In this document: positions 1 through 64,000 of the stretch, one piece after another
Numbering within the stretch: position 1 is the stretch's first letter
How the letters are laid out: the number at the start of each line of letters is the position of its first letter
Source: Pseudomonadota bacterium
GTDB lineage: Bacteria; Bdellovibrionota_B; Oligoflexia; Oligoflexales; CAIYRB01
Assembly: GCA_026390435.1 (NCBI GenBank)
Contig: JAPLFY010000028.1
Span: forward strand, 1-64,000
Direction of reading: 5' to 3'
DNA: 64,000 nucleotides
Made by a program: the position numbers and the translations under genes
Notes under the pieces: model-generated
Told to the model about the DNA's origin: nothing
Database searches by the model: none
What the model saw: only the letters and a program-made list of their open reading frames with translations

Positions 1-21
1 TTTCTTTCTGGAGGATTTGTA

Positions 22-2127
22 GTGGTTTCATTGATTTATGGTTGTGGAATTTTGGCCTTGTTGGCCGCTGCGTTTTACGCGTGGCGCGTGATTCGTGTTC
101 CGATTGAAGCTAGCACTCCGGCACAGGTTGAGCGCTTGAAAGAAATTTCTGGTGCAATCGCTGAGGGCGCGATGGCGTTTCTGTCCCGCGAGTATCTGTT
201 TGTCGGTGGGTTCGCACTGGCATTTGCTGTCTTAATCTTTTACGCACTAAATACTGGCACGCTGCCCTTCAATGAAGGTGCCTACAGCGCGGCTTCGTTC
301 CTCGCTGGAGCGATCACCTCCAGTTTGTGCGCATTCTTAGGTATGAAGATCGCTACGATGGGTAACGTGCGCGCTACGTCGCGTGCACAGGTTAGCATCG
401 CCGCAGCCTTTCGCGTCGCTTTTGATGCTGGTGCTGTGATGGGATTTGGCCTGGTCGGTCTTGGCATTTTAGCTCTGATCTCGATCGTCTTGGTTTACAC
501 CAACCTACTTGGCAAACCTGAGTTGGTTATGGATATGGTTGCTGGCTTCGGTCTCGGTGGATCCACCGTGGCTCTGTTCGGTCGCGTCGGCGGTGGTATC
601 TACACCAAAGCTGCAGACGTCGGCGCTGACTTGGTCGGCAAAGTTGAGCAAGGTATTCCTGAAGATGACCCACGTAACCCAGCCGTGATCGCCGACAACG
701 TCGGTGACAACGTCGGTGACATCGCCGGTATGGGCGCTGACCTTTTCGGCTCACTGGCAGAAGCCACCTGCGCCGCCTTGGTGATCGGTGCCACTGCTGA
801 AGCACTCGCTACCAACTTCGATGCACTGCTTTACCCAATCGTTATCTCTGCGGTTGGTATTCCAGTTTGCCTATTCACCGCTATGTTCGCTCGCCTCGGC
901 AAAGACAGCACTGCTGTTGAGCCCGTGCTGAAGCGTCAGCTGCTTATCTCCACCGTTTTGATGTCGATCGCCATCTGGCTTGTGACCGACAAAATCATGG
1001 TCGAAAGCTTCACGGTCGGCACGACAGTAGTCTCGAAAGCGGGCGTTCTCGTTTCGATCTTGTCCGGTCTCTGGTCGGGTCTTTTGATCGGCTACGTCAC
1101 CGAGTACTACACCTCGCATTCCTACGCACCAGTACGCTCGATTGCTACGGCATCGGAAACTGGCGCCGCTACCAACATCATCTACGGCTTGAGCGTTGGC
1201 TACAGATCGGCTCTCGTTCCAGTACTTGCTATCGCGGCTACTGCTTACGTCTCCTGGACCTACGCTGGCATGTACGGTATCGCCGTATCTGCGATCGGCA
1301 TGATCTCGACCATCGCTATCGGCCTCACCATCGACGCCTACGGCCCCGTCTCTGACAACGCCGGCGGTATCGCTGAAATGGCAGAGCTCGGCAAAGAAGT
1401 CCGCAAACGCACCGACACCCTAGACGCCGCTGGTAACACCACGGCTGCTATCGGCAAAGGCTTTGCCATCGGCTCCGCTGTACTTACAGCACTGGCTCTA
1501 TTCGCAGCGTTCTTGACCCGCGCTAAAATCGACAGCGTCAACCTACTGTCGCCGACCGTGTTTGCTGGTCTGCTAGTTGGTGGCGTCTTGCCGTTTATCT
1601 TCACCTCGCAAACGATGCTGGCTGTAGGCGAAGCTGCTAACGCGATGATTGAAGAAGTGCGCCGTCAGTTCCGCACAATTCCTGGACTGCTAGAAGGCAC
1701 AGCCAAGCCTGACTACCGCACTTGCGTCGCGATTTCGACCACTGCGGCACTGCAGCGCATGATTCCCCCAGGCATCCTAGTGATCGCTTCGCCGCTAGTT
1801 GTCGGTGTGCTCTTCGGTGTGCAAGCTCTTGCTGGCCTGCTCGCTGGTTCGCTGATCTGCGGCTTAGTTATGGCTCTCTCTGCCTCCAACTCCGGTGGCG
1901 CTTGGGACAACGCGAAGAAATACATCGAGACTGGCGCTCACGGCGGCAAGGGCTCTGACGCCCATAAAGCTGCCGTCGTTGGCGACACCGTAGGCGACCC
2001 GTTCAAAGACACCTCGGGCCCATCGCTGAACATCTTGATGAAACTGATGGCGATCTTGAGCCTAGTATTCGTGCCGTTTATCATCACGGCTCACGAAGCT
2101 GTGCTTGCCGTTCTCGGCCTTAAGTAA
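22..2127 (+). CDS. hppA: K+-dependent membrane-bound ion-pumping pyrophosphatase
   Basis: Inner-membrane pump that couples hydrolysis of pyrophosphate to H+ or Na+ export. The 701-residue length fits the family. The hallmark substrate loop [20 protein letters not shown] and a C-terminal [15 protein letters not shown] loop carry the Asp/Lys residues that bind Mg-PPi. In the potassium-site segment the protein reads [10 protein letters not shown]; Ala rather than Lys here marks the K+-dependent subfamily. Whether it moves H+ or Na+ cannot be told by eye. Start is GTG with a GGAGG about 7 bases upstream. Stands alone and is convergent with the gene at 2158. Confidence 0.96.
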
Positions 2128-2156
2128 GTTAGTAAGTTAGTAAGTTAGTAAGTTAG
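2125..2156. repeat. Four tandem copies of an 8-bp unit
   Basis: TAAGTTAG is repeated four times without change, and a partial TAAG precedes it. The first copy supplies the stop codon of hppA and the array ends one base before the stop of the convergent flavoprotein gene. Because 8 is not a multiple of 3 and each unit holds TAA and TAG, the array has stops in all three forward frames. Confidence 0.95.
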
Positions 2157-2157
2157 T

Positions 2158-3459
2158 CTAGACGGGCAGCGATGCAACCATCGCCTGCCCAGCAATCCAG
2201 GCGGTGGTCCAAGCCGCCTGGAAGTTAAATCCACCCGTGATCCCATCGACCGCCAGCACTTCACCAGCAAAATATAAGCCCGGAACGACACGACTCTCCA
2301 TCGTGCGAAAATCGACTTCTTTCAGATGTATGCCGCCAGCAGAGACGAACTCTTCTTTGAACACACCCTTACCGGTAATTTGATATTGGCCGCGGTGGAG
2401 TTCATTCAGCAACCGCTCCATTTCGTCTTTAGTCACATCGGCGTAAGTGCGCTCATTATCTAAGCCCAAATACTGAACTAGACTCTCCCAGAAGCGGCGC
2501 GGCAGCTGCGCAAATGGACTGTGTTTCGCAATCGTACGACGCGGATGCTCCGCTTTAAAAGCACGCAGCATCCCCTGCAACTCAGCCGCTGAGTGCTGCG
2601 GCAAATAATTAATCACCAAGCTCGCCTGATACTGACTCGCATGCAGAGCCACAGCACCAAAGGCTGAGAGCTTTAAAACCGCTGGGCCGCTGAGCCCCCA
2701 ATGTGTGATTAACATCGGCCCTTGCCGCTCAAGACGCTTAGACTCGGGGCATTGCAACGACAGGTGTACCTCACTAAAGGCGACACCCGACAACTCCGCA
2801 AGGCGCGGATCTTTTATATTGAAGGTAAATAGCGACGGGACGTGAGGCTCTAGGCGGTGACCGAGTTGTGCCGCCAATTCTAGTCCCGCAGGCGCGCTAC
2901 CTGTGGCTATCATCAATCGGTCGGCGCCGATCTCGCGGCCGTCTTTCAGAGTCAGGTTAAAGCTCTCACCGTCGCGTACTATTTTAACGACAGAGGCACC
3001 CAAACAAACTTCGACACCAGCCGCTGCCGCACTTGACTCTAGGCACTTAGCAACCGTCGCCGAACTATCCGTCACCGGAAACATCCGGCCGTCAGCCTCG
3101 ACCTTTAGAGCCACGCCGCGGCCTTCAAACCAAGACACCGTATCGCGCGGCTGAAAGCGCATGAACGCAGAGCGAAGCTCGCGACTGCCTCTGGGATAAT
3201 TGTCGATCAGCTTTACCGGATCAAAGCAGTGATGAGTGACGTTACAACGCCCGCCACCGGACAGATGCACTTTCATCAGGACTTTGCGTGTCGCTTCGAG
3301 CAAGGTCACGCGCCCATGCGGCGCCAACTCTGCAGCACGAATCGCCGCAAAATAACCAGCAGCACCACCACCGATCACGACGATGTGCGGACGCTGCTGT
3401 TTTGATTGATCTGCGTGATCTGAATTACCTGAATCTTTTGTATGCAAGGAATTAGACAT
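2158..3459 (-). CDS. HI0933/YhiN-family FAD-dependent oxidoreductase
   Basis: Predicted cytosolic flavoprotein of the HI0933 (BaiN-like, 'aminoacetone oxidase family') group; the physiological substrate is unknown for most members. The dinucleotide-binding fold begins near residue 25 with VVIGGGAAGYFAAIRAAE. The family signature LSGGGRCNVTHHC follows near residue 66, and the C-terminal FAD contact region has GLYFAGEVLAVDGITGGFNFQAAW. The first 22 residues are polar and non-conserved in look. It lies 8 bp behind the membrane protein at 3468, so the two are probably co-transcribed. 433 residues is slightly long because of the N-terminal extension. Confidence 0.9.
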   Translation of the reverse strand: MSNSLHTKDSGNSDHADQSKQQRPHIVVIGGGAAGYFAAIRAAELAPHGRVTLLEATRKVLMKVHLSGGGRCNVTHHCFDPVKLIDNYPRGSRELRSAFMRFQPRDTVSWFEGRGVALKVEADGRMFPVTDSSATVAKCLESSAAAAGVEVCLGASVVKIVRDGESFNLTLKDGREIGADRLMIATGSAPAGLELAAQLGHRLEPHVPSLFTFNIKDPRLAELSGVAFSEVHLSLQCPESKRLERQGPMLITHWGLSGPAVLKLSAFGAVALHASQYQASLVINYLPQHSAAELQGMLRAFKAEHPRRTIAKHSPFAQLPRRFWESLVQYLGLDNERTYADVTKDEMERLLNELHRGQYQITGKGVFKEEFVSAGGIHLKEVDFRTMESRVVPGLYFAGEVLAVDGITGGFNFQAAWTTAWIAGQAMVASLPV

Positions 3460-3467
3460 ATGACGAC

Positions 3468-4226
3468 TTAAGAATCACCCCGACCCTGATCGGGCCGCAG
3501 TGGTGGTAGACCATTAGTCGGCGACGACCAAGCAGGAGTATCGCCGGGAAAAGGGGGCAAATCTACTTGCGGACTTTGCTCCCAGTAGTTCACAGGAGGA
3601 GTATTGGCGGCGCTATGAGCATGATGCGCCGCGTTACCGGTATTAACACCAGGACGACGTGATGAACGAGGGCGGCGCTTCTTGCCACCGCGCCGCGGGA
3701 AAAGTCCCCATATCAGCATGTTGATCGCGAGCACAGTAAATAACAGTGCCCCGCCAACTAATGCGGCAAAGACAACATACTCACGCAGGCTGTTGTGTTC
3801 CTTGGAATGATCGATGGGCTGTGAGTCGATCGTGAAATTCACCAGCGGCATTTCGCCGGCTTCTAGTGGGTCGGTGCGATATCCAATCGACTTAAGGGCA
3901 CGTACCAATTCTAGACGTGCTTGACGCACCACCTCAGGAGGGAGATCTGAGGTTAGAGTTACCGCAAGATTTACTTTGGTAATGGTAGGCTCAGGCTTGC
4001 TCAAATCAAAATTAGCCAGACTGCTAACATCAGTGTGATCTGGCGGTTGTTGTCCGACTTCCTTGAAGTAATGATCCAAGGTCTGCCGCACCAACTCGTC
4101 CATCTTCGTAGCTACAGCTTGCTGATAACCATCAAGGGCTTCTTGCGGTACCGCGTGGGCTTGAGATGCGGTAAGTGCGAAAGTTACAACCAGGGAAGCG
4201 AGGGCAGCCAGGGCGCGCTGCAGCAT
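3468..4226 (-). CDS. Exported single-pass membrane protein of unknown function
   Basis: No family recognised. The N-terminus (MLQRALAALASLVV...) is a signal peptide ending near AHA. A soluble alpha/beta-looking segment follows, then one strong membrane span (YVVFAALVGGALLFTVLAINMLIWG). After it come a basic stretch (RRGGKKRRPRSSRR) and a proline-rich tail ending in GRGDS. The longest reading frame would start at 4250, but a GAGAGG lies five bases before the ATG at 4226, directly preceding the signal peptide, so 4226 is chosen. Likely co-transcribed with the flavoprotein gene 8 bp downstream. Confidence 0.75.
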   Translation of the reverse strand: MLQRALAALASLVVTFALTASQAHAVPQEALDGYQQAVATKMDELVRQTLDHYFKEVGQQPPDHTDVSSLANFDLSKPEPTITKVNLAVTLTSDLPPEVVRQARLELVRALKSIGYRTDPLEAGEMPLVNFTIDSQPIDHSKEHNSLREYVVFAALVGGALLFTVLAINMLIWGLFPRRGGKKRRPRSSRRPGVNTGNAAHHAHSAANTPPVNYWEQSPQVDLPPFPGDTPAWSSPTNGLPPLRPDQGRGDS

Positions 4227-4377
4227 AGGGGGACCTCTCATGAAAGTCATTGAAGATGGGCTCAGTCTGAAGCGGTCTAAAAGTGCCGGCTAAACATAAC
4301 AGATTTATCTTTCGGGCTCCAGCTGGGCGCGTATGCGGCAGAATAATACAATAAATTTGGATATTTAGAATGCTAAA

Positions 4378-5751
4378 TTACTGCCCTCTCAACAATCGAT
4401 TTAGCTCGCCGGCGAAATAAAGGGGCAAATGATAAAGCTGAAACTCAGCTCGCCGTGCCCCTTCTGGGGTCGGCACCTCATGATTGGCCCGCTCAATTGC
4501 TGGCAGGTCCAAACTGAACTTAACGGCACGACGGCACCCCCGTAGCGCGACAAATTGCAGCAATGATTTAAGCGCACCAGACTTACCACTTTTTACTTCA
4601 ATAGGAAGAATTTCGGTGCCTTTCTGAACTAAGAAATCGACTTCTGCATTGCCCGTTTTACCTTCACGGAGCCAGTAGTAGAGGGTCTGATGATCCTTAG
4701 CACTGGCAAAATCTGTCAGATGCTGTGCGACAAACTGCTCAGCCAACTTCCCTTTAAAAAATAGGGACTCATCTGTACCCGTTAGCGGTAGATCCATGCC
4801 GACCATTCGGTTGAGTAGACCAATATCCAGCCAATACGATTTAAAAACTTTGTCATCCACCTGAGCACTCAGGGGCACTCCGTCACCAGATGTGTGTAAA
4901 GCCGGCCTCACCAGGCGAGCTTGCACTAAATGCTGAATACAGGTTCGTACCTGCGCAGCGCGCTTATCGGGGGCAATATTGCTAGCCTTGATCTTGTGAC
5001 CAATTTCGCGGGGGAGACGGTCATAGACGCTTTGCAATAACGGGATTTGAGATTTTTTCTCATACTTTGCAAAGTCATCTCGGTAGGTACCGACTATATT
5101 ATCCTGCAAGCCTACCCAATCACCGCCGCGGGGATGCTTGCAATGATAGGCAACTACCTCTGGCATTCCACCCAGTAAAAAATATGTTCGCAGTAATTTC
5201 TTTAATTGCTCATGCAGGCTCAACGGCCACGGCTTACCAAGTTCATAGGTTTGAATTTGCTCAAGTAACCATGGCTCACCTTTCGCCAACAAAAACTCGG
5301 CAAACGTGAGCGGTTGCATAAACATGTATTGAATACGCCCTACCGGCATCGAGAACGAATGGTCAGAAAGCGCAAACTCCAGCAGTGAGCCGGCGGCGAT
5401 CACCGGCAGCTGTGGCCACTCCTCGTGAAAATAACGCAAGGCAGCAAGAGCATGGGGTGTGGCCTGGACTTCGTCGAGAAAGAGAAGGCCAGCTTGGTCA
5501 TCAATCCCTTTTTTCAGAGCACCCTCAAGCTCGCTACGAATCACACCAAGGTCCAAAGTAGCAAAAGTTTTATCGAGAGAGGGATAGCGCTCCAGATTTA
5601 TCTCGTAGAGAGTCCGCTTTTGACTTTCAGCAAACATACGTACCGCGGTTGATTTACCAACCTGCCTAGCACCGCGTAAAACCAAAGGCTTCCTCGTCGA
5701 AGATGATATCCAATGATTTAAGTATGTTATAGAATTTCTATACAGAAACAC
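4378..5751 (-). CDS. AAA-family ATPase with DUF4143 C-terminal domain
   Basis: Member of the AAA_14/DUF4143 ATPases common in prokaryotes as stand-alone, patchily distributed genes of unresolved role. The P-loop GARQVGKST lies near residue 27, a Walker B-like LLFLDEVQ near 93, and IAAGSLLEF (sensor 1 region) near 118. The C-terminal half has the nuclease-like core VDFLVQKGTEILPIEVKSGKSG seen in DUF4143. 457 residues is within the usual range. The only usable start is GTG, which abuts an AAGGGG and lies inside a perfect inverted repeat (see 5746-5794). It has no functional partner beside it. Confidence 0.88.
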   Translation of the reverse strand: MFLYRNSITYLNHWISSSTRKPLVLRGARQVGKSTAVRMFAESQKRTLYEINLERYPSLDKTFATLDLGVIRSELEGALKKGIDDQAGLLFLDEVQATPHALAALRYFHEEWPQLPVIAAGSLLEFALSDHSFSMPVGRIQYMFMQPLTFAEFLLAKGEPWLLEQIQTYELGKPWPLSLHEQLKKLLRTYFLLGGMPEVVAYHCKHPRGGDWVGLQDNIVGTYRDDFAKYEKKSQIPLLQSVYDRLPREIGHKIKASNIAPDKRAAQVRTCIQHLVQARLVRPALHTSGDGVPLSAQVDDKVFKSYWLDIGLLNRMVGMDLPLTGTDESLFFKGKLAEQFVAQHLTDFASAKDHQTLYYWLREGKTGNAEVDFLVQKGTEILPIEVKSGKSGALKSLLQFVALRGCRRAVKFSLDLPAIERANHEVPTPEGARRAEFQLYHLPLYFAGELNRLLRGQ

Positions 5752-5794
5752 CCCCTTATTTTGTCACACTTGATGCTAAAACATGGGGGTGTTT
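5746..5794 (-). promoter_or_regulatory. Inverted repeat covering the start of the AAA ATPase gene
   Basis: Perfect 10-bp arms AAACACCCCC (5746-5755) and GGGGGTGTTT (5785-5794) are separated by 29 bases. In the minus-strand transcript the second arm contains both the G-rich ribosome-binding stretch and the GTG start, so pairing would hide the start. It could equally be a protein operator. Confidence 0.55.
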
Positions 5795-5860
5795 TAGTCA
5801 ATTCGGCCAAAATCATGCTATCGCGACGAGGTGCTTATTCACTGAAATCGAGGCCTTAAT

Positions 5861-7054
5861 TTAAATCACCCCGTCCGCCGCCAGCTTTGCCACGGCCTCA
5901 GCATCAAGCCCCAACCAATCGCCGAGAATTTGCTCGTTATCAGCGCCCAAACTCGGCGGAGCGCGCACCTCGACCGGGTCTGCCACCAGCGGCGACCGCA
6001 GCAAATCCACGTCACTGCCATCAGGCCTTTTCGCTTTGATTTTAAATCTTCGATTCGCAGCTAGATCACTGTGCATCAGAGTCGCCAAATCCCAGATCGG
6101 ACCGCACGGAACTTTTGCCGCAGTCAGGTCGTGAATCCATTGCTCTGTGGAGCGCTGCTTCAACCAACTCCCGACCTGGGGAATCAACGCCTCACGATGG
6201 CGCACTCGGCTCTCGTTGGTGGCAAAGCGCGCGTCCACGGCCATATCATCATGCTCCGCAACCTTACAGAAACGCCGCCACTGTGCGTCATTTCCGACTG
6301 CAAGCACTAGCCATCCGTTGGCAGTGGCAAAGGCCTCGTAAGGAACAATCTGTGCGTGGGCGTTACCTTGGCGCGCTGGCACTTTGCCGGTGGTCAAAAA
6401 ACTCTGACCTACATTCGCCATACTCGCCACAGCACAGTCAATCAAAGCTAATTCGATGGCATAACCATGGCCGGACTGCGCCCTACCGCGCAGTGCTGCA
6501 AGCACAGCGACTGCAGCATAAAGTCCAGTGGTAATGTCTGCGATGGCGACACCAAATTTACTCGGCGGTCCCTCTTTAGGTCCCGTCGCCGCCATCATCC
6601 CACTCATGCCCTGCACGACAAAATCGTAGCCTGGTCTGTCCGCATCAGGACCGGAGCGCCCGAATCCAGACAGCGAACAAATAATCAGCCGCGGATTACG
6701 CTGGTGCATAGTTGCGGCGTCCATGCCGAGATCATGCACTGAATCGGCGCGAAAATTCTCGAGGACAATATCACTGCGCTCAACAAGCTTAAGCCACAGC
6801 TCGCGCCCAGCTGCCTGCTTAAGGTCGAGGGTAAGCGAGCGCTTGCCGCGATTGCACGACATAAAATAAGCACTAAGGTCATCAAGATACGGAGGACCCC
6901 AAGCTCGGGTGTCATCACCACTGCCGGGTTGCTCGATCTTGACCACTTCAGCACCTAGGTCAGCGAGGATCTGCCCCGCGTAAGGCCCGGCCAGCACGCG
7001 CGAGGCATCTAACACGCGCAGGCCCTGCAAGCTCTGCGCTAAATCAGAGCTCAT
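5861..7054 (-). CDS. CaiB/BaiF-type class III CoA-transferase
   Basis: Predicted cytosolic enzyme that moves CoA between carboxylic acids. Family features are present in order: LRVLDASRVLAGPYAGQILADLGAEVVKIE at the N-terminus, NRGKRSLTLDLK, and ADITTGLYAA, whose Asp is the usual covalent catalytic residue. 397 residues is typical. The start codon overlaps the stop of the murG-like gene (ATGA), so it is translated at the end of that operon. The substrate is unknown; formyl-, succinyl- and alpha-methylacyl-CoA enzymes share this fold. Confidence 0.92.
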   Translation of the reverse strand: MSSDLAQSLQGLRVLDASRVLAGPYAGQILADLGAEVVKIEQPGSGDDTRAWGPPYLDDLSAYFMSCNRGKRSLTLDLKQAAGRELWLKLVERSDIVLENFRADSVHDLGMDAATMHQRNPRLIICSLSGFGRSGPDADRPGYDFVVQGMSGMMAATGPKEGPPSKFGVAIADITTGLYAAVAVLAALRGRAQSGHGYAIELALIDCAVASMANVGQSFLTTGKVPARQGNAHAQIVPYEAFATANGWLVLAVGNDAQWRRFCKVAEHDDMAVDARFATNESRVRHREALIPQVGSWLKQRSTEQWIHDLTAAKVPCGPIWDLATLMHSDLAANRRFKIKAKRPDGSDVDLLRSPLVADPVEVRAPPSLGADNEQILGDWLGLDAEAVAKLAADGVI

Positions 7055-8142
7055 GACGGCACTACAGGTAGGCCCGCAGCTTCGCTTAAGGCTGCCAATA
7101 TTCGCTCAGCAGCGCCTACGGCATTGTGCGTACTCTGCGCCTTTTTTATCGCATCACTCTGCGTCATCAACTCGCCAATCTGAGCTTTGAAAGAGTCTGG
7201 AGTTAGATCTTTCTCCCGCAACACCAGCGCCCACCCCTGCCGCTTAAATGACTCGGCATTGATCACCTGATCACCGCGGCTACCCAGCTCAAGTGGGATA
7301 AGGAGCATCGGCTTGCGTAAGGCCAAAACTTCAAACAACGAATTCGCACCCGCCCGACTAATCACAAAGTCACTCAGAGCATAAATGTCTTTCATCTCTT
7401 CGCTGAGAAATTCAAAACTTTTGTAGCGCGAATGCTGGAAGCCAATGCCTTTGCCAGCCCCTGTGAGGTGAATCACCCGCACCCGCTCCATGAGCCAAGG
7501 CAAAATCCCAAGCAAAGCGGCATTGACGCGCTGCGCGCCCTGACTGCCACCCATGACCAAAATCGTTGGTAGTGATTCGTCGGCAAACCCACAAAGCTTC
7601 TGCCCAACCGCACGGTCCCCTTGAAATAACTGCTGCCTAATGGGCGTACCAACCTGCTCCGACTTGTCGCGCAGATAATTCGCTGTCTCGGGAAAGGTAT
7701 AAAGCAACTTACGCGCCACCGGCTTAATCAAGCGATTGGCCAGACCAGGCGTTACATCTGACTCATGCGACACGACCGGAATCCGCAGTACCCACGCAGC
7801 CCAGGCCACAGGTACAGCGACGAAGCCACCTTTGCTAAACAGCACGTCAGGCCTTTTGCGCATCAGCAGCAGTAATGCCTGCAGGCAGCCAAACCCGACC
7901 TTGAATAGATCGATCAGATTTTTCCACGACGCATAGCGGCGCAGCTTGCCGGTCGCGATGGTGTGAAACTCAACCCCCTGCGCCTCTACTAGCTGCCGCT
8001 CAAGACCGGCTGATCCCACATAAAATATTTGCCAACCGCGCTGGCGCATACCCGGCAGGAGTGCGAAATGGGGCGTCACATGACCAGCCGTGCCACCACC
8101 CGTTAGACAAACATTAAACTGTTTGGTTGATTTAGTCGGCAT
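7051..8142 (-). CDS. murG: MurG-like UDP-GlcNAc:lipid I N-acetylglucosaminyltransferase
   Basis: GT28-family transferase predicted to convert lipid I to lipid II at the inner face of the cytoplasmic membrane. The N-terminal loop is LTGGGTAGH (residues 13-21) and the acceptor side reads FSKGGFVAVPV and HESDVTPGLAN. The donor domain has VMGGSQGAQ and a later ISRAGANSLFE. These forms resemble the MurG of Firmicutes more than the proteobacterial type. The open frame extends to 8316, but that part only overlaps the upstream dppF gene; the ATG at 8142 gives the normal 363 residues. It is outside any division/cell-wall cluster, sitting between peptide-ABC ATPases and a CoA-transferase, so it may be a second copy. 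Confidence 0.85.
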   Translation of the reverse strand: MPTKSTKQFNVCLTGGGTAGHVTPHFALLPGMRQRGWQIFYVGSAGLERQLVEAQGVEFHTIATGKLRRYASWKNLIDLFKVGFGCLQALLLLMRKRPDVLFSKGGFVAVPVAWAAWVLRIPVVSHESDVTPGLANRLIKPVARKLLYTFPETANYLRDKSEQVGTPIRQQLFQGDRAVGQKLCGFADESLPTILVMGGSQGAQRVNAALLGILPWLMERVRVIHLTGAGKGIGFQHSRYKSFEFLSEEMKDIYALSDFVISRAGANSLFEVLALRKPMLLIPLELGSRGDQVINAESFKRQGWALVLREKDLTPDSFKAQIGELMTQSDAIKKAQSTHNAVGAAERILAALSEAAGLPVVPS

Positions 8143-9109
8143 AGTGGCATGACACCAAATGTGACTTGCCCGGTGCTCCGATGTCGCGAAGCTGCGGCGC
8201 TTCCGTCTTGCAGCGGTCGGTAGCATAGGGACAACGTGGATGAAAGTAACAACCAGACGGTGGATTAATCGGACTAGGCACATCGCCGGTGAGCACTTGG
8301 CGCTCTTTTTTGGCACTTAAGTTAGGCACTGGAATCGCTGCGATCAGTGCCTTTGTATAGGGATGTGACGGCCTAGCGTAAAGCGCCTCGCTAGTCGTGT
8401 ATTCCACGATCTTGCCGAGGTACATCACGGCAACTTTGTCGCTAATGTGCTCGATCACCGCTAGGTCGTGGGCGACAAATAAGTACGATAATTTAAATTT
8501 TTTGCGCAGGTCGACCAACAGATTCAGAATCTGTGATTGAATGGACACATCCAGCGCACTCACGGGCTCGTCAGCTACGATCAACTTTGGATTGAGCGCA
8601 ATCGCGCGGGCAATCCCGACACGTTGCCGTTGGCCACCGGAGAATTCATGCGGAAAGCGGTTCTCGGCATCAGTCGGCAAACCTACCGTTTCGAGAAGTT
8701 TACGGACATTGTTTTCAATCTCGCTGCGCGTGCCAAGCTTATGGATAATGAAGGGTTCGGCCAAGACTTGGCCTATAGTCATGCGTGGATTCAGCGACGA
8801 AAATGGATCCTGAAAGATGATCTGCATATCCCGGCGTTTATGCCGCATCGCCTTAGGATTCAGGCTGAGTAGATCAACCCCGTCAAAGGTGATCTGACCC
8901 GCAGTAGGCTCATAAAGGCGCAGAATAGAGCGTCCCAGCGTTGATTTGCCGCAACCGGACTCACCGACTAAGCCCAGCGTCTCGCCGTGCTGCAGGCTAA
9001 AGCTAACATCGTCGACCGCATGCACCCTAGCTACTGTCTTGCCCAGCAAGCCGCCCTTAATTGGAAAGTACTTCTTTAGTTGTCTGACCTCGAGCAGCGG
9101 TGCTTGCAT
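8132..9109 (-). CDS. dppF: Oligopeptide/dipeptide ABC transporter ATP-binding protein (DppF/OppF type)
   Basis: Cytosolic ATPase subunit of a peptide importer. Walker [11 protein letters not shown]-loop [13 protein letters not shown], signature FSGGQRQR, Walker [13 protein letters not shown] and the H-loop LFVAHDL are all intact. The C-terminal oligo_HPY extension has four cysteines (GCYFHPRCP...RC...SC), the set known to bind a 4Fe-4S cluster in some family members. The open frame begins at a TTG at 9139, but an ATG at 9109 preceded by GAGGG is preferred. It pairs with dppD 82 bp upstream; no permease or binding protein lies next to this pair. Confidence 0.92.
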
Positions 9110-9191
9110 GGACTGCGTCCCTCTTCCGGTGGTCGCCAAATTCGTCGAGATAAACGCTCTGGCTTACATCAAGATAATGTCCAAGATAGTA

Positions 9192-10163
9192 TCAGGGTGA
9201 AAGCCAGCATGCTGCCTCATGACCAGGTGCCACCGACCTGAGTGGTGGTTCCTGCTCGCGGCACTTGGCATGCACATGTTTACAACGGTCCTGAAAGCGG
9301 CACCCCTTCGGCAGATTCGCCAAACTGGGCACCGTGCCCTCAATGGTAGGCAAGTATTCTGTCTTGTGGCCCAGACGCGGAATACTATTTAAGAGGCCAA
9401 CCGAATAGGGGTGAGTGGGTGCGCGAAAGATTGCTTCCACACTACCCTGCTCGGCAATTCTTCCCGCATACATCACGATGACGTAATCACAGACTTCCGC
9501 AACCACACCAAGATCATGTGTGATCAATAAGATAGCCATATTGAGTTCGCGCTGTAGATTCGCCATCAGATCAAGAATCTGGGCTTGAATCGTTACGTCC
9601 AGCGCTGTCGTTGGCTCGTCGGCAATCAGTAATTCCGGCCGGCATGCTAATGCCATCGCAATCATGATTCGCTGACGCATACCGCCCGAAAGTTGGTGCG
9701 GATATTCATCGACCCGCTGTTCGGGAGCCGCCATCCGCACGAGGCGCAGCATCTCGATGGAACGCTCACGCGCCTCTTTCTTGCTTGCACCGCGGTGAAT
9801 CCGAAATACCTCGCCAATCTGATCACCGATAGTGAACACCGGATTCAGGCTGGTCATTGGTTCTTGAAAGATCATGCTGATGCGATTACCGCGGAGTCTG
9901 CGCATCTGCGGCTCACTCAACTTAACGATGTCCTCGCCGCCGAAGATGATCTTGCTACTCGGCTCAATCCGTCCAGGAGGGGATTGAATTAAACGCAAGA
10001 TCGACAGCGACGTCACACTTTTGCCGCAGCCAGACTCACCAACCAACCCAACAGTCTGTCCCTTGTTGATGGAAAAGCTGATGTCGTCCACAGCACGAAT
10101 CAGACCGCGGTCCGTTCGGAAGCTGGTGACTAGGTGTTCGACCCGCAGCAATGAGTCTGTCAT
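9192..10163 (-). CDS. dppD: Oligopeptide/dipeptide ABC transporter ATP-binding protein (DppD/OppD type)
   Basis: Partner ATPase to dppF downstream. Walker [11 protein letters not shown]-loop [12 protein letters not shown], signature LSGGMRQR, Walker [15 protein letters not shown] and H-loop [10 protein letters not shown] are present. A Cys-containing C-terminal extension ([11 protein letters not shown]...KC...AC) matches the oligo_HPY domain. 323 residues is the normal length. With no membrane subunits nearby, the pair may serve the OppBC permeases encoded near 48-51 kb, which however have their own ATPases, or permeases encoded elsewhere. Confidence 0.93.
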
Positions 10164-10250
10164 AGTTGATCCAGGTTAAGTCACCGTTAGATTTAATTAA
10201 TCTAGCCGCTTCTAGGAGTGCGGGCAAGTCCCCCGCAAGCGACTCCAACG

Positions 10251-10943
10251 CTAGTCGAGTTTGACCCACTTGATGCTATAGTCGCCGGCTCCAGTCAGAG
10301 ATCCGGCAGCACCAGGCACGCGCGGCAAACACCAGGTCAGCTGCTCATGAAAGAATAAGTGATGGCGCCAATCAATCTGCGCACAGGACGCTAGGCCACT
10401 GCCTAACGGCGGCAGCCTTAGAGTCATCGTTCTCCCGCCGTCGACCATACCAAGAATGACCGTACTACCATCATCGCTGCGATTTGCTAGCCTCTGCAGC
10501 CAGGACTGCGGGTAGATCGACTGTAGTAGGCAAGGCACCTCATCTGCCTTAATCGGAATCGGGTCACCGTCCACCACCAACCAATTGTCTCCATCTATAG
10601 TCACGGACGGTATCCGGTTAGCCAACGGCCCTCTCATCCGAATGGAAGTGCCTTGATGCTTAGCCGCCACAATCGTCGCACCAATCGGGTCAGTAACCTC
10701 CAGCTCCCAACGGTCCGCGTCACGAGCCACCCAATTGACCTCGGCACTGCCTTGAAATGCGCTGTGGGCATAAACCTGCACGGTTGCCGCCCCATCACCT
10801 GGATTACACAGACTAAACCAGGGCTTAACCACTACTGGTATGGCAGGCGCTGGCGATGGAGCCATCGTTTGACAGCCCGTAGCCATGCTCGTCAGCACAA
10901 CCAACCAAAGCCAACAGGTGCCAAGCTTGGGATACGTGGTCAT
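10251..10943 (-). CDS. LolB-like outer-membrane lipoprotein (divergent)
   Basis: A lipoprotein signal peptide ends at MATGCQ, near residue 24. The body has a LolB-like pattern: an alternating beta segment with FQGSAEVNW, then DRWELEVTDPIGATIV, followed by a region rich in WLQRLANR. LolB accepts lipoproteins from LolA and inserts them into the outer membrane. Supporting context: the gene overlaps by 4 bp the end of a 591-residue TPR lipoprotein, the same order as the TPR gene PA4667 and lolB in Pseudomonas. The match is weak at residue level, so it may instead be an unrelated lipoprotein. Confidence 0.5.
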   Translation of the reverse strand: MTTYPKLGTCWLWLVVLTSMATGCQTMAPSPAPAIPVVVKPWFSLCNPGDGAATVQVYAHSAFQGSAEVNWVARDADRWELEVTDPIGATIVAAKHQGTSIRMRGPLANRIPSVTIDGDNWLVVDGDPIPIKADEVPCLLQSIYPQSWLQRLANRSDDGSTVILGMVDGGRTMTLRLPPLGSGLASCAQIDWRHHLFFHEQLTWCLPRVPGAAGSLTGAGDYSIKWVKLD

Positions 10944-12715
10944 TGAGTTTCCGTTACCTTCTTTTCGATCCGCTGCTTATCTGAGTCCTCGATGCTACTG
11001 CGCAACGCTTTTTGATACATCGCATGAGCACCGGCCTTATCGCTCATCGCCTTTTTGACATCACCTAAGTGCTCAAAAATCACGCCTTCGTTTGGCTCCA
11101 TTTTCACAGCTTGCTCGAGCGTCACGTGAGCTTTCTTGTAATCACCCTTTTGGTAGTAAAGCCAACCCAATGAGTCTAAGTAAAAGCCGTCGTTGGGTTT
11201 GAGCTTAAGAGCGGTAGTGATCAGCTGTTCCGCCTCATCGAAGTGTTCGCCCTTTTCGGCAAAAAGATAGCCTAGGAAGTTAAGGGCGCTGCTATTTTCC
11301 GGGTCGACTTTGATGACCTGCCGCATCGTCGCAATGCAGGCGTCACGCTTGCCAGCCTTTTCCTCATAAACACCTTTTATGAACAACAAACGTGGTTTAT
11401 CGGGGTACTTCTTATAGCCCGCATCTGCCGCGCGCCAAGCGTCGTCGTAGTGTCCCGTATCACCAAATACACCAGCAATCACCCCGTAGGCTTCCCAAGT
11501 GGCTTGCGGGTCGTCGAGTAGTTTTCTGGCCAGTTCGTAGGCCTCATTAGCCCGCTTCTTATCTTTCGCGATAATCATCAGAATGCGGAAATCAGCATCT
11601 TTTCGCAGCGGTGAATTGGCCGCTATGCCCTGGTACAAATCCAGTGCCTTAGTGAATTGGTCCATCCTTTCTTGACCGAAGGCTGCCAGGTAGCGCACGC
11701 GATCGGAATCCGGGTAACTCTTCACCAGCTGATCAAGTAGGCGCGCCGCTTCATCATTGCGTTTGAGCTCCCAAAGCAAAATCGCCTTTTGCATCTGCAC
11801 GGCGGGCTTAGCCTCGCCGCCTTGCTTGATCATCTCGTCGAGGAGTTCGATAGCACTGTCGAGATTGCCAAGCTCGCGGTACAAATCCACCATCCGTCCG
11901 GTTAGTTCTTCATCGGTCGGATCGAGGTGGTAGAGCTGTTCATAAATACGCACAGCCTGCTTCAACTTACCATTCAGCTGGAGAGTGATCGCATAAATTT
12001 GTGTGAGTTGAGGATTTGCACTTTGCATCTCCCAAGCCCGCCTAGCCGGAACCAAGGCCTCTTTGTGCTGAGAATTGATCAAATACAGTCGGCTGAGTTG
12101 TGACCATCCCGCGACCGAAGAAGGGACGTGGCGGGTCAACTCTTTAGCAACGACAATGGCTTTGTGAGTTTGTTTGGTATTCTGATACAGGTCAGCAAGC
12201 TCGAGAAAAGCCGCCTCATTTTGCGGGTCGAGCTCAATACATTTCTCTAGCTGAGTGATAGCGTCGCTTGCTTGCCCTTCGAGAGCCAGCATATTGCCGT
12301 ATAGGTAGCGAAGCTGAGCTTCCCGTGGGTACAGTAACACCATTTTACGGGCATCAATCAGAGCATCGGCACGGTCACCGGCGGCAGCACGCGCAGCCAA
12401 CACTTTACCGCCAAGAAAGGGCGTCGGATCGAGGCTGTAGGCTGACTCATAAAGCTGCAGAGCTTTTTTAGCGTCACGCTCCTTAAGCAGGGTAAATTCA
12501 GCCGCCATGAAATAATAGCTGGCAGTGGCACGGCGCTGCGACGGCGACCATAGCGCTAGCGGTACTTTGTTTGGGTCGCTTGGTTCCGTCAAATTGAGAG
12601 TGCCAGCATCCTTCGCCTGATTGCCTGGACTCGGGCTGGCGCTATGGCTGCCAGTGCTTCTGCATGCCGTAAGCCCAAGTAACGCTACGAGCCATGGCAC
12701 TGTCTTGAGACCCAT
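10940..12715 (-). CDS. Tetratricopeptide-repeat lipoprotein
   Basis: The N-terminus MGLKTVPWLVALLGLTACRS is a lipoprotein signal peptide with lipobox LTAC. After a low-complexity linker the protein is almost entirely TPR units from about residue 65 to the end, for example LYEQLYHLDPTDEELTGRMVDLYRELG and YYQKGDYKKAHVTLEQAVKM. TPR arrays act as protein-binding scaffolds; here the site is probably the periplasmic face of a membrane. AAGGAG lies five bases before the ATG. The downstream LolB-like gene overlaps its stop, indicating an operon. Confidence 0.88.
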   Translation of the reverse strand: MGLKTVPWLVALLGLTACRSTGSHSASPSPGNQAKDAGTLNLTEPSDPNKVPLALWSPSQRRATASYYFMAAEFTLLKERDAKKALQLYESAYSLDPTPFLGGKVLAARAAAGDRADALIDARKMVLLYPREAQLRYLYGNMLALEGQASDAITQLEKCIELDPQNEAAFLELADLYQNTKQTHKAIVVAKELTRHVPSSVAGWSQLSRLYLINSQHKEALVPARRAWEMQSANPQLTQIYAITLQLNGKLKQAVRIYEQLYHLDPTDEELTGRMVDLYRELGNLDSAIELLDEMIKQGGEAKPAVQMQKAILLWELKRNDEAARLLDQLVKSYPDSDRVRYLAAFGQERMDQFTKALDLYQGIAANSPLRKDADFRILMIIAKDKKRANEAYELARKLLDDPQATWEAYGVIAGVFGDTGHYDDAWRAADAGYKKYPDKPRLLFIKGVYEEKAGKRDACIATMRQVIKVDPENSSALNFLGYLFAEKGEHFDEAEQLITTALKLKPNDGFYLDSLGWLYYQKGDYKKAHVTLEQAVKMEPNEGVIFEHLGDVKKAMSDKAGAHAMYQKALRSSIEDSDKQRIEKKVTETQ

Positions 12716-12824
12716 AGGGCTCCTTCACTCAAGTCGCTAATCCAATTTGATGTTCTTGATTAAACCGCAAAGCACCGTGGCGGCGCAAAGAATTTAAGCA
12801 CGACCCCAGGGCTTATCTTATTTG

Positions 12825-13652
12825 TTAAGGCTGCAACTTGGTGCCGAGTCCGCTGACTAGTTGGGCTCTTAAGTCCCCACTGTCGGCAATTTCCTCATAA
12901 AAGATCTGAACTAAAGCCAACCCCTGTGCAGGTGCCGTTCTCCCCGCAACTCGCCGGTCGCGAGCAGCAAGGATCCCGCTAAGATCATCGGCCGCAAACT
13001 TACCGAGGCCAATATCGACCAAGGTACCAACCATGGTTCTCACCATCTGCTTGAGAAAGCCGTGACCAATGACCCAAAATTCCAGCAGTGGGCCCTGACT
13101 AATGATGTCCACAGCGAGCACCGTGCGCTCACGGGTCTTCGCCGAAGAGTCGATCGCGCAGAATGAAGTATAGTCGTGAGTGCCGACAAATTCTTTGGCC
13201 GCACGCTGCATCGCCCCTATGTCAAGCGCGGTGACCACTTGCCAACTATGTGCGACTGCCCAGGGGTTGCGGGCGACACCGCACCAAACCCGGTAGCGAT
13301 ATGCCTTACCGCGCGCTGCCAACACCGGATGGAAGTCGTGCGCCACAGGCCGGACCCCGGCGATGCCGATCTCTTTGGGCAGCAGACCATTTAGGCTTTT
13401 GATCCAGGCACGTTCTGCGTAAGGGACCTCGGTCCTGAAGGTCGCCACTTGTTGCTCCGCATGGACCCCAGTGTCGGTGCGGGCAGCGCCCGTAACGCGC
13501 ACTGGATGCCGCAACATCGTGGCTAACGCCTTTTCCAGGTGATCCTGAACGCTACCGCCCTGAGGTTGGCTTTGCCAGCCGAGAAAGGGCGTGCCGATAT
13601 ACTGCAGGTCCAGTCGGTATTTAGGGAGCGTCGATAATACCTGCTGATTCAA
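12825..13652 (-). CDS. truA: tRNA pseudouridine synthase A
   Basis: Converts uridines 38-40 in the tRNA anticodon stem-loop to pseudouridine. The active-site motif GAARTDTGVHA places the catalytic Asp at residue 60, as in E. coli TruA. Other family elements are YIGTPFLGWQSQP, GKAYRYRVW, FVGTHDYTSFC and the C-terminal GHGFLKQMVRTMVGTLVDIG. 275 residues is typical. The start is a TTG overlapping the stop of the upstream beta-barrel gene (TTGA), so expression is probably coupled to it. Confidence 0.96.
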   Translation of the reverse strand: MNQQVLSTLPKYRLDLQYIGTPFLGWQSQPQGGSVQDHLEKALATMLRHPVRVTGAARTDTGVHAEQQVATFRTEVPYAERAWIKSLNGLLPKEIGIAGVRPVAHDFHPVLAARGKAYRYRVWCGVARNPWAVAHSWQVVTALDIGAMQRAAKEFVGTHDYTSFCAIDSSAKTRERTVLAVDIISQGPLLEFWVIGHGFLKQMVRTMVGTLVDIGLGKFAADDLSGILAARDRRVAGRTAPAQGLALVQIFYEEIADSGDLRAQLVSGLGTKLQP

Positions 13653-14701
13653 CGGATCGTCTCAAATGTAAATGCCAAACCCATGACGGTCCGACCAAAT
13701 GAAAAACTACTGCCAGCGGGCTGACCTAAAGTCTTAATCCACTCGAGATATGGTGACAAATAGATGCCGCCAATACCGATGTTACGGATGGACGCAGCCG
13801 ACATCTCATCAAATGCATTTAGCCGGATATTAGCTGCGCCACCGACGACAGTCGCATTGCGCCAGCCCGTGTTCGTCAGAGTCTTGTCCGTGGAGACGGT
13901 CACAGCGCTGAAATGGGGCACCATGGGTCTCATTGCAGCGGTCTTCGTCGTGGTGCTCCCAGTATTTGTTGAAGTAGATCCCTGCTTTTGATTGCGTGTC
14001 TCTTGGTAGTAAAGGTGCTCCCATCCGACCCAGCCATCGAGCACTAGCCATTTTTTCGGGAAGGGCGTGATCTCAGCAGTAAAGAGCACTTGCAGCGGGA
14101 TCAGTAGCATCGTCGTGGGACCATTCGCATCACGCTGAATGTCAGACGACTTCAAATTACCGAGATCCGTTGCCTGTCCACTTGTGAGCTGGGCTGCATT
14201 GCCGTCGTCCGAGTAGTAGCCAACACGCAGGCCTAAACCCATCGTCGCGTACCAGTCCCAGGCAAACCAATCCATGGCGATTTCAGGATAATCTTTCGCC
14301 CGGCCGTAAAGAGCATCGTAATACTTTAGGTTATCTCTAAACGTCGGCCTAGCCCACATAAGGCGGATGCGGTGGCTGCCAAACACGGTGTCGTCGTGGG
14401 ATTCTCCGCGGCGAAATATACGTTTGGGTTCTTCTTTTTGTTCCTGTTTTTGCTCAACTGTCGACTCTACTTTAGTCTCCGCTTTTGCCTTGTCATCGAC
14501 CACCGGCGTAGTCGCAACTGGTAGCGGCACGGGCGCCGGAGGACCGGCTTCATCTAACGGTGCCGCTTGAGCAGCACTGCCACTATCGTCCTGCGCCAAG
14601 GCCAAAGGTGATATGGCGGAAGTCATGGCGGCCGCACCTACCGTAAATGCCGCCGCGACGCATCTGGACACGGCTTTTACCGCCTTAGCAAAATCCCGCA
14701 T
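13649..14701 (-). CDS. Exported protein, probable outer-membrane beta-barrel
   Basis: A signal peptide ends near ALAQDD. It is followed by a Pro/Ala- and Lys/Glu-rich linker (residues ~40-95, with EQKQEQKEEPKR) and then about 250 residues of alternating aromatic/hydrophobic strands such as HRIRLMWARPTF, MGLGLRVGYY and WLVLDGWVGWEHLYY. The chain ends in FTFETIR, loosely like a barrel-closing strand. No specific family is certain, though MXAN_2562-type barrels from deltaproteobacteria look similar. AGGGG lies about six bases before the ATG. It overlaps truA by 4 bp. Confidence 0.65.
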   Translation of the reverse strand: MRDFAKAVKAVSRCVAAAFTVGAAAMTSAISPLALAQDDSGSAAQAAPLDEAGPPAPVPLPVATTPVVDDKAKAETKVESTVEQKQEQKEEPKRIFRRGESHDDTVFGSHRIRLMWARPTFRDNLKYYDALYGRAKDYPEIAMDWFAWDWYATMGLGLRVGYYSDDGNAAQLTSGQATDLGNLKSSDIQRDANGPTTMLLIPLQVLFTAEITPFPKKWLVLDGWVGWEHLYYQETRNQKQGSTSTNTGSTTTKTAAMRPMVPHFSAVTVSTDKTLTNTGWRNATVVGGAANIRLNAFDEMSAASIRNIGIGGIYLSPYLEWIKTLGQPAGSSFSFGRTVMGLAFTFETIR

Positions 14702-14775
14702 ATTGTCACCCCTGACTAATTAAGTCCGACCTTAGCCTTGATAACTTGAGCCATCACATTATCGCGGCGCGAGAG

Positions 14776-15789
14776 TCAATGCTTGACCCCAGCGAGCGTC
14801 TCCAAAATCTGAACCGCGTTGGTGGCCGCTCCCTTTTTCAGGTTATCAGCCACATTCCAAAATTGCAGCCATGGCGATGAGTTATGACCATACTGCAGGC
14901 GCACGCGGCTAACAAACACGCGTCCATCACCGGTCACCGTGCGCGGAGTCGGTTGTGATGCATGGTCGTCTTTCTCGTTCAACACTATGCCCTTAGCAGC
15001 ACGGAATGCATCGAGTGCTTCTGCACGGGTGATCGACTTCTTCAGCTTAACGGTGACCATCTCGCCGTGGCAATGGAAGGTCGGGACCCGAACGGTCGCG
15101 GCGAACATATCCAAATTGGGTAGACCCATAATCTTGCGGGTCTCCTGCACCATTTTGATCTCTTCATAACAGTGACCCTCGGTGTCAAAGACATCGATAC
15201 CGGGGAGCAAGTTAAAGGCAATCGGCTGGGCATAGGCCTTAGGCTCGACATCCTGAAACTTCATCTTGGCCTCAAGTTGGCCGGCTAACTCCGCGATCCC
15301 TTTTTGACCAGTGCCTGACACTGATTGATAGGTAGCCACCTGCACCAAGTCTAAACCGAAGCGGTCGGCTAAGGGCTTAAGTGCCACGACCATCTGAATC
15401 GTCGAACAATTTGGATTAGCAATAATCTGTGGCTTACTGTTCTTCACAAGTAGGTCGCCGTTTACCTCAGGCACGACCAGAGCCGTCTCAGAATCCATCC
15501 GCCAAGCGCTGCTATTATCGATGACCGTTGATCCCTGGGCGACCAAATCGCGACTGACTTCTTTTGAAAACGAGCCACCTGCACTCATCAGCACGTAAGG
15601 GATGCCCTTCAATGCTTCGGTGCTATAGGCCTCGACTTCATGCATGTGTTCTCTAAAACTAATTTTTGCGCCTCTGGACCTTAGCGAGGCAAACAGCCGT
15701 AATTTAACGTCGGTTAGTTTGGATTCTTCCAGGTCACGCACCATCTCGCGACCAACGGCCCCAGTAGCGCCTACAATTGCAACGTTCAC
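14776..15789 (-). CDS. asd: Aspartate-semialdehyde dehydrogenase
   Basis: NADP-dependent enzyme making aspartate semialdehyde for lysine/diaminopimelate, threonine and methionine synthesis. The nucleotide site is VAIVGATGAVG at residues 3-13. The catalytic Cys128 lies in IIANPNCSTIQ, and the substrate side has RVPTFHCHGEMV and a late Arg-rich GRVFVSRVR. 337 residues is normal. The start is GTG overlapping the stop of pssA (TAGTG). It is the last gene of the envelope operon, and the DAP it makes feeds peptidoglycan. Confidence 0.96.
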   Translation of the reverse strand: MNVAIVGATGAVGREMVRDLEESKLTDVKLRLFASLRSRGAKISFREHMHEVEAYSTEALKGIPYVLMSAGGSFSKEVSRDLVAQGSTVIDNSSAWRMDSETALVVPEVNGDLLVKNSKPQIIANPNCSTIQMVVALKPLADRFGLDLVQVATYQSVSGTGQKGIAELAGQLEAKMKFQDVEPKAYAQPIAFNLLPGIDVFDTEGHCYEEIKMVQETRKIMGLPNLDMFAATVRVPTFHCHGEMVTVKLKKSITRAEALDAFRAAKGIVLNEKDDHASQPTPRTVTGDGRVFVSRVRLQYGHNSSPWLQFWNVADNLKKGAATNAVQILETLAGVKH

Positions 15790-16643
15790 TAGTACTTAGC
15801 TCCTTCTGTGTCATCCGAATCATCACTCTCAGATTCAATAATTGAGTGATCTTCTAGAGGCGTGAATATCTCGTCATCTTCAGTTAATTTCTTCCACCCG
15901 AGTGCCCATTCTACAGGACCGCTCAAGGCGTAGAATGCGGCAAACAAAAAGCCGAGTGCTTCCGGCTGATACGCAAGCAGAGTGATCACAAAAAGCGACA
16001 CAGCAAGAATCGTAAAGGGCTTGATGCCCCGAATCTTAAGTACTTTGTGACTGCGGTACACGATATTGCTAACCATAGCTAGCGACAGTAACGGCGACAC
16101 AATCAGTAGGAATAATGATTTGAAGGTCGTCTCTTGAATGTACTGGTTATAAAGCTGACCTAACCATGAGTGCGGATCGTTGTGTAATTCATTAGTGACT
16201 AGCATAAACGTCGCAATGACAAATGCCGCCATCGGAATCGGCAGGCCGGTAAAGTCACCAGAGGCTTTACCAATCGAACTCTGCACGTTAAAACGCGCCA
16301 GACGGAGAGCGCCGCACGCCATAAACAAGAAGCAAATCAGCCAGCCAACGCGACCGAAGTTACTCAGTCCGTACTGGTGCATCATAATCGCCGGCGCACA
16401 ACCAAAGGACACCAAATCGCAGAGCGAATCAAACTGCACGCCGAATTCACTCGTCCCTTTAGTCAACCGCGCTACGCGACCGTCCAAAACATCAAAAACT
16501 GCCGCCAGTAAGATCGCGGCCCCCGACATAGCCCACTCGCCAGTCAGCGCCTTATTGATCGCGAAGAATCCCCAGAAGAGATTCCCAGCCGTAAGTAGGT
16601 TCGGCAAAATATAAACAGCTCCGCCGAGTTTGGGACGTTTCAC
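15789..16643 (-). CDS. pssA: CDP-diacylglycerol-serine O-phosphatidyltransferase
   Basis: Integral membrane enzyme joining CDP-diacylglycerol and serine to give phosphatidylserine, precursor of phosphatidylethanolamine. The CDP-alcohol phosphotransferase signature is complete: DGRVARLTKGTSEFGVQFDSLCD near residues 54-76. About six to eight hydrophobic spans follow. The tail is acidic and Ser-rich (SESDDSDDTEG). CdsA in the same operon supplies its substrate. Overlaps tsaB by 4 bp and asd by 1 bp. Confidence 0.94.
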   Translation of the reverse strand: MKRPKLGGAVYILPNLLTAGNLFWGFFAINKALTGEWAMSGAAILLAAVFDVLDGRVARLTKGTSEFGVQFDSLCDLVSFGCAPAIMMHQYGLSNFGRVGWLICFLFMACGALRLARFNVQSSIGKASGDFTGLPIPMAAFVIATFMLVTNELHNDPHSWLGQLYNQYIQETTFKSLFLLIVSPLLSLAMVSNIVYRSHKVLKIRGIKPFTILAVSLFVITLLAYQPEALGFLFAAFYALSGPVEWALGWKKLTEDDEIFTPLEDHSIIESESDDSDDTEGAKY

Positions 16644-17401
16644 GCTGGCGACTCCTTGCGGTTTGGTTGTGACACACTTGCTTGCAGACGTTCCTCTGCA
16701 GTCGATAAACGCAAATAACGTGGCTCCGGCAGCTCAACTTTAAAGCCGTCCGGCCATGCCGCCGCAACTTGATCAGCCAAAATATCCAAGGCCATTCTGC
16801 TTGCAGATGCAGCCGTCAGACTCACGACCTTATGTCCAGCGTTGGCAGCAGCAGCGGCCAACAGTGGCCAATCGCCAACAATCACAATTTGGCAAGCGGC
16901 TGGCAACTGCGCCAACAACTGTGGTGCTAACTGCTCACAATCTACAAGCATGGACCTCATCGGTACCAAAGAACTCTCCGGGGCCGGCGCCACCGCCGCA
17001 AATCCGTGGGTGCGCGTGGCTGGAAGAAATACGGCCGCATCGCGCTGATTAGCCAGCGCCAAGGCCAAGGCCTCCAAAGTAGACACGGGATAAATCGGCA
17101 GCGCCCGTGCAGAAGCAGCCTGCAGGCCGAAAACAAAAGCCATACCAATTTTGATGCCGGTAAAAGAACCAGGGCCGGTCGCTGCCGCAAGCCCAACCAG
17201 ACTATCCATAGTTAACGAAGTGGCAGCGAGTGCCGCCTGGGTCAACCTGCTAATCGCCGATAGCGCACCCATATTCTCGCTATGGGCACCGTGCCAAAGC
17301 AGTCTACTTCGGCCGATCTTCTCCCCAGGCGCTGCATCAATTAATGCAATCTGCACCCCTGCTAGACTTGCGTCCACAAACAGAATGGGAACGATCGGCA
17401 T
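16640..17401 (-). CDS. tsaB: tRNA threonylcarbamoyladenosine biosynthesis protein TsaB
   Basis: TsaB dimerises with TsaD in the complex that adds t6A37 to ANN-decoding tRNAs. The start ILFVDAS matches the ASKHA fold, and the key motif AAATGPGSFTGIKIGMAFVFGL is clear. The frame is open from 17467, but that extension lies mostly inside the end of rseP. The ATG at 17401 (MPIVPILFVDAS), 23 bp after the rseP stop, gives a normal N-terminus; no strong Shine-Dalgarno is visible. C-terminal YLRLSTAEERLQ resembles the usual PxYLR ending. Confidence 0.88.
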   Translation of the reverse strand: MPIVPILFVDASLAGVQIALIDAAPGEKIGRSRLLWHGAHSENMGALSAISRLTQAALAATSLTMDSLVGLAAATGPGSFTGIKIGMAFVFGLQAASARALPIYPVSTLEALALALANQRDAAVFLPATRTHGFAAVAPAPESSLVPMRSMLVDCEQLAPQLLAQLPAACQIVIVGDWPLLAAAAANAGHKVVSLTAASASRMALDILADQVAAAWPDGFKVELPEPRYLRLSTAEERLQASVSQPNRKESPA

Positions 17402-17424
17402 GATGCTAAATGTCGGCTCACTGT

Positions 17425-19230
17425 TCACTTGAATATTCCAACCACGCTTTCTAACATCGACCGCCAAAACCGGCTCAAATCGTTGTAGGTCGCCAGCACG
17501 ACCAATGCCATAACCAGCGCAAAGCCAATTTTCTGGAAGTTTTCGATGGCCGCTTCGCGCAATGGCCGCCGGCGGACTCCCTCGACCCCAATAAGCACCA
17601 ATTGGCCGCCGTCTAGCACCGGAATGGGGAACAAATTAATCAGTCCTAAATTGATGCTGATCAGCGCCATAGAACCGAGAAAGGTTTGCCAGCCACGGCG
17701 AGCTGAATCCCCGGCTACTTTGGCAATCAGCATTGGTCCACCAAGAGCCTTGAGTGGAATGTCACCTGTAACCAAACTAGCGACATTCGTAAAGAGCTCA
17801 CGCGTCTGCGAAGCAGTTTGCCGCACACCAAATGCTACAGCCATCAGGGGATTACTGTACTTTTCGATAACAGGCTCAGGGTCTAACAGCTGTCCCCAGA
17901 ACAGCAGCGGCAAGGTATACAGCGTAGCGGGGCCGTCTGGCTTCTGTACTTCGATCCCCTTTAACGCAACCTTGACGTCCAGCCTTTGATCACCGCGCAA
18001 GATAGTGAAGGTCGCCGTAGAATCGCTGTTGGCGATCAGCTTCTCCCGCAAAGCATACACATCACGCACGGGTGATCCGTTCCATGCCACAAGTACATCG
18101 CCAGTTTTGAGCGGGACCGTATCTTCCCCCGCGTCCACCAGTCGAGCAACGGTAAGCTCACTACTGCTGAGTCCCAGCAGGGACATAAACTCGCGGTCAC
18201 TGCCGCTAGCACCGCGGACAGCCAAAAGGCTCAGAGTCAAGGTCCGCACGTCGCCCGTTGATTTTTCAACAGTTTGCTCGGTGGTCGCCTTCGGGTCAGG
18301 GCGTCCTTCGTTAAGGTCCGGCAATGGTGCTGTGGTCACCTTGAGTTCAACCGAATCAACTGTATTAGTCGTATTAGCAGCACCAGCGGCGCCACCTGAC
18401 TTTGCCGCATCGCGTAGTAACGCGACCAGGTCTGGATAAAATTTAACGCTATGAGACTGCCCCCCAAAGATAACTTCCGTCACTTTATCGCCGGTTTTTA
18501 GACCCGCAGCAGCGGATGGAGACGACGAAGACAGCACACTGACAATCGCCGGCTGCCGTCCCAAAGCGACACCGGCACGACCAACCGTCGCAGCGCGACC
18601 AAGCATATCCACCATGTTTACCGCTTCAGGGGTCAGCTCCAGTTTGAGGCTCTGATTATCTGCCCGCACGACAGTAACTGCTAGCGGCTTACCCGGTGCT
18701 GCCGAGATCGTCTCCTCGATATCACGCCAGGTCTCAACCTTACGGTCGGCAATCTGAACGATGCGGTCTCCGTAATGGAGCCCAGCCCTCGCCGCAGCAC
18801 TTCCCTCAATGACCTCGCCAATAAGCGCCGGAGGATGCGGGATGCCACTCGTTACCAAAATCGCATAGACGACTACCGCTAACAAGAAGTTGGCCGCCGG
18901 CCCCGCAACTATGGTCGCAGCTCGCTTTGGCAATGAAGCCTGTAAAAAGCCGATGCCCTTAAGTCCGGCAGGGACATCTTCACTCGGATGAGCTCCGGCA
19001 AACTTGACAAAGCCCCCAAGTGGAATCCAACTGATTTGATAATCGGTCCCACCTCGGCGAAAGCCCAGGATTCGGGGACCAAAACCAATCGAAAAGGTCT
19101 CGACGGCGATCCCACACCAACGCCCCACTAGGTAATGGCCTAATTCGTGAATTAACACCAAAAGGCCGAGAAGGATCACGACCGCCGGAATCGGATGCGA
19201 AAAAAATTGGCTCACAGCCCTTCCTGTCAT
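17425..19230 (-). CDS. rseP: Site-2 protease family RIP metalloprotease
   Basis: Intramembrane zinc protease that cleaves transmembrane anti-sigma factors or signal-peptide remnants. The zinc motif HELGH is at residues 28-32 in the first membrane span, and the third ligand lies in LINLFPIPVLDGGQL near the C-terminus. Between them are PDZ modules (GSAAARAGLHYGDRIVQI; ASPSAAAGLKTGDKVTEV-like; VPLKTGDVLVAWNGSPV). At 601 residues it is about 150 longer than E. coli RseP, the extra length falling in the periplasmic PDZ region around residues 230-400. Fourth-from-last gene of the uppS operon. Confidence 0.94.
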   Translation of the reverse strand: MTGRAVSQFFSHPIPAVVILLGLLVLIHELGHYLVGRWCGIAVETFSIGFGPRILGFRRGGTDYQISWIPLGGFVKFAGAHPSEDVPAGLKGIGFLQASLPKRAATIVAGPAANFLLAVVVYAILVTSGIPHPPALIGEVIEGSAAARAGLHYGDRIVQIADRKVETWRDIEETISAAPGKPLAVTVVRADNQSLKLELTPEAVNMVDMLGRAATVGRAGVALGRQPAIVSVLSSSSPSAAAGLKTGDKVTEVIFGGQSHSVKFYPDLVALLRDAAKSGGAAGAANTTNTVDSVELKVTTAPLPDLNEGRPDPKATTEQTVEKSTGDVRTLTLSLLAVRGASGSDREFMSLLGLSSSELTVARLVDAGEDTVPLKTGDVLVAWNGSPVRDVYALREKLIANSDSTATFTILRGDQRLDVKVALKGIEVQKPDGPATLYTLPLLFWGQLLDPEPVIEKYSNPLMAVAFGVRQTASQTRELFTNVASLVTGDIPLKALGGPMLIAKVAGDSARRGWQTFLGSMALISINLGLINLFPIPVLDGGQLVLIGVEGVRRRPLREAAIENFQKIGFALVMALVVLATYNDLSRFWRSMLESVVGIFK

Positions 19231-19266
19231 GCTCTGGCCGTCTAATGCGGGCAGAGCGATCGGAAC

Positions 19267-20184
19267 TCATCTAAAGTAATAGAGAATAGCCCAAATGACA
19301 GGCGCCGCAAAGAGAATGCCGTCGACGCGGTCCAAGAATCCACCGTGACCGGGTATTAATACCCCGGAGTCTTTGACTCCTGAGAAGCGCTTAAAGGTCG
19401 ATTCCACCAAATCCCCAAGCTGCGCCGCCACACCGCCCACACATGCCAGACGGATCATAAAGCCGGTGTTGCCCAGTTCATTAAAAAACAGGAGATTAAG
19501 AACTAAGGCCCCGATAACACTAGCTAAAACTCCAGCAATCGCGCCTTCCCAGGTCTTCTTTGGCGAAATCACCGGAGCCAATTTCCGATCGCCGAAAATC
19601 TTGCCACCGTAAAAACGGCCACCAAAATAAGCACCTGTGTCACCAGACCACGTCACCGTCATGACCAAAAGTGGATAGCGAGCGTTCGGCGCGGCCCGGT
19701 AAAGGAACCAGAACACTACCCAAGGGAGGGCGCCATAGCACAATGAGATAAGAATCCCAAAAGCACGACCCGCTGACACGTCGATGTCTTTAGACGAAAA
19801 AATACCCAGAAGTAGTGACATCATGGCTGTCAACACTACCCAGCCGACGGCAACTTCGGGGGCACCAATCGCCGAGGCCAGCAATACACCCCAGCCAAGG
19901 AGTACCGTGATTGCCGGAAACACATAGACATGCGGTAGCCTGCGCCCAGTCATGGGATCGACTTGGGGTGCTGGATTTGCGGCTAGTTTACGTTCGAGCG
20001 CCGGCAGCACCATCATAGCCATCTCGCTTACCGACAAAGTGCAAGCAAGCATCAGTACGGTGACTACAAACCAGGCCGGACCAAAAATAAAACTCAGCAA
20101 TGTGAACGGCAACAGTATTGCCGCCGCCAGAACCCGCTTGCGCAAATTACTCCACTGCTGCGTGCGAAGAGAAGGTGCCATCAT
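19267..20184 (-). CDS. cdsA: Phosphatidate cytidylyltransferase
   Basis: Integral membrane enzyme making CDP-diacylglycerol from phosphatidate and CTP. The C-terminal signature is intact: SPKKTWEGAIAGV, then GDLVESTFKRFSGVKDSG and PGHGGFLDRVDG. About eight hydrophobic spans; 305 residues. It overlaps the uppS stop by one base, and rseP starts 36 bp downstream where many bacteria carry dxr. Confidence 0.96.
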   Translation of the reverse strand: MMAPSLRTQQWSNLRKRVLAAAILLPFTLLSFIFGPAWFVVTVLMLACTLSVSEMAMMVLPALERKLAANPAPQVDPMTGRRLPHVYVFPAITVLLGWGVLLASAIGAPEVAVGWVVLTAMMSLLLGIFSSKDIDVSAGRAFGILISLCYGALPWVVFWFLYRAAPNARYPLLVMTVTWSGDTGAYFGGRFYGGKIFGDRKLAPVISPKKTWEGAIAGVLASVIGALVLNLLFFNELGNTGFMIRLACVGGVAAQLGDLVESTFKRFSGVKDSGVLIPGHGGFLDRVDGILFAAPVIWAILYYFR

Positions 20185-21002
20185 TAGTCGTGACGCTCAA
20201 ACATCAATGTTCCATCCTCACCAACTACTTCACGGCCGACTAGTGCCTCGCTGTCGTCAGCAAGAACGCCAAAGCGGCGCTGCCTGCGCGCATAATCATA
20301 AAGCGCCTGCACAAGCTGCTCTTTGCGGAAATCCGGCCAGTGAATATCGGTAAAATAAAACTCAGTGTATGCCATTTGCCAAAGCATGAAATTCGACAGG
20401 CGCTGCTCACCACTTGTGCGAATCAATAAATCTGGCGGCGGTAGATCACAGTTGTACAAGGCACTAGCAAAAATATCCGCGTTGATATCTTGCAGCGCAA
20501 TCTCGCCGCTCTGTACCCGACGCGCGACACTCCGACAGGCGTCAACGATCTCGTTGCGACCGCCGTAGCTAAGAGCGATGTTAAGAACAAGGCCACTGCA
20601 GTCTTGCAGAAACTCTTGCGTCTCACGCACCAGCTTACGCGTGCGCTCCGGCAGTCGCTCCAGACGGCCCATGACTCGCAGCTGGACGTTGTTCGCCTTC
20701 AACTCTTCCCGCTCTTTAAGCAGGTAGGTATTCAGCAAAGTCATGATCGCCAGCACCTCATGCGAGGGGCGGCCCCAATTTTCCTCACTAAAGGCATACA
20801 AAGACAGCACTTTGATACCTAGTTGGTCGGCACCTTCGACCACAGCACGCACACTATCAGCACCGCAGCGATGGCCATAAACCCGCGGACGACCGCGCGC
20901 CTTAGCCCAGCGTCCATTCCCGTCCATAATAATAGCAACGTGATTGGGCAGCAATTCGCGCTTAAGTGATTTCGCTAGTTCCGGAAGCCGCTTGTCAGTC
21001 AT
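20184..21002 (-). CDS. uppS: Undecaprenyl diphosphate synthase
   Basis: Cis-prenyltransferase making the C55 lipid carrier for peptidoglycan and O-antigen. Diphosphate-binding IIMDGNGRWAKARG has the catalytic Asp at residue 27. LSLYAFSEENWGRP, LNIALSYGGRNEI and LLIRTSGEQRLSNFMLWQ follow in family order. 272 residues is normal. First gene of the envelope operon uppS-cdsA-rseP-tsaB-pssA-asd; no strong Shine-Dalgarno is visible. Confidence 0.96.
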   Translation of the reverse strand: MTDKRLPELAKSLKRELLPNHVAIIMDGNGRWAKARGRPRVYGHRCGADSVRAVVEGADQLGIKVLSLYAFSEENWGRPSHEVLAIMTLLNTYLLKEREELKANNVQLRVMGRLERLPERTRKLVRETQEFLQDCSGLVLNIALSYGGRNEIVDACRSVARRVQSGEIALQDINADIFASALYNCDLPPPDLLIRTSGEQRLSNFMLWQMAYTEFYFTDIHWPDFRKEQLVQALYDYARRQRRFGVLADDSEALVGREVVGEDGTLMFERHD

Positions 21003-21116
21003 CAGGATTAGTCCGTTGGATTAGTCCGTAGCGCCTCTGTGAGTGAGCCACATAGCTATCATAGGCAAAAAGGTGCGTCTATTCCTTTGAATTTAGTCAT
21101 TAAAATGCTGATTAAG

Positions 21117-21809
21117 TCAAGCTCCATCAACAATCAAAACAAAATTAAGTTTAGATCCAAGCCCCTCAGCACGGCGCGTTAAATCACCTAGGTCACCAAC
21201 CCAAAAAGCCTCGGCAGGACCCGTGATGTCGATCGCGAGAAAGCCACGCCGGCTGGCGCCAAATGCCTGCTGACAACTCCCTAACAAGTGCTTAAGTCGG
21301 TACGGGGTATCCATGATGACCAGAGGTCGCGTTAGCGAGGCCGCTGCCCGCAGTGCCGCCAGGCGTCGCCCAGGCTCCTGCGGCAAAAACCCTAGATAAT
21401 GAAATGCCCAGCAATCAAATGGACACGCAGCGATCGCCGCCGTCATCGAGCTCGGCCCAGGAATCACTTGTACCGTGGCTCCCAGGCGGTATGCCATAGC
21501 AACTAAATCACGACCAGGATCCGCGAGTCCTGGGGTGCCTTGGTCACTCATATAAGCAACCCACTGCCCCTTCTTTAGCGCAGCCTCACACTCGGAGAGT
21601 GTGTATTTCTGGTCATGCTCGGAATAACGTAGATAGTCGCGGTGAACACCGGCAGCCTTGAGAAAGCTGCGCGCAGGCCTATCTTCTTCAAAAATAAGAA
21701 GGTCAGCATGGCGCAACGCATCCAAACTACGCGCCGGAATATCCGCAACATCACCCACATGAGTGGCAGCCATAGTTAAGCGGCCGGGACCCTTTGATGC
21801 AGTACTCAC
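21117..21809 (-). CDS. RsmI-like tetrapyrrole-methylase-fold methyltransferase (divergent)
   Basis: SAM-dependent methylase of the RsmI superfamily, whose type member 2'-O-methylates C1402 of 16S rRNA. Recognisable pieces are a degenerate first strand (GRLTMAATHVGDVADIPARSLDAL), VAYMSDQGTPGLADPGRDLV, and VIPGPSSMTAAIAACPF. The usual ATPIGNLxD and CEDTR forms are replaced by ATHVGDVAD and FEEDR, and the protein is 230 rather than ~280 residues because the C-terminal domain is short. Start GTG overlaps the stop of the upstream permease (TAGTG). Placement in the rho-prfA-prmC operon fits a translation role. Confidence 0.7.
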   Translation of the reverse strand: MSTASKGPGRLTMAATHVGDVADIPARSLDALRHADLLIFEEDRPARSFLKAAGVHRDYLRYSEHDQKYTLSECEAALKKGQWVAYMSDQGTPGLADPGRDLVAMAYRLGATVQVIPGPSSMTAAIAACPFDCWAFHYLGFLPQEPGRRLAALRAAASLTRPLVIMDTPYRLKHLLGSCQQAFGASRRGFLAIDITGPAEAFWVGDLGDLTRRAEGLGSKLNFVLIVDGA

Positions 21810-22903
21810 TAGCTATTGCCTCGGCCCAAATAAGCCCGCGATGCGCGGTAGTAGGGATCAATGGCGACGATAAGAACTTTAACCATAGCGGCCACCGGAA
21901 TAGCCATGAGGACGCCCCAGAAACCAAACCAATCGCCAAAGGCTAAAACCGAAAGAATCAAGACGACCGGATGGATTCCCACCCGTTCACCCAGCACGCG
22001 CGGCGTGACAAAAGCGCCATCGACCGCCTGAACGACAGCAATCACTAGGATCACTCCCAGAGCCTGTCCCCAGCCAGTAAAGTTTGACAGCAACACAATA
22101 GCGCTCAAAGTACCGCCAACGATGACATCGAGATATGGAATCACTCGGCAAACGCCCGCGACAAAGCCAATCAGCAGCGCCGACTGAAGCCCTACGATGC
22201 TGAAGCCAATGATGTAAAGAATGCCAAGTATTCCCGCGACAATAACCTGACCTTTGAGCACACTGCGGAACGTGCGATTCATCGTCGATAACAGTCTGTG
22301 CACAGGCACAACTAGGTCGCGCGGCACTTCCGAGCTGAGCACCCTAGCGAGCAATGGGTAGTCTTTCAGCATGAAGAAATTAAGCAGCGGGATGAGAATT
22401 AGATAGAGTAGACCACCGGCGACCGAGCTACCCGTCTTCCAAATCCCAGCCAAGTTAGCCTGCAAATGCTGGGTGATATGGCTAACTAAATTACTCAGAC
22501 CAAATGTTTCACTAAACTCAGATGCGTTCAACAGACCAAGATCGGAGGCGTAATCGGCGACGAGTGGCAGCCAATGATTCTGCACTTCTTTGGCTGCCGT
22601 TGGCAGCAGGTGGCCAATCATTAACATCTGTTGATATAAAACCGGTGCCAAGCGAACGACACCAAAGACCACAATCGCAGTGGATCCGACAATAATGGTG
22701 AAGGCCGCCAAACCACGCGGTACCCGCAATCGCTCCAACCGGTCCACCAAGGGCAAAAGCAGATAGGTGATAAAGCTACTCACCAAGATCGGAACTAATA
22801 GCGCTCCGTAGATGGTTCCAGCCACCAACAGGGTCCCAGAGATAGCTAGGCCAAACCAGAGCAAACGACGTAGGCTCGACCAATCAAGGCGTTGATTATT
22901 CAT
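21809..22903 (-). CDS. AI-2E/PerM-family membrane transporter
   Basis: Polytopic inner-membrane protein of the AI-2 exporter-like (PerM/YdiK) family; substrates are mostly unknown. Typical traits are paired N-terminal spans (LLWFGLAISGTLLV, LVPILVSSFITYLLLPLVDRLE), a long amphipathic middle and the C-terminal conserved GVCRVIPYLDVIVGGTLSAIV...VTPRVLGERVGIHPVVLILSVLAFG pattern. The open frame runs to 22972, but the ATG at 22903 overlaps the prmC stop (ATGA) and gives the usual N-terminus of about 364 residues. A paralogue lies at 39507. Confidence 0.9.
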   Translation of the reverse strand: MNNQRLDWSSLRRLLWFGLAISGTLLVAGTIYGALLVPILVSSFITYLLLPLVDRLERLRVPRGLAAFTIIVGSTAIVVFGVVRLAPVLYQQMLMIGHLLPTAAKEVQNHWLPLVADYASDLGLLNASEFSETFGLSNLVSHITQHLQANLAGIWKTGSSVAGGLLYLILIPLLNFFMLKDYPLLARVLSSEVPRDLVVPVHRLLSTMNRTFRSVLKGQVIVAGILGILYIIGFSIVGLQSALLIGFVAGVCRVIPYLDVIVGGTLSAIVLLSNFTGWGQALGVILVIAVVQAVDGAFVTPRVLGERVGIHPVVLILSVLAFGDWFGFWGVLMAIPVAAMVKVLIVAIDPYYRASRAYLGRGNS

Positions 22904-23811
22904 GGCACCCACTCCGCTTGAATCACTCGATCTCGACGTTCCCAATCTTTGCTGCAAACACAGTTCGACCAACCAGCTGCAGTCAAAATTTTAGCGACAG
23001 CTTCGGCCTGACTACTTCCAATCTCAACCATGAGCAGACCGTTCGGCTTAAGCAGCTTAGGCGCTAAGCGAGCCAGAGCCCGATAAAAGAGCAGCCCATC
23101 GGGAGCAGCAAACAGCGCTTTCGAAGGCTCAAAATCAATCACCGAAGTCGACAGGGAGGGCCTCTCGTCGGGACTGATGTAGGGAGGATTTGAGACGATC
23201 AGATCGAATTGAGAAGTTTGAGTAGTTTGAGCAGGGGGATGACCCGCCGTCCAGCTATCTTCGGCGAGAGCGTCACAACAGGCAAAACTGACGTTTGCGC
23301 CCAGCGCTTTTGCGTTAGCGCGCGCTAGGTTTAATGCAGCATCGTCAATGTCCCAAGCAACTACCTCGGCAGATGGACACTTCAAGGCCAGGGATAACGC
23401 GATGCAACCGCTGCCCGTTCCGACATCTAAGATCCGCGGTTTTTCTAGGCGCTTTACCGCATTCAAAGCCGACTCAACCAACACCTCAGTGTCGGGACGT
23501 GGGATCAGCACCTCGGGACCAACCGCGAACGAAAACCCCATAAATTCCTTGGTTCCCGTGATGTACGCGACCGGCTCACCCTGACAGCGACGCTTCAAGC
23601 TGGCCTTGAAAGGCTCGCGCTCAACTGCATTCAGCGGCTTATCAAATTCAGTATATAATTGAATGCGCGTCATCTTTAAGCTGTGCGCCAGCAGCACTTC
23701 AGCATCCAGTCGCGGTGAATCCGTCTGACCTCGATCACGCAAATACGTAGTCGACCACGTCAATACGCGGCCAATAGTCCACAGGCTATCGCTAGCACCC
23801 TCGGAACTCAT
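22900..23811 (-). CDS. prmC: Release factor glutamine methyltransferase
   Basis: Methylates the Gln of the GGQ motif in release factors using SAM. SAM motif ILDVGTGSGCIALSLAL starts near residue 127, and the catalytic NPPY is at residues 208-211 within IVSNPPYISPDERPSL. The N-terminal helical domain has SPRLDAEVLLAHSL, and the hinge reads PVAYITGTKEFMG. Overlaps its substrate gene prfA by 4 bp, the standard prfA-prmC arrangement. Confidence 0.96.
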   Translation of the reverse strand: MSSEGASDSLWTIGRVLTWSTTYLRDRGQTDSPRLDAEVLLAHSLKMTRIQLYTEFDKPLNAVEREPFKASLKRRCQGEPVAYITGTKEFMGFSFAVGPEVLIPRPDTEVLVESALNAVKRLEKPRILDVGTGSGCIALSLALKCPSAEVVAWDIDDAALNLARANAKALGANVSFACCDALAEDSWTAGHPPAQTTQTSQFDLIVSNPPYISPDERPSLSTSVIDFEPSKALFAAPDGLLFYRALARLAPKLLKPNGLLMVEIGSSQAEAVAKILTAAGWSNCVCSKDWERRDRVIQAEWVP

Positions 23812-24881
23812 TTATTAACCGCGATCTCCTGCTGCAACAGCTCGGTTTGGTGATGCGTGCCAAGCGCTTCAAGCACCTCACCGATTTCGCCCTCCATAAT
23901 GGAGTCGAGTCTGTAGAGCGTCAAATTAATGCGATGATCAGTCAAACGACCTTGCGGAAAATTATAGGTCCGGATGCGCTCGCTGCGATCCCCTGAGCCG
24001 ACTTGGCTGCGACGATTGGCGCTAATTTCTTGTTGCTGATCGTTGATAGCTTTTTCCAGCAACCTAGCCTTGAGGATCTTCATCGCCTTGTCGCGGTTTT
24101 TATGCTGGGAGCGTTCATCCTGGCACTCAACCACCAGCCCGGACGGTTTGTGCACCAAACGGACGGCCGAGTCGGTCGTGTTGACGTGCTGACCACCCGC
24201 ACCCGAAGACCTACAGACGGTCATCTCGACATCAGCAGGATTTAGGTCGACCTCAACATCGTCGGCTTCGGGCAAAATAGCCACGGTACATGCACTGGTG
24301 TGGATACGGCCTTGATTTTCGGTCGCAGGGACTCGCTGCACCCGATGCACGCCCATCTCAAATTTCAGTCGACTGAAGACCGCCTGGCCCTCAATAAGAC
24401 AGATAATTTCTTTGAATCCGCCGGCCGATGACGCCGTCGAGCTCAGCACTTCCGTGCGCCAGCGCTGACGATCCGCGTAGCGCGTGTACATGCGGTACAA
24501 GTCGGCAGCAAACAACGACGCCTCATCACCACCGGTACCGGCACGGATCTCTAAAATGACATTTTTGTCATCGTTAGGATCTTTCGGCAGGGTCAGTACG
24601 ATAAGGCGCTTCTCCGTCGCACCAATCTCGGCTTCGAGGGTGGCCAGCTCTTCTTTGGCCATCGCCAACATGTCAGAATCACGCTCTGCCGCTATCAAAG
24701 CCTTGGCTTCGTCTCTTTCCAGTTTAAGTTTCTTAAATTGGCGAAATACGACCACCAGCTCTTCAAGCGAGGCCCGCTCCTTGGTCAGCCGAGTCATCTC
24801 GGCGCCCTTGAGCGTGCCCGATGCGAGCGCGTCTTCTAAACCGTTAAATCGGCGCTCTACGCCGTCGAGATTATCGAACAT
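23808..24881 (-). CDS. prfA: Peptide chain release factor 1
   Basis: Recognises UAA/UAG and triggers peptide release. The codon-recognition tripeptide P-A-T lies in RVQRVPATENQGRIHTSA and the catalytic loop is GAGGQHVN (GGQ at residues 229-231). The frame is open to a TTG at 24902, but ATG at 24881 (MFDNLDGVERRF) matches the family N-terminus and gives 357 residues. Positioned between rpmE and prmC. Confidence 0.96.
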   Translation of the reverse strand: MFDNLDGVERRFNGLEDALASGTLKGAEMTRLTKERASLEELVVVFRQFKKLKLERDEAKALIAAERDSDMLAMAKEELATLEAEIGATEKRLIVLTLPKDPNDDKNVILEIRAGTGGDEASLFAADLYRMYTRYADRQRWRTEVLSSTASSAGGFKEIICLIEGQAVFSRLKFEMGVHRVQRVPATENQGRIHTSACTVAILPEADDVEVDLNPADVEMTVCRSSGAGGQHVNTTDSAVRLVHKPSGLVVECQDERSQHKNRDKAMKILKARLLEKAINDQQQEISANRRSQVGSGDRSERIRTYNFPQGRLTDHRINLTLYRLDSIMEGEIGEVLEALGTHHQTELLQQEIAVNK

Positions 24882-24917
24882 AGTCGCCGTGGCCGGCGGC
24901 AAGACCGCCGACTAGCT

Positions 24918-25118
24918 TCACTTCTTACCGTATCTTTTCTGGAACTTCTCGATCCGGCCAGCGGTGTCAATCAGCTTCACTTTGCCAGTGAAAAACGGAT
25001 GACACGAGCTGCAAATCTCGAGGCGAATCGCGCTACGGGTCGACTTGGTAGTGAAGGTGTGGCCGCAGGCACACGACACTTTTGCTTCACTGTAATCAGG
25101 ATGGATGCCTTCTCTCAT
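24918..25118 (-). CDS. rpmE: 50S ribosomal protein L31
   Basis: Small ribosomal protein of 66 residues. [22 protein letters not shown] and [32 protein letters not shown] are diagnostic. The cysteines (CAC and CSSC) make this the zinc-binding form. AAGG lies about nine bases before the ATG. Between rho and prfA, a widespread order. Confidence 0.97.
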
Positions 25119-25150
25119 GACAAACTTACCTTTCTCTTCACGCCATCTCT

Positions 25151-25172
25151 AAGATCAACTAACTGTGATCTT
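25151..25172 (-). promoter_or_regulatory. Small hairpin in the rho-rpmE gap
   Basis: Perfect 7-bp arms AAGATCA and TGATCTT flank an 8-base loop in the 87-bp gap before rpmE. No U-run follows on the minus strand, so it is not an intrinsic terminator; an L31 leader or processing site is possible. Confidence 0.35.
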
Positions 25173-25205
25173 TACGATTATTAACTACGAAATCTACTGA
25201 CACTG

Positions 25206-26579
25206 TTAGCCGTTCATCGAGTCGAGGAATTCCGTGTTGGTCTTGGACTTGTCAATCTTGTCCAAGAGGAACTCCATCGCATCAACCGGGTTTAGTGGCT
25301 GCAGCAATTTCCGCAGGATCCACATACGGTTTAGAACGTCTTTTGGCAAGAGCAGATCTTCTTTACGGGTCCCTGATTTGTTCAGGTCCATCGCTGGGAA
25401 GGTCCGTTTTTCCGAAAGCTTACGGTCGAGATGGATCTCCATGTTGCCGGTACCTTTGAATTCTTCAAAGATGACCTCGTCCATCCGCGATCCGGTATCG
25501 ACCAAGGCGGTCGCGATGATCGTCAGCGATCCACCCTCTTCGATATTACGGGCGGCACCAAAGAAGCGCTTAGGCTTGTGCAAAGCGTTTGAGTCTACAC
25601 CACCGGAAAGAATCTTACCCGACGGCGGCACTACGCTGTTGTAAGCGCGAGCCAAGCGGGTGATCGAATCAAGTAGAATGACCACGTCCTTCTTATGTTC
25701 GACCAAGCGTTTTGCTTTTTCGATGACCATCTCAGCCACCTGAACGTGACGCTGAGCCGGCTCGTCAAATGTCGAACTGATGACCTCACCGCGCACCGAG
25801 CGTTCCATGTCGGTCACTTCTTCAGGACGCTCGTCGATCAGGAGAACGATCAGGACGACGTCCGGATGATTCTTCGCCAATGCTGAGGCGATATCTTGCA
25901 ACAGCACGGTTTTACCGGTGCGAGGAGGCGCCACAATCAGCGACCTTTGGCCTTTACCGATCGGGCAAAGCAGGTCCAAAATGCGAGTGGAGAGATTCTT
26001 TGGATTCCACTCCATCTTGAATTTTTCCATCGGATATAGCGGCGTCAAATTGTCGAAAATGATCTTTTCGAAATCAGGATCTGGCGCCGATCCATTGACG
26101 TTCTCAACTTTCAGCAGAGCGAAGTAACGTTCGCTGTCTTTAGGAGGCCGAATCTGACCGGAGACTGTGTCACCAGTGCGTAGATTGAAGCGGCGAATCT
26201 GAGACGGGGAGACGTAAATATCATCTGGGCCCGGCAGGTAGTTATAGTCCGGCGCGCGCAAGAAGCCAAAACCATCGGGCAGTGTCTCTAAAACGCCTTC
26301 GCCGTAGATGACACCACCGCGCTCCGCCTGGCCCTGCAACAGCGCAAAGATGAGCTCTTGCTTACGCATGTTGGGCGCGCCCTCGATGCCGAGGTCCTTC
26401 GCCATCTTGTTCAGATCAGCGATGCGCTCTTCTTTTAGTTCCGTCAGATTAATGGTCGGGACGTCGTCGTTTGTTTCCGGTAACGGCGGTTCCACAAAAT
26501 TCTGCTGCGACACTAAGTTTGCTTGGGGGGCAGCAGGCTTGACTGCTCTTTTCGCCTTGGTCGTCGTCGCGTCGGACAT
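25206..26579 (-). CDS. rho: Transcription termination factor Rho
   Basis: Hexameric RNA-dependent helicase that ends transcription. The N-terminal Rho_N helical segment ([25 protein letters not shown]) follows a ~38-residue polar extension. The RNA-binding cold-shock-like domain has [30 protein letters not shown]. Walker A is [13 protein letters not shown], the Q/R loop region [15 protein letters not shown], and the C-terminal [17 protein letters not shown] matches the family. 457 residues. The start follows GAGAAGAG. A long structured leader lies upstream (26699-26805). Confidence 0.97.
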
Positions 26580-26698
26580 AGCTCTTCTCGCTAATTGGGT
26601 CGGTGGGTAAGATTTAGTGTGTTGAGATTAGTGCCTTAACCGGGTCGTAGGACTACCGCCTTGAGTGCCAGATCTAAGAATTTGAGACAAACTCTGGC

Positions 26699-26805
26699 GG
26701 CCGCAGCAATGGTGGCCTTTTTTCGGGTCCTCACCAATTGGTTATGAGGAACCTGATAGTTCAAAAGCCTCGCCTTGTCAACAGCGAGGAATTGACCATT
26801 GCTGC
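26699..26805 (-). promoter_or_regulatory. Structured leader candidate upstream of rho
   Basis: On the rho strand, arms at 26795-26805 and 26703-26713 (GCAGCAATGGT/ACCATTGCTGC) form a perfect 11-bp stem. It encloses two further dyads: CCTCGC/GCGAGG (26768-26773, 26784-26789) and TCCTCA/TGAGGA (26728-26733, 26745-26750) around the palindrome CCAATTGG. This would fold as a three-way junction about 130 bases before the rho start. The arm 26703-26713 can alternatively join a local GGCCGC/GGTGGCC hairpin (26699-26717) that is followed on the plus strand by TTTTTT, resembling an antisense terminator. Rho is known to control its own leader in other bacteria; the role here is inferred. Confidence 0.55.
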
Positions 26806-26831
26806 AACACCATACCTAAGATTAAAATAGT

Positions 26832-26837
26832 TATAAT
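26832..26837 (+). promoter_or_regulatory. Probable -10 element (TATAAT)
   Basis: An exact TATAAT in an AT-rich segment lies 25 bases before the ATG at 26862, which has GAAGGAAG upstream. No good -35 at normal spacing is visible. The same AT-rich stretch could hold the divergent rho promoter. Confidence 0.4.
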
Positions 26838-26861
26838 CAATTATTAGACGAAGGAAGACTT

Positions 26862-27326
26862 ATGCCGCTTCTGATGAAGTCAACCCGGACGGGCCTCCGC
26901 TCCGCTCTGCTCACCCTGTCTCTGATTGGTGCCGCGCTAAACACGGCTCCAGCCCAGGCAGCGTCCATGAGTAGCAGTCAGATGGGCACAGAAGAGCGGT
27001 TTCAAGACCTCTTCGTCACGGCTGGCTACTGCACGGCATTTGGTGCCGCTCTCGGTACGGCATTTTTAGCCTTCACAAGCAACCCCGCGGAAAATCTGCG
27101 CTTTGTGGCTGTCGGAGCATCCCTGGGCTTTATCGGCGGCTCGGCTCTTGGCTCCTACGTGGTCCTTTCCCCGTTACTGGCCGGCGACGGGCCCGGTACC
27201 TACAACGGGACCCTGGCATCCGAGGGACTACTTCCCGCCCACGGACTGGTGCTACGCCCAACCATCGATCGCGTAACCCACAGGCTTAAGTCGATTGAGG
27301 GCGGACTAACTTTAGCTAGATTCTAA
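26862..27326 (+). CDS. Small exported membrane protein, unknown
   Basis: Not recognised. A signal peptide (ALLTLSLIGAALNTAPAQAAS) ends near residue 34. Two Gly/Ala-rich hydrophobic segments follow (AFGAALGTAFLAF and FVAVGASLGFIGGSALGSYVVLSPLLA), spaced like a helical hairpin. The short C-terminal part is polar and ends LTLARF. Good GAAGGAAG ribosome site. Transcribed divergently from rho; convergent with the ABC exporter at 27352. Confidence 0.7.
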   Translation: MPLLMKSTRTGLRSALLTLSLIGAALNTAPAQAASMSSSQMGTEERFQDLFVTAGYCTAFGAALGTAFLAFTSNPAENLRFVAVGASLGFIGGSALGSYVVLSPLLAGDGPGTYNGTLASEGLLPAHGLVLRPTIDRVTHRLKSIEGGLTLARF

Positions 27327-27351
27327 GTTGCCACCCGACCAACCCTAGCAC

Positions 27352-29178
27352 CTAGCCCAGAATACCCCGATAGGCCTCGGACGCGATCACGTCACGCGGC
27401 GCACCTGATGTCACCAACTCCCCGTGATTCAGGAGCAGCAACACATCCGCAATCTCCGCGGCGGCAAGCCGATGCGCAATGGTGACCACGACCGCACCAT
27501 CATCCGCCAACTGCCGTAGCAGACCGTAGATGATTCTTTCGATCTCTGGATCGAGTGCAGACGTACCCTCGTCAATCAACACAAAGGGCTGATGCTGATA
27601 CCAAAGCCTAGCGAGTAACAGGCGCTGGGCCTGCCCACCCGAGACGCCGACGCCACCCTCACCCACGTGCGTCTGGACCCCGCCCGGCAACCCAGCAACC
27701 AGCTCCGTCAAGCCGACGCGCGCCAGCGCAGCCTCGACGCGCGCTATATCTGCAGCCTCGGGGTAAGCAACATTCGCCGCAATGGAGTCTGGCAGCAAAA
27801 TCACTTTCTGAGGCATATACGCCAAACCAGCACCAATGACTGGCTGCGCGGACTCAAAGCGCAGCGTCCCACCAATAGGCGTCACCAAGCCCAGCAAAAT
27901 ATTAAATAGAGTCGATTTACCGGCACCCGAAGGACCAGCTAGGCAATAGATACGCCCCGCCTCGAAGCTAAAGGAAAGATTTTTTAGAGCCGGCTTGTCA
28001 GCCCCAGGGTAGGTTGCCGTCAACTGCTCACAAATGATCCGTGATTGCGGCGCCAACACCCGTGGCGCTGAGGCTACCTCAGCTTGGGCATGGGCCTGCA
28101 AGAATCCAAGCAAAGACCGCAAACGATCGACAGCAGCTGCGCCCTCACGGTTGGCATTTAAATATCGCCCCAGCTTGGCACCTGCCTGCGACAAAAGCCC
28201 CAGGGTAGAAAAGAAGGACAGCTCGATAGCCCCAGTCGATCGGCCCGCATTGATATCCCGCAAAGCAATGATCAAGACCACAACCATGGCGACCACGGCG
28301 AATGCCTCAAGTAAAGGTGAGGTTCGCGCCTTTACCCGCGCTGCACGCAAAAATCGCTCGTAAAGGCCGGTGGTCAGAGACTCCATCTTGGCGATCTCGA
28401 CCCCTTCCGTTCTGTAGTGCTTAATAGTCTCGATACCCATCAAACGCTGCTGCAACCACTCGGTTAGCTGAGAATAATCTGCAAGGGCTTTCGCGGCACG
28501 CCGCCTGAGTACGCGGCCGATCCGTGAGCCCACCGCAGCCGCAGGCGCAACGCCAAGAAGGAAAATCGCAGTTAGCTTCGGTGAGAGCATCACCAACATG
28601 ACAGCCAAAAACACCACCTGAAAGGCTTCACGCGGCAGGCCACCATAAAAATGCACGAGGTATTCGCGCATGAGTTTAACGTCCGTGGTGATGCCGCTGG
28701 ACAGCTGCTCTTCCATAGACCGACCAGTTTGATCGCGGCGATACCTGGGTGCCAGCCCTATGTAGCTACCCGCCAAATCATCCCGCAATCGCAGTGAGAT
28801 AATTTCCCCCGCGCGCTCCCACAGAAACCACTGGGCTAAGCCAAGGACACTCTTACTTAAGGCCAGCACCACAAGTAGCCACGGAAGCTGCTTAAGCAGA
28901 TCCCCCGCACTAATGCCGGACTCGCCATAAAAACGCGTGATGATCGGCCCCAACCACTCACCAAATAATGCGACAAATTGCATATGTTCGTCGCGCGGAG
29001 CGGTGATAACCTGGACACAGGGACCAACTAAGGCCGCCACTAGCGCACTAACCACGCCAAGCGCCGCAGCCATCACTAAGGCAGCACTAAGCCCCCCCAT
29101 GAGTGGCCCTAAATAAAACCAAAGCAGTGCCTTGTTATCGCGCATTGCTGGCCCTGGAATATTTACTGTTTCCATCAT
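27352..29178 (-). CDS. ABC exporter (fused membrane and ATPase domains)
   Basis: MsbA-like half-transporter of 608 residues. The N-terminal ~330 residues contain six hydrophobic spans (first LMGGLSAALVMAAALGVVSALVAALVG) with the coupling segment RRRAAKALADYSQLTEWLQQRL. The ATPase half has Walker A LAGPSGAGKST, signature VSGGQAQRLLLAR, Walker B FVLIDEGTSALD and H-loop TIAHR, so it should be active. Substrate unknown: lipid, peptide or drug. Start is the first of two adjacent ATG codons; no partner gene is adjacent. Confidence 0.88.
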   Translation of the reverse strand: MMETVNIPGPAMRDNKALLWFYLGPLMGGLSAALVMAAALGVVSALVAALVGPCVQVITAPRDEHMQFVALFGEWLGPIITRFYGESGISAGDLLKQLPWLLVVLALSKSVLGLAQWFLWERAGEIISLRLRDDLAGSYIGLAPRYRRDQTGRSMEEQLSSGITTDVKLMREYLVHFYGGLPREAFQVVFLAVMLVMLSPKLTAIFLLGVAPAAAVGSRIGRVLRRRAAKALADYSQLTEWLQQRLMGIETIKHYRTEGVEIAKMESLTTGLYERFLRAARVKARTSPLLEAFAVVAMVVVLIIALRDINAGRSTGAIELSFFSTLGLLSQAGAKLGRYLNANREGAAAVDRLRSLLGFLQAHAQAEVASAPRVLAPQSRIICEQLTATYPGADKPALKNLSFSFEAGRIYCLAGPSGAGKSTLFNILLGLVTPIGGTLRFESAQPVIGAGLAYMPQKVILLPDSIAANVAYPEAADIARVEAALARVGLTELVAGLPGGVQTHVGEGGVGVSGGQAQRLLLARLWYQHQPFVLIDEGTSALDPEIERIIYGLLRQLADDGAVVVTIAHRLAAAEIADVLLLLNHGELVTSGAPRDVIASEAYRGILG

Positions 29179-29374
29179 AGTTCGCTTCTAACATGCGGTA
29201 ACCAGCAGAGCAACCGCTTGCAGACCACCGCGAGAGACTAGACTTAAATTACTTATATCAGCCGCTTACAGAGGCCGTCACGGCTCGGGCCCCGGCACCC
29301 GTGTGAAGCTGTCCAGCGGTCAAGGCACTTGGTAACATAAAAGTTAAATCACCGCCGCAGCACTGGACAACCGC

Positions 29375-30178
29375 ATGTCGCAATCAGTTGCACGAAAGAG
29401 CTCCGCGTCTAAGCCGATGTCAAAATCTGCGCCTTCCGCATTATGGCATGGCCTCGACGCTCACCTGTCACGTGGAAACCGCACAGTTCGCGTTGGTGAC
29501 ACGACATTTGCACTGAACTGCCTTGAGGACATGGAAGAGGCATTCCAGCAGAGCTTCAAAGCCCTCCCTCACGAGGGGCGAGCAATAGCAGCAGGCAACG
29601 CCGCTGAGCTAACCCCACATTTTGGTGTCGTCTGGCCGTCAGCGGTGGGCCTTGCCGAACACGTTCAACAATTTCTCGACGCTGGCAACTCGCCAATCAC
29701 GACCCTTGAACTCGGCTGCGGTCTCGGCCTGCCAAGCATAGTTGCCGCTAAGCGAGGAGTGACACGGGTCATCGCCACCGATCGCCACCCACTGGTGTCG
29801 CAATTCCTCGACCGCAATGCGGCCAACAACAGCCTGCAACCGATTCATTATCAGTCCCTCGATTGGCGCGACTTAAATGAGACCTCAACCTTAGGGCTAA
29901 AGCAGCAGGTCGATTTGCTCATGGGGAGTGATCTGCTTTACGAAGCTTGGCAGCCAGGCTTTCTGGCGGCAGCAGTGGCCCACCTCTTGGCTCCAGATGG
30001 CGTCGCCATGTTGGCAGACCCAGGACGAAAATACATGGATGAATTCCTGGATTTAAGTGCGGCGCATAACATCACGTGCAGAGAGACCTGCTTACGCAGG
30101 GTTCAGCTCGGCGAGGCCGTCAGCGATGTGCTCGTCATCGAGCTAGTGTGGATAAATTTCCAGGATGAGAAATTCTGA
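29375..30178 (+). CDS. Class I SAM methyltransferase, METTL/Methyltransf_16-like
   Basis: Predicted methyltransferase. SAM-binding motif I is LELGCGLGLPSIVAAKRG near residue 109, followed by the acidic TDRHP. The post-motif MGSDLLYEAW corresponds to the DxxY segment of the METTL20/21-type protein-lysine methyltransferases. The first ~25 residues are Ser/Lys-rich and an inner start at MSKSAP (residue 15) is possible; neither has a clear ribosome site. The target protein is unknown. Immediately upstream of tRNA-Ala. Confidence 0.75.
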   Translation: MSQSVARKSSASKPMSKSAPSALWHGLDAHLSRGNRTVRVGDTTFALNCLEDMEEAFQQSFKALPHEGRAIAAGNAAELTPHFGVVWPSAVGLAEHVQQFLDAGNSPITTLELGCGLGLPSIVAAKRGVTRVIATDRHPLVSQFLDRNAANNSLQPIHYQSLDWRDLNETSTLGLKQQVDLLMGSDLLYEAWQPGFLAAAVAHLLAPDGVAMLADPGRKYMDEFLDLSAAHNITCRETCLRRVQLGEAVSDVLVIELVWINFQDEKF

Positions 30179-30221
30179 CTTGCGCTCCTGATTTCGATTA
30201 GGCATAGTTGGTCGCTGTTAC

Positions 30222-30297
30222 GGGGGATTAGCTCAGTTGGTAGAGCACTAGATTTGCATTCTAGGGGTCAGGAGTTCGAATCTCCTATCCTCCACCA
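30222..30297 (+). tRNA. tRNA-Ala (anticodon UGC)
   Basis: Complete cloverleaf: acceptor GGGGGAT/ATCCTCC with the G3-U70 pair that defines alanine tRNAs, D arm GCTCAGTTGGTAGAGC, anticodon stem CTAGA/TCTAG with loop TTTGCAT, T arm AGGAG-TTCGAAT-CTCCT and an encoded CCA. It is not part of an rRNA operon here. Confidence 0.97.
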
Positions 30298-30313
30298 TAA
30301 CAAAAAATAGTCG

Positions 30314-30350
30314 AACCCTAGATTTTCCAAAATCTGGGGTTTTTCTTTTT
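30314..30350 (+). terminator. Intrinsic terminator after tRNA-Ala
   Basis: Arms AACCCTAGATTTT and AAAATCTGGGGTT pair over 13 positions with one G-U and a very short loop, followed by TTTTTCTTTTT. Confidence 0.9.
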
Positions 30351-30417
30351 CAGCACCAATCGGCCCGGCCTCAGCGCCAGGCCACGTTGCTTACGCCCTG
30401 CTAGCGCAGCATTGTTC

Positions 30418-30978
30418 TCACCAGGAGGAATGACAGCCCCATTCATCCTCAGGGAATACACAGTAGTCGCCACGAGGTGATTTAAGTCGCGAGAATACCC
30501 ACAATCGCCCTACTTTTTCCGCTTGGCGCTCCTGGCTAACAAAACTCCCTGCGATGCAGGCTATGGGTGTATTTTTTAAAATTTTGCGCAGTATCCACAT
30601 CTGGTCTCGGCAGTAAGACTCTCCGTAACCTCGTCTGTACATGTAAGTGTCTGAGTATCGACCAACCTCTACCTTTAATTCTGGATCGGATCCTTCAGAT
30701 TCAGATTCAGATTCAGATTCAGATTCAGATTCCGAATCCTCAACCGAGGTGCAATAAATGCGAATTTTGCGGGTATCAAAACATTGCCAAGCAGTTGCTC
30801 CATTGTCGCGAAAGTCCTTACCGTAGTGCCGCGCTATATCTTTGCGGCCATACGCTAGATCTCGTTCATCCAGGACACCAAATGTAGGCGTCAAGAAGAC
30901 ATCATCACCCGAGATGGGAGCATCCTGTGCGAATAGGTTTGTAGCTAATAAACTTAGCAGCAAATGTGCTACTGACAT
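30418..30978 (-). CDS. Exported Cys-containing protein with Ser-Glu repeat
   Basis: Unknown family. The N-terminus [18 protein letters not shown] is a signal peptide. In the middle (near residue 83) a run of seven Ser-Glu dipeptides (DSESESESESESESEG) is encoded by a hexanucleotide microsatellite. Several cysteines occur on both sides of it (QCF, IYC, YCRD, IACIAG, YCVF, GCHSSW), suggesting disulphides outside the cytoplasm. It is the last gene of a three-gene overlapping operon and overlaps the SLT-domain gene by 10 bp. Ribosome site is weak. Confidence 0.65.
   Translation of the reverse strand: MSVAHLLLSLLATNLFAQDAPISGDDVFLTPTFGVLDERDLAYGRKDIARHYGKDFRDNGATAWQCFDTRKIRIYCTSVEDSESESESESESESEGSDPELKVEVGRYSDTYMYRRGYGESYCRDQMWILRKILKNTPIACIAGSFVSQERQAEKVGRLWVFSRLKSPRGDYCVFPEDEWGCHSSW
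30694..30732. repeat. Hexanucleotide microsatellite (TTCAGA)6.5
   Basis: Six and a half perfect copies of TTCAGA inside the Ser-Glu coding stretch of the gene at 30418. Unit changes would keep frame and alter the number of Ser-Glu pairs. Confidence 0.95.
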
Positions 30979-31889
30979 TTTTCTAATTTTTCCATGAACG
31001 TGCGGAATGGCAGCATTTTTCTTGCTAGTTCGTCCGCTGGTTTATTGCGATAACCCTTGTAAAATATGACCGTTTCATCCCAAGACACATCACCACCTAG
31101 CTTCGCTTCAGCAAGTTTCCTTTTGTGAAACAACCAGCGAATCCCAACGCAAATATTGACGGTCGGCTCCATAAGGTCTTCGCCGTTGACATCAACTAGG
31201 TGATCTTTCACCTCAATATTGCGACTTCGGAGCACTCGCAGTGTCCCGTCAGTTACCTGCATCAAGCCGTAAACCTTACCTTCACCTTTGCCGGCCGGCC
31301 GAGATTTAAGATTGTTGAACGAGGACTCCGACGCAATCAGAGCCTTCACCACGTTCGGCGTAAGCGCAATACGCGGCTTCATCACATCATTCCAGTATTT
31401 GACCCATCCAGCGATATACGAATCAACATTTTGGCGACTATCGAACTCATACATTTTAGGGCATGGCAGGGCATCAATCGCACCCAAATGAATCCGAGAA
31501 ATTTCTATAATCTCGGCAGCATTTAGCACGTCAAGCCTAGCCCTATTTTTCTGGCAATAGGCCTTAACGGCAGTGGTCTTGCCCCCCCCCAGTTTGCGAA
31601 CGTGCGCCTTTACAAAATGAGACCCTATTGGACAAACGCGCCACGCATGAATTTCTCCACCACCAACGGGGGCAAGAAGCTTGTCAAGGCCGTCAACGGA
31701 CTCGCCCTCTCCCGATGAGGAGGATTGCTCGGCAATTATCCTCTCTAGTTGTCGAGCCAGCTTCATGAACGGCTTCATGATCCGCTCTTTATGACGATGC
31801 GCTCGCTTTTTTTGTTGGATGACCTTTGGAAAATTTTTCAAAGCCAGTTGGATGTCCGCAAGAATCTTCTCTCTTTCTTCCGGACTCAT
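30969..31889 (-). CDS. SLT/lysozyme-fold domain protein without signal peptide
   Basis: C-terminal half matches the lytic-transglycosylase (SLT) fold: VKALIASESSFNN with catalytic-type Glu188, KVYGLMQVTDGTLRVL (208-220), NICVGIRWLFHKRKLAE (Asn245) and the WDETVIFYKGY ending. Such domains cleave peptidoglycan. The N-terminal half is unrecognised: a basic helical segment (residues 1-55) and a VCPIGSHFVKAHVRK...AVKAYCQKN module (85-115). There is no signal peptide, unusual for an enzyme acting on the wall. Overlaps the kinase gene by 4 bp (ATGA) and the exported protein by 10 bp. It may be an effector or a non-catalytic derivative. Confidence 0.72.
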   Translation of the reverse strand: MSPEEREKILADIQLALKNFPKVIQQKKRAHRHKERIMKPFMKLARQLERIIAEQSSSSGEGESVDGLDKLLAPVGGGEIHAWRVCPIGSHFVKAHVRKLGGGKTTAVKAYCQKNRARLDVLNAAEIIEISRIHLGAIDALPCPKMYEFDSRQNVDSYIAGWVKYWNDVMKPRIALTPNVVKALIASESSFNNLKSRPAGKGEGKVYGLMQVTDGTLRVLRSRNIEVKDHLVDVNGEDLMEPTVNICVGIRWLFHKRKLAEAKLGGDVSWDETVIFYKGYRNKPADELARKMLPFRTFMEKLEKCQ

Positions 31890-32479
31890 AGTGCTTCCTC
31901 GTGGATGAGGTTAGTAACAAACTCGGTTTGAAGCCGCTCTGGGAGCTGATCGAATTCATGTTTACTCATCGTCAGTACTGGAGACGCTGATGAATTGTCA
32001 AACATGTACCAATCAACGGCTACAGGCCGATACACATACCAAAAGTTTCTGAAACAACGAGGATAGCGGCGGCGCACTGCATCACTAGGAATATCATGGC
32101 CACCAAGTTTCACGCGTTCACGAATCCGCTTCAGGTTTTTTGCCACATCGTCTAAGTATAAAAAATAAATAGTAGTTTCGTAACCTTGCCTCTTCGCCTC
32201 CACAAGTGTCGGTAGCCACGACTTACCGGATAATGTCGATTCAAAACCGAAGCTCTCACCTCGAGCGATTCGACTTTTCACCTCGGATATCAAGATGCGC
32301 CCTGCCTGGAAAGCGGCCTTCTCAAAATCACCAGGCGCAATACCAGAGGCAATCAAGTCTGGGTTCAAAAAAACTGATTTGTGCTTCGTCCTGAGAAAAT
32401 AGGACTCGGCGAATGTCGATTTTCCGCTCCCATTTGGTCCCGCCACGATCTCAATAACTTTGGTCTGCGATGTTTTAAT
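31886..32479 (-). CDS. Zeta-toxin-like P-loop kinase/ATPase (COG4185 type)
   Basis: Related to zeta toxins, which phosphorylate UDP-N-acetylglucosamine and block wall synthesis. Walker A GPNGSGKST is followed by VFLNPDLIASGI and GFESTLSGKSW, then IRERVKLGGHDIPSDAVRRRYPR with the conserved arginines. A GTG at 32446 would start within the first beta strand and cut it off. Extending upstream, the strand KVIEIVAG is restored and the only start with a ribosome site is ATT at 32477-32479, seven bases after AGGAG; a stop precedes it. No small epsilon-like antitoxin gene is seen upstream. First gene of the operon with the SLT protein. Confidence 0.72.
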   Translation of the reverse strand: MKTSQTKVIEIVAGPNGSGKSTFAESYFLRTKHKSVFLNPDLIASGIAPGDFEKAAFQAGRILISEVKSRIARGESFGFESTLSGKSWLPTLVEAKRQGYETTIYFLYLDDVAKNLKRIRERVKLGGHDIPSDAVRRRYPRCFRNFWYVYRPVAVDWYMFDNSSASPVLTMSKHEFDQLPERLQTEFVTNLIHEEAL

Positions 32480-32664
32480 AAGCTATCTCCTAGCAAGGCA
32501 AATAATTGCCTAGCCGCCAAATAAGACCATGAAAACAGCAAAAGTATACAGTACTTCTCGCCCTAACTAAAGCGCCCTGTAGAAACGAGATCATTGTCGG
32601 TGGGCGTTAAACACATCGCAATGCCCAAGCCCCGCCCCAATGACTCAATTTACCTTATGGCTCC

Positions 32665-32744
32665 TGGGTGATACGGTCGCCTACGTGGGACCCAGACATG
32701 TGAGTTCCACGCAATGGAGCACCGCCAGTGGAGCCTATCACCCA
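32665..32744 (+). promoter_or_regulatory. Long-range complementary pair around the P-ATPase start
   Basis: TGGGTGATA (32665-32673) is perfectly complementary to TATCACCCA (32736-32744), which lies in codons 3-6 of the ATPase gene. A competing pair CTGGGT/ACCCAG sits at 32664-32669 and 32690-32695. Pairing of the first set would enclose the ribosome site and GTG. Confidence 0.35.
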
Positions 32745-35148
32745 AAAACCTTACTCAGGACTGAGCAGCGAAGCGGCAGCAAATCTCCTCGCTCAGCACG
32801 GCCGCAACGAGATCGAACAAAGCAAGACACGATCTCCCTGGCAGCTACTCTTTGAACAGTTCAAAAGCCCGCTAGTCGTCATACTCATCTTTGCTTGCGC
32901 ACTGTCTGCCGCATTAGGCGAGGTCGTTGAATCTGCTGCGATAGGAGCGATCTTAGCGCTAAATGCCTTGATTGGTTTCTTTCAGGAGTACCGCGCTGAA
33001 ACTGCAATCTTGGCGCTTCAAGAAATCACTGCTCCCAGAGCAAAAGTCATCCGAGATGGGCGCCAGTTAATCATTCCTGCTCGCGACGTAGTTCCTGGCG
33101 AAATCCTACTGCTAGAAGCTGGTGACATCGTAGCTGCTGACTCAGAGATTGTAGAATCGTCTCACTTACAGGTGAACGAAGCCATTTTAACTGGCGAGAG
33201 CCGCCCCGCCAGAAAAGCGCTGCCCAATCCAACCGCCACTCAACCACCAAACGAACGTGACAGTTTGGTATTTATGGGAACCGCGGTGGTCACTGGCACA
33301 GCTTTAGTCAAAGCCACAGCAACCGGCATGAGGACAGAGCTCGGGCGCATCGCTAAACTAATTTCCACTGCCGAATCAGGACCCACGCCGCTGCAAGTCC
33401 AGTTAGCAAACGTGGGGAGATCGTTACTTTTAATTTGTCTAGCAGTGGTCACCGTCGTAGCTATCATCGGTATCGCTCAAGGGCGATCCTGGCTGGATAT
33501 TTTGGTGTTTTCTGTCTCACTCGCAGTCGCTGCAGTACCGGAGGGCATGCCAGCAATTGTCACCGTCGCACTGGCCCTGGGAGTGCAGCGATTAGCCGCG
33601 CGCAATGCCCTGATCAGAAAACTACCCAGCGTAGAAACCCTCGGCAGCGTCTCCGTCATCTGCACAGACAAAACCGGAACACTGACCACAGGACAAATGC
33701 GAGTCAGAGACATCTGGGGCGAAGACCCTACCGAGATCTTGCGCGCTGCGGCTTCCTGTTGTGATGCAGAACTTGATCTGCAGGGTAACAGTGGTACCGG
33801 CGACCCTACCGAAATCGCCATTTTGATTGCTGCACTCGAAAGAGGAATAAGCAAAGAGACGATCGAAAGCGCAAACCCAAGGACATCTTCAGAGCCATTT
33901 GATGCCGAGCGCCGCCGTATGTCGGTACTTAGGCAAGACTCAGTTAATTACGTAAAAGGTGCATCAGAGACGATTTTTGCTCTTTCGAACCTTTCTTACG
34001 CACATCTTCAGGACGCGACAAAGGCAGCAACAGACATGTCGGCACGTGGCCTTCGGGTACTGGCAGTTGCTATAGGTCATGGACCCGGTGAGAGAAATTT
34101 ACAGTTTTTGGGCCTCCTCGGTATCGCTGATCCACCGCGAATAGAGGCAGCTGATTCCATCAGAGAGGCACGGCGTGCAGGAATTATTCCGGTGATGATC
34201 ACCGGAGATCATCCGCACACTGCCGCCGCCATCGCTCGCGAACTCGGACTATTACTCGAAGGCGAAGCCGTCGACTCCCGAGTGCATGCACGCGCAACAC
34301 CCGAGGACAAGCTCAAGTTAGTTCGCAAGTGGAAAAGCGAAGGCCATATCGTGGCCATGACAGGTGACGGCGTCAACGACGCACCCGCTCTCAGAGAAGC
34401 ACATATCGGCATCGCTATGGGTCGAAGCGGCACCGAAGTGACCCGCCAAGCCTCCGACCTTATTCTCGCAGATGACAATTTTGCCACCATTGTCGCCGCC
34501 GTACGCGAGGGACGAGGGATTTTTGAAAACATAAGACGATCGATCAGTTACCTTTTGACCGGTAATTTGGCCGAGATCGCCGTAGTGCTGGGAGCTATCA
34601 TTCTCTCGCTGCCACTGCCCCTGCTGGCTCCGCACCTACTGTGGATCAATTTAGTCACGGATGCACTACCGGCACTTACATTGATCGTAGAGAAATTGTC
34701 ACCAAACATCATGACACGTCCACCGCGGTCAAAAAACGAGCCCCTATTGGGGCGTCCAGAATGGATGCAAATTATCGCGGTGGGACTCCTCGAAGCGGCC
34801 GTTTCCCTTGGCCTATACTGGTACCTGCTTAAAGAGCACGATGTTGACTATGCTCGCAGCATTTTATTTAGCGAAATAGTTTTCAGTCAATTAGTCAGAG
34901 CCTTCGGAGCCAGATCATCGACGCGGACTTTCTGGGAGGCCGGCCTGTTCAGCAATCTCTGGATACTAGCGATCGTCTTGATTACAGGACTAATACAAAT
35001 CAGCCTACATTACATCCCGGTCGCTCAACAAATGTTTGCGCTGCAGCCACTACACCTGGCCGATTTTTTACTGATTGGTCCATGCGCCCTAGTCACCGTT
35101 TCCGTCATTGAAATCAGGAAACTTCTGATGAGAGCATTTAAATCATAA
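32728..35148 (+). CDS. P2-type cation-transporting ATPase, Ca2+-ATPase-like
   Basis: Ten-span ion pump of 806 residues driven by ATP. TGES (155-158), PEGMP (271-275), phosphorylation motif DKTGT (314-318) and [12 protein letters not shown] are intact. Ca2+ ligand positions of SERCA are kept in M5 (NLAE) and M6 ([10 protein letters not shown]), so calcium or a similar divalent ion is the likely substrate; Mn2+ or Mg2+ cannot be excluded. The KGASE nucleotide-binding segment is present and the N domain is compact. The start is GTG with GGAG nine bases upstream. Stands alone. Confidence 0.9.
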
Positions 35149-35189
35149 CTGAGACACTAACTCAATGTTGTGACCGCCTCTGAGAAAAT

Positions 35190-36689
35190 TCATTTAAGCT
35201 CGCATCGCCGGTTCATCAAGAGCTTGATCCATTTGGCTTGCATTAGATCAGCATCATCGTCGCCCTCGATGGCAATTTCTGGACGAAGTTTGTCGCCGCT
35301 GGCTGTTAACGCCGTGCTCGAGAATTTAATCTTTAGTTCCCGCAGCTCTTTGCCATTCTCACTTTCAAATACCTTGAGCGTCGCTGACCCAGCAACCGGG
35401 ATACATGGCTCGGTATTATAAACAAGGTCGTAAGTGATACCTGCAAACGTCAGTGATGAGTACCATTTGCTACCACTCCCAGTGTCTATACCAGTTTTAT
35501 GCAGCGTCCCCGTAGCGACTACATGCGCTAATGGATTTTCGCTTGCGTCAAAGTGGGACTGAACGACGACCGGATTGACCGGTCGCGATTGATCGGTATG
35601 CGAGAGATCGCTTAACAAATGCTCGTTGCCGTCGACGATCTGCTCTGATCTGGTTACCAGATACGTAGACGACTTTTGCCGAAGGTGAGCGGTGTTGGGT
35701 ACCGCAGCCGCTGAAGACGAGGTCGCTGACCACATCGTCAAACGGTAACCGGATGCCCCAAATTTTGTGTCCACTGTGACCGCGTTTGGTGCAAGCACAC
35801 CTTTTTTGCGCGGTATATAAGTGCGACTTAAACTACCGCTACTCTGAAATCTTTCGAGTACAGTAAGACCACTCATCTGCTGGTTATCGGACCACTTCAC
35901 GCGGGCATAGGTACCATTTGCTACGCCACTCGCTCCTTTGGCGCCATCGCCTGCCTCCGGATAACAATTCATGACAGCACTAGTTTGGCCGGTGATGGCG
36001 TTCTTCGCTACCCAAAAGCGATGCGATTCAAACGCTAAGTCACTACTGTATTGCGTTTGAATCGCGTCATTGACGGCAATGGTCAGACTGCGATTGTCCT
36101 TGGCTATGTCCTCAACCATACTCTTGAAGCGAAATGGCGCCAGGAGCGTCAGACTTACAGTGGGAGCTTGCTCCGGGTACTGCACCAAAAAAGGCTCCAA
36201 GTACATAAACAAATTGCTTGTCTTCGAATTCTTCGAGTTTGCGAATACGGACGTTGCGTCGGTGCTCTCTGGCCAAGTTAAAGGGCCACCACGAGTCTGC
36301 AATGAGCTACCTAAGTAGCAATCCATAGCGAATGCACCGGCACTAATCTGCTGTACTGGTAGATCTGAAGTCTCAGTTGCAGTTGCTGTCGCCAATTTTA
36401 AGCCAGCTTTATGCTCTGACGGCAGCTGGCCTGCTGCCGCAGCCGAAGACGCTGATTCAAAACCACTCTGCACGAGCATGGCCATTAGCTCTTTACTTGC
36501 TGCAATCTCAGCTGCCGTCGGGGCGGTTGCTAATGACCAGCCAGTGGGGTCAGGATCGGTGGGTTTTACTTCGACGACTTTTTTTTGCGACTTCAAACCC
36601 GCGATAATGCCGCTGCCACCACCTTGAGCACAGGTGGATAGAGCGTAAGCCGTGAGGCACAGCAATGTTGTTTGAACCCAATTAGCCAT
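35190..36689 (-). CDS. Large exported lipoprotein of unknown function
   Basis: No family recognised. The start at 36689 gives MANWVQTTLLCLTAYALSTCAQGGGSG, a lipoprotein signal peptide with lipobox LSTC; the frame is open 17 codons further but that part looks unlike a leader. The mature protein is about 480 residues, Ser/Ala/Thr-rich, with beta-looking segments (SGYRLTMWSATS, KWYSSLTFAGITYDLVYNTE) and few cysteines. The C-terminal LMQAKWIKLLMNRRCELK is basic. Convergent with the P-ATPase and separated from it by about 40 bp. Confidence 0.72.
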   Translation of the reverse strand: MANWVQTTLLCLTAYALSTCAQGGGSGIIAGLKSQKKVVEVKPTDPDPTGWSLATAPTAAEIAASKELMAMLVQSGFESASSAAAAGQLPSEHKAGLKLATATATETSDLPVQQISAGAFAMDCYLGSSLQTRGGPLTWPESTDATSVFANSKNSKTSNLFMYLEPFLVQYPEQAPTVSLTLLAPFRFKSMVEDIAKDNRSLTIAVNDAIQTQYSSDLAFESHRFWVAKNAITGQTSAVMNCYPEAGDGAKGASGVANGTYARVKWSDNQQMSGLTVLERFQSSGSLSRTYIPRKKGVLAPNAVTVDTKFGASGYRLTMWSATSSSAAAVPNTAHLRQKSSTYLVTRSEQIVDGNEHLLSDLSHTDQSRPVNPVVVQSHFDASENPLAHVVATGTLHKTGIDTGSGSKWYSSLTFAGITYDLVYNTEPCIPVAGSATLKVFESENGKELRELKIKFSSTALTASGDKLRPEIAIEGDDDADLMQAKWIKLLMNRRCELK

Positions 36690-36836
36690 ACATGATCCGG
36701 AAGCCGCGAATATCCAAGAACTGCAACTAACCTTGGTCACAAACCACCAGTCCCTAAGGATAGTTACTTTGCGCCACCTGGTGAATCGGCAATGTCCATG
36801 AATTCTTTAGAAAATGAAAAATATGGCAATGTTTTT

Positions 36837-36864
36837 GGGGGCTTAAAATTTTCACCCAGCCCCC
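36837..36864. promoter_or_regulatory. GC-rich hairpin in intergenic region
   Basis: Arms GGGGGCT and AGCCCCC flank 14 bases. The 355-bp gap 36690-37044 between divergent genes shows no credible gene; apart from this dyad and the ribosome site before 37045, nothing else stands out. Confidence 0.35.
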
Positions 36865-37044
36865 CGCCAAGCAAGGTACATCTACTCTTTTTTCAAAGTT
36901 ATATCAGGAGGTTGTCTGCCCCTTTGGAACGGACCATTGGTGGGAGTTCTTCGGACAATCCAGTATCATATCTATAGCTTTCTCTGGAGCTTGCTCTTGA
37001 GTCAGCAACTGGACCCATTGAACTCACGACCGGAGAGGTAGGCA

Positions 37045-37872
37045 TTGCCACGCACAAATCCTAGCTATCACATCGCCAAACCAGTCATCGCCATGCACGA
37101 ATCAGCATCTGTTAGTGACGCTCTCGAGTTAATGAACGAAAAGAAGATTAGCTGCTTACTACTGCATAACGACAAAGAAAAAATTGTCGGCATACTGACC
37201 GAGCGTGACGTCATCAGAAAGTTGATTCCACTCGAGGTTGAAGACAAATTCGAACGCCAAGTTGGCCTGATCGCAACCCGCGAAGTTTACTTTGCCGACA
37301 TCGATCGTTTACATGAGTCGGTCGTGAGACTGCATTTCGAGAAGAAGATTCGCCACTTCCCTGTCCTGCGTGGCAACGTCGCAACACTGGAAAACGTCGT
37401 CGGAATGGTCACAGTGACTGACATCATTAGGCACTATCTAAATAGTGAATTCAAAGAGTCGGCACCGGCCAAACGCAAAGACCCTAATCTTCGACCATTA
37501 TCAGTCATTTGCAAGCAGCCAGATCAGATTGGATTTTACCAAGCACAATTCGCCAAGGCAAAATTTGACGTCACCAGGGTGTCGGATCCGGCAAAGTTTT
37601 TCCGCGAAAATACCGGTGGGGATATACCGCTCATTTTTGATTTTGATGGCTATTCACAGAAAGATCTATCAAACCTGATCGTGCAGGCGAAAAAATATAG
37701 TGGGCATTTAATTATGACTGTCTCAGATCCAGGTATAGTAAATCTATTCCGGCGATACTTAGATAAGCAGCGTCAGACAATTGCTCTAAAACCCCTAGAT
37801 ACTGATTATCTCACCTGGCTGCTGACGACCAAATGGCGTCAACTGGAGTCATCGACGACAAACAAAGTCTAA
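37045..37872 (+). CDS. CBS-domain pair fused to a degenerate receiver-like domain
   Basis: Residues ~8-135 form two CBS modules (SVSDALELMNEKKISCLLLHNDKEKIVGILTERDVI; HESVVRLHFEKKIRHFPVL...VVGMVTVTDIIRHYL), which usually bind adenosine nucleotides. The C-terminal ~120 residues look like a response-regulator receiver: IPLIFDFDGYS in place of the phospho-Asp strand, LIMTVSDP at the Thr position and ALKPLDTDYL with the Lys-Pro. The paired N-terminal acidic residues are missing (SVICKQPD). The start is TTG behind GGAGAGG; no ATG occurs for 16 codons. Ends at a strong terminator. Confidence 0.82.
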   Translation: MPRTNPSYHIAKPVIAMHESASVSDALELMNEKKISCLLLHNDKEKIVGILTERDVIRKLIPLEVEDKFERQVGLIATREVYFADIDRLHESVVRLHFEKKIRHFPVLRGNVATLENVVGMVTVTDIIRHYLNSEFKESAPAKRKDPNLRPLSVICKQPDQIGFYQAQFAKAKFDVTRVSDPAKFFRENTGGDIPLIFDFDGYSQKDLSNLIVQAKKYSGHLIMTVSDPGIVNLFRRYLDKQRQTIALKPLDTDYLTWLLTTKWRQLESSTTNKV

Positions 37873-37885
37873 CGAAGTAAACAAA

Positions 37886-37912
37886 AGGCCCGCTGAGCGG
37901 GCCTCATTTTTT
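37886..37912 (+). terminator. Bidirectional intrinsic terminator
   Basis: AGGCCCGC-TGA-GCGGGCCT, an 8-bp perfect stem, is followed by CATTTTTT on the plus strand and TTTGTTT on the minus strand, serving the convergent genes ending at 37872 and 37925. Confidence 0.93.
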
Positions 37913-37924
37913 CGTCTAAAGATC

Positions 37925-38392
37925 TCAGAGAGACTTTAGGTAGTCTACCACTTCAGCAAGCTCTGGATTAGCGTGGAAGCAAATATTGCCATTCCGCACT
38001 TTATCCACCAATGCTGTTACCGCTTGCAGCTCTACTTTGAATCCAGCTAGGTCATCCGACTTTTTGAGGACACGAGTGGTGGAGATAGGCTCACTACCTT
38101 GAAATTGCGTCGCACGCGCTGTAATCACCAAACTCGCATAGTCCAATGTGTAGTAATTGGAATGGCCATAGCTTTGGATGCCTGAGACTTCTAATGTGGT
38201 TGGCAACAACGATAAGTTTACACTCAGAGAATGCGGTGAACACTCCGTGCTCAAAAAGTAGGTTTTGCCCTCGGCTTGAAACCGAGGTAGCAAAGCTACT
38301 TCATCAGTCAAACTGGAAATTGACTGAGCCTGGTATCCGCAACCGGATACGCCTAGAGTCGAAGCTGCCAAGAACCATGCTGCTAATTTCAT
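37925..38392 (-). CDS. Small lipoprotein of unknown function
   Basis: Start ATG at 38392 is set by AAGGAGAG about seven bases upstream and gives MKLAAWFLAASTLGVSGCGYQ, a lipoprotein signal peptide with lipobox VSGC. The frame open to 38455 is not used. The mature part is about 135 residues, with mixed beta segments and two further cysteines (TECS, NICFH). No family recognised. Its region lies among accessory genes and nothing beside it hints at a role. Confidence 0.75.
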   Translation of the reverse strand: MKLAAWFLAASTLGVSGCGYQAQSISSLTDEVALLPRFQAEGKTYFLSTECSPHSLSVNLSLLPTTLEVSGIQSYGHSNYYTLDYASLVITARATQFQGSEPISTTRVLKKSDDLAGFKVELQAVTALVDKVRNGNICFHANPELAEVVDYLKSL

Positions 38393-38555
38393 ATTGATCT
38401 CTCCTTGAGGCCGCCTGACGGAGGTAGCATTTAATTTTAGAGCGACAAAAAGCAACCCACAAATGGAGGGATACTTAATTCTATCCTGTGAAGCAAGGGT
38501 TCTCTGGGTACAAAGAAGTGCCCACTCATAGTCGACAGTAAGCAGCTCTGTAATG

Positions 38556-38714
38556 TCAGTCAGTCTGCCGCAGCAGCTGCCATATTCCCAAAGCCAGCAC
38601 AGCGCAGAGTGCCGTACCTGAGGCCGTGTAGAATGCCACGGCCGACCGATAAGTCGTCATCAACCACCCAGTTAGCAAACTAGCTGGCATCCCTAGGCTC
38701 GCAATCAACGCCCT
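38556..38714 (-). pseudogene. C-terminal remnant of an MFS-type transporter
   Basis: Directly after the stop of the CBS gene, and in the same frame, 53 further codons read like the last two spans of a major-facilitator permease: LIASLGMPASLLTGWLMTTY, then FYTASGTALCAVLALGIWQ and LLRQTD before a TGA. There is no start codon context or upstream part. The rest of the 38393-38714 gap holds only the lipoprotein leader and no other recognisable gene. Confidence 0.45.
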
Positions 38715-39224
38715 CTAGTGAGGCGCTGCTGCCACAGCACTCTGCTTGAATTGGTATTCATACTCAAAAACATTAGCCTGCATGACTACTGGGCTATCCG
38801 TGATATACCGCGTCAACTCGTCAATCACAAATTCCCGCTCTTCTAGACAGCTTTTAACTACATCGCCAATCGAAATGACACCAATCACCCGATGGTCATC
38901 TAGCACTGGAAGATGACGTATAAATTTATTTATCATAATTGCCATGCACTCTTCCATGGTAGTCTCGGGTGTCACGAAAAGTACATGCGTCGACATGACC
39001 TCACCGACTTTGGTAGTTGCCGACGACCGGCCAAGCAGAATGATTTTACGCGCGTAGTCCCGCTCAGTGATCACGCCACGCAAAAGCTCAAATTCAGTGA
39101 CTATAAGCGCTCCAAGATTATACTTGGCAAACATGGTTACGGCATCAAGCACAGTCGATTCAGGACTGATCGTGCAGACTTCTTGCGTACTTTTACCCCT
39201 CAGAATCTGTCCAACCGTAACCAT
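38715..39224 (-). CDS. CBS-domain pair protein
   Basis: 169-residue soluble protein made of two CBS modules (ESTVLDAVTMFAKYNLGALIVTEFELLRGVITERDY; TTMEECMAIMINKFIRHLPVLDDHRVIGVISIGDVV), the Bateman arrangement that binds AMP/ATP-type ligands, plus a short tail. Such stand-alone proteins resemble stress-related CBS proteins; the partner is unknown. AGGAGG lies five bases before the ATG. It shares the region with the CBS/receiver fusion at 37045. Confidence 0.9.
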   Translation of the reverse strand: MVTVGQILRGKSTQEVCTISPESTVLDAVTMFAKYNLGALIVTEFELLRGVITERDYARKIILLGRSSATTKVGEVMSTHVLFVTPETTMEECMAIMINKFIRHLPVLDDHRVIGVISIGDVVKSCLEEREFVIDELTRYITDSPVVMQANVFEYEYQFKQSAVAAAPH

Positions 39225-39506
39225 AGAAACCTCCTAATTAGATAAGGTCGTCTTCCAGTTGTCATTGCTACCAAGTAATGAAGCTACTGCAAGCCATGGG
39301 CCAAGTGTCGAAAAGACTTGGACACGTCGCGTATCGGCAAAATATGTAGTCGATCGACGACAACCTGCAGTCAAAAAGAGTCACAAATCGTTTTAAAGCC
39401 CAATGTTCAGTCGGACCTGTGAGACTAATCCTCACAATAAGTTGTAAGTTGCACTATCATCTTGCTTCGGCTTTGACTGACTCGCGGACAATTGGGGGTT
39501 TGACTT

Positions 39507-40547
39507 TTGGAGCGACACTCACGAACTTCACTGGGTACTTTTCTGGTGACCTTAGGGCTCATCCTAAGTCTGACGATTTGGCTGATTCAGCCCTATTTGA
39601 TGGCACTCATGACCGGGGCATTCATGGCCCTTTTAGCCCAACCAGCATATCGATTGCTGCGGCGGTCCATGTCACCGAAATTTGCCGCCGGCGTCGCTAC
39701 CCTCGGTCTGATCTTGCTGGTGGTTTTGCCATTGGGACTGTTCACGCTGCTAGTCGTGAGGCAAGCCATCATGATTAGCGGCTCGATATCGCAGCTGCAT
39801 TTATCGTCCATGGACCAGGTGCTAGACAGACTTAGCCAGTGGTGGCCGCTATCTTTGGTGGTGGAAAGCCCTGAAGCGCTCAAGCAGATGATCACCCAGT
39901 TACTCAACCAGTGGGGCGGCGCCGCAACCAAGCTCATGGTGGAGTTGGCTAAGGGAATTCCTGATAATTTAATGCAGATGGCATTGGCGGCCCTGGCTTG
40001 CTTCTTTATCGTGATGGACGGTGGGCGCCTCGTGTCCTGGATTGGGTCGCTGATTCCTCTGGCCCCTCAGATCCGGGAAAAGCTCGCGGCCTCATTCAAA
40101 AATACAGCAATTTCAGTTGTTTGGGCGAGCATGGCAGCGGCAGCAGCCCAGGCATTGCTCATGGGTATCGCATACTTAGTTACGGGAGTTCCGGCAGCTG
40201 CGCTTGCGGCTGCAGCGACATTCATCTTTGCTTGGATTCCGCTACTGGGCAGCGTTCCTGTCTGGATTTCCGGACTCATTTATCTGTATGCACAAGGGAA
40301 CATTACGGCCTTAGTAATCCTGATCGTATTTGGGGCCATCACCGGAGTGCTGGATAACGTGGTAAGGCCATGGGTGCTCCGGGGACGCGGAGAAATGCAT
40401 CCGCTAGTGAGCTTGGTTGCCATTTTTGGTGGGCTCAAAATGTTTGGCATCATGGGCGTGTTTTTTGGCCCGATTATGGTGGCAAGTCTTTTGACTTTGC
40501 TGCAGGTGTGGCCGACAGTAGCTAAGGAAGAGGGCATTGCCCTCTGA
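39507..40547 (+). CDS. AI-2E/PerM-family membrane transporter (second copy)
   Basis: Polytopic permease of 346 residues with the family layout: hydrophobic hairpins at the start (TLGLILSLTIWLIQPYLMALMTGAFMALLAQP), an amphipathic centre and the conserved C-terminal FAWIPLLGSVPVWISGLIYL...VVRPWVLRGRGEMHPLVSLVAIFGGLKMFGIMGVFFGPI. The start is TTG behind GGGGG. It differs clearly from the copy at 21809 in the conserved end. Followed 46 bp later by radD on the same strand. Confidence 0.9.
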   Translation: MERHSRTSLGTFLVTLGLILSLTIWLIQPYLMALMTGAFMALLAQPAYRLLRRSMSPKFAAGVATLGLILLVVLPLGLFTLLVVRQAIMISGSISQLHLSSMDQVLDRLSQWWPLSLVVESPEALKQMITQLLNQWGGAATKLMVELAKGIPDNLMQMALAALACFFIVMDGGRLVSWIGSLIPLAPQIREKLAASFKNTAISVVWASMAAAAAQALLMGIAYLVTGVPAAALAAAATFIFAWIPLLGSVPVWISGLIYLYAQGNITALVILIVFGAITGVLDNVVRPWVLRGRGEMHPLVSLVAIFGGLKMFGIMGVFFGPIMVASLLTLLQVWPTVAKEEGIAL

Positions 40548-40593
40548 CACTCAATGATCTCAGGCTCCACCATCTGACGTCGCGGAATAAAGT

Positions 40594-42321
40594 ATGTACC
40601 AGTTACGCCCTTATCAAAAAGAGGCAGTGGATTCTGCTATCAATCATTTCCGCAAGCAGCGTCACCCCGCAGTGATCGTCTTGCCCACTGGTGCGGGCAA
40701 GAGTTTGGTCATCGCAGAATTGGCACGGATCGCTAAAGGGCGCGTGCTGGTTTTGGCTCACGTCAAAGAGTTGGTTGAGCAAAATTACAGTAAATACGTC
40801 AGCTACGACCTGGCTGCCGGCATTTACTCGGCAGGTTTAGAGCGCAAAGATAAGACCGAAAAGGTGATCTTTGGCAGTATTCAATCCGTGGCACGGGCCA
40901 ACGAGTCTTTTTTTGCTGGCTTCTCTTTGCTAATCATTGATGAGTGCCACCGCGTTTCCATCGCAGAAGACACGCAATACGCGAGCGTCATTCGCATGCT
41001 GCGCAATGCCAATCCGCAGCTTTGTATACTCGGTCTAACTGCAACTCCGTACCGTATGGGCTTAGGCTGGATTTATCAGTTTCATGTTGCTGGTATGATG
41101 CGCACGGAAGAAGACCGATTATTTAAAAAATGTGTATACGAGCTCTCGCTCGCCTCAATGATCGAGAATAATTACCTAACTCAGCCGATTAAAATTGATT
41201 CGCCGGTAGCTTGCTATGATTTTTCCAGTCTTAAAAAGTCTGGGCCGAACGGCACCTTCGCCCTGATCGATATCGAAGGTATTCTCAAAGACCAGTCTCG
41301 CATCACCCCGGTAATTGTCGAGAATATCGTGGCCATGGCTGAAGACCGCCAGGGAGTCATGATCTTTACTGGCTCAGTGCGACACGCGGAAGAAATCCTT
41401 GGCTACCTCCCTCAGGAGAGTTCGGCCATGGTCGTGGGTGATACTGCGTCGGCGGACCGCGACACCATCATTCAGCGCTTTAAAGATCGCCGGCTTAAAT
41501 ACCTAGTTAATGTCTCCGTACTAACCACTGGTTTTGATGCACCCCATGTCGATCTCATCGCAGTGCTCCGGCCTACCGAATCGGTCAGTCTTTATCAGCA
41601 GATCATCGGTCGTGGCCTTAGACTCAGTCCGGGAAAAGAGGACTGCCTCATCTTGGATTACACAGGTCAGGGACATGACCTATTCCGACCCGAGATTGAG
41701 GAGGACAAGCCCTCGGATGAGGCGGTGATCGTGACCGTGGCGTGCCCACAATGCGGCCATGACAATCAGTTCTGGGGCCTGGTCGATGACGAGGGTACGG
41801 TCGTCGAGCATTTTGGTCGCAAGTGTAAAGGTGCTTTCGAAGACCCCCACACAGCCGAGATGGAGCGCTGCTCATATTTCTTCAGATCCAAACGTTGCCG
41901 CAAGTGCGATACGGAAAATGACATTGCCGCGCGCGTATGCTCAGGTTGTCAGGAGGTTTTGGTCGACCCGGACAAGTCACTCCGCGAAGCCATGTCTCTC
42001 AAAGATGCGCATGTGATGCGGCCAGATTCTATGGAGTTTAATGCGAGGGCAGACAAGCGCGGAAATGATTATCTGGAGATTCGCTACTACGATTGTGATG
42101 GCAATCATCTGAAGGAATTCTTCTATTTAAACAACAATTCCGACTTGCGGGCCTTTGACTATAACTTCCTGCGGATGCACCTGCGACTTCCCGAGGCAAA
42201 GCTGGACATAAGAAGCGTCGAAGACGCAATCGAATACCAGAATCACTACCGCCTCCCCATGTTCATTATCGCGAGGCAAAAGAAGCATTTCTGGGAGATC
42301 CGCGAGAAAATCTTCCCCTAA
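40594..42321 (+). CDS. radD: RadD (YejH) DNA repair helicase-like ATPase
   Basis: Superfamily 2 ATPase matching E. coli RadD along its length: LRPYQKEAVDSAINHFRK, VLPTGAGKSLVIAEL (Walker A 31-37), DECH at 116-119, GLTATPYRMG, LTTGFDAPHVDLIAVLRPTESVSLYQQIIGRGLRL. A C-terminal zinc module follows with cysteine pairs CPQCG, C-K-G, CRKC and CSGC. In E. coli RadD aids recombination and repair with RecA and SSB. 575 residues against 586 in E. coli. Convergent with the SNF2 gene 32 bp away. Confidence 0.94.
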   Translation: MYQLRPYQKEAVDSAINHFRKQRHPAVIVLPTGAGKSLVIAELARIAKGRVLVLAHVKELVEQNYSKYVSYDLAAGIYSAGLERKDKTEKVIFGSIQSVARANESFFAGFSLLIIDECHRVSIAEDTQYASVIRMLRNANPQLCILGLTATPYRMGLGWIYQFHVAGMMRTEEDRLFKKCVYELSLASMIENNYLTQPIKIDSPVACYDFSSLKKSGPNGTFALIDIEGILKDQSRITPVIVENIVAMAEDRQGVMIFTGSVRHAEEILGYLPQESSAMVVGDTASADRDTIIQRFKDRRLKYLVNVSVLTTGFDAPHVDLIAVLRPTESVSLYQQIIGRGLRLSPGKEDCLILDYTGQGHDLFRPEIEEDKPSDEAVIVTVACPQCGHDNQFWGLVDDEGTVVEHFGRKCKGAFEDPHTAEMERCSYFFRSKRCRKCDTENDIAARVCSGCQEVLVDPDKSLREAMSLKDAHVMRPDSMEFNARADKRGNDYLEIRYYDCDGNHLKEFFYLNNNSDLRAFDYNFLRMHLRLPEAKLDIRSVEDAIEYQNHYRLPMFIIARQKKHFWEIREKIFP

Positions 42322-42353
42322 TCTAGGAAATTCTGGCGCTTTAGCGACAGAAG

Positions 42354-45300
42354 CTAACTAAACAGGAAGTCGAGATCCTTGGCCGTCATGTCGGCCATGA
42401 CATTGCCATCGTCCGCGATAATGCCCTCGACTAGTTGCCGCTTTGCAGCCTGCAGCGAGAGGATTTTCTCTTCCACAGTACCACGTGCGATTAACCTATA
42501 GGCAAACACGTGATTCACCTGACCGATCCTATGGGCACGGTCGATGGCTTGCGCCTCACTAGCCGGGTTCCACCATGGATCGAGGATGAAGCAGTAGTCG
42601 GCTGCCGTTAGGTTGAGGCCAACACCGCCAGCTTTTAGACTGATCAAGAATACGCGGACATTGGGATCGTTTTGAAAGTGTTCTACGCGTTCTTTGCGGT
42701 CAGTCGTGGAGCCATCGAGATATTCATAAACAATCCCCTTGGCATCTAAGCGCTGACGCACGATGGATAACATGGAGGTAAACTGGCTAAACACCAGTGC
42801 TTTGCGCCCAGAATCCATCACTTCTTGGAGTTCATCTTCAAGCAGGTCTAGTTTGGCACTGCTCTCCCCAACACGCCCAGAATCAATGAGACCAGGGTGA
42901 CAAGCTAGCTGACGCAGCCTAAGCAGCGCCTCCAGAACATGCATGCGCGACTTGCCGAGGCCAGCCGACTTGATCTTCTTCTTGAGCGAGTCGCGATAAT
43001 GTGCCGCCAACTCGTCGTACTCTTTTTGCTGGTCGGGTTCGAGCACGCAGTAGACGGTGCTTTCGGTCTTGCCCGGTAGTTCCGGTAGGACCTGCTCTTT
43101 CGTGCGGCGCAGGATAAATGGCCGCAATGCTCGCGCCAGCGTTTCCAGCTTACTGCCCGTGAGCTTGCCGCTACTGCTAAATAATTCGCCGAATACAGCA
43201 GCACTGTCTAACATGCCGGGATTCAAAAAGCGGAAAATCGATCCTAGTTCGGCAATTCGGTTCTCTACCGGTGTACCCGACATCGCCAGTCGATGTTGCG
43301 CCTTGAGCGCACGCACAGCTTTCGCCGATTGGGTACTCTCATTTTTGATTGCTTGCGCTTCGTCCAACACGACGTAGTCAAACGAAAAGGCTTGGAGCAT
43401 TTCGACATCGCTACGCAATGTGCCGTAGGATGTGACGATTAGGTCATACTTCGATAGTGATTTTACGTCGCGCATCCGCGACGCACCAACGTGAGCCAAC
43501 ACTTTCAGTGTCGGCGTGAATCGCTTGGCTTCATCTTGCCAGTTATAAATCAAACTGGTCGGCGCCACGATCAAGGTTGGCTGGGTAACTTCTCCCCGCT
43601 CCTTTAAAGCGACACTGCGTTTATGCAGATGGGCAAGCACCTGTACTGTTTTACCTAGACCCATGTCGTCAGCTAAACAGCCACCAAATCCGAATTGCTC
43701 AAGAAACTCTAGCCAGCCTAGACCTTGCTTCTGGTAGGGGCGCAGTTCACCGATAAAGGCAGGGTCTGGCTCCAGAGGCGCTATGCCAGAGAATGCTGCT
43801 AATTTCTGTCTATATGCCGTAAACGATTGATCTAGATTGGCCTCGGCTGCCTCAGAAACTAAGACATCCAAAAAGGCTGCATGACTGGTCCGGTAGCGCA
43901 GCTCGTCGCTCTGGCCGTCTTCACCCATTCGCAAAATAGGATCTAGTTTTTTTAGCCAAGCTTCGGGCAAAAGTCCGACTGTTCCATCGCCGAGTTGTAC
44001 ACGGTTGTCGCCGCGACGCAATGCCTCGAGTAGCCTAGGCAACTCAACGATTGTGCCACCGCCAAAGTCGAAACTAGCTCGCAGGTCGAGCCAATCGACG
44101 CCTGATTTTACATCGACATTGAAGCTGCGCCCTGTACGTAGTTTTTTACCCTCAGCTTCCACCGCCCAGCCCTGAGCACCAAGGTCACCGACTAATGTAG
44201 GCAGGATGGCCGCATCGACAAAAACGTCGGCACCAGTCACTGCACGTCCTGCCGAAGGGTGTACCCCAGCGTGTTCACATAAATCTCTAACGAGCTGCTC
44301 TTCCCGCAGCCTATCCCGGCGCAACACAATGCGCGGTGGAGGCGGCGGTTCTGGAGCAGCAGGTTTTTGCTCTACTCCTTCAACTAGCGCTGCCGTGTTC
44401 GCTACTTCTGAAGGGGCTTCAATCTGATGCTGACGTGGCCCGCGTCTGGCGCCTCGCCGTGAATCTTGCTGACGTTGCTGCGGCGTGGTTGGAGCTGGCG
44501 GCGCCTCGTATTCAAAATCATAGTTCGCCAGGAGTACCATGGCTTTATCAGTGATCGGCGTGGCCAAAAAGATGAGTTTAGGCTTGGCTTCACCCACCAC
44601 GATGCGCCATCCACTATCACTCGGTAGATCAAGTTGCGGTGCATTGGGTAGATCGACGAAAGAACGAAGAAAAGCAGCCTGATCGGCTTTCGGGACTTTG
44701 ATCGACTGCACTTGCCTAAGTGTATTGATCCATCCACAAAGCCTTGGATCGGGCATCGGTATATGAATAATGCGATCTTTGAAGATCACTAGTCCGTCTG
44801 GGAATGCGGCCAAAATATCGAGTAACGGCACAGTGATGCGGCCGCGGCGGAATTCACCGCGCACAATCCACGTTCTATCTTGCTTGCGCACGGCAACGGC
44901 TAGGCGAAATATCCACGGATCTCGCATATCCCACGACAGGGCATGGAAGGCCTCGACACCGATAGTAACGGTGCTTTCTAACTTTGCATCGTCAACGCCG
45001 ATCCAGCCTAGGCGCCCCGTTTGGGCCATCAGAGTGATCAGCTGCGGCCGCAAACTTTCGGCGATGACAAAGGCATGCACTCTAGTTCTAAGAGGCGCGT
45101 TTGGTTCATCCCACGAGCCTGCTCTTGATAGGGTAGTGCTGGCAGTGCCAAAAAGATGCGTCAGTATGTCGCGATCGGGCCCTTCAGCAAAACTCTCTAA
45201 TGCTCGTACATCGATTGGCGCAGCAACGAGTTGTGCTGGTTGCTTGCCGCCGCTGCCTGCATCTTGCGGCTCCGCGGCACCGCTACTACCTTGGCCAATG

Positions 45301-46100
45301 CGCCTAAAAATACAAACAGTTAGAAGTCCACTACGGCGCGTCGATTCGGCATCGACCACGTAATAAACATCGCTCGCTGCCGATTTGCTGCCGCCGCGTT
45401 GTCGAGGCTCAACTAAATCACGCTGAGCATGGCCGACTATCTTAAGCGCCTCGCGCCAAGAAAGTTGGTCGTGATGTCCACGATTTTTATGTTGTTCTGG
45501 CTCTTTGGGAGCTGGGGGAGCCGCATGACTTGCGGCGGAGAAGGCGCGAATCCTGCCCGAAGCATCTGGTTCAGCACTGGCAACCGCACGCATGCGGCTG
45601 ACCGTTGGCTGCAAAAAGCGAGTATGAAACCCCAGGGGGTGATCCGTGGGCGCTTTGAAATCGCACTCGACGGTGCCGTCTGCCATGCAGAGCACTGCCC
45701 AGATGTGTTTACAGTAGCCTTTACCACCGGCATAAAAGGGACAATCGCAAAGCGCGCTAATCGTTGACTGCAGACGCTTGTCGTCTAAGGCCATCTCGAG
45801 CGTGACGTGGTACTCACCGCCTTTGCCTTTGACATCGGCTGTCAGTCGTTCAGGGGCTGATTTCGTCAGCAAGACGCGACGTTGGCGGTAATAGCCTTCA
45901 CCACGCATCCGCACCTGATCTTCAATGTCTGCCGCAAGTGCAGTCGTCAAACCACCGATACCCTGTGGCGGTCTTACTCCATGCACACTTACATGATTGG
46001 CTGCGCGCTGGCCTGAACGGCCGCGTCCTCGGCGCCCTCGCCTCAAATGCGTCACTCCCTCTTGCGTCCCTATGTTAGGACGTCTTTGTGTTCTAGCCAC
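42354..46100 (-). CDS. SNF2-family helicase with SWIM zinc finger
   Basis: 1248-residue chromatin-remodeller-type ATPase of the bacterial SNF2 group. An Arg-rich basic head ([13 protein letters not shown]) precedes a SWIM finger with C118, C120, C130 and H132 in [15 protein letters not shown]. A long unknown middle with a Pro/Gln-rich linker follows. The helicase core begins near residue 780: [44 protein letters not shown], and the second RecA domain [17 protein letters not shown] to [13 protein letters not shown]. GTG start. A role in transcription recycling or repair is inferred. Confidence 0.93.
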   Translation of the reverse strand: [1248 protein letters not shown]

Positions 46101-46258
46101 TATTCCGGCGCCTTCAGTGAGTGCTGCGGGTTAATCCTTAACCTCGCCCTCGGCGGCACGGTTGCCTTGTGACCACTGTTATTAGCTTCACAGTTTGTGC
46201 GCCCAGAAGCAAGAGTAGATTTTTGCCTAGGGCCTAAAAACTGCTAGGTGATGGTTGC

Positions 46259-47211
46259 CTAAACCTTGTGGCAGGCGACGTCTCTTCCTTTCTCTATTTG
46301 CCGCATAACTGGGGTTTCGCGGCGACAGCGCTCATCCACTAATGGACATCGAGCCGAAAACCTACATCCTGGCGGGGGATTCAGTGGACTCGGCAATTCC
46401 CCCGTAAGTAACTGTTCCGGCCGAGATCTTTCACGCACCGGGTCTGGCAGCGGATTTGACGCGACTAAGGCCCGCGTGTAGGGATGAAGCGGACGGAAAA
46501 ATACTTCGTTGGAAGGACCGATTTCCACCAACTGCCCCAGGTACATGACCGCCATACGCGAAGAAATATAACGCACCATGCTAAGACCGTGCGCAATAAA
46601 AAGATAAGTTAAGCCCAGCTCCCTTTGTAATTCCTGAAGCAAAGTAACGACTTGCGCTTGTATTGAGACATCTAATGCGGAGATCGGCTCGTCACAGACG
46701 ACGAACTTTGGCTCCAGTGCTAAGGCGCGCGCTAGACCGATGCGTTGACGTTGACCGCCGGAAAATTCATGAGGAAATCGATAGGCATGCTCGGCCACCA
46801 AACCGACTCGCTCTAGCCAGGCCGCGATCCTATCTTGTCGTTCATGACGCGGCCAAAGTCCGTGAATGTCCGGGCCTTCGGCAATAATGTCGCCCACAGT
46901 CATCCGCGGATTAAGGCAGGCATAAGGATCCTGAAAGATCATCTGAGCGAGACGAGCATAGGACTTCCGCCTACTTGTACCCATCTTGCCGGCCATGGAT
47001 TCCCCGGCAAAGCGGAAATCACCCTCGGTGGCATCGTACATACGCACCAAAAGCCGCCCTAGCGTGGATTTGCCACAGCCCGACTCACCAACTAATCCAA
47101 GAGTTTCGCCTGGTTCGATGGCAAATGAGACCTTATCAACAGCATGTAATTTGATGCCGTGACCTAAATCAAACTGCTTACTCAAACCCTCAACTTCGAT
47201 GAGCGGGGTAG

Positions 47212-47215
<4 letters not shown>
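46259..47215 (-). CDS. oppF: Oligopeptide ABC transporter ATP-binding protein OppF
   Basis: ATPase of the peptide importer operon. Walker [11 protein letters not shown]-loop [14 protein letters not shown], signature [10 protein letters not shown], Walker [12 protein letters not shown] and H-loop LFIAHGLS are present; the usual H-D-L after the H-loop His is H-G-L here. C-terminal cysteines lie in [12 protein letters not shown] and ACH. The frame stays open to 47401, but ATG at 47215 overlaps the oppD stop (ATGA) and gives the family N-terminus [15 protein letters not shown]. Last gene of oppABCDF. Confidence 0.94.
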
Positions 47216-48288
<1,073 letters not shown>

Positions 48289-48303
48289 AGCCAATGCCGC
48301 CCC

Positions 48304-49791
48304 CTAAGTCCTGCCGCGCAATTTCGGATCAAATGCATCCCGCATCGAATCCCCCAACAGATAGAAGCACAACAGCGTGATGCCGAGCACCGAGGCCGGT
48401 AAGAAAAACTGAATCGGATTGACCTGCAAGCGCCTAGCTGCATCGAAAACAACATTACCCCAAGATGGCGTTGGCTGTTCCAAACCAAGGCCAAGCATCG
48501 ATAAGAACGCCTCCGATGCGATAACCCCTGGAATACGGGCAGACCAAGCAATAATGATCAGTCCCAATAAGTTGGGGCCGATATGATGCGAGATCAGCCT
48601 TTTTATCGGTGCGCCTAACAGACGGCTAGCCTGGACAAACTCTAATTCTCGCATCCGCAATACCTCACCGCGGACGATGCGCGCAAACCCAGCCCAGCTG
48701 AATGCCGTCAGCGCCACGACGAGACTGAGTACGCCCTTGCCAATAGCAACTTGCAGGATGATGAACACAAGCAAGTCCGGAAAATTATCAATAACCTCGA
48801 CGAGGCGCATGCAGACATTGTCTATCTTGCCGCCCATGAGACCTGAAAATGCGCCAAAAATCAGACCGATGAAAATACAGAGCGTGGGCACCAGAAGGGC
48901 GAGCAGCATATCCACGCGGGTACCCTTCACCATGCGCGCTAACACATCACGGCCAAGCCCGTCCGTCCCGAATAGATGCGCCCGGCCGCGCATAGTCTCA
49001 CCCACCGCTGCCTTTGGATAGATCGTTTGAGCGTCAGATAATTTTATCGTATTGATAAGTTTAGTCTCTAATACTGCAGCGCGTGCACCGTAGCTACGCT
49101 GCCCTGTGCTTAGATCGTCGACAAAGGCGACCACGGAATAAAGATAGGATTCAGACGGATCGAGTCCCATGCCGTCAAATACAGCGTGCTGCGCTGGATC
49201 GGTGAGCTCAGCAATATTCAGTCCGCGCTCAATGGTCCCGTCTGCCAGATCGCTTAGTTTTATACGGTCACTAGGTGTTACCAATAACCGGTAGACTGCG
49301 TAGCCCGACGCTCCCGACATAGTGTCCCAAACCAAGTGAACGCCGTCGACAGTGGCGGCACCATCAATGCGGAAATTCTGTGGCGGCAGCAAGTCACCGG
49401 GAGCACGAAGCGGCGCCGCAAGATCGTAGTTGGGATCGACTAGATCAACGGGAACCGCAGCGAAATCATCCACTATAAGCAGTGACTCCCCGCGAGTTGG
49501 GCCCTGATTAATATCGTGGGAGTTCTGTTGGTTTTCGTAGGCCACCCCACCTTCCGACTTGGGGAAGAACACGGGACCGACGGCGCCAGCCAGCGTGACA
49601 AACATGATGACCGCAAGCGAAGTCATAGCCAGGCCATTTTTCTTCAGTCGCATGAAGGCATCTTGAAAGTACGTCAATGCTGGTCGGGAAATATTCTCCG
49701 CAGCTGCCGCTTGGCGCTTAAGCGGCAAGAACATGTCATCGGCGATAGGGCCCCACAATGCGGAGCCGGGCGTCTGGTGATGTTGGCCCAT
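48304..49791 (-). CDS. oppC: Oligopeptide ABC permease OppC with fibronectin-III-like insertion
   Basis: Inner-membrane permease. TM1 lies at about residues 57-76 and the conserved permease core resumes at HLFGTDGLGRDVLARM (272), continuing to the EAA-type loop GEVLRMRELEFVQASRLLGAP and GLGLEQPTPSWG. Normal OppC proteins are about 300 residues; this one has 495 because about 190 residues separate TM1 from the core. Within that periplasmic loop, residues ~135-243 read like an FN3 fold: PPQNFRIDG, VHLVWDTMSGASGYAVYRL, YLYSVVAFVDD, YGARAAV. The insertion is in frame and the rest is intact. Confidence 0.9.
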   Translation of the reverse strand: MGQHHQTPGSALWGPIADDMFLPLKRQAAAAENISRPALTYFQDAFMRLKKNGLAMTSLAVIMFVTLAGAVGPVFFPKSEGGVAYENQQNSHDINQGPTRGESLLIVDDFAAVPVDLVDPNYDLAAPLRAPGDLLPPQNFRIDGAATVDGVHLVWDTMSGASGYAVYRLLVTPSDRIKLSDLADGTIERGLNIAELTDPAQHAVFDGMGLDPSESYLYSVVAFVDDLSTGQRSYGARAAVLETKLINTIKLSDAQTIYPKAAVGETMRGRAHLFGTDGLGRDVLARMVKGTRVDMLLALLVPTLCIFIGLIFGAFSGLMGGKIDNVCMRLVEVIDNFPDLLVFIILQVAIGKGVLSLVVALTAFSWAGFARIVRGEVLRMRELEFVQASRLLGAPIKRLISHHIGPNLLGLIIIAWSARIPGVIASEAFLSMLGLGLEQPTPSWGNVVFDAARRLQVNPIQFFLPASVLGITLLCFYLLGDSMRDAFDPKLRGRT

Positions 49792-49803
49792 GATAGAAAG
49801 CTC

Positions 49804-50775
49804 CTAACCAAACCGAATGCGCGGATCAATCAGTCCGTAAAGCACATCAGTGATCAAGTTGATGATGATAAAAAAGCCACCGTAAAAAACGGTAAGACCC
49901 ATCAGCACGTTATAATCGTTGTTACTGATCGAATTAAAATAAGCAGCACCTAGTCCTGGGACACCGAAGATATTTTCGATCAGCAGCGATCCCGAAATTG
50001 CCCCCACAAAAATCGGACCAAGTAAGGACACCACCGGTAGCATCGCGTTTCTTAACTGGTGCAGGGCAACAATCCGGGCAGTGGAGGCGCCTTTTGCGCG
50101 CGCTGTGCGGACAAACTCGGCAAACGACACGTCCACCATTTGACTGCGCATATAGCGCGTCATTAGCGTGATAATACCCAAGCTCAGAGTGAAGCCCGGA
50201 AGAATCACGTCGCGAAATTGCCCCCACCCTACCGGACGAAACCAAACATGCGGATTCACATGTAAATGCGTCAGCGGAAAGACGGCCAAGAAGTATTGAA
50301 CGACGTAGGCAATCAAAGCAGAAGGTATCGCGATCCCAATTACGCAAAGGAGCATAGCAAGGCGGTCAATCAAAGAATTGCGGTAAAGCGCAGCAACGAT
50401 CCCCAGCCCAAGTCCAACGGTGGTCCCGACGATTAGGGCGAAGATGCCGATAGCTGCGGATGCCGGGAAATTTTCAGCGATCATTCGGTTAACGCTACGA
50501 TCGACCGTACGAAAACTCTCGCCAAAATCGCCCTGAATAAACATCCGCTGCATCTGGATCAAATACTGATCAAAAATCGGTTTATTCAGGCCGTACTTTT
50601 CTTCAAGGTTAGCACGAACAGTGGCTGGGATTTCCTTGGTGCGTGTCAACGGATCGCCTGGCACCGCCCGCATAAAGACGAAAGTCAACGTCGCTAAAGC
50701 CCATAGAGTCAGTACCGCCATGATTAGGCGCTGACCGACGTAGCGAAAAAATCCCCAAGATAACAAATGCTGCAT
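49804..50775 (-). CDS. oppB: Oligopeptide ABC permease OppB
   Basis: Six-span permease of 323 residues. The N-terminal FRYVGQRLIMAVLTLWALATLTFVFMRAVPGDP and the downstream RYMRSQMVDVSFAEFVRTARAKGAS (EAA loop) are diagnostic, as is the closing IENIFGVPGLGAAYFNSI...VLYGLIDPRIRFG. Normal length with no insertion, in contrast to OppC. Lies 12 bp before oppC and 19 bp after oppA. Confidence 0.95.
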   Translation of the reverse strand: MQHLLSWGFFRYVGQRLIMAVLTLWALATLTFVFMRAVPGDPLTRTKEIPATVRANLEEKYGLNKPIFDQYLIQMQRMFIQGDFGESFRTVDRSVNRMIAENFPASAAIGIFALIVGTTVGLGLGIVAALYRNSLIDRLAMLLCVIGIAIPSALIAYVVQYFLAVFPLTHLHVNPHVWFRPVGWGQFRDVILPGFTLSLGIITLMTRYMRSQMVDVSFAEFVRTARAKGASTARIVALHQLRNAMLPVVSLLGPIFVGAISGSLLIENIFGVPGLGAAYFNSISNNDYNVLMGLTVFYGGFFIIINLITDVLYGLIDPRIRFG

Positions 50776-50794
50776 AGACTATTAAATCTCAGCT

Positions 50795-52465
50795 TTAATG
50801 TTTTGGTTGACCACTCCACTCCGCATAGCGGAAGTCTGGACTGAAACCAAAAGCGTTGTGGCGCATGTTCTTAAGCGCCGGAGCGACGACAAATGCACCG
50901 CCAGTTTGGTCGATAGGAACCATTGGACTTTCGTCCAGTAGCAGTGCCTCAGCTTCGGCAAAAAGCTTCACTCGAACAGCCATGTCCGATTCATGAGCCG
51001 CTTTAACTATAAGTGCCTCGTACGTTTTATTCACCCAACCGGTCATGTTGTTATCGTTACCAGCGGTGAACAGATCCATGAAGGTCATTGGGTCACGGTA
51101 ATCTGGACACCACCCCGACAGGGTCACATCGTAGTTGCCGTCGCGCGATTTTTGCAGGCGCGTCTTGAATGGGACACTTTCTACTCTGACCTCAGTATTC
51201 AGCAGCTTGGCCAGACTGTTCTGCCAATATTCGACAAATTTCTTCGCCAAGGTGCCATCGTCAGACAAGATGGTGAAAGAAGGAGGCTGAGTCTGTTTAC
51301 TGGCTGCTAGGTACTCTTTTAGGTGCTTTTGCGAACTAGGGTAATCTGCGTCCCTGCCTTTAACGGGGGCTTCACGCCTGTAGGTCATGCCCTTTTTCGA
51401 GCCAGGCATATAATCTGGAACTAGGCCCAGAGTCGGCTTATAGCCCGGTACACCAATGATTTTATTAACGAACTCGCTGCGATTGACGCCGTCGCGTACA
51501 GCCTGACGCAGGAGCTTGTTGGCAAAAGGACGCCCCGGCCGAACATTAAACGCAATGTACGTCGTACAGCCCGTGGGGAAAGTTTGAATTTTCAATTTAG
51601 CCGCTTGGGCCTGCTTGATAATTTCTGGCGACGACGTGGTTGTGTAATCGATACCGCCAGTCTGGAAATTATTGAAATTAGCTTGCGAGTCTTTCACCAT
51701 TGCCGATGATTGGATCGCCTGAACCTTCACTTTATCCGCGTCCCAATAAGTCGGTGAACGCTCAATGCGCATGGACTGTTCTTTTTGCCAAGCTGCCAGC
51801 TTGAACGGTCCGTTGCCGATAATGCTGGCGGGGTCGGTGGCAAATTTATCGCCAAACTTTTCTACGATGTCCCGACGCAGTGGATAGAAAACTTGAAACG
51901 TCGCCAGTGAATCAAAGAAAGGTACCGGACGACCTAGCTTGACCTCCAGGGTGTGGTCATCGACGGCACGAACGCCTAAGTTTTCCTTAGGTTGCTTTTT
52001 CGCGATGATGTCTTCCGCATTAAGAATACCGGCGGCTATAGCGATGAAGGAATACTCACTGGCATAAGCCGGATCAACCAGTCGCCGCCATGAGTATAGG
52101 AAATCCTGCGCTCTCACGGGCTTGCCATCTTGCCACCTAGCGCTCTTACGGATCTTAAAGGTCCACGTTTTCTTGTCCTCACTAGAAGTCATGCTCTCCG
52201 CAGTGCCGGGGATGATATTGCCAGCAGGATCATAAGACATCAGCCCCTCAAAAATGTGACCTAGCCACATCGAGCTGATGGTGTCTGCCTGTTTGGTCGG
52301 GTCCATGGATGGCGGCTCGTCGCCAGCGCTAAAGTAAACTTCTTGGCTCATTGCCCGCTCATCTTGAGGTTTTTGCTCCGCGCGCACGCCTGAGGCGTAA
52401 AAAACTGCGGCTACTAAAAAGAGAGCTGCTGCTGCGCCCCTAGTCATGGCGGACGTTAAGACCAT
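50795..52465 (-). CDS. oppA: Oligopeptide-binding periplasmic protein (SBP family 5)
   Basis: Captures peptides in the periplasm and hands them to OppBC. A signal peptide (AAALFLVAAVFYASGVRAEQ) precedes the family pattern DEPPSMDPTKQADTISSMWLGHIFEGLM, WTFKIRKSARWQDGKPVRAQDFLYSWRRL and IGNGPFKLAAW. 556 residues is typical. GAGG lies eight bases before the ATG at 52465. First gene of oppABCDF. The 258-bp gap upstream (52466-52723) holds no credible gene; it must contain the operon promoter, which is not obvious. Confidence 0.95.
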   Translation of the reverse strand: MVLTSAMTRGAAAALFLVAAVFYASGVRAEQKPQDERAMSQEVYFSAGDEPPSMDPTKQADTISSMWLGHIFEGLMSYDPAGNIIPGTAESMTSSEDKKTWTFKIRKSARWQDGKPVRAQDFLYSWRRLVDPAYASEYSFIAIAAGILNAEDIIAKKQPKENLGVRAVDDHTLEVKLGRPVPFFDSLATFQVFYPLRRDIVEKFGDKFATDPASIIGNGPFKLAAWQKEQSMRIERSPTYWDADKVKVQAIQSSAMVKDSQANFNNFQTGGIDYTTTSSPEIIKQAQAAKLKIQTFPTGCTTYIAFNVRPGRPFANKLLRQAVRDGVNRSEFVNKIIGVPGYKPTLGLVPDYMPGSKKGMTYRREAPVKGRDADYPSSQKHLKEYLAASKQTQPPSFTILSDDGTLAKKFVEYWQNSLAKLLNTEVRVESVPFKTRLQKSRDGNYDVTLSGWCPDYRDPMTFMDLFTAGNDNNMTGWVNKTYEALIVKAAHESDMAVRVKLFAEAEALLLDESPMVPIDQTGGAFVVAPALKNMRHNAFGFSPDFRYAEWSGQPKH

Positions 52466-52723
52466 GGATGTAACCTCAAACGGATGCAGTTAAACGACAA
52501 CGAGCACAGCCTCCAACGGCCCAAGCTTGTACCTTACCCTTTTCAAATGTGAGCAACGTAAGCGGTGCGAGCGAGGCTGAAGCCACAATGGTGAGCACGG
52601 AATGGCCTGCATTTTTTTTACAGGATTTTGGTCAAAATCGGCAAGTAAATAAATAGGATCGACCCTTTTGGCGCACCATCCCGACACGGGCTTAAGGCGC
52701 TAAAAATAGCGTCCCGGGGCGAG

Positions 52724-53635
52724 TCACCGGTCGCTTAGACCCAGGAACGACGCGAGCTCTACGGAGAATTTACTCCACAGGGACGGGCCCATAGACTTGG
52801 GATCGACCGCATTGTGAGCGTAGTGTGGAACTACATCCGAATCGACATTGTCCAGCGGCTGCAGGGTCCACTTGGACTGAGGATGCTCCTCTATCAAGCG
52901 AGCGATCGCCTGATAGTCGACCAATTCATCGTCTGCTGCGGCAAAAATCAGCGTCGGGATCGCAAGATTAACAGCGCTAACATCGCTAACCGCAGCGGCA
53001 CTTGCAAATACAGCATTATAGGCAGCCATTGGTAGGTGGTCATGAACTCTGTAGTCGACCGGCGAGCGACTGGGAACATCGACATCAAAGGGCAGAGCGT
53101 TGAGACCACGCAGGGCGTGCGTATACCAATTTAGACGAATGGCCGGCACCAACAGCACTCGCTTGTCATAATAGGGAACCGCTGACTGATTGATATAGTC
53201 GACATTCAGTAGGGCACCGAGTGAGACGCCGACAAAGTAGAGCGGCACATGCAATTCCTGGCTCTTGCTGGCGCCAGCCCGGGTCGCACACTCCATGTCC
53301 CTGAGCCAAACAGCCCGGGTCACCTGCTGCATTTGAGCGTAGTCGCCGTCGTGGCCGGTGAGCGTCAGGCGTAAAACCCGCACATTTTGCTGATTAAGGG
53401 ATTCAATAAGCGCCGCTAATTTATCTGGCTTCAGATTAAATCCGTGAGCCACCACAGCAACGGCCTGAGCTGGAGCCGCCTGGCGCACCTGAAATTCATC
53501 CAGACGCTTTTGCGTACCCGCACAATCCACATGCTCATCGGGTGTAGCATTTGTGACAGCAAAGCTGGTTGCAGCAACAAAGCCCCATAAGAGGAGCATG
53601 AACAAGGCTGCACGAATGATGGTGGCGGCGTACAA
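52724..53635 (-). CDS. Exported alpha/beta hydrolase
   Basis: An N-terminal hydrophobic segment (ALFMLLLWGFVAATSFAVT) looks like a signal peptide. The hydrolase fold shows the oxyanion region VVAHGFN, nucleophile elbow FVGVSLGALL with the Ser, acid candidate in IFAAADDELVD and His in VVPHYAHN. This resembles carboxylesterase/lysophospholipase-like enzymes; the substrate is unknown. Start is TTG with AGGGG nine bases upstream; an ATG 12 codons later would also keep the signal peptide. Confidence 0.82.
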   Translation of the reverse strand: MYAATIIRAALFMLLLWGFVAATSFAVTNATPDEHVDCAGTQKRLDEFQVRQAAPAQAVAVVAHGFNLKPDKLAALIESLNQQNVRVLRLTLTGHDGDYAQMQQVTRAVWLRDMECATRAGASKSQELHVPLYFVGVSLGALLNVDYINQSAVPYYDKRVLLVPAIRLNWYTHALRGLNALPFDVDVPSRSPVDYRVHDHLPMAAYNAVFASAAAVSDVSAVNLAIPTLIFAAADDELVDYQAIARLIEEHPQSKWTLQPLDNVDSDVVPHYAHNAVDPKSMGPSLWSKFSVELASFLGLSDR

Positions 53636-53724
53636 GTAGTCAAACCCCTAGTGATAGGGAAACGGTACCCGGTCCAGTGGAAAAAATCGACGGAGAATCG
53701 ATCTGGCTACCGCAGTGGCGCAAT

Positions 53725-56700
53725 TCAATGACTACACATTTGAAGGCTAGGGAATTGACCACAAACAGCCGTCTTAAGTTGCTCGACCTCGGCATCTTTT
53801 TCTCTTTTGAGTTGGGCGGCTTTAACGTCAGCTTGGTCAATTCTGTCCTGAAGCAAGGCGTATGCAGACTCGGTATGTTCGATGCGCATTTTAAGATTCG
53901 CGATTTCCGCATCTTTATGATCGCTTAAGATTTTCACGCGATCGTTTTCCGCCTTCAATTCCTGAACGGATTTGACTAGCAGAGGAGTCAATTTACCATA
54001 GTCAATCTGCCACGGGCTCTGCTGCGGGTCATCGCCGCCAACGGTGACCGCCTGCGGATAAAGTTTATAAAGCTCCTGAGCGATAAAGCCCTGCATGATT
54101 TCTTTGCTGGAATCAGCGATATAGTTATAATCGCGGACTTGAATGAGTTCTAGCAGGTCTAGGCCACGTGGACTGGCGACGATATTTTCCTTCAGTCTTC
54201 TATCGGACGTGGTGTTATAGGCGACAGTTGTAGATGAGTTTTGGCTGATACTACCCATGGCGGTACCATCAGGACGCTGGAAGTTCACGAAGTTTGCGCC
54301 TCCGATAAAGTTAGAACCAGCTTTGATCTGTAATCCATGAGAGCCAATTGTGCCGCCGGCATTATTGATCGATACCGCGTAAGCGCCATTGGCACTTACT
54401 TGTACATCTAGCTTCGCCGCCGGCACGGATGTGCCGATACCGACGTTGCCAGTTGACGCAATCACCACACGTGTAGCCATCACGTCAGCTGATGCACCCG
54501 TGACTGCAGTAGGCGCTGTCAGGAATAAGATGTTACCCGAACCGCCAGTACCCGTACCGTTACCTGCAGCAATTGTTAGATCTTTACCTAATTTATCGGT
54601 ACCAGTGATATTCGCCGTGCGTAAAACACCCCCAACCGCGGTCGCCGAGTTATCGTTAGCACCTGCCAGCAGCGTCGCGGCCCAAATAGAACCAGAACCG
54701 ATGTTGAAGCCGTTTATTAGCGTCAATGCGTTAAAAGTAGGCGATGCCGAGGTGCGGATGTCTTGCGCCGTCGACAGGCTGATGGACCCCGCACCGTTGG
54801 TGACGACGACGCCGTTGTTACCAGATGACGTTAGATAGGCAGCAGATGGGGTGGCGCCGTTACCAATGAGCAATTGACCGTTGGCAAGGACCGTTGATGT
54901 CGGTGATGCGCCAGCACCACCACCAAGCACGACGCCACCACTTGCAAGGACACCCGACGAGGCCATTGTGCTCGCCGAGTTAAAGTAAGGCATACCACCG
55001 GAAGTACCAGCGTTTAGGCCCGTACCACCATTGGCAAAACTCAAGGCTCCAGATACAGCCGCACTCGATGATAAATTTAACGCGCCAAACGCTGGTCCCA
55101 TTGCACCGACAGTGAGGACCTGGCCAGAAGTACCAGCTGCAGTGCTCGACAAATTAAGGGAACCGCTGCCGATGATCACGCCGTTGCTCGTAAATGATGT
55201 GGCACCTGTCCCGCCATAACTAACACCCAGCACACCTGCGGTGATTTTGGATGCCGGCAAGCTCGGGATATCACTGACCGCAAGATTAGTGCCACTCACC
55301 ACACGGCCTTTAGTGTCCACGGTAATTTTTGTGTAAGTGCCAGTTGCCACGCCTGTTGCAGCCAGAATAGGATTCGGATAATTGCCCGTCAAATCCCCAC
55401 CAGCGGCACCAGTTGGCGCAGCTCCCGACACCCAACTAAGCACGCCGCTACCATTTGTACTTAATAATTGTGCCGCCGCACCATCGCCACCGGGCAGAGT
55501 CCAAATGGTTGATGTGGCCAAAACATCCGGGGATTTGAACGCTACGTATTTTACCGAGCCGGGGTCGTACAGTATGATTCTCTTGGCTTCGATTCCATTA
55601 CCCCTAAGCGTGAGATCTCCGGTAAGTGTGGTTGCACCCGCCGCGATTGTACCGGTCGTGTTGATCGCCGTAGACCCAGTGATCGTGCTAGCGCCGTTGA
55701 TAGTGGCGTTATTGATCATGGGGCTAGCTAAAGTTTTGTTTGCCAGTGTAAGAGTTGCAGAATCTGTGACAACCACACCACTTGTAGGGAATACTGCGCT
55801 CGAAATAACACCAGTACCGCCGGCGGCCCTGGGCAAGATTCCAGTGACCGCGCTCGGCCGACCTAAGTTCAAAGAGCCAAACATCGGCGCCCCGCCACCA
55901 GCGGGCACAGTAAGTATCTGGTAAGCCGTGCCCGCCGCTGTTGAGTCGAGTCCGCCTAAACCGCTCCCCAGAACCACACCAAAATTATTCAGGCTAAATG
56001 TGCCAGAGCCCATATTGACTATGGTGGTTACATTAGGCGTCGCGGAACCTGTAGACGTCGTTTCCAGCGCCGAAGAAATACTTGCACTGTCAGCACGTGC
56101 GGCACTGACTGCAATCTTTGACGCTAGTATGTTTAGACCATCGACCGAGCCACTATTCGTGGCGGATACCAACTCGCTGCGGTAAGACGAATTGAGACTA
56201 AACCCAGCCATCACGCTGTCCAAACCGGCACTAGCACCGGAACTCACGCTAGCCGCATAAACACGCACGGTGGCAAGATTTTGGGTATAAGAATCCAAAT
56301 TTTCCGTCATCGCGGAAACAAGTACAGTCACCGCGCGGTCGACACTACCGGCTGTCGAGAGTTTGGCGGCAAGTCCCGAGATGCCTTGGACAGCTCCTTT
56401 GGATATCAGCCCCAAACGCGTACTTTTGTCACCAGCCTCGCTAGGCAAAGTAGAACTTCCAGCCGCTAATCCAGCTCCAATCGCCGGCAAATCGGAATCG
56501 AGGATCGTATCTTCGTCGGACCCGACGGCGCCAAGATTAGCGACCATTGCTTGCGCCGCAGCCGACAAGGCCGAGCTGATAGCCGCTGCCGAGCTGACGG
56601 CAGTCGGCACGCCATTGATACCACCGCGAGCCGTCGCCGTGAGCGCAGTGGCCATCGCCGTCATGCCTGGAGTCGCGGATGCTTCCGGTAAATAGGCGGC

Positions 56701-57213
56701 ATCCAAACTTTTGACGCTGGTGAACAAGCTGTTGGCTAATGCACCCGTCAGAGTACCGACTCGACTGTCGTCTCCGTTTAGAACAGAGCTGCTCGCCAGA
56801 CTTCCAACGGCGCCCTGCATAATGACGCCGACGATTTTTGTGGCATCCGTTGACGTCGCGAGTTTGCTCTTGATCACTGCTAACCTGGCGGCATCGCCAA
56901 TGGCATTCGCTTGTGCGGCGCTGAGACCACTGACTGTAGCCAAGTAGCCTCCAGGGCTGATGGCAGTGACCAAATCTGCTATCAAATTCGTCGCTAGTAA
57001 CGACAACCCAGGATCCGCCGAACCACCACCGGCATCAACTGTAGATCCTGACGCCGTGTAGGTTTCTTCCGTCGCACCCGTGCCGTCATCGACAGCGGGA
57101 GAACTGTGGCGTTTCTTACAGCCCTGAACGAGCAGCGCGGCCAGCACTAGAATGACTAGCCATCGACTGTGACGGGCGTAACCCCATTGATTGATGAGGG
57201 CGCGATTGGTCAT
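53725..57213 (-). CDS. Repeat-rich surface lipoprotein with C-terminal S74 self-cleaving chaperone
   Basis: 1162 residues. Lipoprotein signal peptide with [11 protein letters not shown]. The central ~900 residues are Gly/Ser/Thr/Ala-rich beta-repeats typical of tail-fibre-like or adhesin stalks (for example [19 protein letters not shown]). The C-terminus is a peptidase S74 intramolecular chaperone: SDRRLKENI begins at Ser1003, with Lys1008 five residues on, the spacing of the known Ser/Lys dyad; [17 protein letters not shown] follows. The last ~80 residues are coiled-coil. Cleavage before Ser1003 after trimerisation is expected. The partner and target are unknown. Confidence 0.86.
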
Positions 57214-57466
57214 GGCTAGAGTAGTCTCCGTGTGAATTAAAGGGGTTCATGGGGGAGTATCGGTATGCACATAAAAATCTTGAGCTCAATTGGCGAAGCC
57301 CCCAATATCTATGGTAGAAACCCATGAGCTCAAATTAATTTCACTCGTCGTTATGACTGAATAAATTCACTCAAGTGTTCTTTAACACCATGAATTTACG
57401 GATTTAATACCTCGACCCCAAAAAGCCCTGACGTATGAATGAGGTGCTGCCGACATTTTGCTTTGC

Positions 57467-57630
57467 TGCCGCGCGGCATGGACATCGTGATGATGATTTG
57501 GGGAGCCACAGAGCTACACGGTCGCGAGCAATGATGCCGCAGTGCCGCCACCAGCGGGGGATCAAACTATCGCTGCCGCGCGGCAGCGCCAAAACACCGC
57601 AGGTAGATATATACCTGCTGCCGTGCGGCA
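57467..57630. repeat. Three copies of a GC-rich palindrome
   Basis: TGCCGCGCGGCA at 57467-57478, the same core inside an 18-bp perfect palindrome CGCTGCCGCGCGGCAGCG at 57571-57588, and TGCCGTGCGGCA at 57619-57630. A related half site (TGCCGCAGTGCCGCC) lies near 57533-57549 and CAGGTA/TACCTG arms at 57600-57617. The 544-bp gap 57214-57757 contains no convincing gene. Confidence 0.8.
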
Positions 57631-57699
57631 TCAGAGATTAAGAACAACTGCTATGGGGGAGCCTAAGCACGTCTCATCACACCTAAGCCTGTGAAGGCC

Positions 57700-57742
57700 A
57701 AAAATCAAAAATCCCAACTTTTTTAAAAAAAAATCGGGATTC
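57700..57742 (-). terminator. Intrinsic terminator after tRNA-Ala(GGC)
   Basis: On the minus strand AATCCCGATTTTTT pairs with AAAAAAGTTGGGATT (with G-U pairs) and is followed by TTTGATTTTT. Confidence 0.8.
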
Positions 57743-57757
57743 GATTACGAGCTTTTA

Positions 57758-57833
57758 TGGTGGAGGTAAGGGGAGTCGAACCCCTGACCTTCGCAATGCC
57801 ATTGCGACGCTCTACCAACTGAGCTATACCCCC
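57758..57833 (-). tRNA. tRNA-Ala (anticodon GGC)
   Basis: Complete cloverleaf on the minus strand: acceptor GGGGGTA/TACCTCC with G3-U70, D arm GCTCAGTTGGTAGAGC, anticodon stem TCGCA/TGCGA with loop ATGGCAT, T arm AGGGG-TTCGACT-CCCCT, encoded CCA. Followed by its own terminator. Confidence 0.97.
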
Positions 57834-57912
57834 AAGATCGCTATAGGTTGAAGGGTTATGCTTCTTGAAAAGACGCATGTCAACTCAAAATGAATCGCCT
57901 AAGGAGGTTTCC

Positions 57913-59124
57913 ATGACTGAATCTTCCACCCAATCCGCTTCGCATCGTTCGACCTGGATTTTGCTAGCGATGCTCCTGGCAATTGGTGGCATCGGGCTGT
58001 CGCTTTATTCCACCATGCACCACCTTGAAGTCCACGCCACCGGTCAGACTGCAGCTGCATGTAACATCAGCGCTAAGTTCAACTGCGATGAAGTGGCGTT
58101 GAGTAAATATAGTGAAATGGCCGGCATTCCACTTGGAGTGTTAGGGCTAGGTTACTTTACCGCTCTTTTGGTGCTGTTGGGTGCAGCATGGGCTGGCATT
58201 AAATCGGCTGCTGATCATCTGCACGCATATGCCGCACTTGTTGGAATCGGCGTCCTAACATCAGTCGGCCTTGGTGGGATAGCGATCGCCTTAATTGGTA
58301 CATACTGCCTAGTATGCATGGCGATTTACGCTATAACTCTCGGACAATTGGCGCTGCTCTTTGCCGGGCGTCGCGCGCTTATCCCAGCCGGCATTACCTT
58401 CAAATCTATCGGTAACGGTGGCACTTCAGCCTTAATTGCAGTCGCAGCAGTCATTGGGCTGTTCAACGTCGTTAAGCCAGCTCATTTACCCGAGGTCTTG
58501 GATCTTCCTCAAACGGCAGAAAATCTAGCCAAGGCGCAGCCGGTAATATCTCCTAAGGCGCAAGATATACCCGTCAGCAAATCAGCTTATTCCGGCCTCG
58601 GTGAAGACTTCCGCCAAGGTGGCGATCAAGCCAAAGTGGTGGTGGTTGAGTTCGCAGATTTTCAGTGTCCTGCCTGCGGCGGATTGGCCCGAAATTTACA
58701 CCAACTCCATGAGGAATTCGGTGACCGCGTGCTCTTCGTCTTCCGGAACTATCCATTAGATAACTCCTGCAACAGCAGTATACCTGGCAAAATGCATGAG
58801 TATTCCTGTAAGGCGGCAGTGTTAGCGCGCTGCGCTGGCAGCTACGGCAAGTTCTGGCAGTACCACGATCAGCTGTTCGAGCATCAACAGGATATTAACG
58901 ATGCTAAGCTTAAGCAATGGGCCTTGGCAATTGGCCTCAAATCAGAACAAATTGACACCTGCTTGAGCAGCAAAGATATCTTGGCCAAGGTGAAAGATGA
59001 CGTGGCATTAGGAAATCGCCTCGCCATCGATTCTACACCCACCGTTTTTATCAACGGGGTGAAGGCTGTGTCTGGCAATGGACTTGAGCAACTGCGCAAT
59101 CAGATCGCCAATCTGCTGAATTAA
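57913..59124 (+). CDS. VKOR-DsbA fusion disulphide-forming protein
   Basis: A membrane VKOR domain (about five spans) is fused to a periplasmic thioredoxin-fold DsbA-like domain, so one chain can make disulphides and pass electrons to quinone. VKOR cysteines are C50 and C58 (ACNISAKFNC) and the CLVC pair at 132-135. The DsbA-like part has FADFQCPACGG (252-255) and FRNYPLDNSCN, with extra cysteines. Start ATG at 57913 is set by AAGGAGG; the open frame to a TTG at 57865 is not used. It could oxidise exported Cys-containing proteins such as that at 30418. Confidence 0.93.
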   Translation: MTESSTQSASHRSTWILLAMLLAIGGIGLSLYSTMHHLEVHATGQTAAACNISAKFNCDEVALSKYSEMAGIPLGVLGLGYFTALLVLLGAAWAGIKSAADHLHAYAALVGIGVLTSVGLGGIAIALIGTYCLVCMAIYAITLGQLALLFAGRRALIPAGITFKSIGNGGTSALIAVAAVIGLFNVVKPAHLPEVLDLPQTAENLAKAQPVISPKAQDIPVSKSAYSGLGEDFRQGGDQAKVVVVEFADFQCPACGGLARNLHQLHEEFGDRVLFVFRNYPLDNSCNSSIPGKMHEYSCKAAVLARCAGSYGKFWQYHDQLFEHQQDINDAKLKQWALAIGLKSEQIDTCLSSKDILAKVKDDVALGNRLAIDSTPTVFINGVKAVSGNGLEQLRNQIANLLN

Positions 59125-59154
59125 AAGTGCGATACATTGGCGGGAGCCTTGATT

Positions 59155-59919
59155 TTGAAAATTGAATTCGAGCACGATTACCAACAGAAAGTCATGACTC
59201 AGAGCTTTACCGAAGCGACCTTGCTGGACTCGCCGGCAGCGGTACAGGCCTGGCGCTCGGCGTGGATGAAGGAGCTGAGCTCTTGGCATTCACCTTATAA
59301 GGTAATGGTGGACTGCTCCCAGTTGACCATCGGGGATCAGCCGGAAGTGCACAAGGCACTGGAGCTGATGGTTAAGTTCTTCAACGGTTTCTTCCTCCGC
59401 AAGATTGCCGGATCTCCTTTAAAGAATGCGCAAGGCCACGAGTATTTGCCTTTCCCCGTGCTAGCCACTGCTGAAGAAGCCGCCATCGATCTTGGCGTCC
59501 GCGCTCCGAAAGAACGAGTGGCCACAGATTTTCGCTCGACTATTCAGCTACAAAATCACTTTCAGCAGCATAGTGTCGAACTGAGCTTCAGTGAGCCTGT
59601 GGTCATAGGTACTAAAGACTACGTCATGACTCTCAGGTCGAAGCTGATGAATAATTTGATGCAGTGGCATTCCAAATGGAGTCTGATCGTCGACTGCACC
59701 AATCTTGAAGTAGCACCAGAAGTCCTACCCGATATGGAGAGGACACTGACGGTGCTGAGCGGTTTTTTCATGAAGCAGGCGGTGGGCTACAGTCCACGCG
59801 GAGCGAAAGAGAGTTACCCATTCCCGGTATTTCGGTCCCGCCATAGGGCGGTCGCTGAGATTGATGGTGAGGGCAATTTCTCGGGCGACGATGCTAACTG
59901 CAAGTCGAGAAAAAGCTGA
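59155..59919 (+). CDS. Unknown protein made of two related domains
   Basis: No known family recognised. Two halves match each other: YKVMVDCSQLTIG...FFNGFFLRKIAGSPLKNAQGHEYLPFPVLATAEEA (first) and WSLIVDCTNLEVA...VLSGFFMKQAVGYSPRGAKESYPFPVFRSRHRA (second). Each has an I/MVDC-S/T-N/Q-L strand, a GFF helix and a (L/Y)PFPV turn. No signal peptide or membrane span. The frame opens at a TTG at 59137, but the TTG at 59155 lies eight bases after GGGAG and gives MKIEFEHDYQQKV. Follows the VKOR fusion by 30 bp on the same strand. Confidence 0.75.
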   Translation: MKIEFEHDYQQKVMTQSFTEATLLDSPAAVQAWRSAWMKELSSWHSPYKVMVDCSQLTIGDQPEVHKALELMVKFFNGFFLRKIAGSPLKNAQGHEYLPFPVLATAEEAAIDLGVRAPKERVATDFRSTIQLQNHFQQHSVELSFSEPVVIGTKDYVMTLRSKLMNNLMQWHSKWSLIVDCTNLEVAPEVLPDMERTLTVLSGFFMKQAVGYSPRGAKESYPFPVFRSRHRAVAEIDGEGNFSGDDANCKSRKS

Positions 59920-60091
59920 ATCTTCAGGTGCCGCTAGCAACAAAACCGGCCAATAAGCGCCCGAGCTATGCGTAACAACTTGAATATATTGTAATTTCAC
60001 TGGAAGTTGGGGCCGCATTAAAAAAGTCCCCGACAGGATCACCGAATGAGAGAATGGTTTAAATACTGTGGCCATAGGTCTTTAAGGTCTG

Positions 60092-60097
60092 TATAAA
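60092..60097 (+). promoter_or_regulatory. Probable -10 element (TATAAA)
   Basis: TATAAA lies 76 bases before the GTG at 60168 and just before a perfect dyad; no clear -35. The gap 59920-60167 holds no gene. Confidence 0.35.
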
Positions 60098-60106
60098 ATT
60101 GTCTGT

Positions 60107-60124
60107 AACTTGAGTGCTCAAGTT
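60107..60124 (+). promoter_or_regulatory. Perfect dyad, candidate operator
   Basis: AACTTGAG-TG-CTCAAGTT: 8-bp arms with a 2-bp centre, placed where transcription from the TATAAA at 60092 would begin. The short centre favours a protein site over an RNA hairpin. Confidence 0.5.
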
Positions 60125-60167
60125 CTGGGTATCCCAAATTGCACATATTAGGTTGAGGTGAGGGCGC

Positions 60168-60824
60168 GTGTTACCTGTTGAGATTCTTCCAGTTCAGGAA
60201 TCGATTGTGCTGAGAGCTCGCGGCTCTGAGCTTCTTATACTGCCGCACCATGTGCACAAGCTGAAGGACCTGGCTAAGCCACGCGACTTCAGTCAGTACT
60301 TTCGTGGTGAAGCATTAGTAAATCGCCCTGCGCGCAAATTATTTGAGGCTTGGCTGCGTAAAGACCACACTTTGTGGCCACGACTTTATCAAGTGGTTCA
60401 CAAAGAGATGGACCTCAAGCCACAAGATGAGACTTCTGCTGATACTGCTGCGGAAACGTCTGCAGCCCCGGCAAAAGCCGTTGCTGCTAAAGCGGCTAAG
60501 TCAACGGAAGTAGCATCGACGTCGACCGACAAGGTGCCCGCGAAAAAAGAAAAAACTGCCAGCAAAAGCACTGCAAAAGTAGCGGGCGCACCAGCTCCTT
60601 CAGCAGATCAGGCTGCTGATGCCTCCGATGCCAAGGCTGACAAAAAGCCTGCAAAAGCCAGCGCGGTAGCGGTGAAGGAAAAGAAACCCACCGTGAAGGC
60701 TGAGAAAACGGAAAATGCTGAAAAAGTGACAAAGGCCAAGCCCAAAGCAGCAGCAAAAGAAGCTGCGCCAAAGGCTAAGGCGAGCCCCAAAGCAAAGGCC
60801 GCTGGAGCCAAGGCGAAAGGGTAA
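60168..60824 (+). CDS. Protein with histone-H1-like Ala/Lys-rich tail
   Basis: Two parts. Residues 1-85 look folded (ILPVQESIVLRARGSELLILPHHVHKLKDL, FRGEALVNRPARKLFEAWLRKDHTLWPRLYQVV) and match nothing recognised. Residues ~88-218 are a low-complexity tail of Ala, Lys, Pro, Ser and Thr (KAKPKAAAKEAAPKAKASPK), like bacterial H1-like nucleoid proteins. Such tails bind DNA loosely, so a nucleoid or nucleic-acid role is an inference. GTG start. First gene of a run that continues with the small protein and gmhB. Confidence 0.72.
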   Translation: MLPVEILPVQESIVLRARGSELLILPHHVHKLKDLAKPRDFSQYFRGEALVNRPARKLFEAWLRKDHTLWPRLYQVVHKEMDLKPQDETSADTAAETSAAPAKAVAAKAAKSTEVASTSTDKVPAKKEKTASKSTAKVAGAPAPSADQAADASDAKADKKPAKASAVAVKEKKPTVKAEKTENAEKVTKAKPKAAAKEAAPKAKASPKAKAAGAKAKG

Positions 60825-60843
60825 GATTCTGATCCGCAAGTAC

Positions 60844-61125
60844 TTGATCAGCGGCAAGCAGGTGCTAGTTCTCGCCTCGAAACGGCCTAGTAACGCTGGT
60901 TCGAGGGACGAGTTCTCAATCTTTGAGATGTTGCTGCCGATTGAGACTTTTTGGGAGGCGGAAAAGTTGTTGAAGGATTTAGATTTTATGCGAGCCTCTT
61001 TTGGGGATCCGGTCTCTATCCTGCAGATGCAAAAAAAGATCCTAGAGCAACTCGTAAACTACGTGGTGCTCGAAAAGGACCGACTTCAGTTAAAAGCGGC
61101 GATCAATGGAGCAGTCCAAAAATAA
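60844..61125 (+). CDS. Small conserved-looking protein, unknown
   Basis: Soluble protein of about 93 residues, unrecognised, with helical segments (FWEAEKLLKDLDFMRASF; ILQMQKKILEQLVNYVVLEKDRLQLKAAI). The first plausible common start is TTG at 60844, but it has no ribosome site. AAAGGG, inside the end of the previous gene, would fit a CTG at 60829 (seven bases), adding IRKY. Overlaps gmhB by 20 bp. Confidence 0.6.
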   Translation: MISGKQVLVLASKRPSNAGSRDEFSIFEMLLPIETFWEAEKLLKDLDFMRASFGDPVSILQMQKKILEQLVNYVVLEKDRLQLKAAINGAVQK

Positions 61126-61663
61126 ACTGCAACGGGCCGTTTTTCTGGATCGTGACGGCGTCCTCAACGAGGATGTTGGGTATGCCTACCGCGTCGAAGA
61201 TCTGCGCCTTATCCCTGGCATCGCGGCCGCAGTCGCCACCCTGAAGAGCAGAGGCTTTCTACTGATTGTGGTTAGCAATCAGTCTGGCGTAGCGCGCGGA
61301 CTATTTAGCAAGGACGACGTTAATCGCTTCAATCAAGCTTTAAACCAGCAGCTCATCGCGGCAGCTGGGGTTGGCATTGATGAGTTTTTTTACTGTCCCC
61401 ATCATCCAGACGGGTCGGTCGCGCCATATAAACTGCACTGCTCCTGCCGCAAACCAGAACCTGGACTGATCCTACAGGCGACTCAAAAGTATCCAATCGA
61501 TCTAAAACACAGCTATTTAGTCGGCGACAAACCTGACGACATCGAATGCGCGCGACGCGCTGGTCTGATTGGGATTCAAGTGCGGAGTCGTTACGGTGAG
61601 AAACACGAACACGCTGCGGCCCTAGTGGATTCTCTCACAGCAGCGTTACCCTACCTGACCTGA
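61106..61663 (+). CDS. gmhB: D-glycero-D-manno-heptose 1,7-bisphosphate 7-phosphatase
   Basis: HAD-family phosphatase in the ADP-heptose pathway for LPS core. The nucleophile motif is FLDRDGVLN (Asp pair), with IVVSNQSGVARG as motif II. The zinc-binding set C-P-H-H...C-S-C-RKP lies around residues 97-115, and the C-terminal YLVGDKPDDIECARRAG is motif IV. 185 residues is typical. Its presence supports a heptose-containing LPS. Starts within the end of the small upstream gene. Confidence 0.93.
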   Translation: MEQSKNKLQRAVFLDRDGVLNEDVGYAYRVEDLRLIPGIAAAVATLKSRGFLLIVVSNQSGVARGLFSKDDVNRFNQALNQQLIAAAGVGIDEFFYCPHHPDGSVAPYKLHCSCRKPEPGLILQATQKYPIDLKHSYLVGDKPDDIECARRAGLIGIQVRSRYGEKHEHAAALVDSLTAALPYLT

Positions 61664-61674
61664 AAGGGCGTAAT

Positions 61675-61917
61675 TTAGGCCTTCGATTCCTGCATTTTTT
61701 TCAGCAGTAATTTGATGCGCGGTCCGCAGCGCTCGCCTGCACAGCCACCACTTCCGGTGCCTACTTTGCGATTCACATCTGCCACCGTTTCACAGCCTTC
61801 CATCCCCTTAAGGACGCGACCAAGATTGATTCCCTTGCAGATGCACACGACCTTCGCCATCGTCCGAATGCGTTCCTCGACTTTCTCATCGAGAACTTTG
61901 GTATTCTGATCCGACAT
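61675..61917 (-). CDS. BFD-like [2Fe-2S]-binding domain protein
   Basis: 80-residue protein resembling bacterioferritin-associated ferredoxin domains: VCICKGINLGRVLKGMEGCETVADVNRKVGTGSGGCAGERCGPRI. Candidate ligands are C25, C27, C59 and C64. The C-x-C and the 31-residue gap match BFD, but the last pair is C-x4-C instead of C-x2-C. An N-terminal helix of ~20 residues is added. GGAG lies four bases before the ATG. Probably an electron-transfer or Fe-S handling protein. Confidence 0.78.
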   Translation of the reverse strand: MSDQNTKVLDEKVEERIRTMAKVVCICKGINLGRVLKGMEGCETVADVNRKVGTGSGGCAGERCGPRIKLLLKKMQESKA

Positions 61918-61930
61918 GAGTCTCCAACAC

Positions 61931-62614
61931 TTATAAATATAGTGGAGCTAGCCAATCTAGCCAGCGTTTGTCTAATATACCGAATATCATGACAGTTGCA
62001 TTACAAGCCGAGTGGAACGCAATACATGGCAAGATACGCCCTGTTTTCATCATGAGATACTCGCAACAGAGCCCGAGCAGGAATGCTCCGAGAGCCAAAC
62101 CTACCTGACCTTGGACAAGATTACTCCAAGTCGGATTTGCGTGGACTAGTGCAAATACCAAAGCAGCAAACCACGCCGCCCAAATTGGTTGGCTTAATCG
62201 GCGGTAAACCGCACCGATGCCAGCGCGAAAGACAAATTCCTCCACCAGCGGCACCCAGATCACAGCAGCCCAAGTTGGATGAGTATTACTGTCACTCACG
62301 GCATTAATAGTTACCCCGCCAAACGCACGACTCAGCAGGGCAACTGCGGCGCTAGCACCGAGTACAAAGGTGGCCGGAAGGTATGATTGCCATGCGCCGG
62401 GAGTGAACACTTTGCGATCGTGAAGCCACCAGTATGTGGCGACAAAACTAGCGAGCAGCGAGTGTAGAGTGGCTGCGGCAAACCAGGGTGGCGACAACCA
62501 ATCACTTAGGCAGTTATAAGATTCTGCCATGACGACCGCTAGCACTAAACTCAATATAGTGAGCCAGATTAAGCCCCTCATATTGGTCGATACAACCAGC
62601 GACGGTTCATGCAC
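61931..62614 (-). CDS. CPBP-family intramembrane protease
   Basis: Multi-span membrane protein of the CAAX/bacteriocin-processing (Abi) family. Motif 1 is VPLVEEFVFRAGIG, the paired-Glu active site with downstream Arg. Motif 2 is ALVHAN and motif 3 is AFHSACNA, supplying His and Asn. About six to seven hydrophobic spans. Start is GTG at 62614, overlapping the REC-PilZ gene by 8 bp; an ATG at 62581 lacks a ribosome site. Substrate unknown; co-transcription with the regulator is likely. Confidence 0.85.
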   Translation of the reverse strand: MHEPSLVVSTNMRGLIWLTILSLVLAVVMAESYNCLSDWLSPPWFAAATLHSLLASFVATYWWLHDRKVFTPGAWQSYLPATFVLGASAAVALLSRAFGGVTINAVSDSNTHPTWAAVIWVPLVEEFVFRAGIGAVYRRLSQPIWAAWFAALVFALVHANPTWSNLVQGQVGLALGAFLLGLCCEYLMMKTGRILPCIAFHSACNATVMIFGILDKRWLDWLAPLYL

Positions 62615-63368
62615 TAATCGTGTCTTTCATCAGTTCTTCGAGACTTTTGCGTTGACTGTCGGATAGTCGACTAAAGCGGAAGCCGATTTTGGTGGCCTTC
62701 TTGTCGATCCAGGCCACAACTCCCTTAATCTTCGCTTCTGGGCCAAAATCATCGTCGTCGCTGACTGGCTTAGGACTCTTTTTTGCTGTCGTCGACTTGG
62801 TTGGCAAATTTAGAGCGATAGTAAGCTCTTCGCCACTTTTAAATTTCATCGGCCCATCGAGTTCGAGGCAGGCGCCACCGAGGCTAATGTTGATAATCCG
62901 GCCGCTGACTTTCGGTGCGCGTTTGCCGCGACCTGCGCCTTTGCCAACGATCATCGTTTCCAAAGCAGTCTCAAAGCGCCGGCCCAAGCGAAATTTTTCG
63001 AGTAGAAAGCGATCAATTTTTTCGCTCAGGACTTCAAACTTAATCGGCTTGGCGAGCCATGCTCCAGCGTCGTTAAAGGCAAAGAGATCGTTTTTAACGG
63101 CATCATCAACGATGCGATCTGGATACGCTGTCAGCAAAATAGGACCATGATAAGTCTTTCGCATTGCATGAATTAAAGTCACGCCGTCGCTATCAGGTAA
63201 GTCAAAATCCACAACACACATATCTGGCTGTTGAGTAGCCAAAATTTCTAAGCACTGCTTGCCAGTTACGGCGACCAGTATGGTCGCACCAGTAATCTTA
63301 TCTTTAAACACCTCGGAGCTCATCACGAGGCTAGGCTTGCAGGCGTCGACAATCAGGATGGTTGGCAT
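62607..63368 (-). CDS. Response regulator with receiver and PilZ domains
   Basis: Receiver domain at residues 1-120: TILIVDA (single acidic residue instead of two), phospho-acceptor Asp54 in CVVDFDLPDSDG, Thr80 in ILLTAYP and Lys107 in LAKP. A PilZ-like domain follows, with GRRFETAL and the NISLGGACLEL (N-x-S-x-x-G) c-di-GMP motif. It contains an acidic insertion (SDDDDFGPEA) and ends in a short helix. This joins phospho-signalling and c-di-GMP. Divergent from the gene at 63628, with 259 bp between holding no credible gene. Confidence 0.86.
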   Translation of the reverse strand: MPTILIVDACKPSLVMSSEVFKDKITGATILVAVTGKQCLEILATQQPDMCVVDFDLPDSDGVTLIHAMRKTYHGPILLTAYPDRIVDDAVKNDLFAFNDAGAWLAKPIKFEVLSEKIDRFLLEKFRLGRRFETALETMIVGKGAGRGKRAPKVSGRIINISLGGACLELDGPMKFKSGEELTIALNLPTKSTTAKKSPKPVSDDDDFGPEAKIKGVVAWIDKKATKIGFRFSRLSDSQRKSLEELMKDTISA

Positions 63369-63627
63369 ACGTAGGTCCTCTGAAAATACAAAGAGTCACA
63401 GATTTTTGTTTGTGCGCACGGGTGAATACTGATGAATGCGGCCAAACGATGGTGGGGATCTCTGCCTTTAATTATACCTCCTCGCTAGCAAGCAAGTCAC
63501 TTATCCCCGGACACAGCTCTCAGGAAAATTATTGCTGCCTGCTAAAGGTTCGGCCCATGCTGCCGAAACAAATAATGATGAGACATAACTGTACGGCTTC
63601 ATGACCTGGAAAAGAGGTTGAGCTTCT

Positions 63628-64000
63628 ATGAACTTGTGGCGCTATTTAGGGAAAGGACCAACGCTGATCATCGGCGTGAGTACCCTCTTAGCTACGCAAG
63701 AAGGACGAGCGGTGACCCAGTTCACCAACAGTAGTTATCCGTTCACATACGACATCAACGACGTGACTAGCTCGATCGATCTGCCGATCCGGGATCGAGT
63801 TGAGACAGTCAATATGACACTCGAGACGATGAAGGAGCGGCTAGCCAAGGCTCCTACCGACGACACGGTGGAGCCCCTGACACTCAACGTCGGCGCCGGT
63901 GATGCCCAGATTGATACTATGGCTGAGAAAATTGCCTTAACTGGCTACAAGCAGCCACTTATTGCTTATCTCAAACGGAAGTTGTCGTCGTCGCCTTCGG
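63628..64000 (+). CDS. Exported protein, unknown, cut by the window end
   Basis: An open frame from ATG at 63628 runs off the window after 124 codons without a stop. AGAGG lies nine bases upstream. The N-terminus (MNLWRYLGKGPTLIIGVSTLLATQEGRA) is a signal peptide, followed by a polar region rich in Asp and Thr (FTYDINDVTSSIDLPIRDRV, MAEKIALTGYKQPL). No family recognised from this part. Confidence 0.72.
   Translation, partial: MNLWRYLGKGPTLIIGVSTLLATQEGRAVTQFTNSSYPFTYDINDVTSSIDLPIRDRVETVNMTLETMKERLAKAPTDDTVEPLTLNVGAGDAQIDTMAEKIALTGYKQPLIAYLKRKLSSSPS

Follow-up and report, generated by a model that had tools for sequence, protein, structure and literature searches.

Three overlapping genes beside a tRNA gene, coding for a zeta-like kinase, an SLT-domain protein and an exported protein, raise the question of whether they constitute one cell-wall-targeting or toxin/immunity module, as an earlier note on this DNA had proposed, and which of them belong together. 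The following features were assigned in the window (the whole stretch of DNA analysed; 64,000 nt):

31886..32479, minus strand: zeta-like P-loop ATPase/kinase (197 aa); ORF, Pfam and motifs matching relatives; start probably ATT at 32479
30969..31889, minus strand: leaderless SLT-domain protein (306 aa), proposed peptidoglycan-cleaving toxin; ORF, Pfam and profile alignment
30418..30978, minus strand: exported partner (186 aa), proposed periplasmic immunity/antitoxin protein; ORF and signal-peptide-like start
30412..32656, no strand: probably acquired segment; missing in relative G017 (~90% identical)
30222..30297, plus strand: tRNA-Ala(TGC) bordering the segment

The three minus-strand genes are real and the tRNA-Ala(TGC) is present at 30222–30297; all coordinates and both ORF overlaps (zeta/SLT, 4 bp; SLT/exported gene, 10 bp) were found as the earlier note had given them. 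The overlaps suggest a single transcript for the three genes. The description of the SLT protein as lacking a signal peptide and of the third protein as exported agrees with the N-terminal hydrophobicity (Kyte–Doolittle only).

What is conserved is the SLT gene together with the exported gene, not the trio. Short leaderless relatives of the SLT protein were found in 8 of the 58 genomes of the class, that of the window included, at nine places (the window and L010–L017; a phylum-wide search drew the same number of genomes, 58). The zeta gene was not found at the eight other SLT loci (tblastn, E 0.01) and thus lies beside an SLT gene at one place in nine; the three families were never met together elsewhere. 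The gene after SLT overlaps or abuts it and has a leader-like start at seven of the eight places with a readable downstream side (window, L010, L011, L012, L013, L016, L017; leaders judged by hydrophobicity); at L014 no partner gene is located downstream of SLT, and at L015 the downstream side runs off the contig. Of the wall-targeting toxin/immunity module envisaged in the earlier note, the SLT/exported pair is therefore well supported, whereas its three-gene form is not. The best 12-residue Kyte–Doolittle mean within the first 45 residues was 2.02–3.11 in seven partners vs at most 1.56 in seven SLT starts, one of which was scored without its N-terminus. The start of the L010 partner is ambiguous: with ATG as start the overlap is 35 bp, and a TTG further on would leave a gap of 1 bp.

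The SLT protein consists of residues 1–76 without known relative, a family-specific CPxGxHxVxxHxR domain (~77–150) and the SLT domain (~150–306); Pfam: SLT (PF01464), E 6e-6, 26.3 bits vs cut-off 21.3; relatives: 42.1 (L010), 39.5 (L011) and 36.3 bits (L012). Common to the relatives are the short length, the absence of a leader and the ~70-residue CPxGxHxVxxHxR domain before the SLT domain. Putative catalytic Glu188, identified from its similarity to MltC when aligned with the profile, lies in ASESSFN; its loss in most relatives, which the earlier note had named as evidence against the module, was not observed, since five of the six aligned proteins (window included) keep Glu in an ESSFN-type motif together with a GLMQ motif, as in MltC, and L014 alone has Ala at this position and GLML instead of GLMQ. 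Profile A2 matched six solved sequences at E 0.01, all MltC- and EmtA-type transglycosylases. AlphaFold models of SLT and partner (mean pLDDT 53.9 and 42.9) were too poor for use; Foldseek of the low-confidence SLT model found nothing at E 0.001; goose-type lysozymes were among the weak matches. None of the seven proteins (SLT and partner) submitted to PADLOC gave a match at E 0.1.

A six-member SLT profile gave matches in 46 of the 58 genomes; those beyond the nine places were low-scoring, part-length and mostly in long frames, and were taken as ordinary transglycosylases. The CPxGxH domain was considered as a shared delivery domain and rejected: a search with this domain by itself in 54 genomes gave SLT proteins only (six genomes), with the exception of one match at E 0.038 that has internal stops. 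Phages, plasmids and viral contigs (the last with two queries) gave no match to the SLT family, bar one plasmid match to 36% of the L012 protein, from a Paenibacillus plasmid protein annotated as lytic transglycosylase. A genome scan outside the phylum confirmed just L048 and L049; because this only scan used two narrow peptide patterns, the family may well be present in further lineages.

The exported partner of the window has a short hydrophobic start, six Cys (four in common with the L010 partner) and a Ser-Glu repeat; the repeat is real but missing from the L010 partner, i.e., not conserved. Pfam gave two matches only, E 0.23 and 0.26. An ATT located upstream could add basic residues before the leader.

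Global alignment sorts the partners into three or more families that differ from one another: a (window and L010), b (L011 and L013) and c (L012 and L016), with 0/1000 shuffles for each pair; the lowest values among the 12 cross-type comparisons were 11/1000 (window/L011), 38 (L011/L012) and 57 (L011/L016), the rest being 197 or more. The window and L010 partners are weakly alike on local alignment (59 of 2000 shuffles reach the score) and gave no BLASTP or tblastn match to one another. The short L017 partner may be a fourth type, because its likeness to type a is weak (41 and 24 of 2000 shuffles) and it is unmatched by the a-type profile. Partner profiles matched 3/54 (b/c) and 2/54 genomes (a), the matches being the profile members themselves; every partner copy detected was next to an SLT gene (profiles, 54 genomes; G003, with a b-type partner, lies outside this sample). 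Against solved structure sequences the best values were E 0.83 and 0.7, to unrelated proteins.

The SLT frame is broken or fragmentary at four of the nine places (L013, L015, L016, L017), some breaks being possibly errors of draft genomes. The partner is still open at L013 and L016 (165 and 304 aa), where the SLT frame is broken, and L014 is without partner and without the catalytic Glu; on these grounds the decay would look like that of a toxin left unguarded only when dead, the numbers being small and the genomes drafts. Direct repeats were seen at two places. At L016 (G015:C239) 177-nt repeats, 94% identical, at 2516–2692 and 5724–5900 enclose SLT, its partner and the DUF4143 ATPase gene, as would result from movement or exchange of this unit by recombination. 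At L011 (G040:C18) 49-nt repeats, 84% identical, at 4232–4280 and 5803–5851 surround SLT and partner; an integron was considered and rejected, the repeats having no obvious recombination-site form (by eye).

The slot upstream of the pair is filled by different same-strand genes: HTH and RelE-type genes at L012 (gap 45 nt), AbiEi/AbiEii at L017 (~50 nt) and DUF4143/AAA_14 ATPases at L010 and L016 (255 and 44 nt). With the window included, a toxin–antitoxin gene (three) or a DUF4143 ATPase of unknown function (two) is located there at five of the nine places, accessory regions being generally rich in such genes. The upstream gene at L011 gave no Pfam match at E 0.001; no toxin–antitoxin-type gene was seen upstream by eye at L013 and L014; at L015, DUF4143 and DUF1016 genes are near the SLT gene, not adjacent to it. 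At 4378–5751 the window holds a further ATPase gene that looks, by eye, like the AAA_14/DUF4143 type preceding SLT at L010 and L016.

The zeta frame extends over 197 codons back to ATT at 32479, with AGGAG just upstream; starting instead at the first ATG/GTG/TTG codon (GTG, 32446) would remove residues before the P-loop, and ATT at 32479, behind this strong Shine–Dalgarno sequence, is probably the start codon. Pfam: Zeta_toxin (PF06414), E 6.1e-5, 23.0 bits vs cut-off 22.3, i.e., barely above; AAA_33, 26.1 bits vs cut-off 27, i.e., below. P-loop kinase motifs, which link the protein to the Zeta toxin family (epsilon/zeta, PezAT) and to zeta-like ATPases that stand alone, are common to the window protein and six relatives; residues invariant among the seven include Walker A (AGPNGSGKS in the window), Asp41, Glu80, Arg118, Arg122, GGH, Arg138 and Asn145. 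Matches were obtained in 601 plasmid records; the 20 listed show 34–39% identity and are annotated as zeta toxin or AAA family, one as hypothetical. The zeta profile gave no match to solved structure sequences at E 0.01, and PADLOC at E 0.1 gave seven weak P-loop matches.

No antitoxin such as that of Zeta toxin–antitoxin systems was recognised beside the window gene, either by eye among the small upstream ORFs (25–58 aa) or on comparison of the SLT N-terminus. In seven plasmid stretches and in L086 and L087, relatives of zeta are flanked by small genes on at least one side; ten small neighbour proteins of other zetas gave no match to SLT residues 1–76 (best E 9.3), which leaves a fused antitoxin without support. 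The same residues matched only the window's own locus among the collected loci and gave two chance-level matches only among plasmids (E 6 and 9); a role as zeta antitoxin is not supported by these comparisons. Because RelE/HTH, AbiE or DUF4143-ATPase genes take this upstream position at four further loci, zeta is probably a separate toxin–antitoxin-type gene travelling with the SLT/exported pair.

The operon fills a 2.2-kb segment beside tRNA-Ala that is absent in a ~90% identical relative. In G017, of the same genus, the flanks align at ~90–92%, the tRNA-Ala is in place, and 275 bp stand in place of 30412–32656; in G014, the first matches to the ATPase gene that lies downstream in the window are within ~260 bp of the tRNA, which leaves no room for the operon (judged from the positions of tRNA and flanking-gene matches). 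GC is 45–51% in windows across the operon and mostly 51–61% in flanking windows, the right flank also falling to 47% near 35000. The accessory region proposed in the earlier note is supported by the lower GC and by the lack of the segment at this site in G017 and, from match positions, in G014; we infer that the segment was gained in the window's lineage rather than lost in both relatives. The insertion site of G017 (L083, G017:C178, 3894–4170) carries a different small ORF (MAQPLILGGIYTHYKG...), which we take to be DUF1653-like; the tRNA-Ala/ATPase gap is a variable spot, since this ORF occupies the same site. Integration at the tRNA was considered and rejected, no tRNA-end repeat being present in window 29800–33000. 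No phage genes were seen by eye beside the operon.

Secretion markers were searched in draft genomes, with seven carriers of the SLT family in the sample (carrier G003 lies outside it). T6SS marker PF05591: 0/7 carriers over cut-off; 8/54 genomes, all of one genus (g30, G050–G057), none with the SLT family. T4SS marker PF03135: 0/7 carriers; 1/54 genomes. T4SS marker PF19044: 0/7 carriers over cut-off; 15/54 genomes, among them G016 and G018, non-carriers of the window's genus; G044 gave 20.9 bits vs cut-off 25.8. PF14065 (Pvc16_N), presumably an eCIS marker: 0/54 genomes over cut-off and also 0/14 control genomes, i.e., without positive control. The T6SS and PF19044 searches work in this class, because 8 and 15 other genomes were found with them; the absence of markers is not proof, as the genomes are drafts only.

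From the evidence collected, we consider it rather probable, though by no means certain, that the SLT gene and the exported gene form a toxin/immunity pair attached to interchangeable toxin–antitoxin-type genes. Enzyme activity, inhibition, toxicity and export route are inferred as follows. The SLT protein would be made in the cytoplasm without signal peptide and would reach a periplasm, be it that of a competitor, a sibling or its own cell, where it would cut the glycan strands of peptidoglycan via the catalytic Glu of a lysozyme/SLT fold; the exported partner would sit in the periplasm and block the enzyme. Through the gene overlap, any cell producing the toxin would produce the shield as well. 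The upstream zeta-like ATPase would be a separate toxin–antitoxin-type gene carried along, as RelE/HTH, AbiE and the DUF4143-ATPase may be in the relatives.

Among known systems, Tse3 itself is likewise said to be without a signal peptide. The accessible part of PMC3792639 describes Tse3 as a T6SS muramidase effector with a C-terminal SLT-fold domain and catalytic Glu, and Tsi3 as its cognate inhibitor carrying a signal peptide, which makes Tse3/Tsi3 the nearest functional parallel. In contrast to it, the window family was not matched by Tse3 in sequence, profile A2 finding MltC-/EmtA-type transglycosylases instead; no T6SS marker was present in the carriers examined, and there are at least three unlike partner families. 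Similar to the pair is also XAC2609, a leaderless peptidoglycan glycosidase with the periplasmic inhibitor XAC2610 from the Xanthomonas T4SS X-Tfe/X-Tfi set (PMC10933484, accessible part), and one b-type partner weakly resembles the XAC2610 immunity family (1 of 4 b/c members, below cut-off). However, XAC2609 is a GH19 and the window protein an SLT-domain protein; X-Tfi genes are usually upstream (PMC6536674, accessible part), whereas the window partner is downstream; and no VirB4-type ATPase passed the cut-off in the carriers examined. We claim membership in neither the Tse3 nor the X-T4SS system, since searches of the carriers for the respective secretion machines found none. A literature search on lytic transglycosylase effectors with periplasmic immunity protein and SLT domain gave only the Tse3–Tsi3 paper; that on Oligoflexia and lytic transglycosylases gave, by title, none on such pairs; and that on a peptidoglycan hydrolase as toxin–antitoxin with periplasmic antitoxin gave no paper, which is weak evidence of novelty, subscription literature being mostly outside reach.

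That the pair acts on its own cell, as an addiction or abortive-infection system, is possible, though not likely. The SLT protein would leak into the own periplasm, the exported partner would be the antitoxin, and loss of the island or host shut-off would lead to lysis, all without a secretion machine; this is in line with the marker counts in the seven carriers, with the toxin–antitoxin genes or DUF4143 ATPases in front of the pair at five of nine places, and with the direct repeats around it at two. That a pair of this kind can have an effect when no secretion machine takes part is seen from leaderless XAC2609 of X. citri, which enters the own periplasm independently of the T4SS, is active there and harms cells without XAC2610, the protein that otherwise holds it (PMC10933484, accessible part). 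Conflict between cells, however, is the better fit for a toxin family that has three or more unlike partner families, and a leaderless toxin with a leadered antidote would be an odd design. A wider formulation, speculative and unlikely as it stands, is that of a secretion-independent class of wall-cutting toxin–antitoxin systems, in which a leaderless lytic transglycosylase and a periplasmic antitoxin behind interchangeable classical toxin–antitoxin genes would make up compound modules for addiction or suicide defence, in hosts where the search for T6SS, T4SS and eCIS gave nothing.

Remodelling, conjugation and phage functions frequently involve SLT domains, and the SLT protein might accordingly be a housekeeping or mobile-element helper, i.e., an enzyme of wall remodelling comparable to the conjugation protein VirB1 or to phage endolysins, the exported protein being unrelated or a cooperating envelope protein. 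The X-T4SS VirB1 proteins are likewise without signal sequence (PMC6536674, accessible part); nevertheless, the lack of a conjugation-type ATPase over cut-off in the seven carriers, of phage, plasmid or viral-contig matches other than the partial one on the Paenibacillus plasmid, and of visible phage genes beside the operon make this role improbable. Least probable of all, and very much so, is a three-gene wall weapon, in which zeta would drain precursors, SLT would cut the wall and the exported protein would be the shared immunity: the overlaps suggesting one transcript and the presence of both Zeta and SLT domains among X-T4SS effectors (PMC6536674, accessible part) speak for it, but zeta accompanies SLT at a single place, its relatives adjoin other small genes, and its Pfam match is marginal.

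The toxin/immunity pair is thus the reading retained. If true, it would mean wall-cutting toxins with periplasmic shields, antibacterial or self-acting, in genomes of a little-studied group that lack the known injection machines, and would point to an undescribed delivery route or to toxin–antitoxin systems acting outside the cytoplasm; the partners, in three or more families, would then be candidates for inhibitors of SLT-type enzymes.

Follow-up and report, generated by a model that had tools for sequence, protein, structure and literature searches.

The OppC permease encoded in the window (by which we mean the whole stretch of 64,000 nucleotides analysed here) carries a large insert between its first two transmembrane segments, TM1 and TM2, and we consider it established by homology, with high confidence, that this insert is a divergent fibronectin type III (FN3) domain. 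The same architecture is found in other genomes of the phylum, and the domain may serve in the docking of the peptide-binding protein OppA.

An FN3 domain in the TM1-TM2 loop of OppC

The oppC gene lies in a complete operon, oppA-oppB-oppC-oppD-oppF, with every gene on the minus strand (Table 1). The products include an SBP_bac_5 protein, two BPD_transp_1 permeases and two ABC ATPases with oligo_HPY, which is the set that defines OppABCDF; judged from its sequence, the operon is thus that of a type I oligopeptide ABC importer, for which ATP-driven peptide uptake is predicted. The window OppC scores above the curated cut-offs for both OppC_N (39.8 bits, cut-off 23.9) and BPD_transp_1 (93.5 bits, cut-off 26.4), and its reading frame contains no internal stops. 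Domain matches agree with the initial annotation in that OppB is normal. The real start codon of oppF is probably downstream of the start of the listed open reading frame. In every same-genus locus fetched, oppF is adjoined by a gene for a SNF2-family helicase with a SWIM zinc finger (42354-46100, minus strand, in the window).

Table 1. The opp operon of the window and the parts of its OppC protein.
Feature	Coordinates	Strand	Basis
oppA, family-5 peptide-binding protein, non-lipoprotein-type signal peptide	50795..52465	-	domain matches
oppB, ordinary partner permease	49804..50775	-	domain matches
oppC, permease subunit with inserted FN3 domain, 495 aa	48304..49791	-	Pfam OppC_N and BPD_transp_1; homologues in 14 genomes
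OppC_N region, residues 40-98, includes TM1 (about 58-76)	49498..49674	-	Pfam; TM call
conserved pre-FN3 segment, residues 77-128, YENxQNxxxINQGPTxGxxLLVxDD	49408..49563	-	family alignment
fibronectin type III domain, about residues 136-247	49051..49386	-	Pfam fn3, PDB, profile-profile matches
linker back to permease core, residues 248-270	48982..49050	-	alignments
BPD_transp_1 permease core, residues 309-492	48316..48867	-	Pfam
oppD, ATPase	47212..48294	-	domain matches
oppF, ATPase	46259..47401	-	listed ORF; domain matches

Against E. coli OppC, which has 302 aa, all the additional residues of the window protein align after the TM1 end (FFPKS..) and ahead of the conserved HLFGTDGLGRD (the FGTDxxGRD motif) that precedes TM2. 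The TM1-TM2 loop is about 195 residues long, in comparison to 25-30 in E. coli OppC, and the FN3 stretch takes up about 110 of them; in the family alignment it is preceded by a conserved segment of ~50 residues and followed by a linker of ~23 residues. By family topology the loop is periplasmic, and the charge around TM1, which is more positive before than after the segment (three K/R in the preceding 15 residues, one after), was counted in support. The genome also encodes an OppC-like permease of 344 aa (L003, G000:C82), perhaps of the YejE type, which has ~60 extra residues aligned within the TM1 region.

The Pfam fn3 model (PF00041) gave no match when the whole window OppC was scanned, and the segment alone matched it with an E value of 0.0052 and 17.4 bits, below the curated cut-off of 25. 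The homologues came closer to this cut-off: 6 of the 13 members of the family alignment were matched, with a best E value of 2.7e-5 and a best score of 24.7 bits. Two homologues, L016 and L017, have an FN3 domain that is shorter and more canonical than in the other members, and that of L016 matches the solved Fn3-like protein 3mpc (E 9.4e-6). A profile built from 12 inserts matches fibronectin (2.8e-4) and FN3con (0.0024) in the PDB. In a profile-profile comparison, the insert profile matched an FN3 profile made from seven FN3 sequences, four of which come from the window's own genome, with 96.3% probability and an E value of 1.7e-9. The homology matches, together with the alignment and the topology given above, support the initial reading of an FN3-like segment facing the periplasm between TM1 and the permease core.

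Disorder of the segment had been named as a finding that would speak against this reading. It is contradicted by the homology to a folded domain; structure prediction, for its part, gave low-confidence models. AlphaFold run without an alignment produced no usable model of the whole protein (mean pLDDT 38) and, for the FN3 segment, strands at a mean pLDDT of 45, and a Foldseek search with the latter yielded no PDB match (best E value 1.2, with no FN3 among the matches listed). The failed alignment-free prediction neither supports nor refutes the FN3 identity.

Distribution, origin and selection

We searched for the architecture in 58 genomes of the window's phylum, all of one class. FN3-bearing OppC was found in 14 of them, in frame, in opp operons and without internal stops. 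The carriers comprise six genomes of one genus (the window's own genome among them), one of another genus of the same family, and genera of other families. Wherever the fetched stretch was long enough, the gene shares its operon with oppA; in G001, G005 and G050 oppA is beyond the stretch. One carrier genome (G054) has, besides the usual oppA before oppB, a second oppA directly after oppF (L076, 708-2399, minus strand). An exact-peptide scan of a public genome collection found only one relative, 98% identical, from an uncultured proteobacterium assembly (the 'Loclat' bin), and tblastn of plasmids returned no FN3-OppC, the matches being plain OppC or unrelated FN3 proteins. A search of the literature, whose coverage is incomplete, found no description of FN3 in OppC. 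The suggestion made at annotation that this architecture is unusual for OppC is supported as regards its rarity within OppC.

The best NCBIfam match of the window OppC is Opp3C (NF045475, the Bacillota OppC), which it also resembles in the N-terminal motif before TM1. The score of 272.8 bits is below the model's cut-off of 450 bits; the two are related, but we do not class the window protein as a member. Of the three Bacillota proteins of this type that were compared, all of them without FN3, L093 and L094 have a TM1-TM2 loop of ~25 residues, and that of L095 is somewhat longer. The E. coli OppABCDF is like the window system in gene order, in subunit families and in the OppC_N and BPD_transp_1 core of OppC; its OppC, however, is without FN3 and has a core more distant than that of Opp3C.

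When the permease core was analysed by maximum likelihood, all permeases with FN3 fell into a single clade (support 94/87, rising to 100/98 once Bacillota were added), and this clade groups with the FN3-less Opp3C-type permeases of Bacillota, to the exclusion of E. coli OppC and its same-phylum relatives (98/92). Quick trees of OppA, OppB and OppD show the same split as OppC with support of 99 to 100. The OppC clade and the matching trees of the other subunits are therefore most simply read as a single insertion before the FN3-type operons diverged, and the domain would be ancestral to this operon type, with one origin within the searched set.

The dN/dS of the FN3 part is 0.09-0.21 where dS could be estimated, several pairs being saturated at synonymous sites. 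The permease core is more constrained, e.g., 90% identity in the core versus 57% in the FN3 part. By these measures the FN3 domain is under purifying selection, yet evolves faster than the permease core, and it has long been retained within one small phylum. An explanation by neutral insertion, or by an artefact of assembly or frameshift, is very improbable. The fn3 score of the window segment, which is under the curated cut-off, would speak for it, but 14 genomes across several families retain it in frame, dN/dS is well below 1, and a single origin is followed by retention over deep divergence. On these grounds we rejected assembly error, frameshift and neutral insertion alike; the first two had been noted beforehand as explanations that would undo the finding, and they are excluded by the 14 genomes and the purifying selection.

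Possible role at the docking face of the importer

In type I importers the binding protein docks on the two permeases from the periplasmic side, and in those for peptides it does so through small loops. We believe that the FN3 attachment site in the window OppC matches the position of P2 in MalF, a loop which we take to be topologically equivalent to the OppC insert and to have an Ig-like fold; as the FN3 domain sits at this place, docking or retention of OppA is our best guess at its function. MalF-P2 (residues 91-271) directly contacts MalE, the maltose-binding protein (PMC3150292). Like the FN3 loop of OppC, it is a large addition on the periplasmic side of a single permease in a type I importer. 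In the E. coli DppABCDF system the TM1-TM2 regions of both DppB and DppC are periplasmic, and the scoop of DppB, between TM1 and the alpha3 helix, binds DppA by entering its cleft; DppC is unlike DppB in this region (PMC12136057). MalF belongs to another permease family and handles another substrate, and we claim no sequence relation. If the docking guess is right, FN3-OppC would resemble MalF-P2 in its working only, and it is not a MalF family member.

In the mechanism that we propose, the OppC of OppABCDF gained FN3 once, in the periplasmic TM1-TM2 loop; the domain would stand over the mouth of the transporter and bind OppA, and peptide-loaded OppA would thereby dock, or remain docked through the ATP cycle, as MalF P2 holds the maltose-binding protein. 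Among the three functions suggested at annotation (docking, wall grip and substrate sensing), docking is the best supported, and this by analogy only. We give even chances to the FN3 domain being a docking or retention arm for OppA, and slightly less than that to the fuller proposal that a lineage-specific importer grafted FN3 onto OppC as a dedicated arm of this kind, an independent invention of the MalF P2 role. Several results argue for docking: FN3 replaces a short TM1-TM2 loop, the FN3-OppC operons carry oppA where covered, the OppA, OppB and OppD trees split together with that of OppC, and the FN3 part is conserved by selection at the dN/dS given above. Against it, OppA and OppB of the FN3-type operons are of ordinary length and show no obvious compensating insertion, and ordinary Opp systems, those of same-phylum relatives included, dock OppA without FN3. 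The faster evolution of the domain could equally reflect a loose tether or a ligand that is species-specific.

The domain could instead be an anchor by which the importer is held to the wall, or to some other protein of the envelope, and would then position the pump rather than aid transport. FN3 in bacterial extracellular proteins is often a spacer or adhesion module, and fast divergence is what a generic tether would show; however, a Pfam scan found no known wall-binding domain in the window OppC, and the conserved 50-residue segment before FN3 points to a defined geometry relative to the transporter, so that we hold an anchor to be unlikely. That the domain forms a structural lid on the substrate cavity, or a spacer around it, and stabilises the complex or broadens the peptide range without specific OppA binding, seems to us just as unlikely. 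Such a role would agree with the attachment of FN3 in a loop facing the scoop region of the partner subunit, and with the distribution of the two operon types: E. coli-type oppC occurs in 14 of the 58 genomes and the FN3 type in another 14, with no overlap (hypergeometric P 0.011, a value inflated by shared ancestry, which may itself explain the pattern). Since the FN3-type operon does not co-occur with the E. coli type in these genomes, it seems to be the general peptide importer. The low confidence of the alignment-free AlphaFold structure counts against a lid or spacer.

On the preferred reading, OppA docking, the addition of a folded domain at the docking site in one lineage is a natural experiment in the tuning of docking and release, and the FN3 domain is cleanly removable, hence testable.

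The window also encodes a putative lipoprotein of 1162 aa (53725-57213, minus strand), which is repetitive and glycine-/serine-rich and has a C-terminal Peptidase_S74 domain (chaperone of endosialidase), of a kind usually met in the tail spikes of phages.
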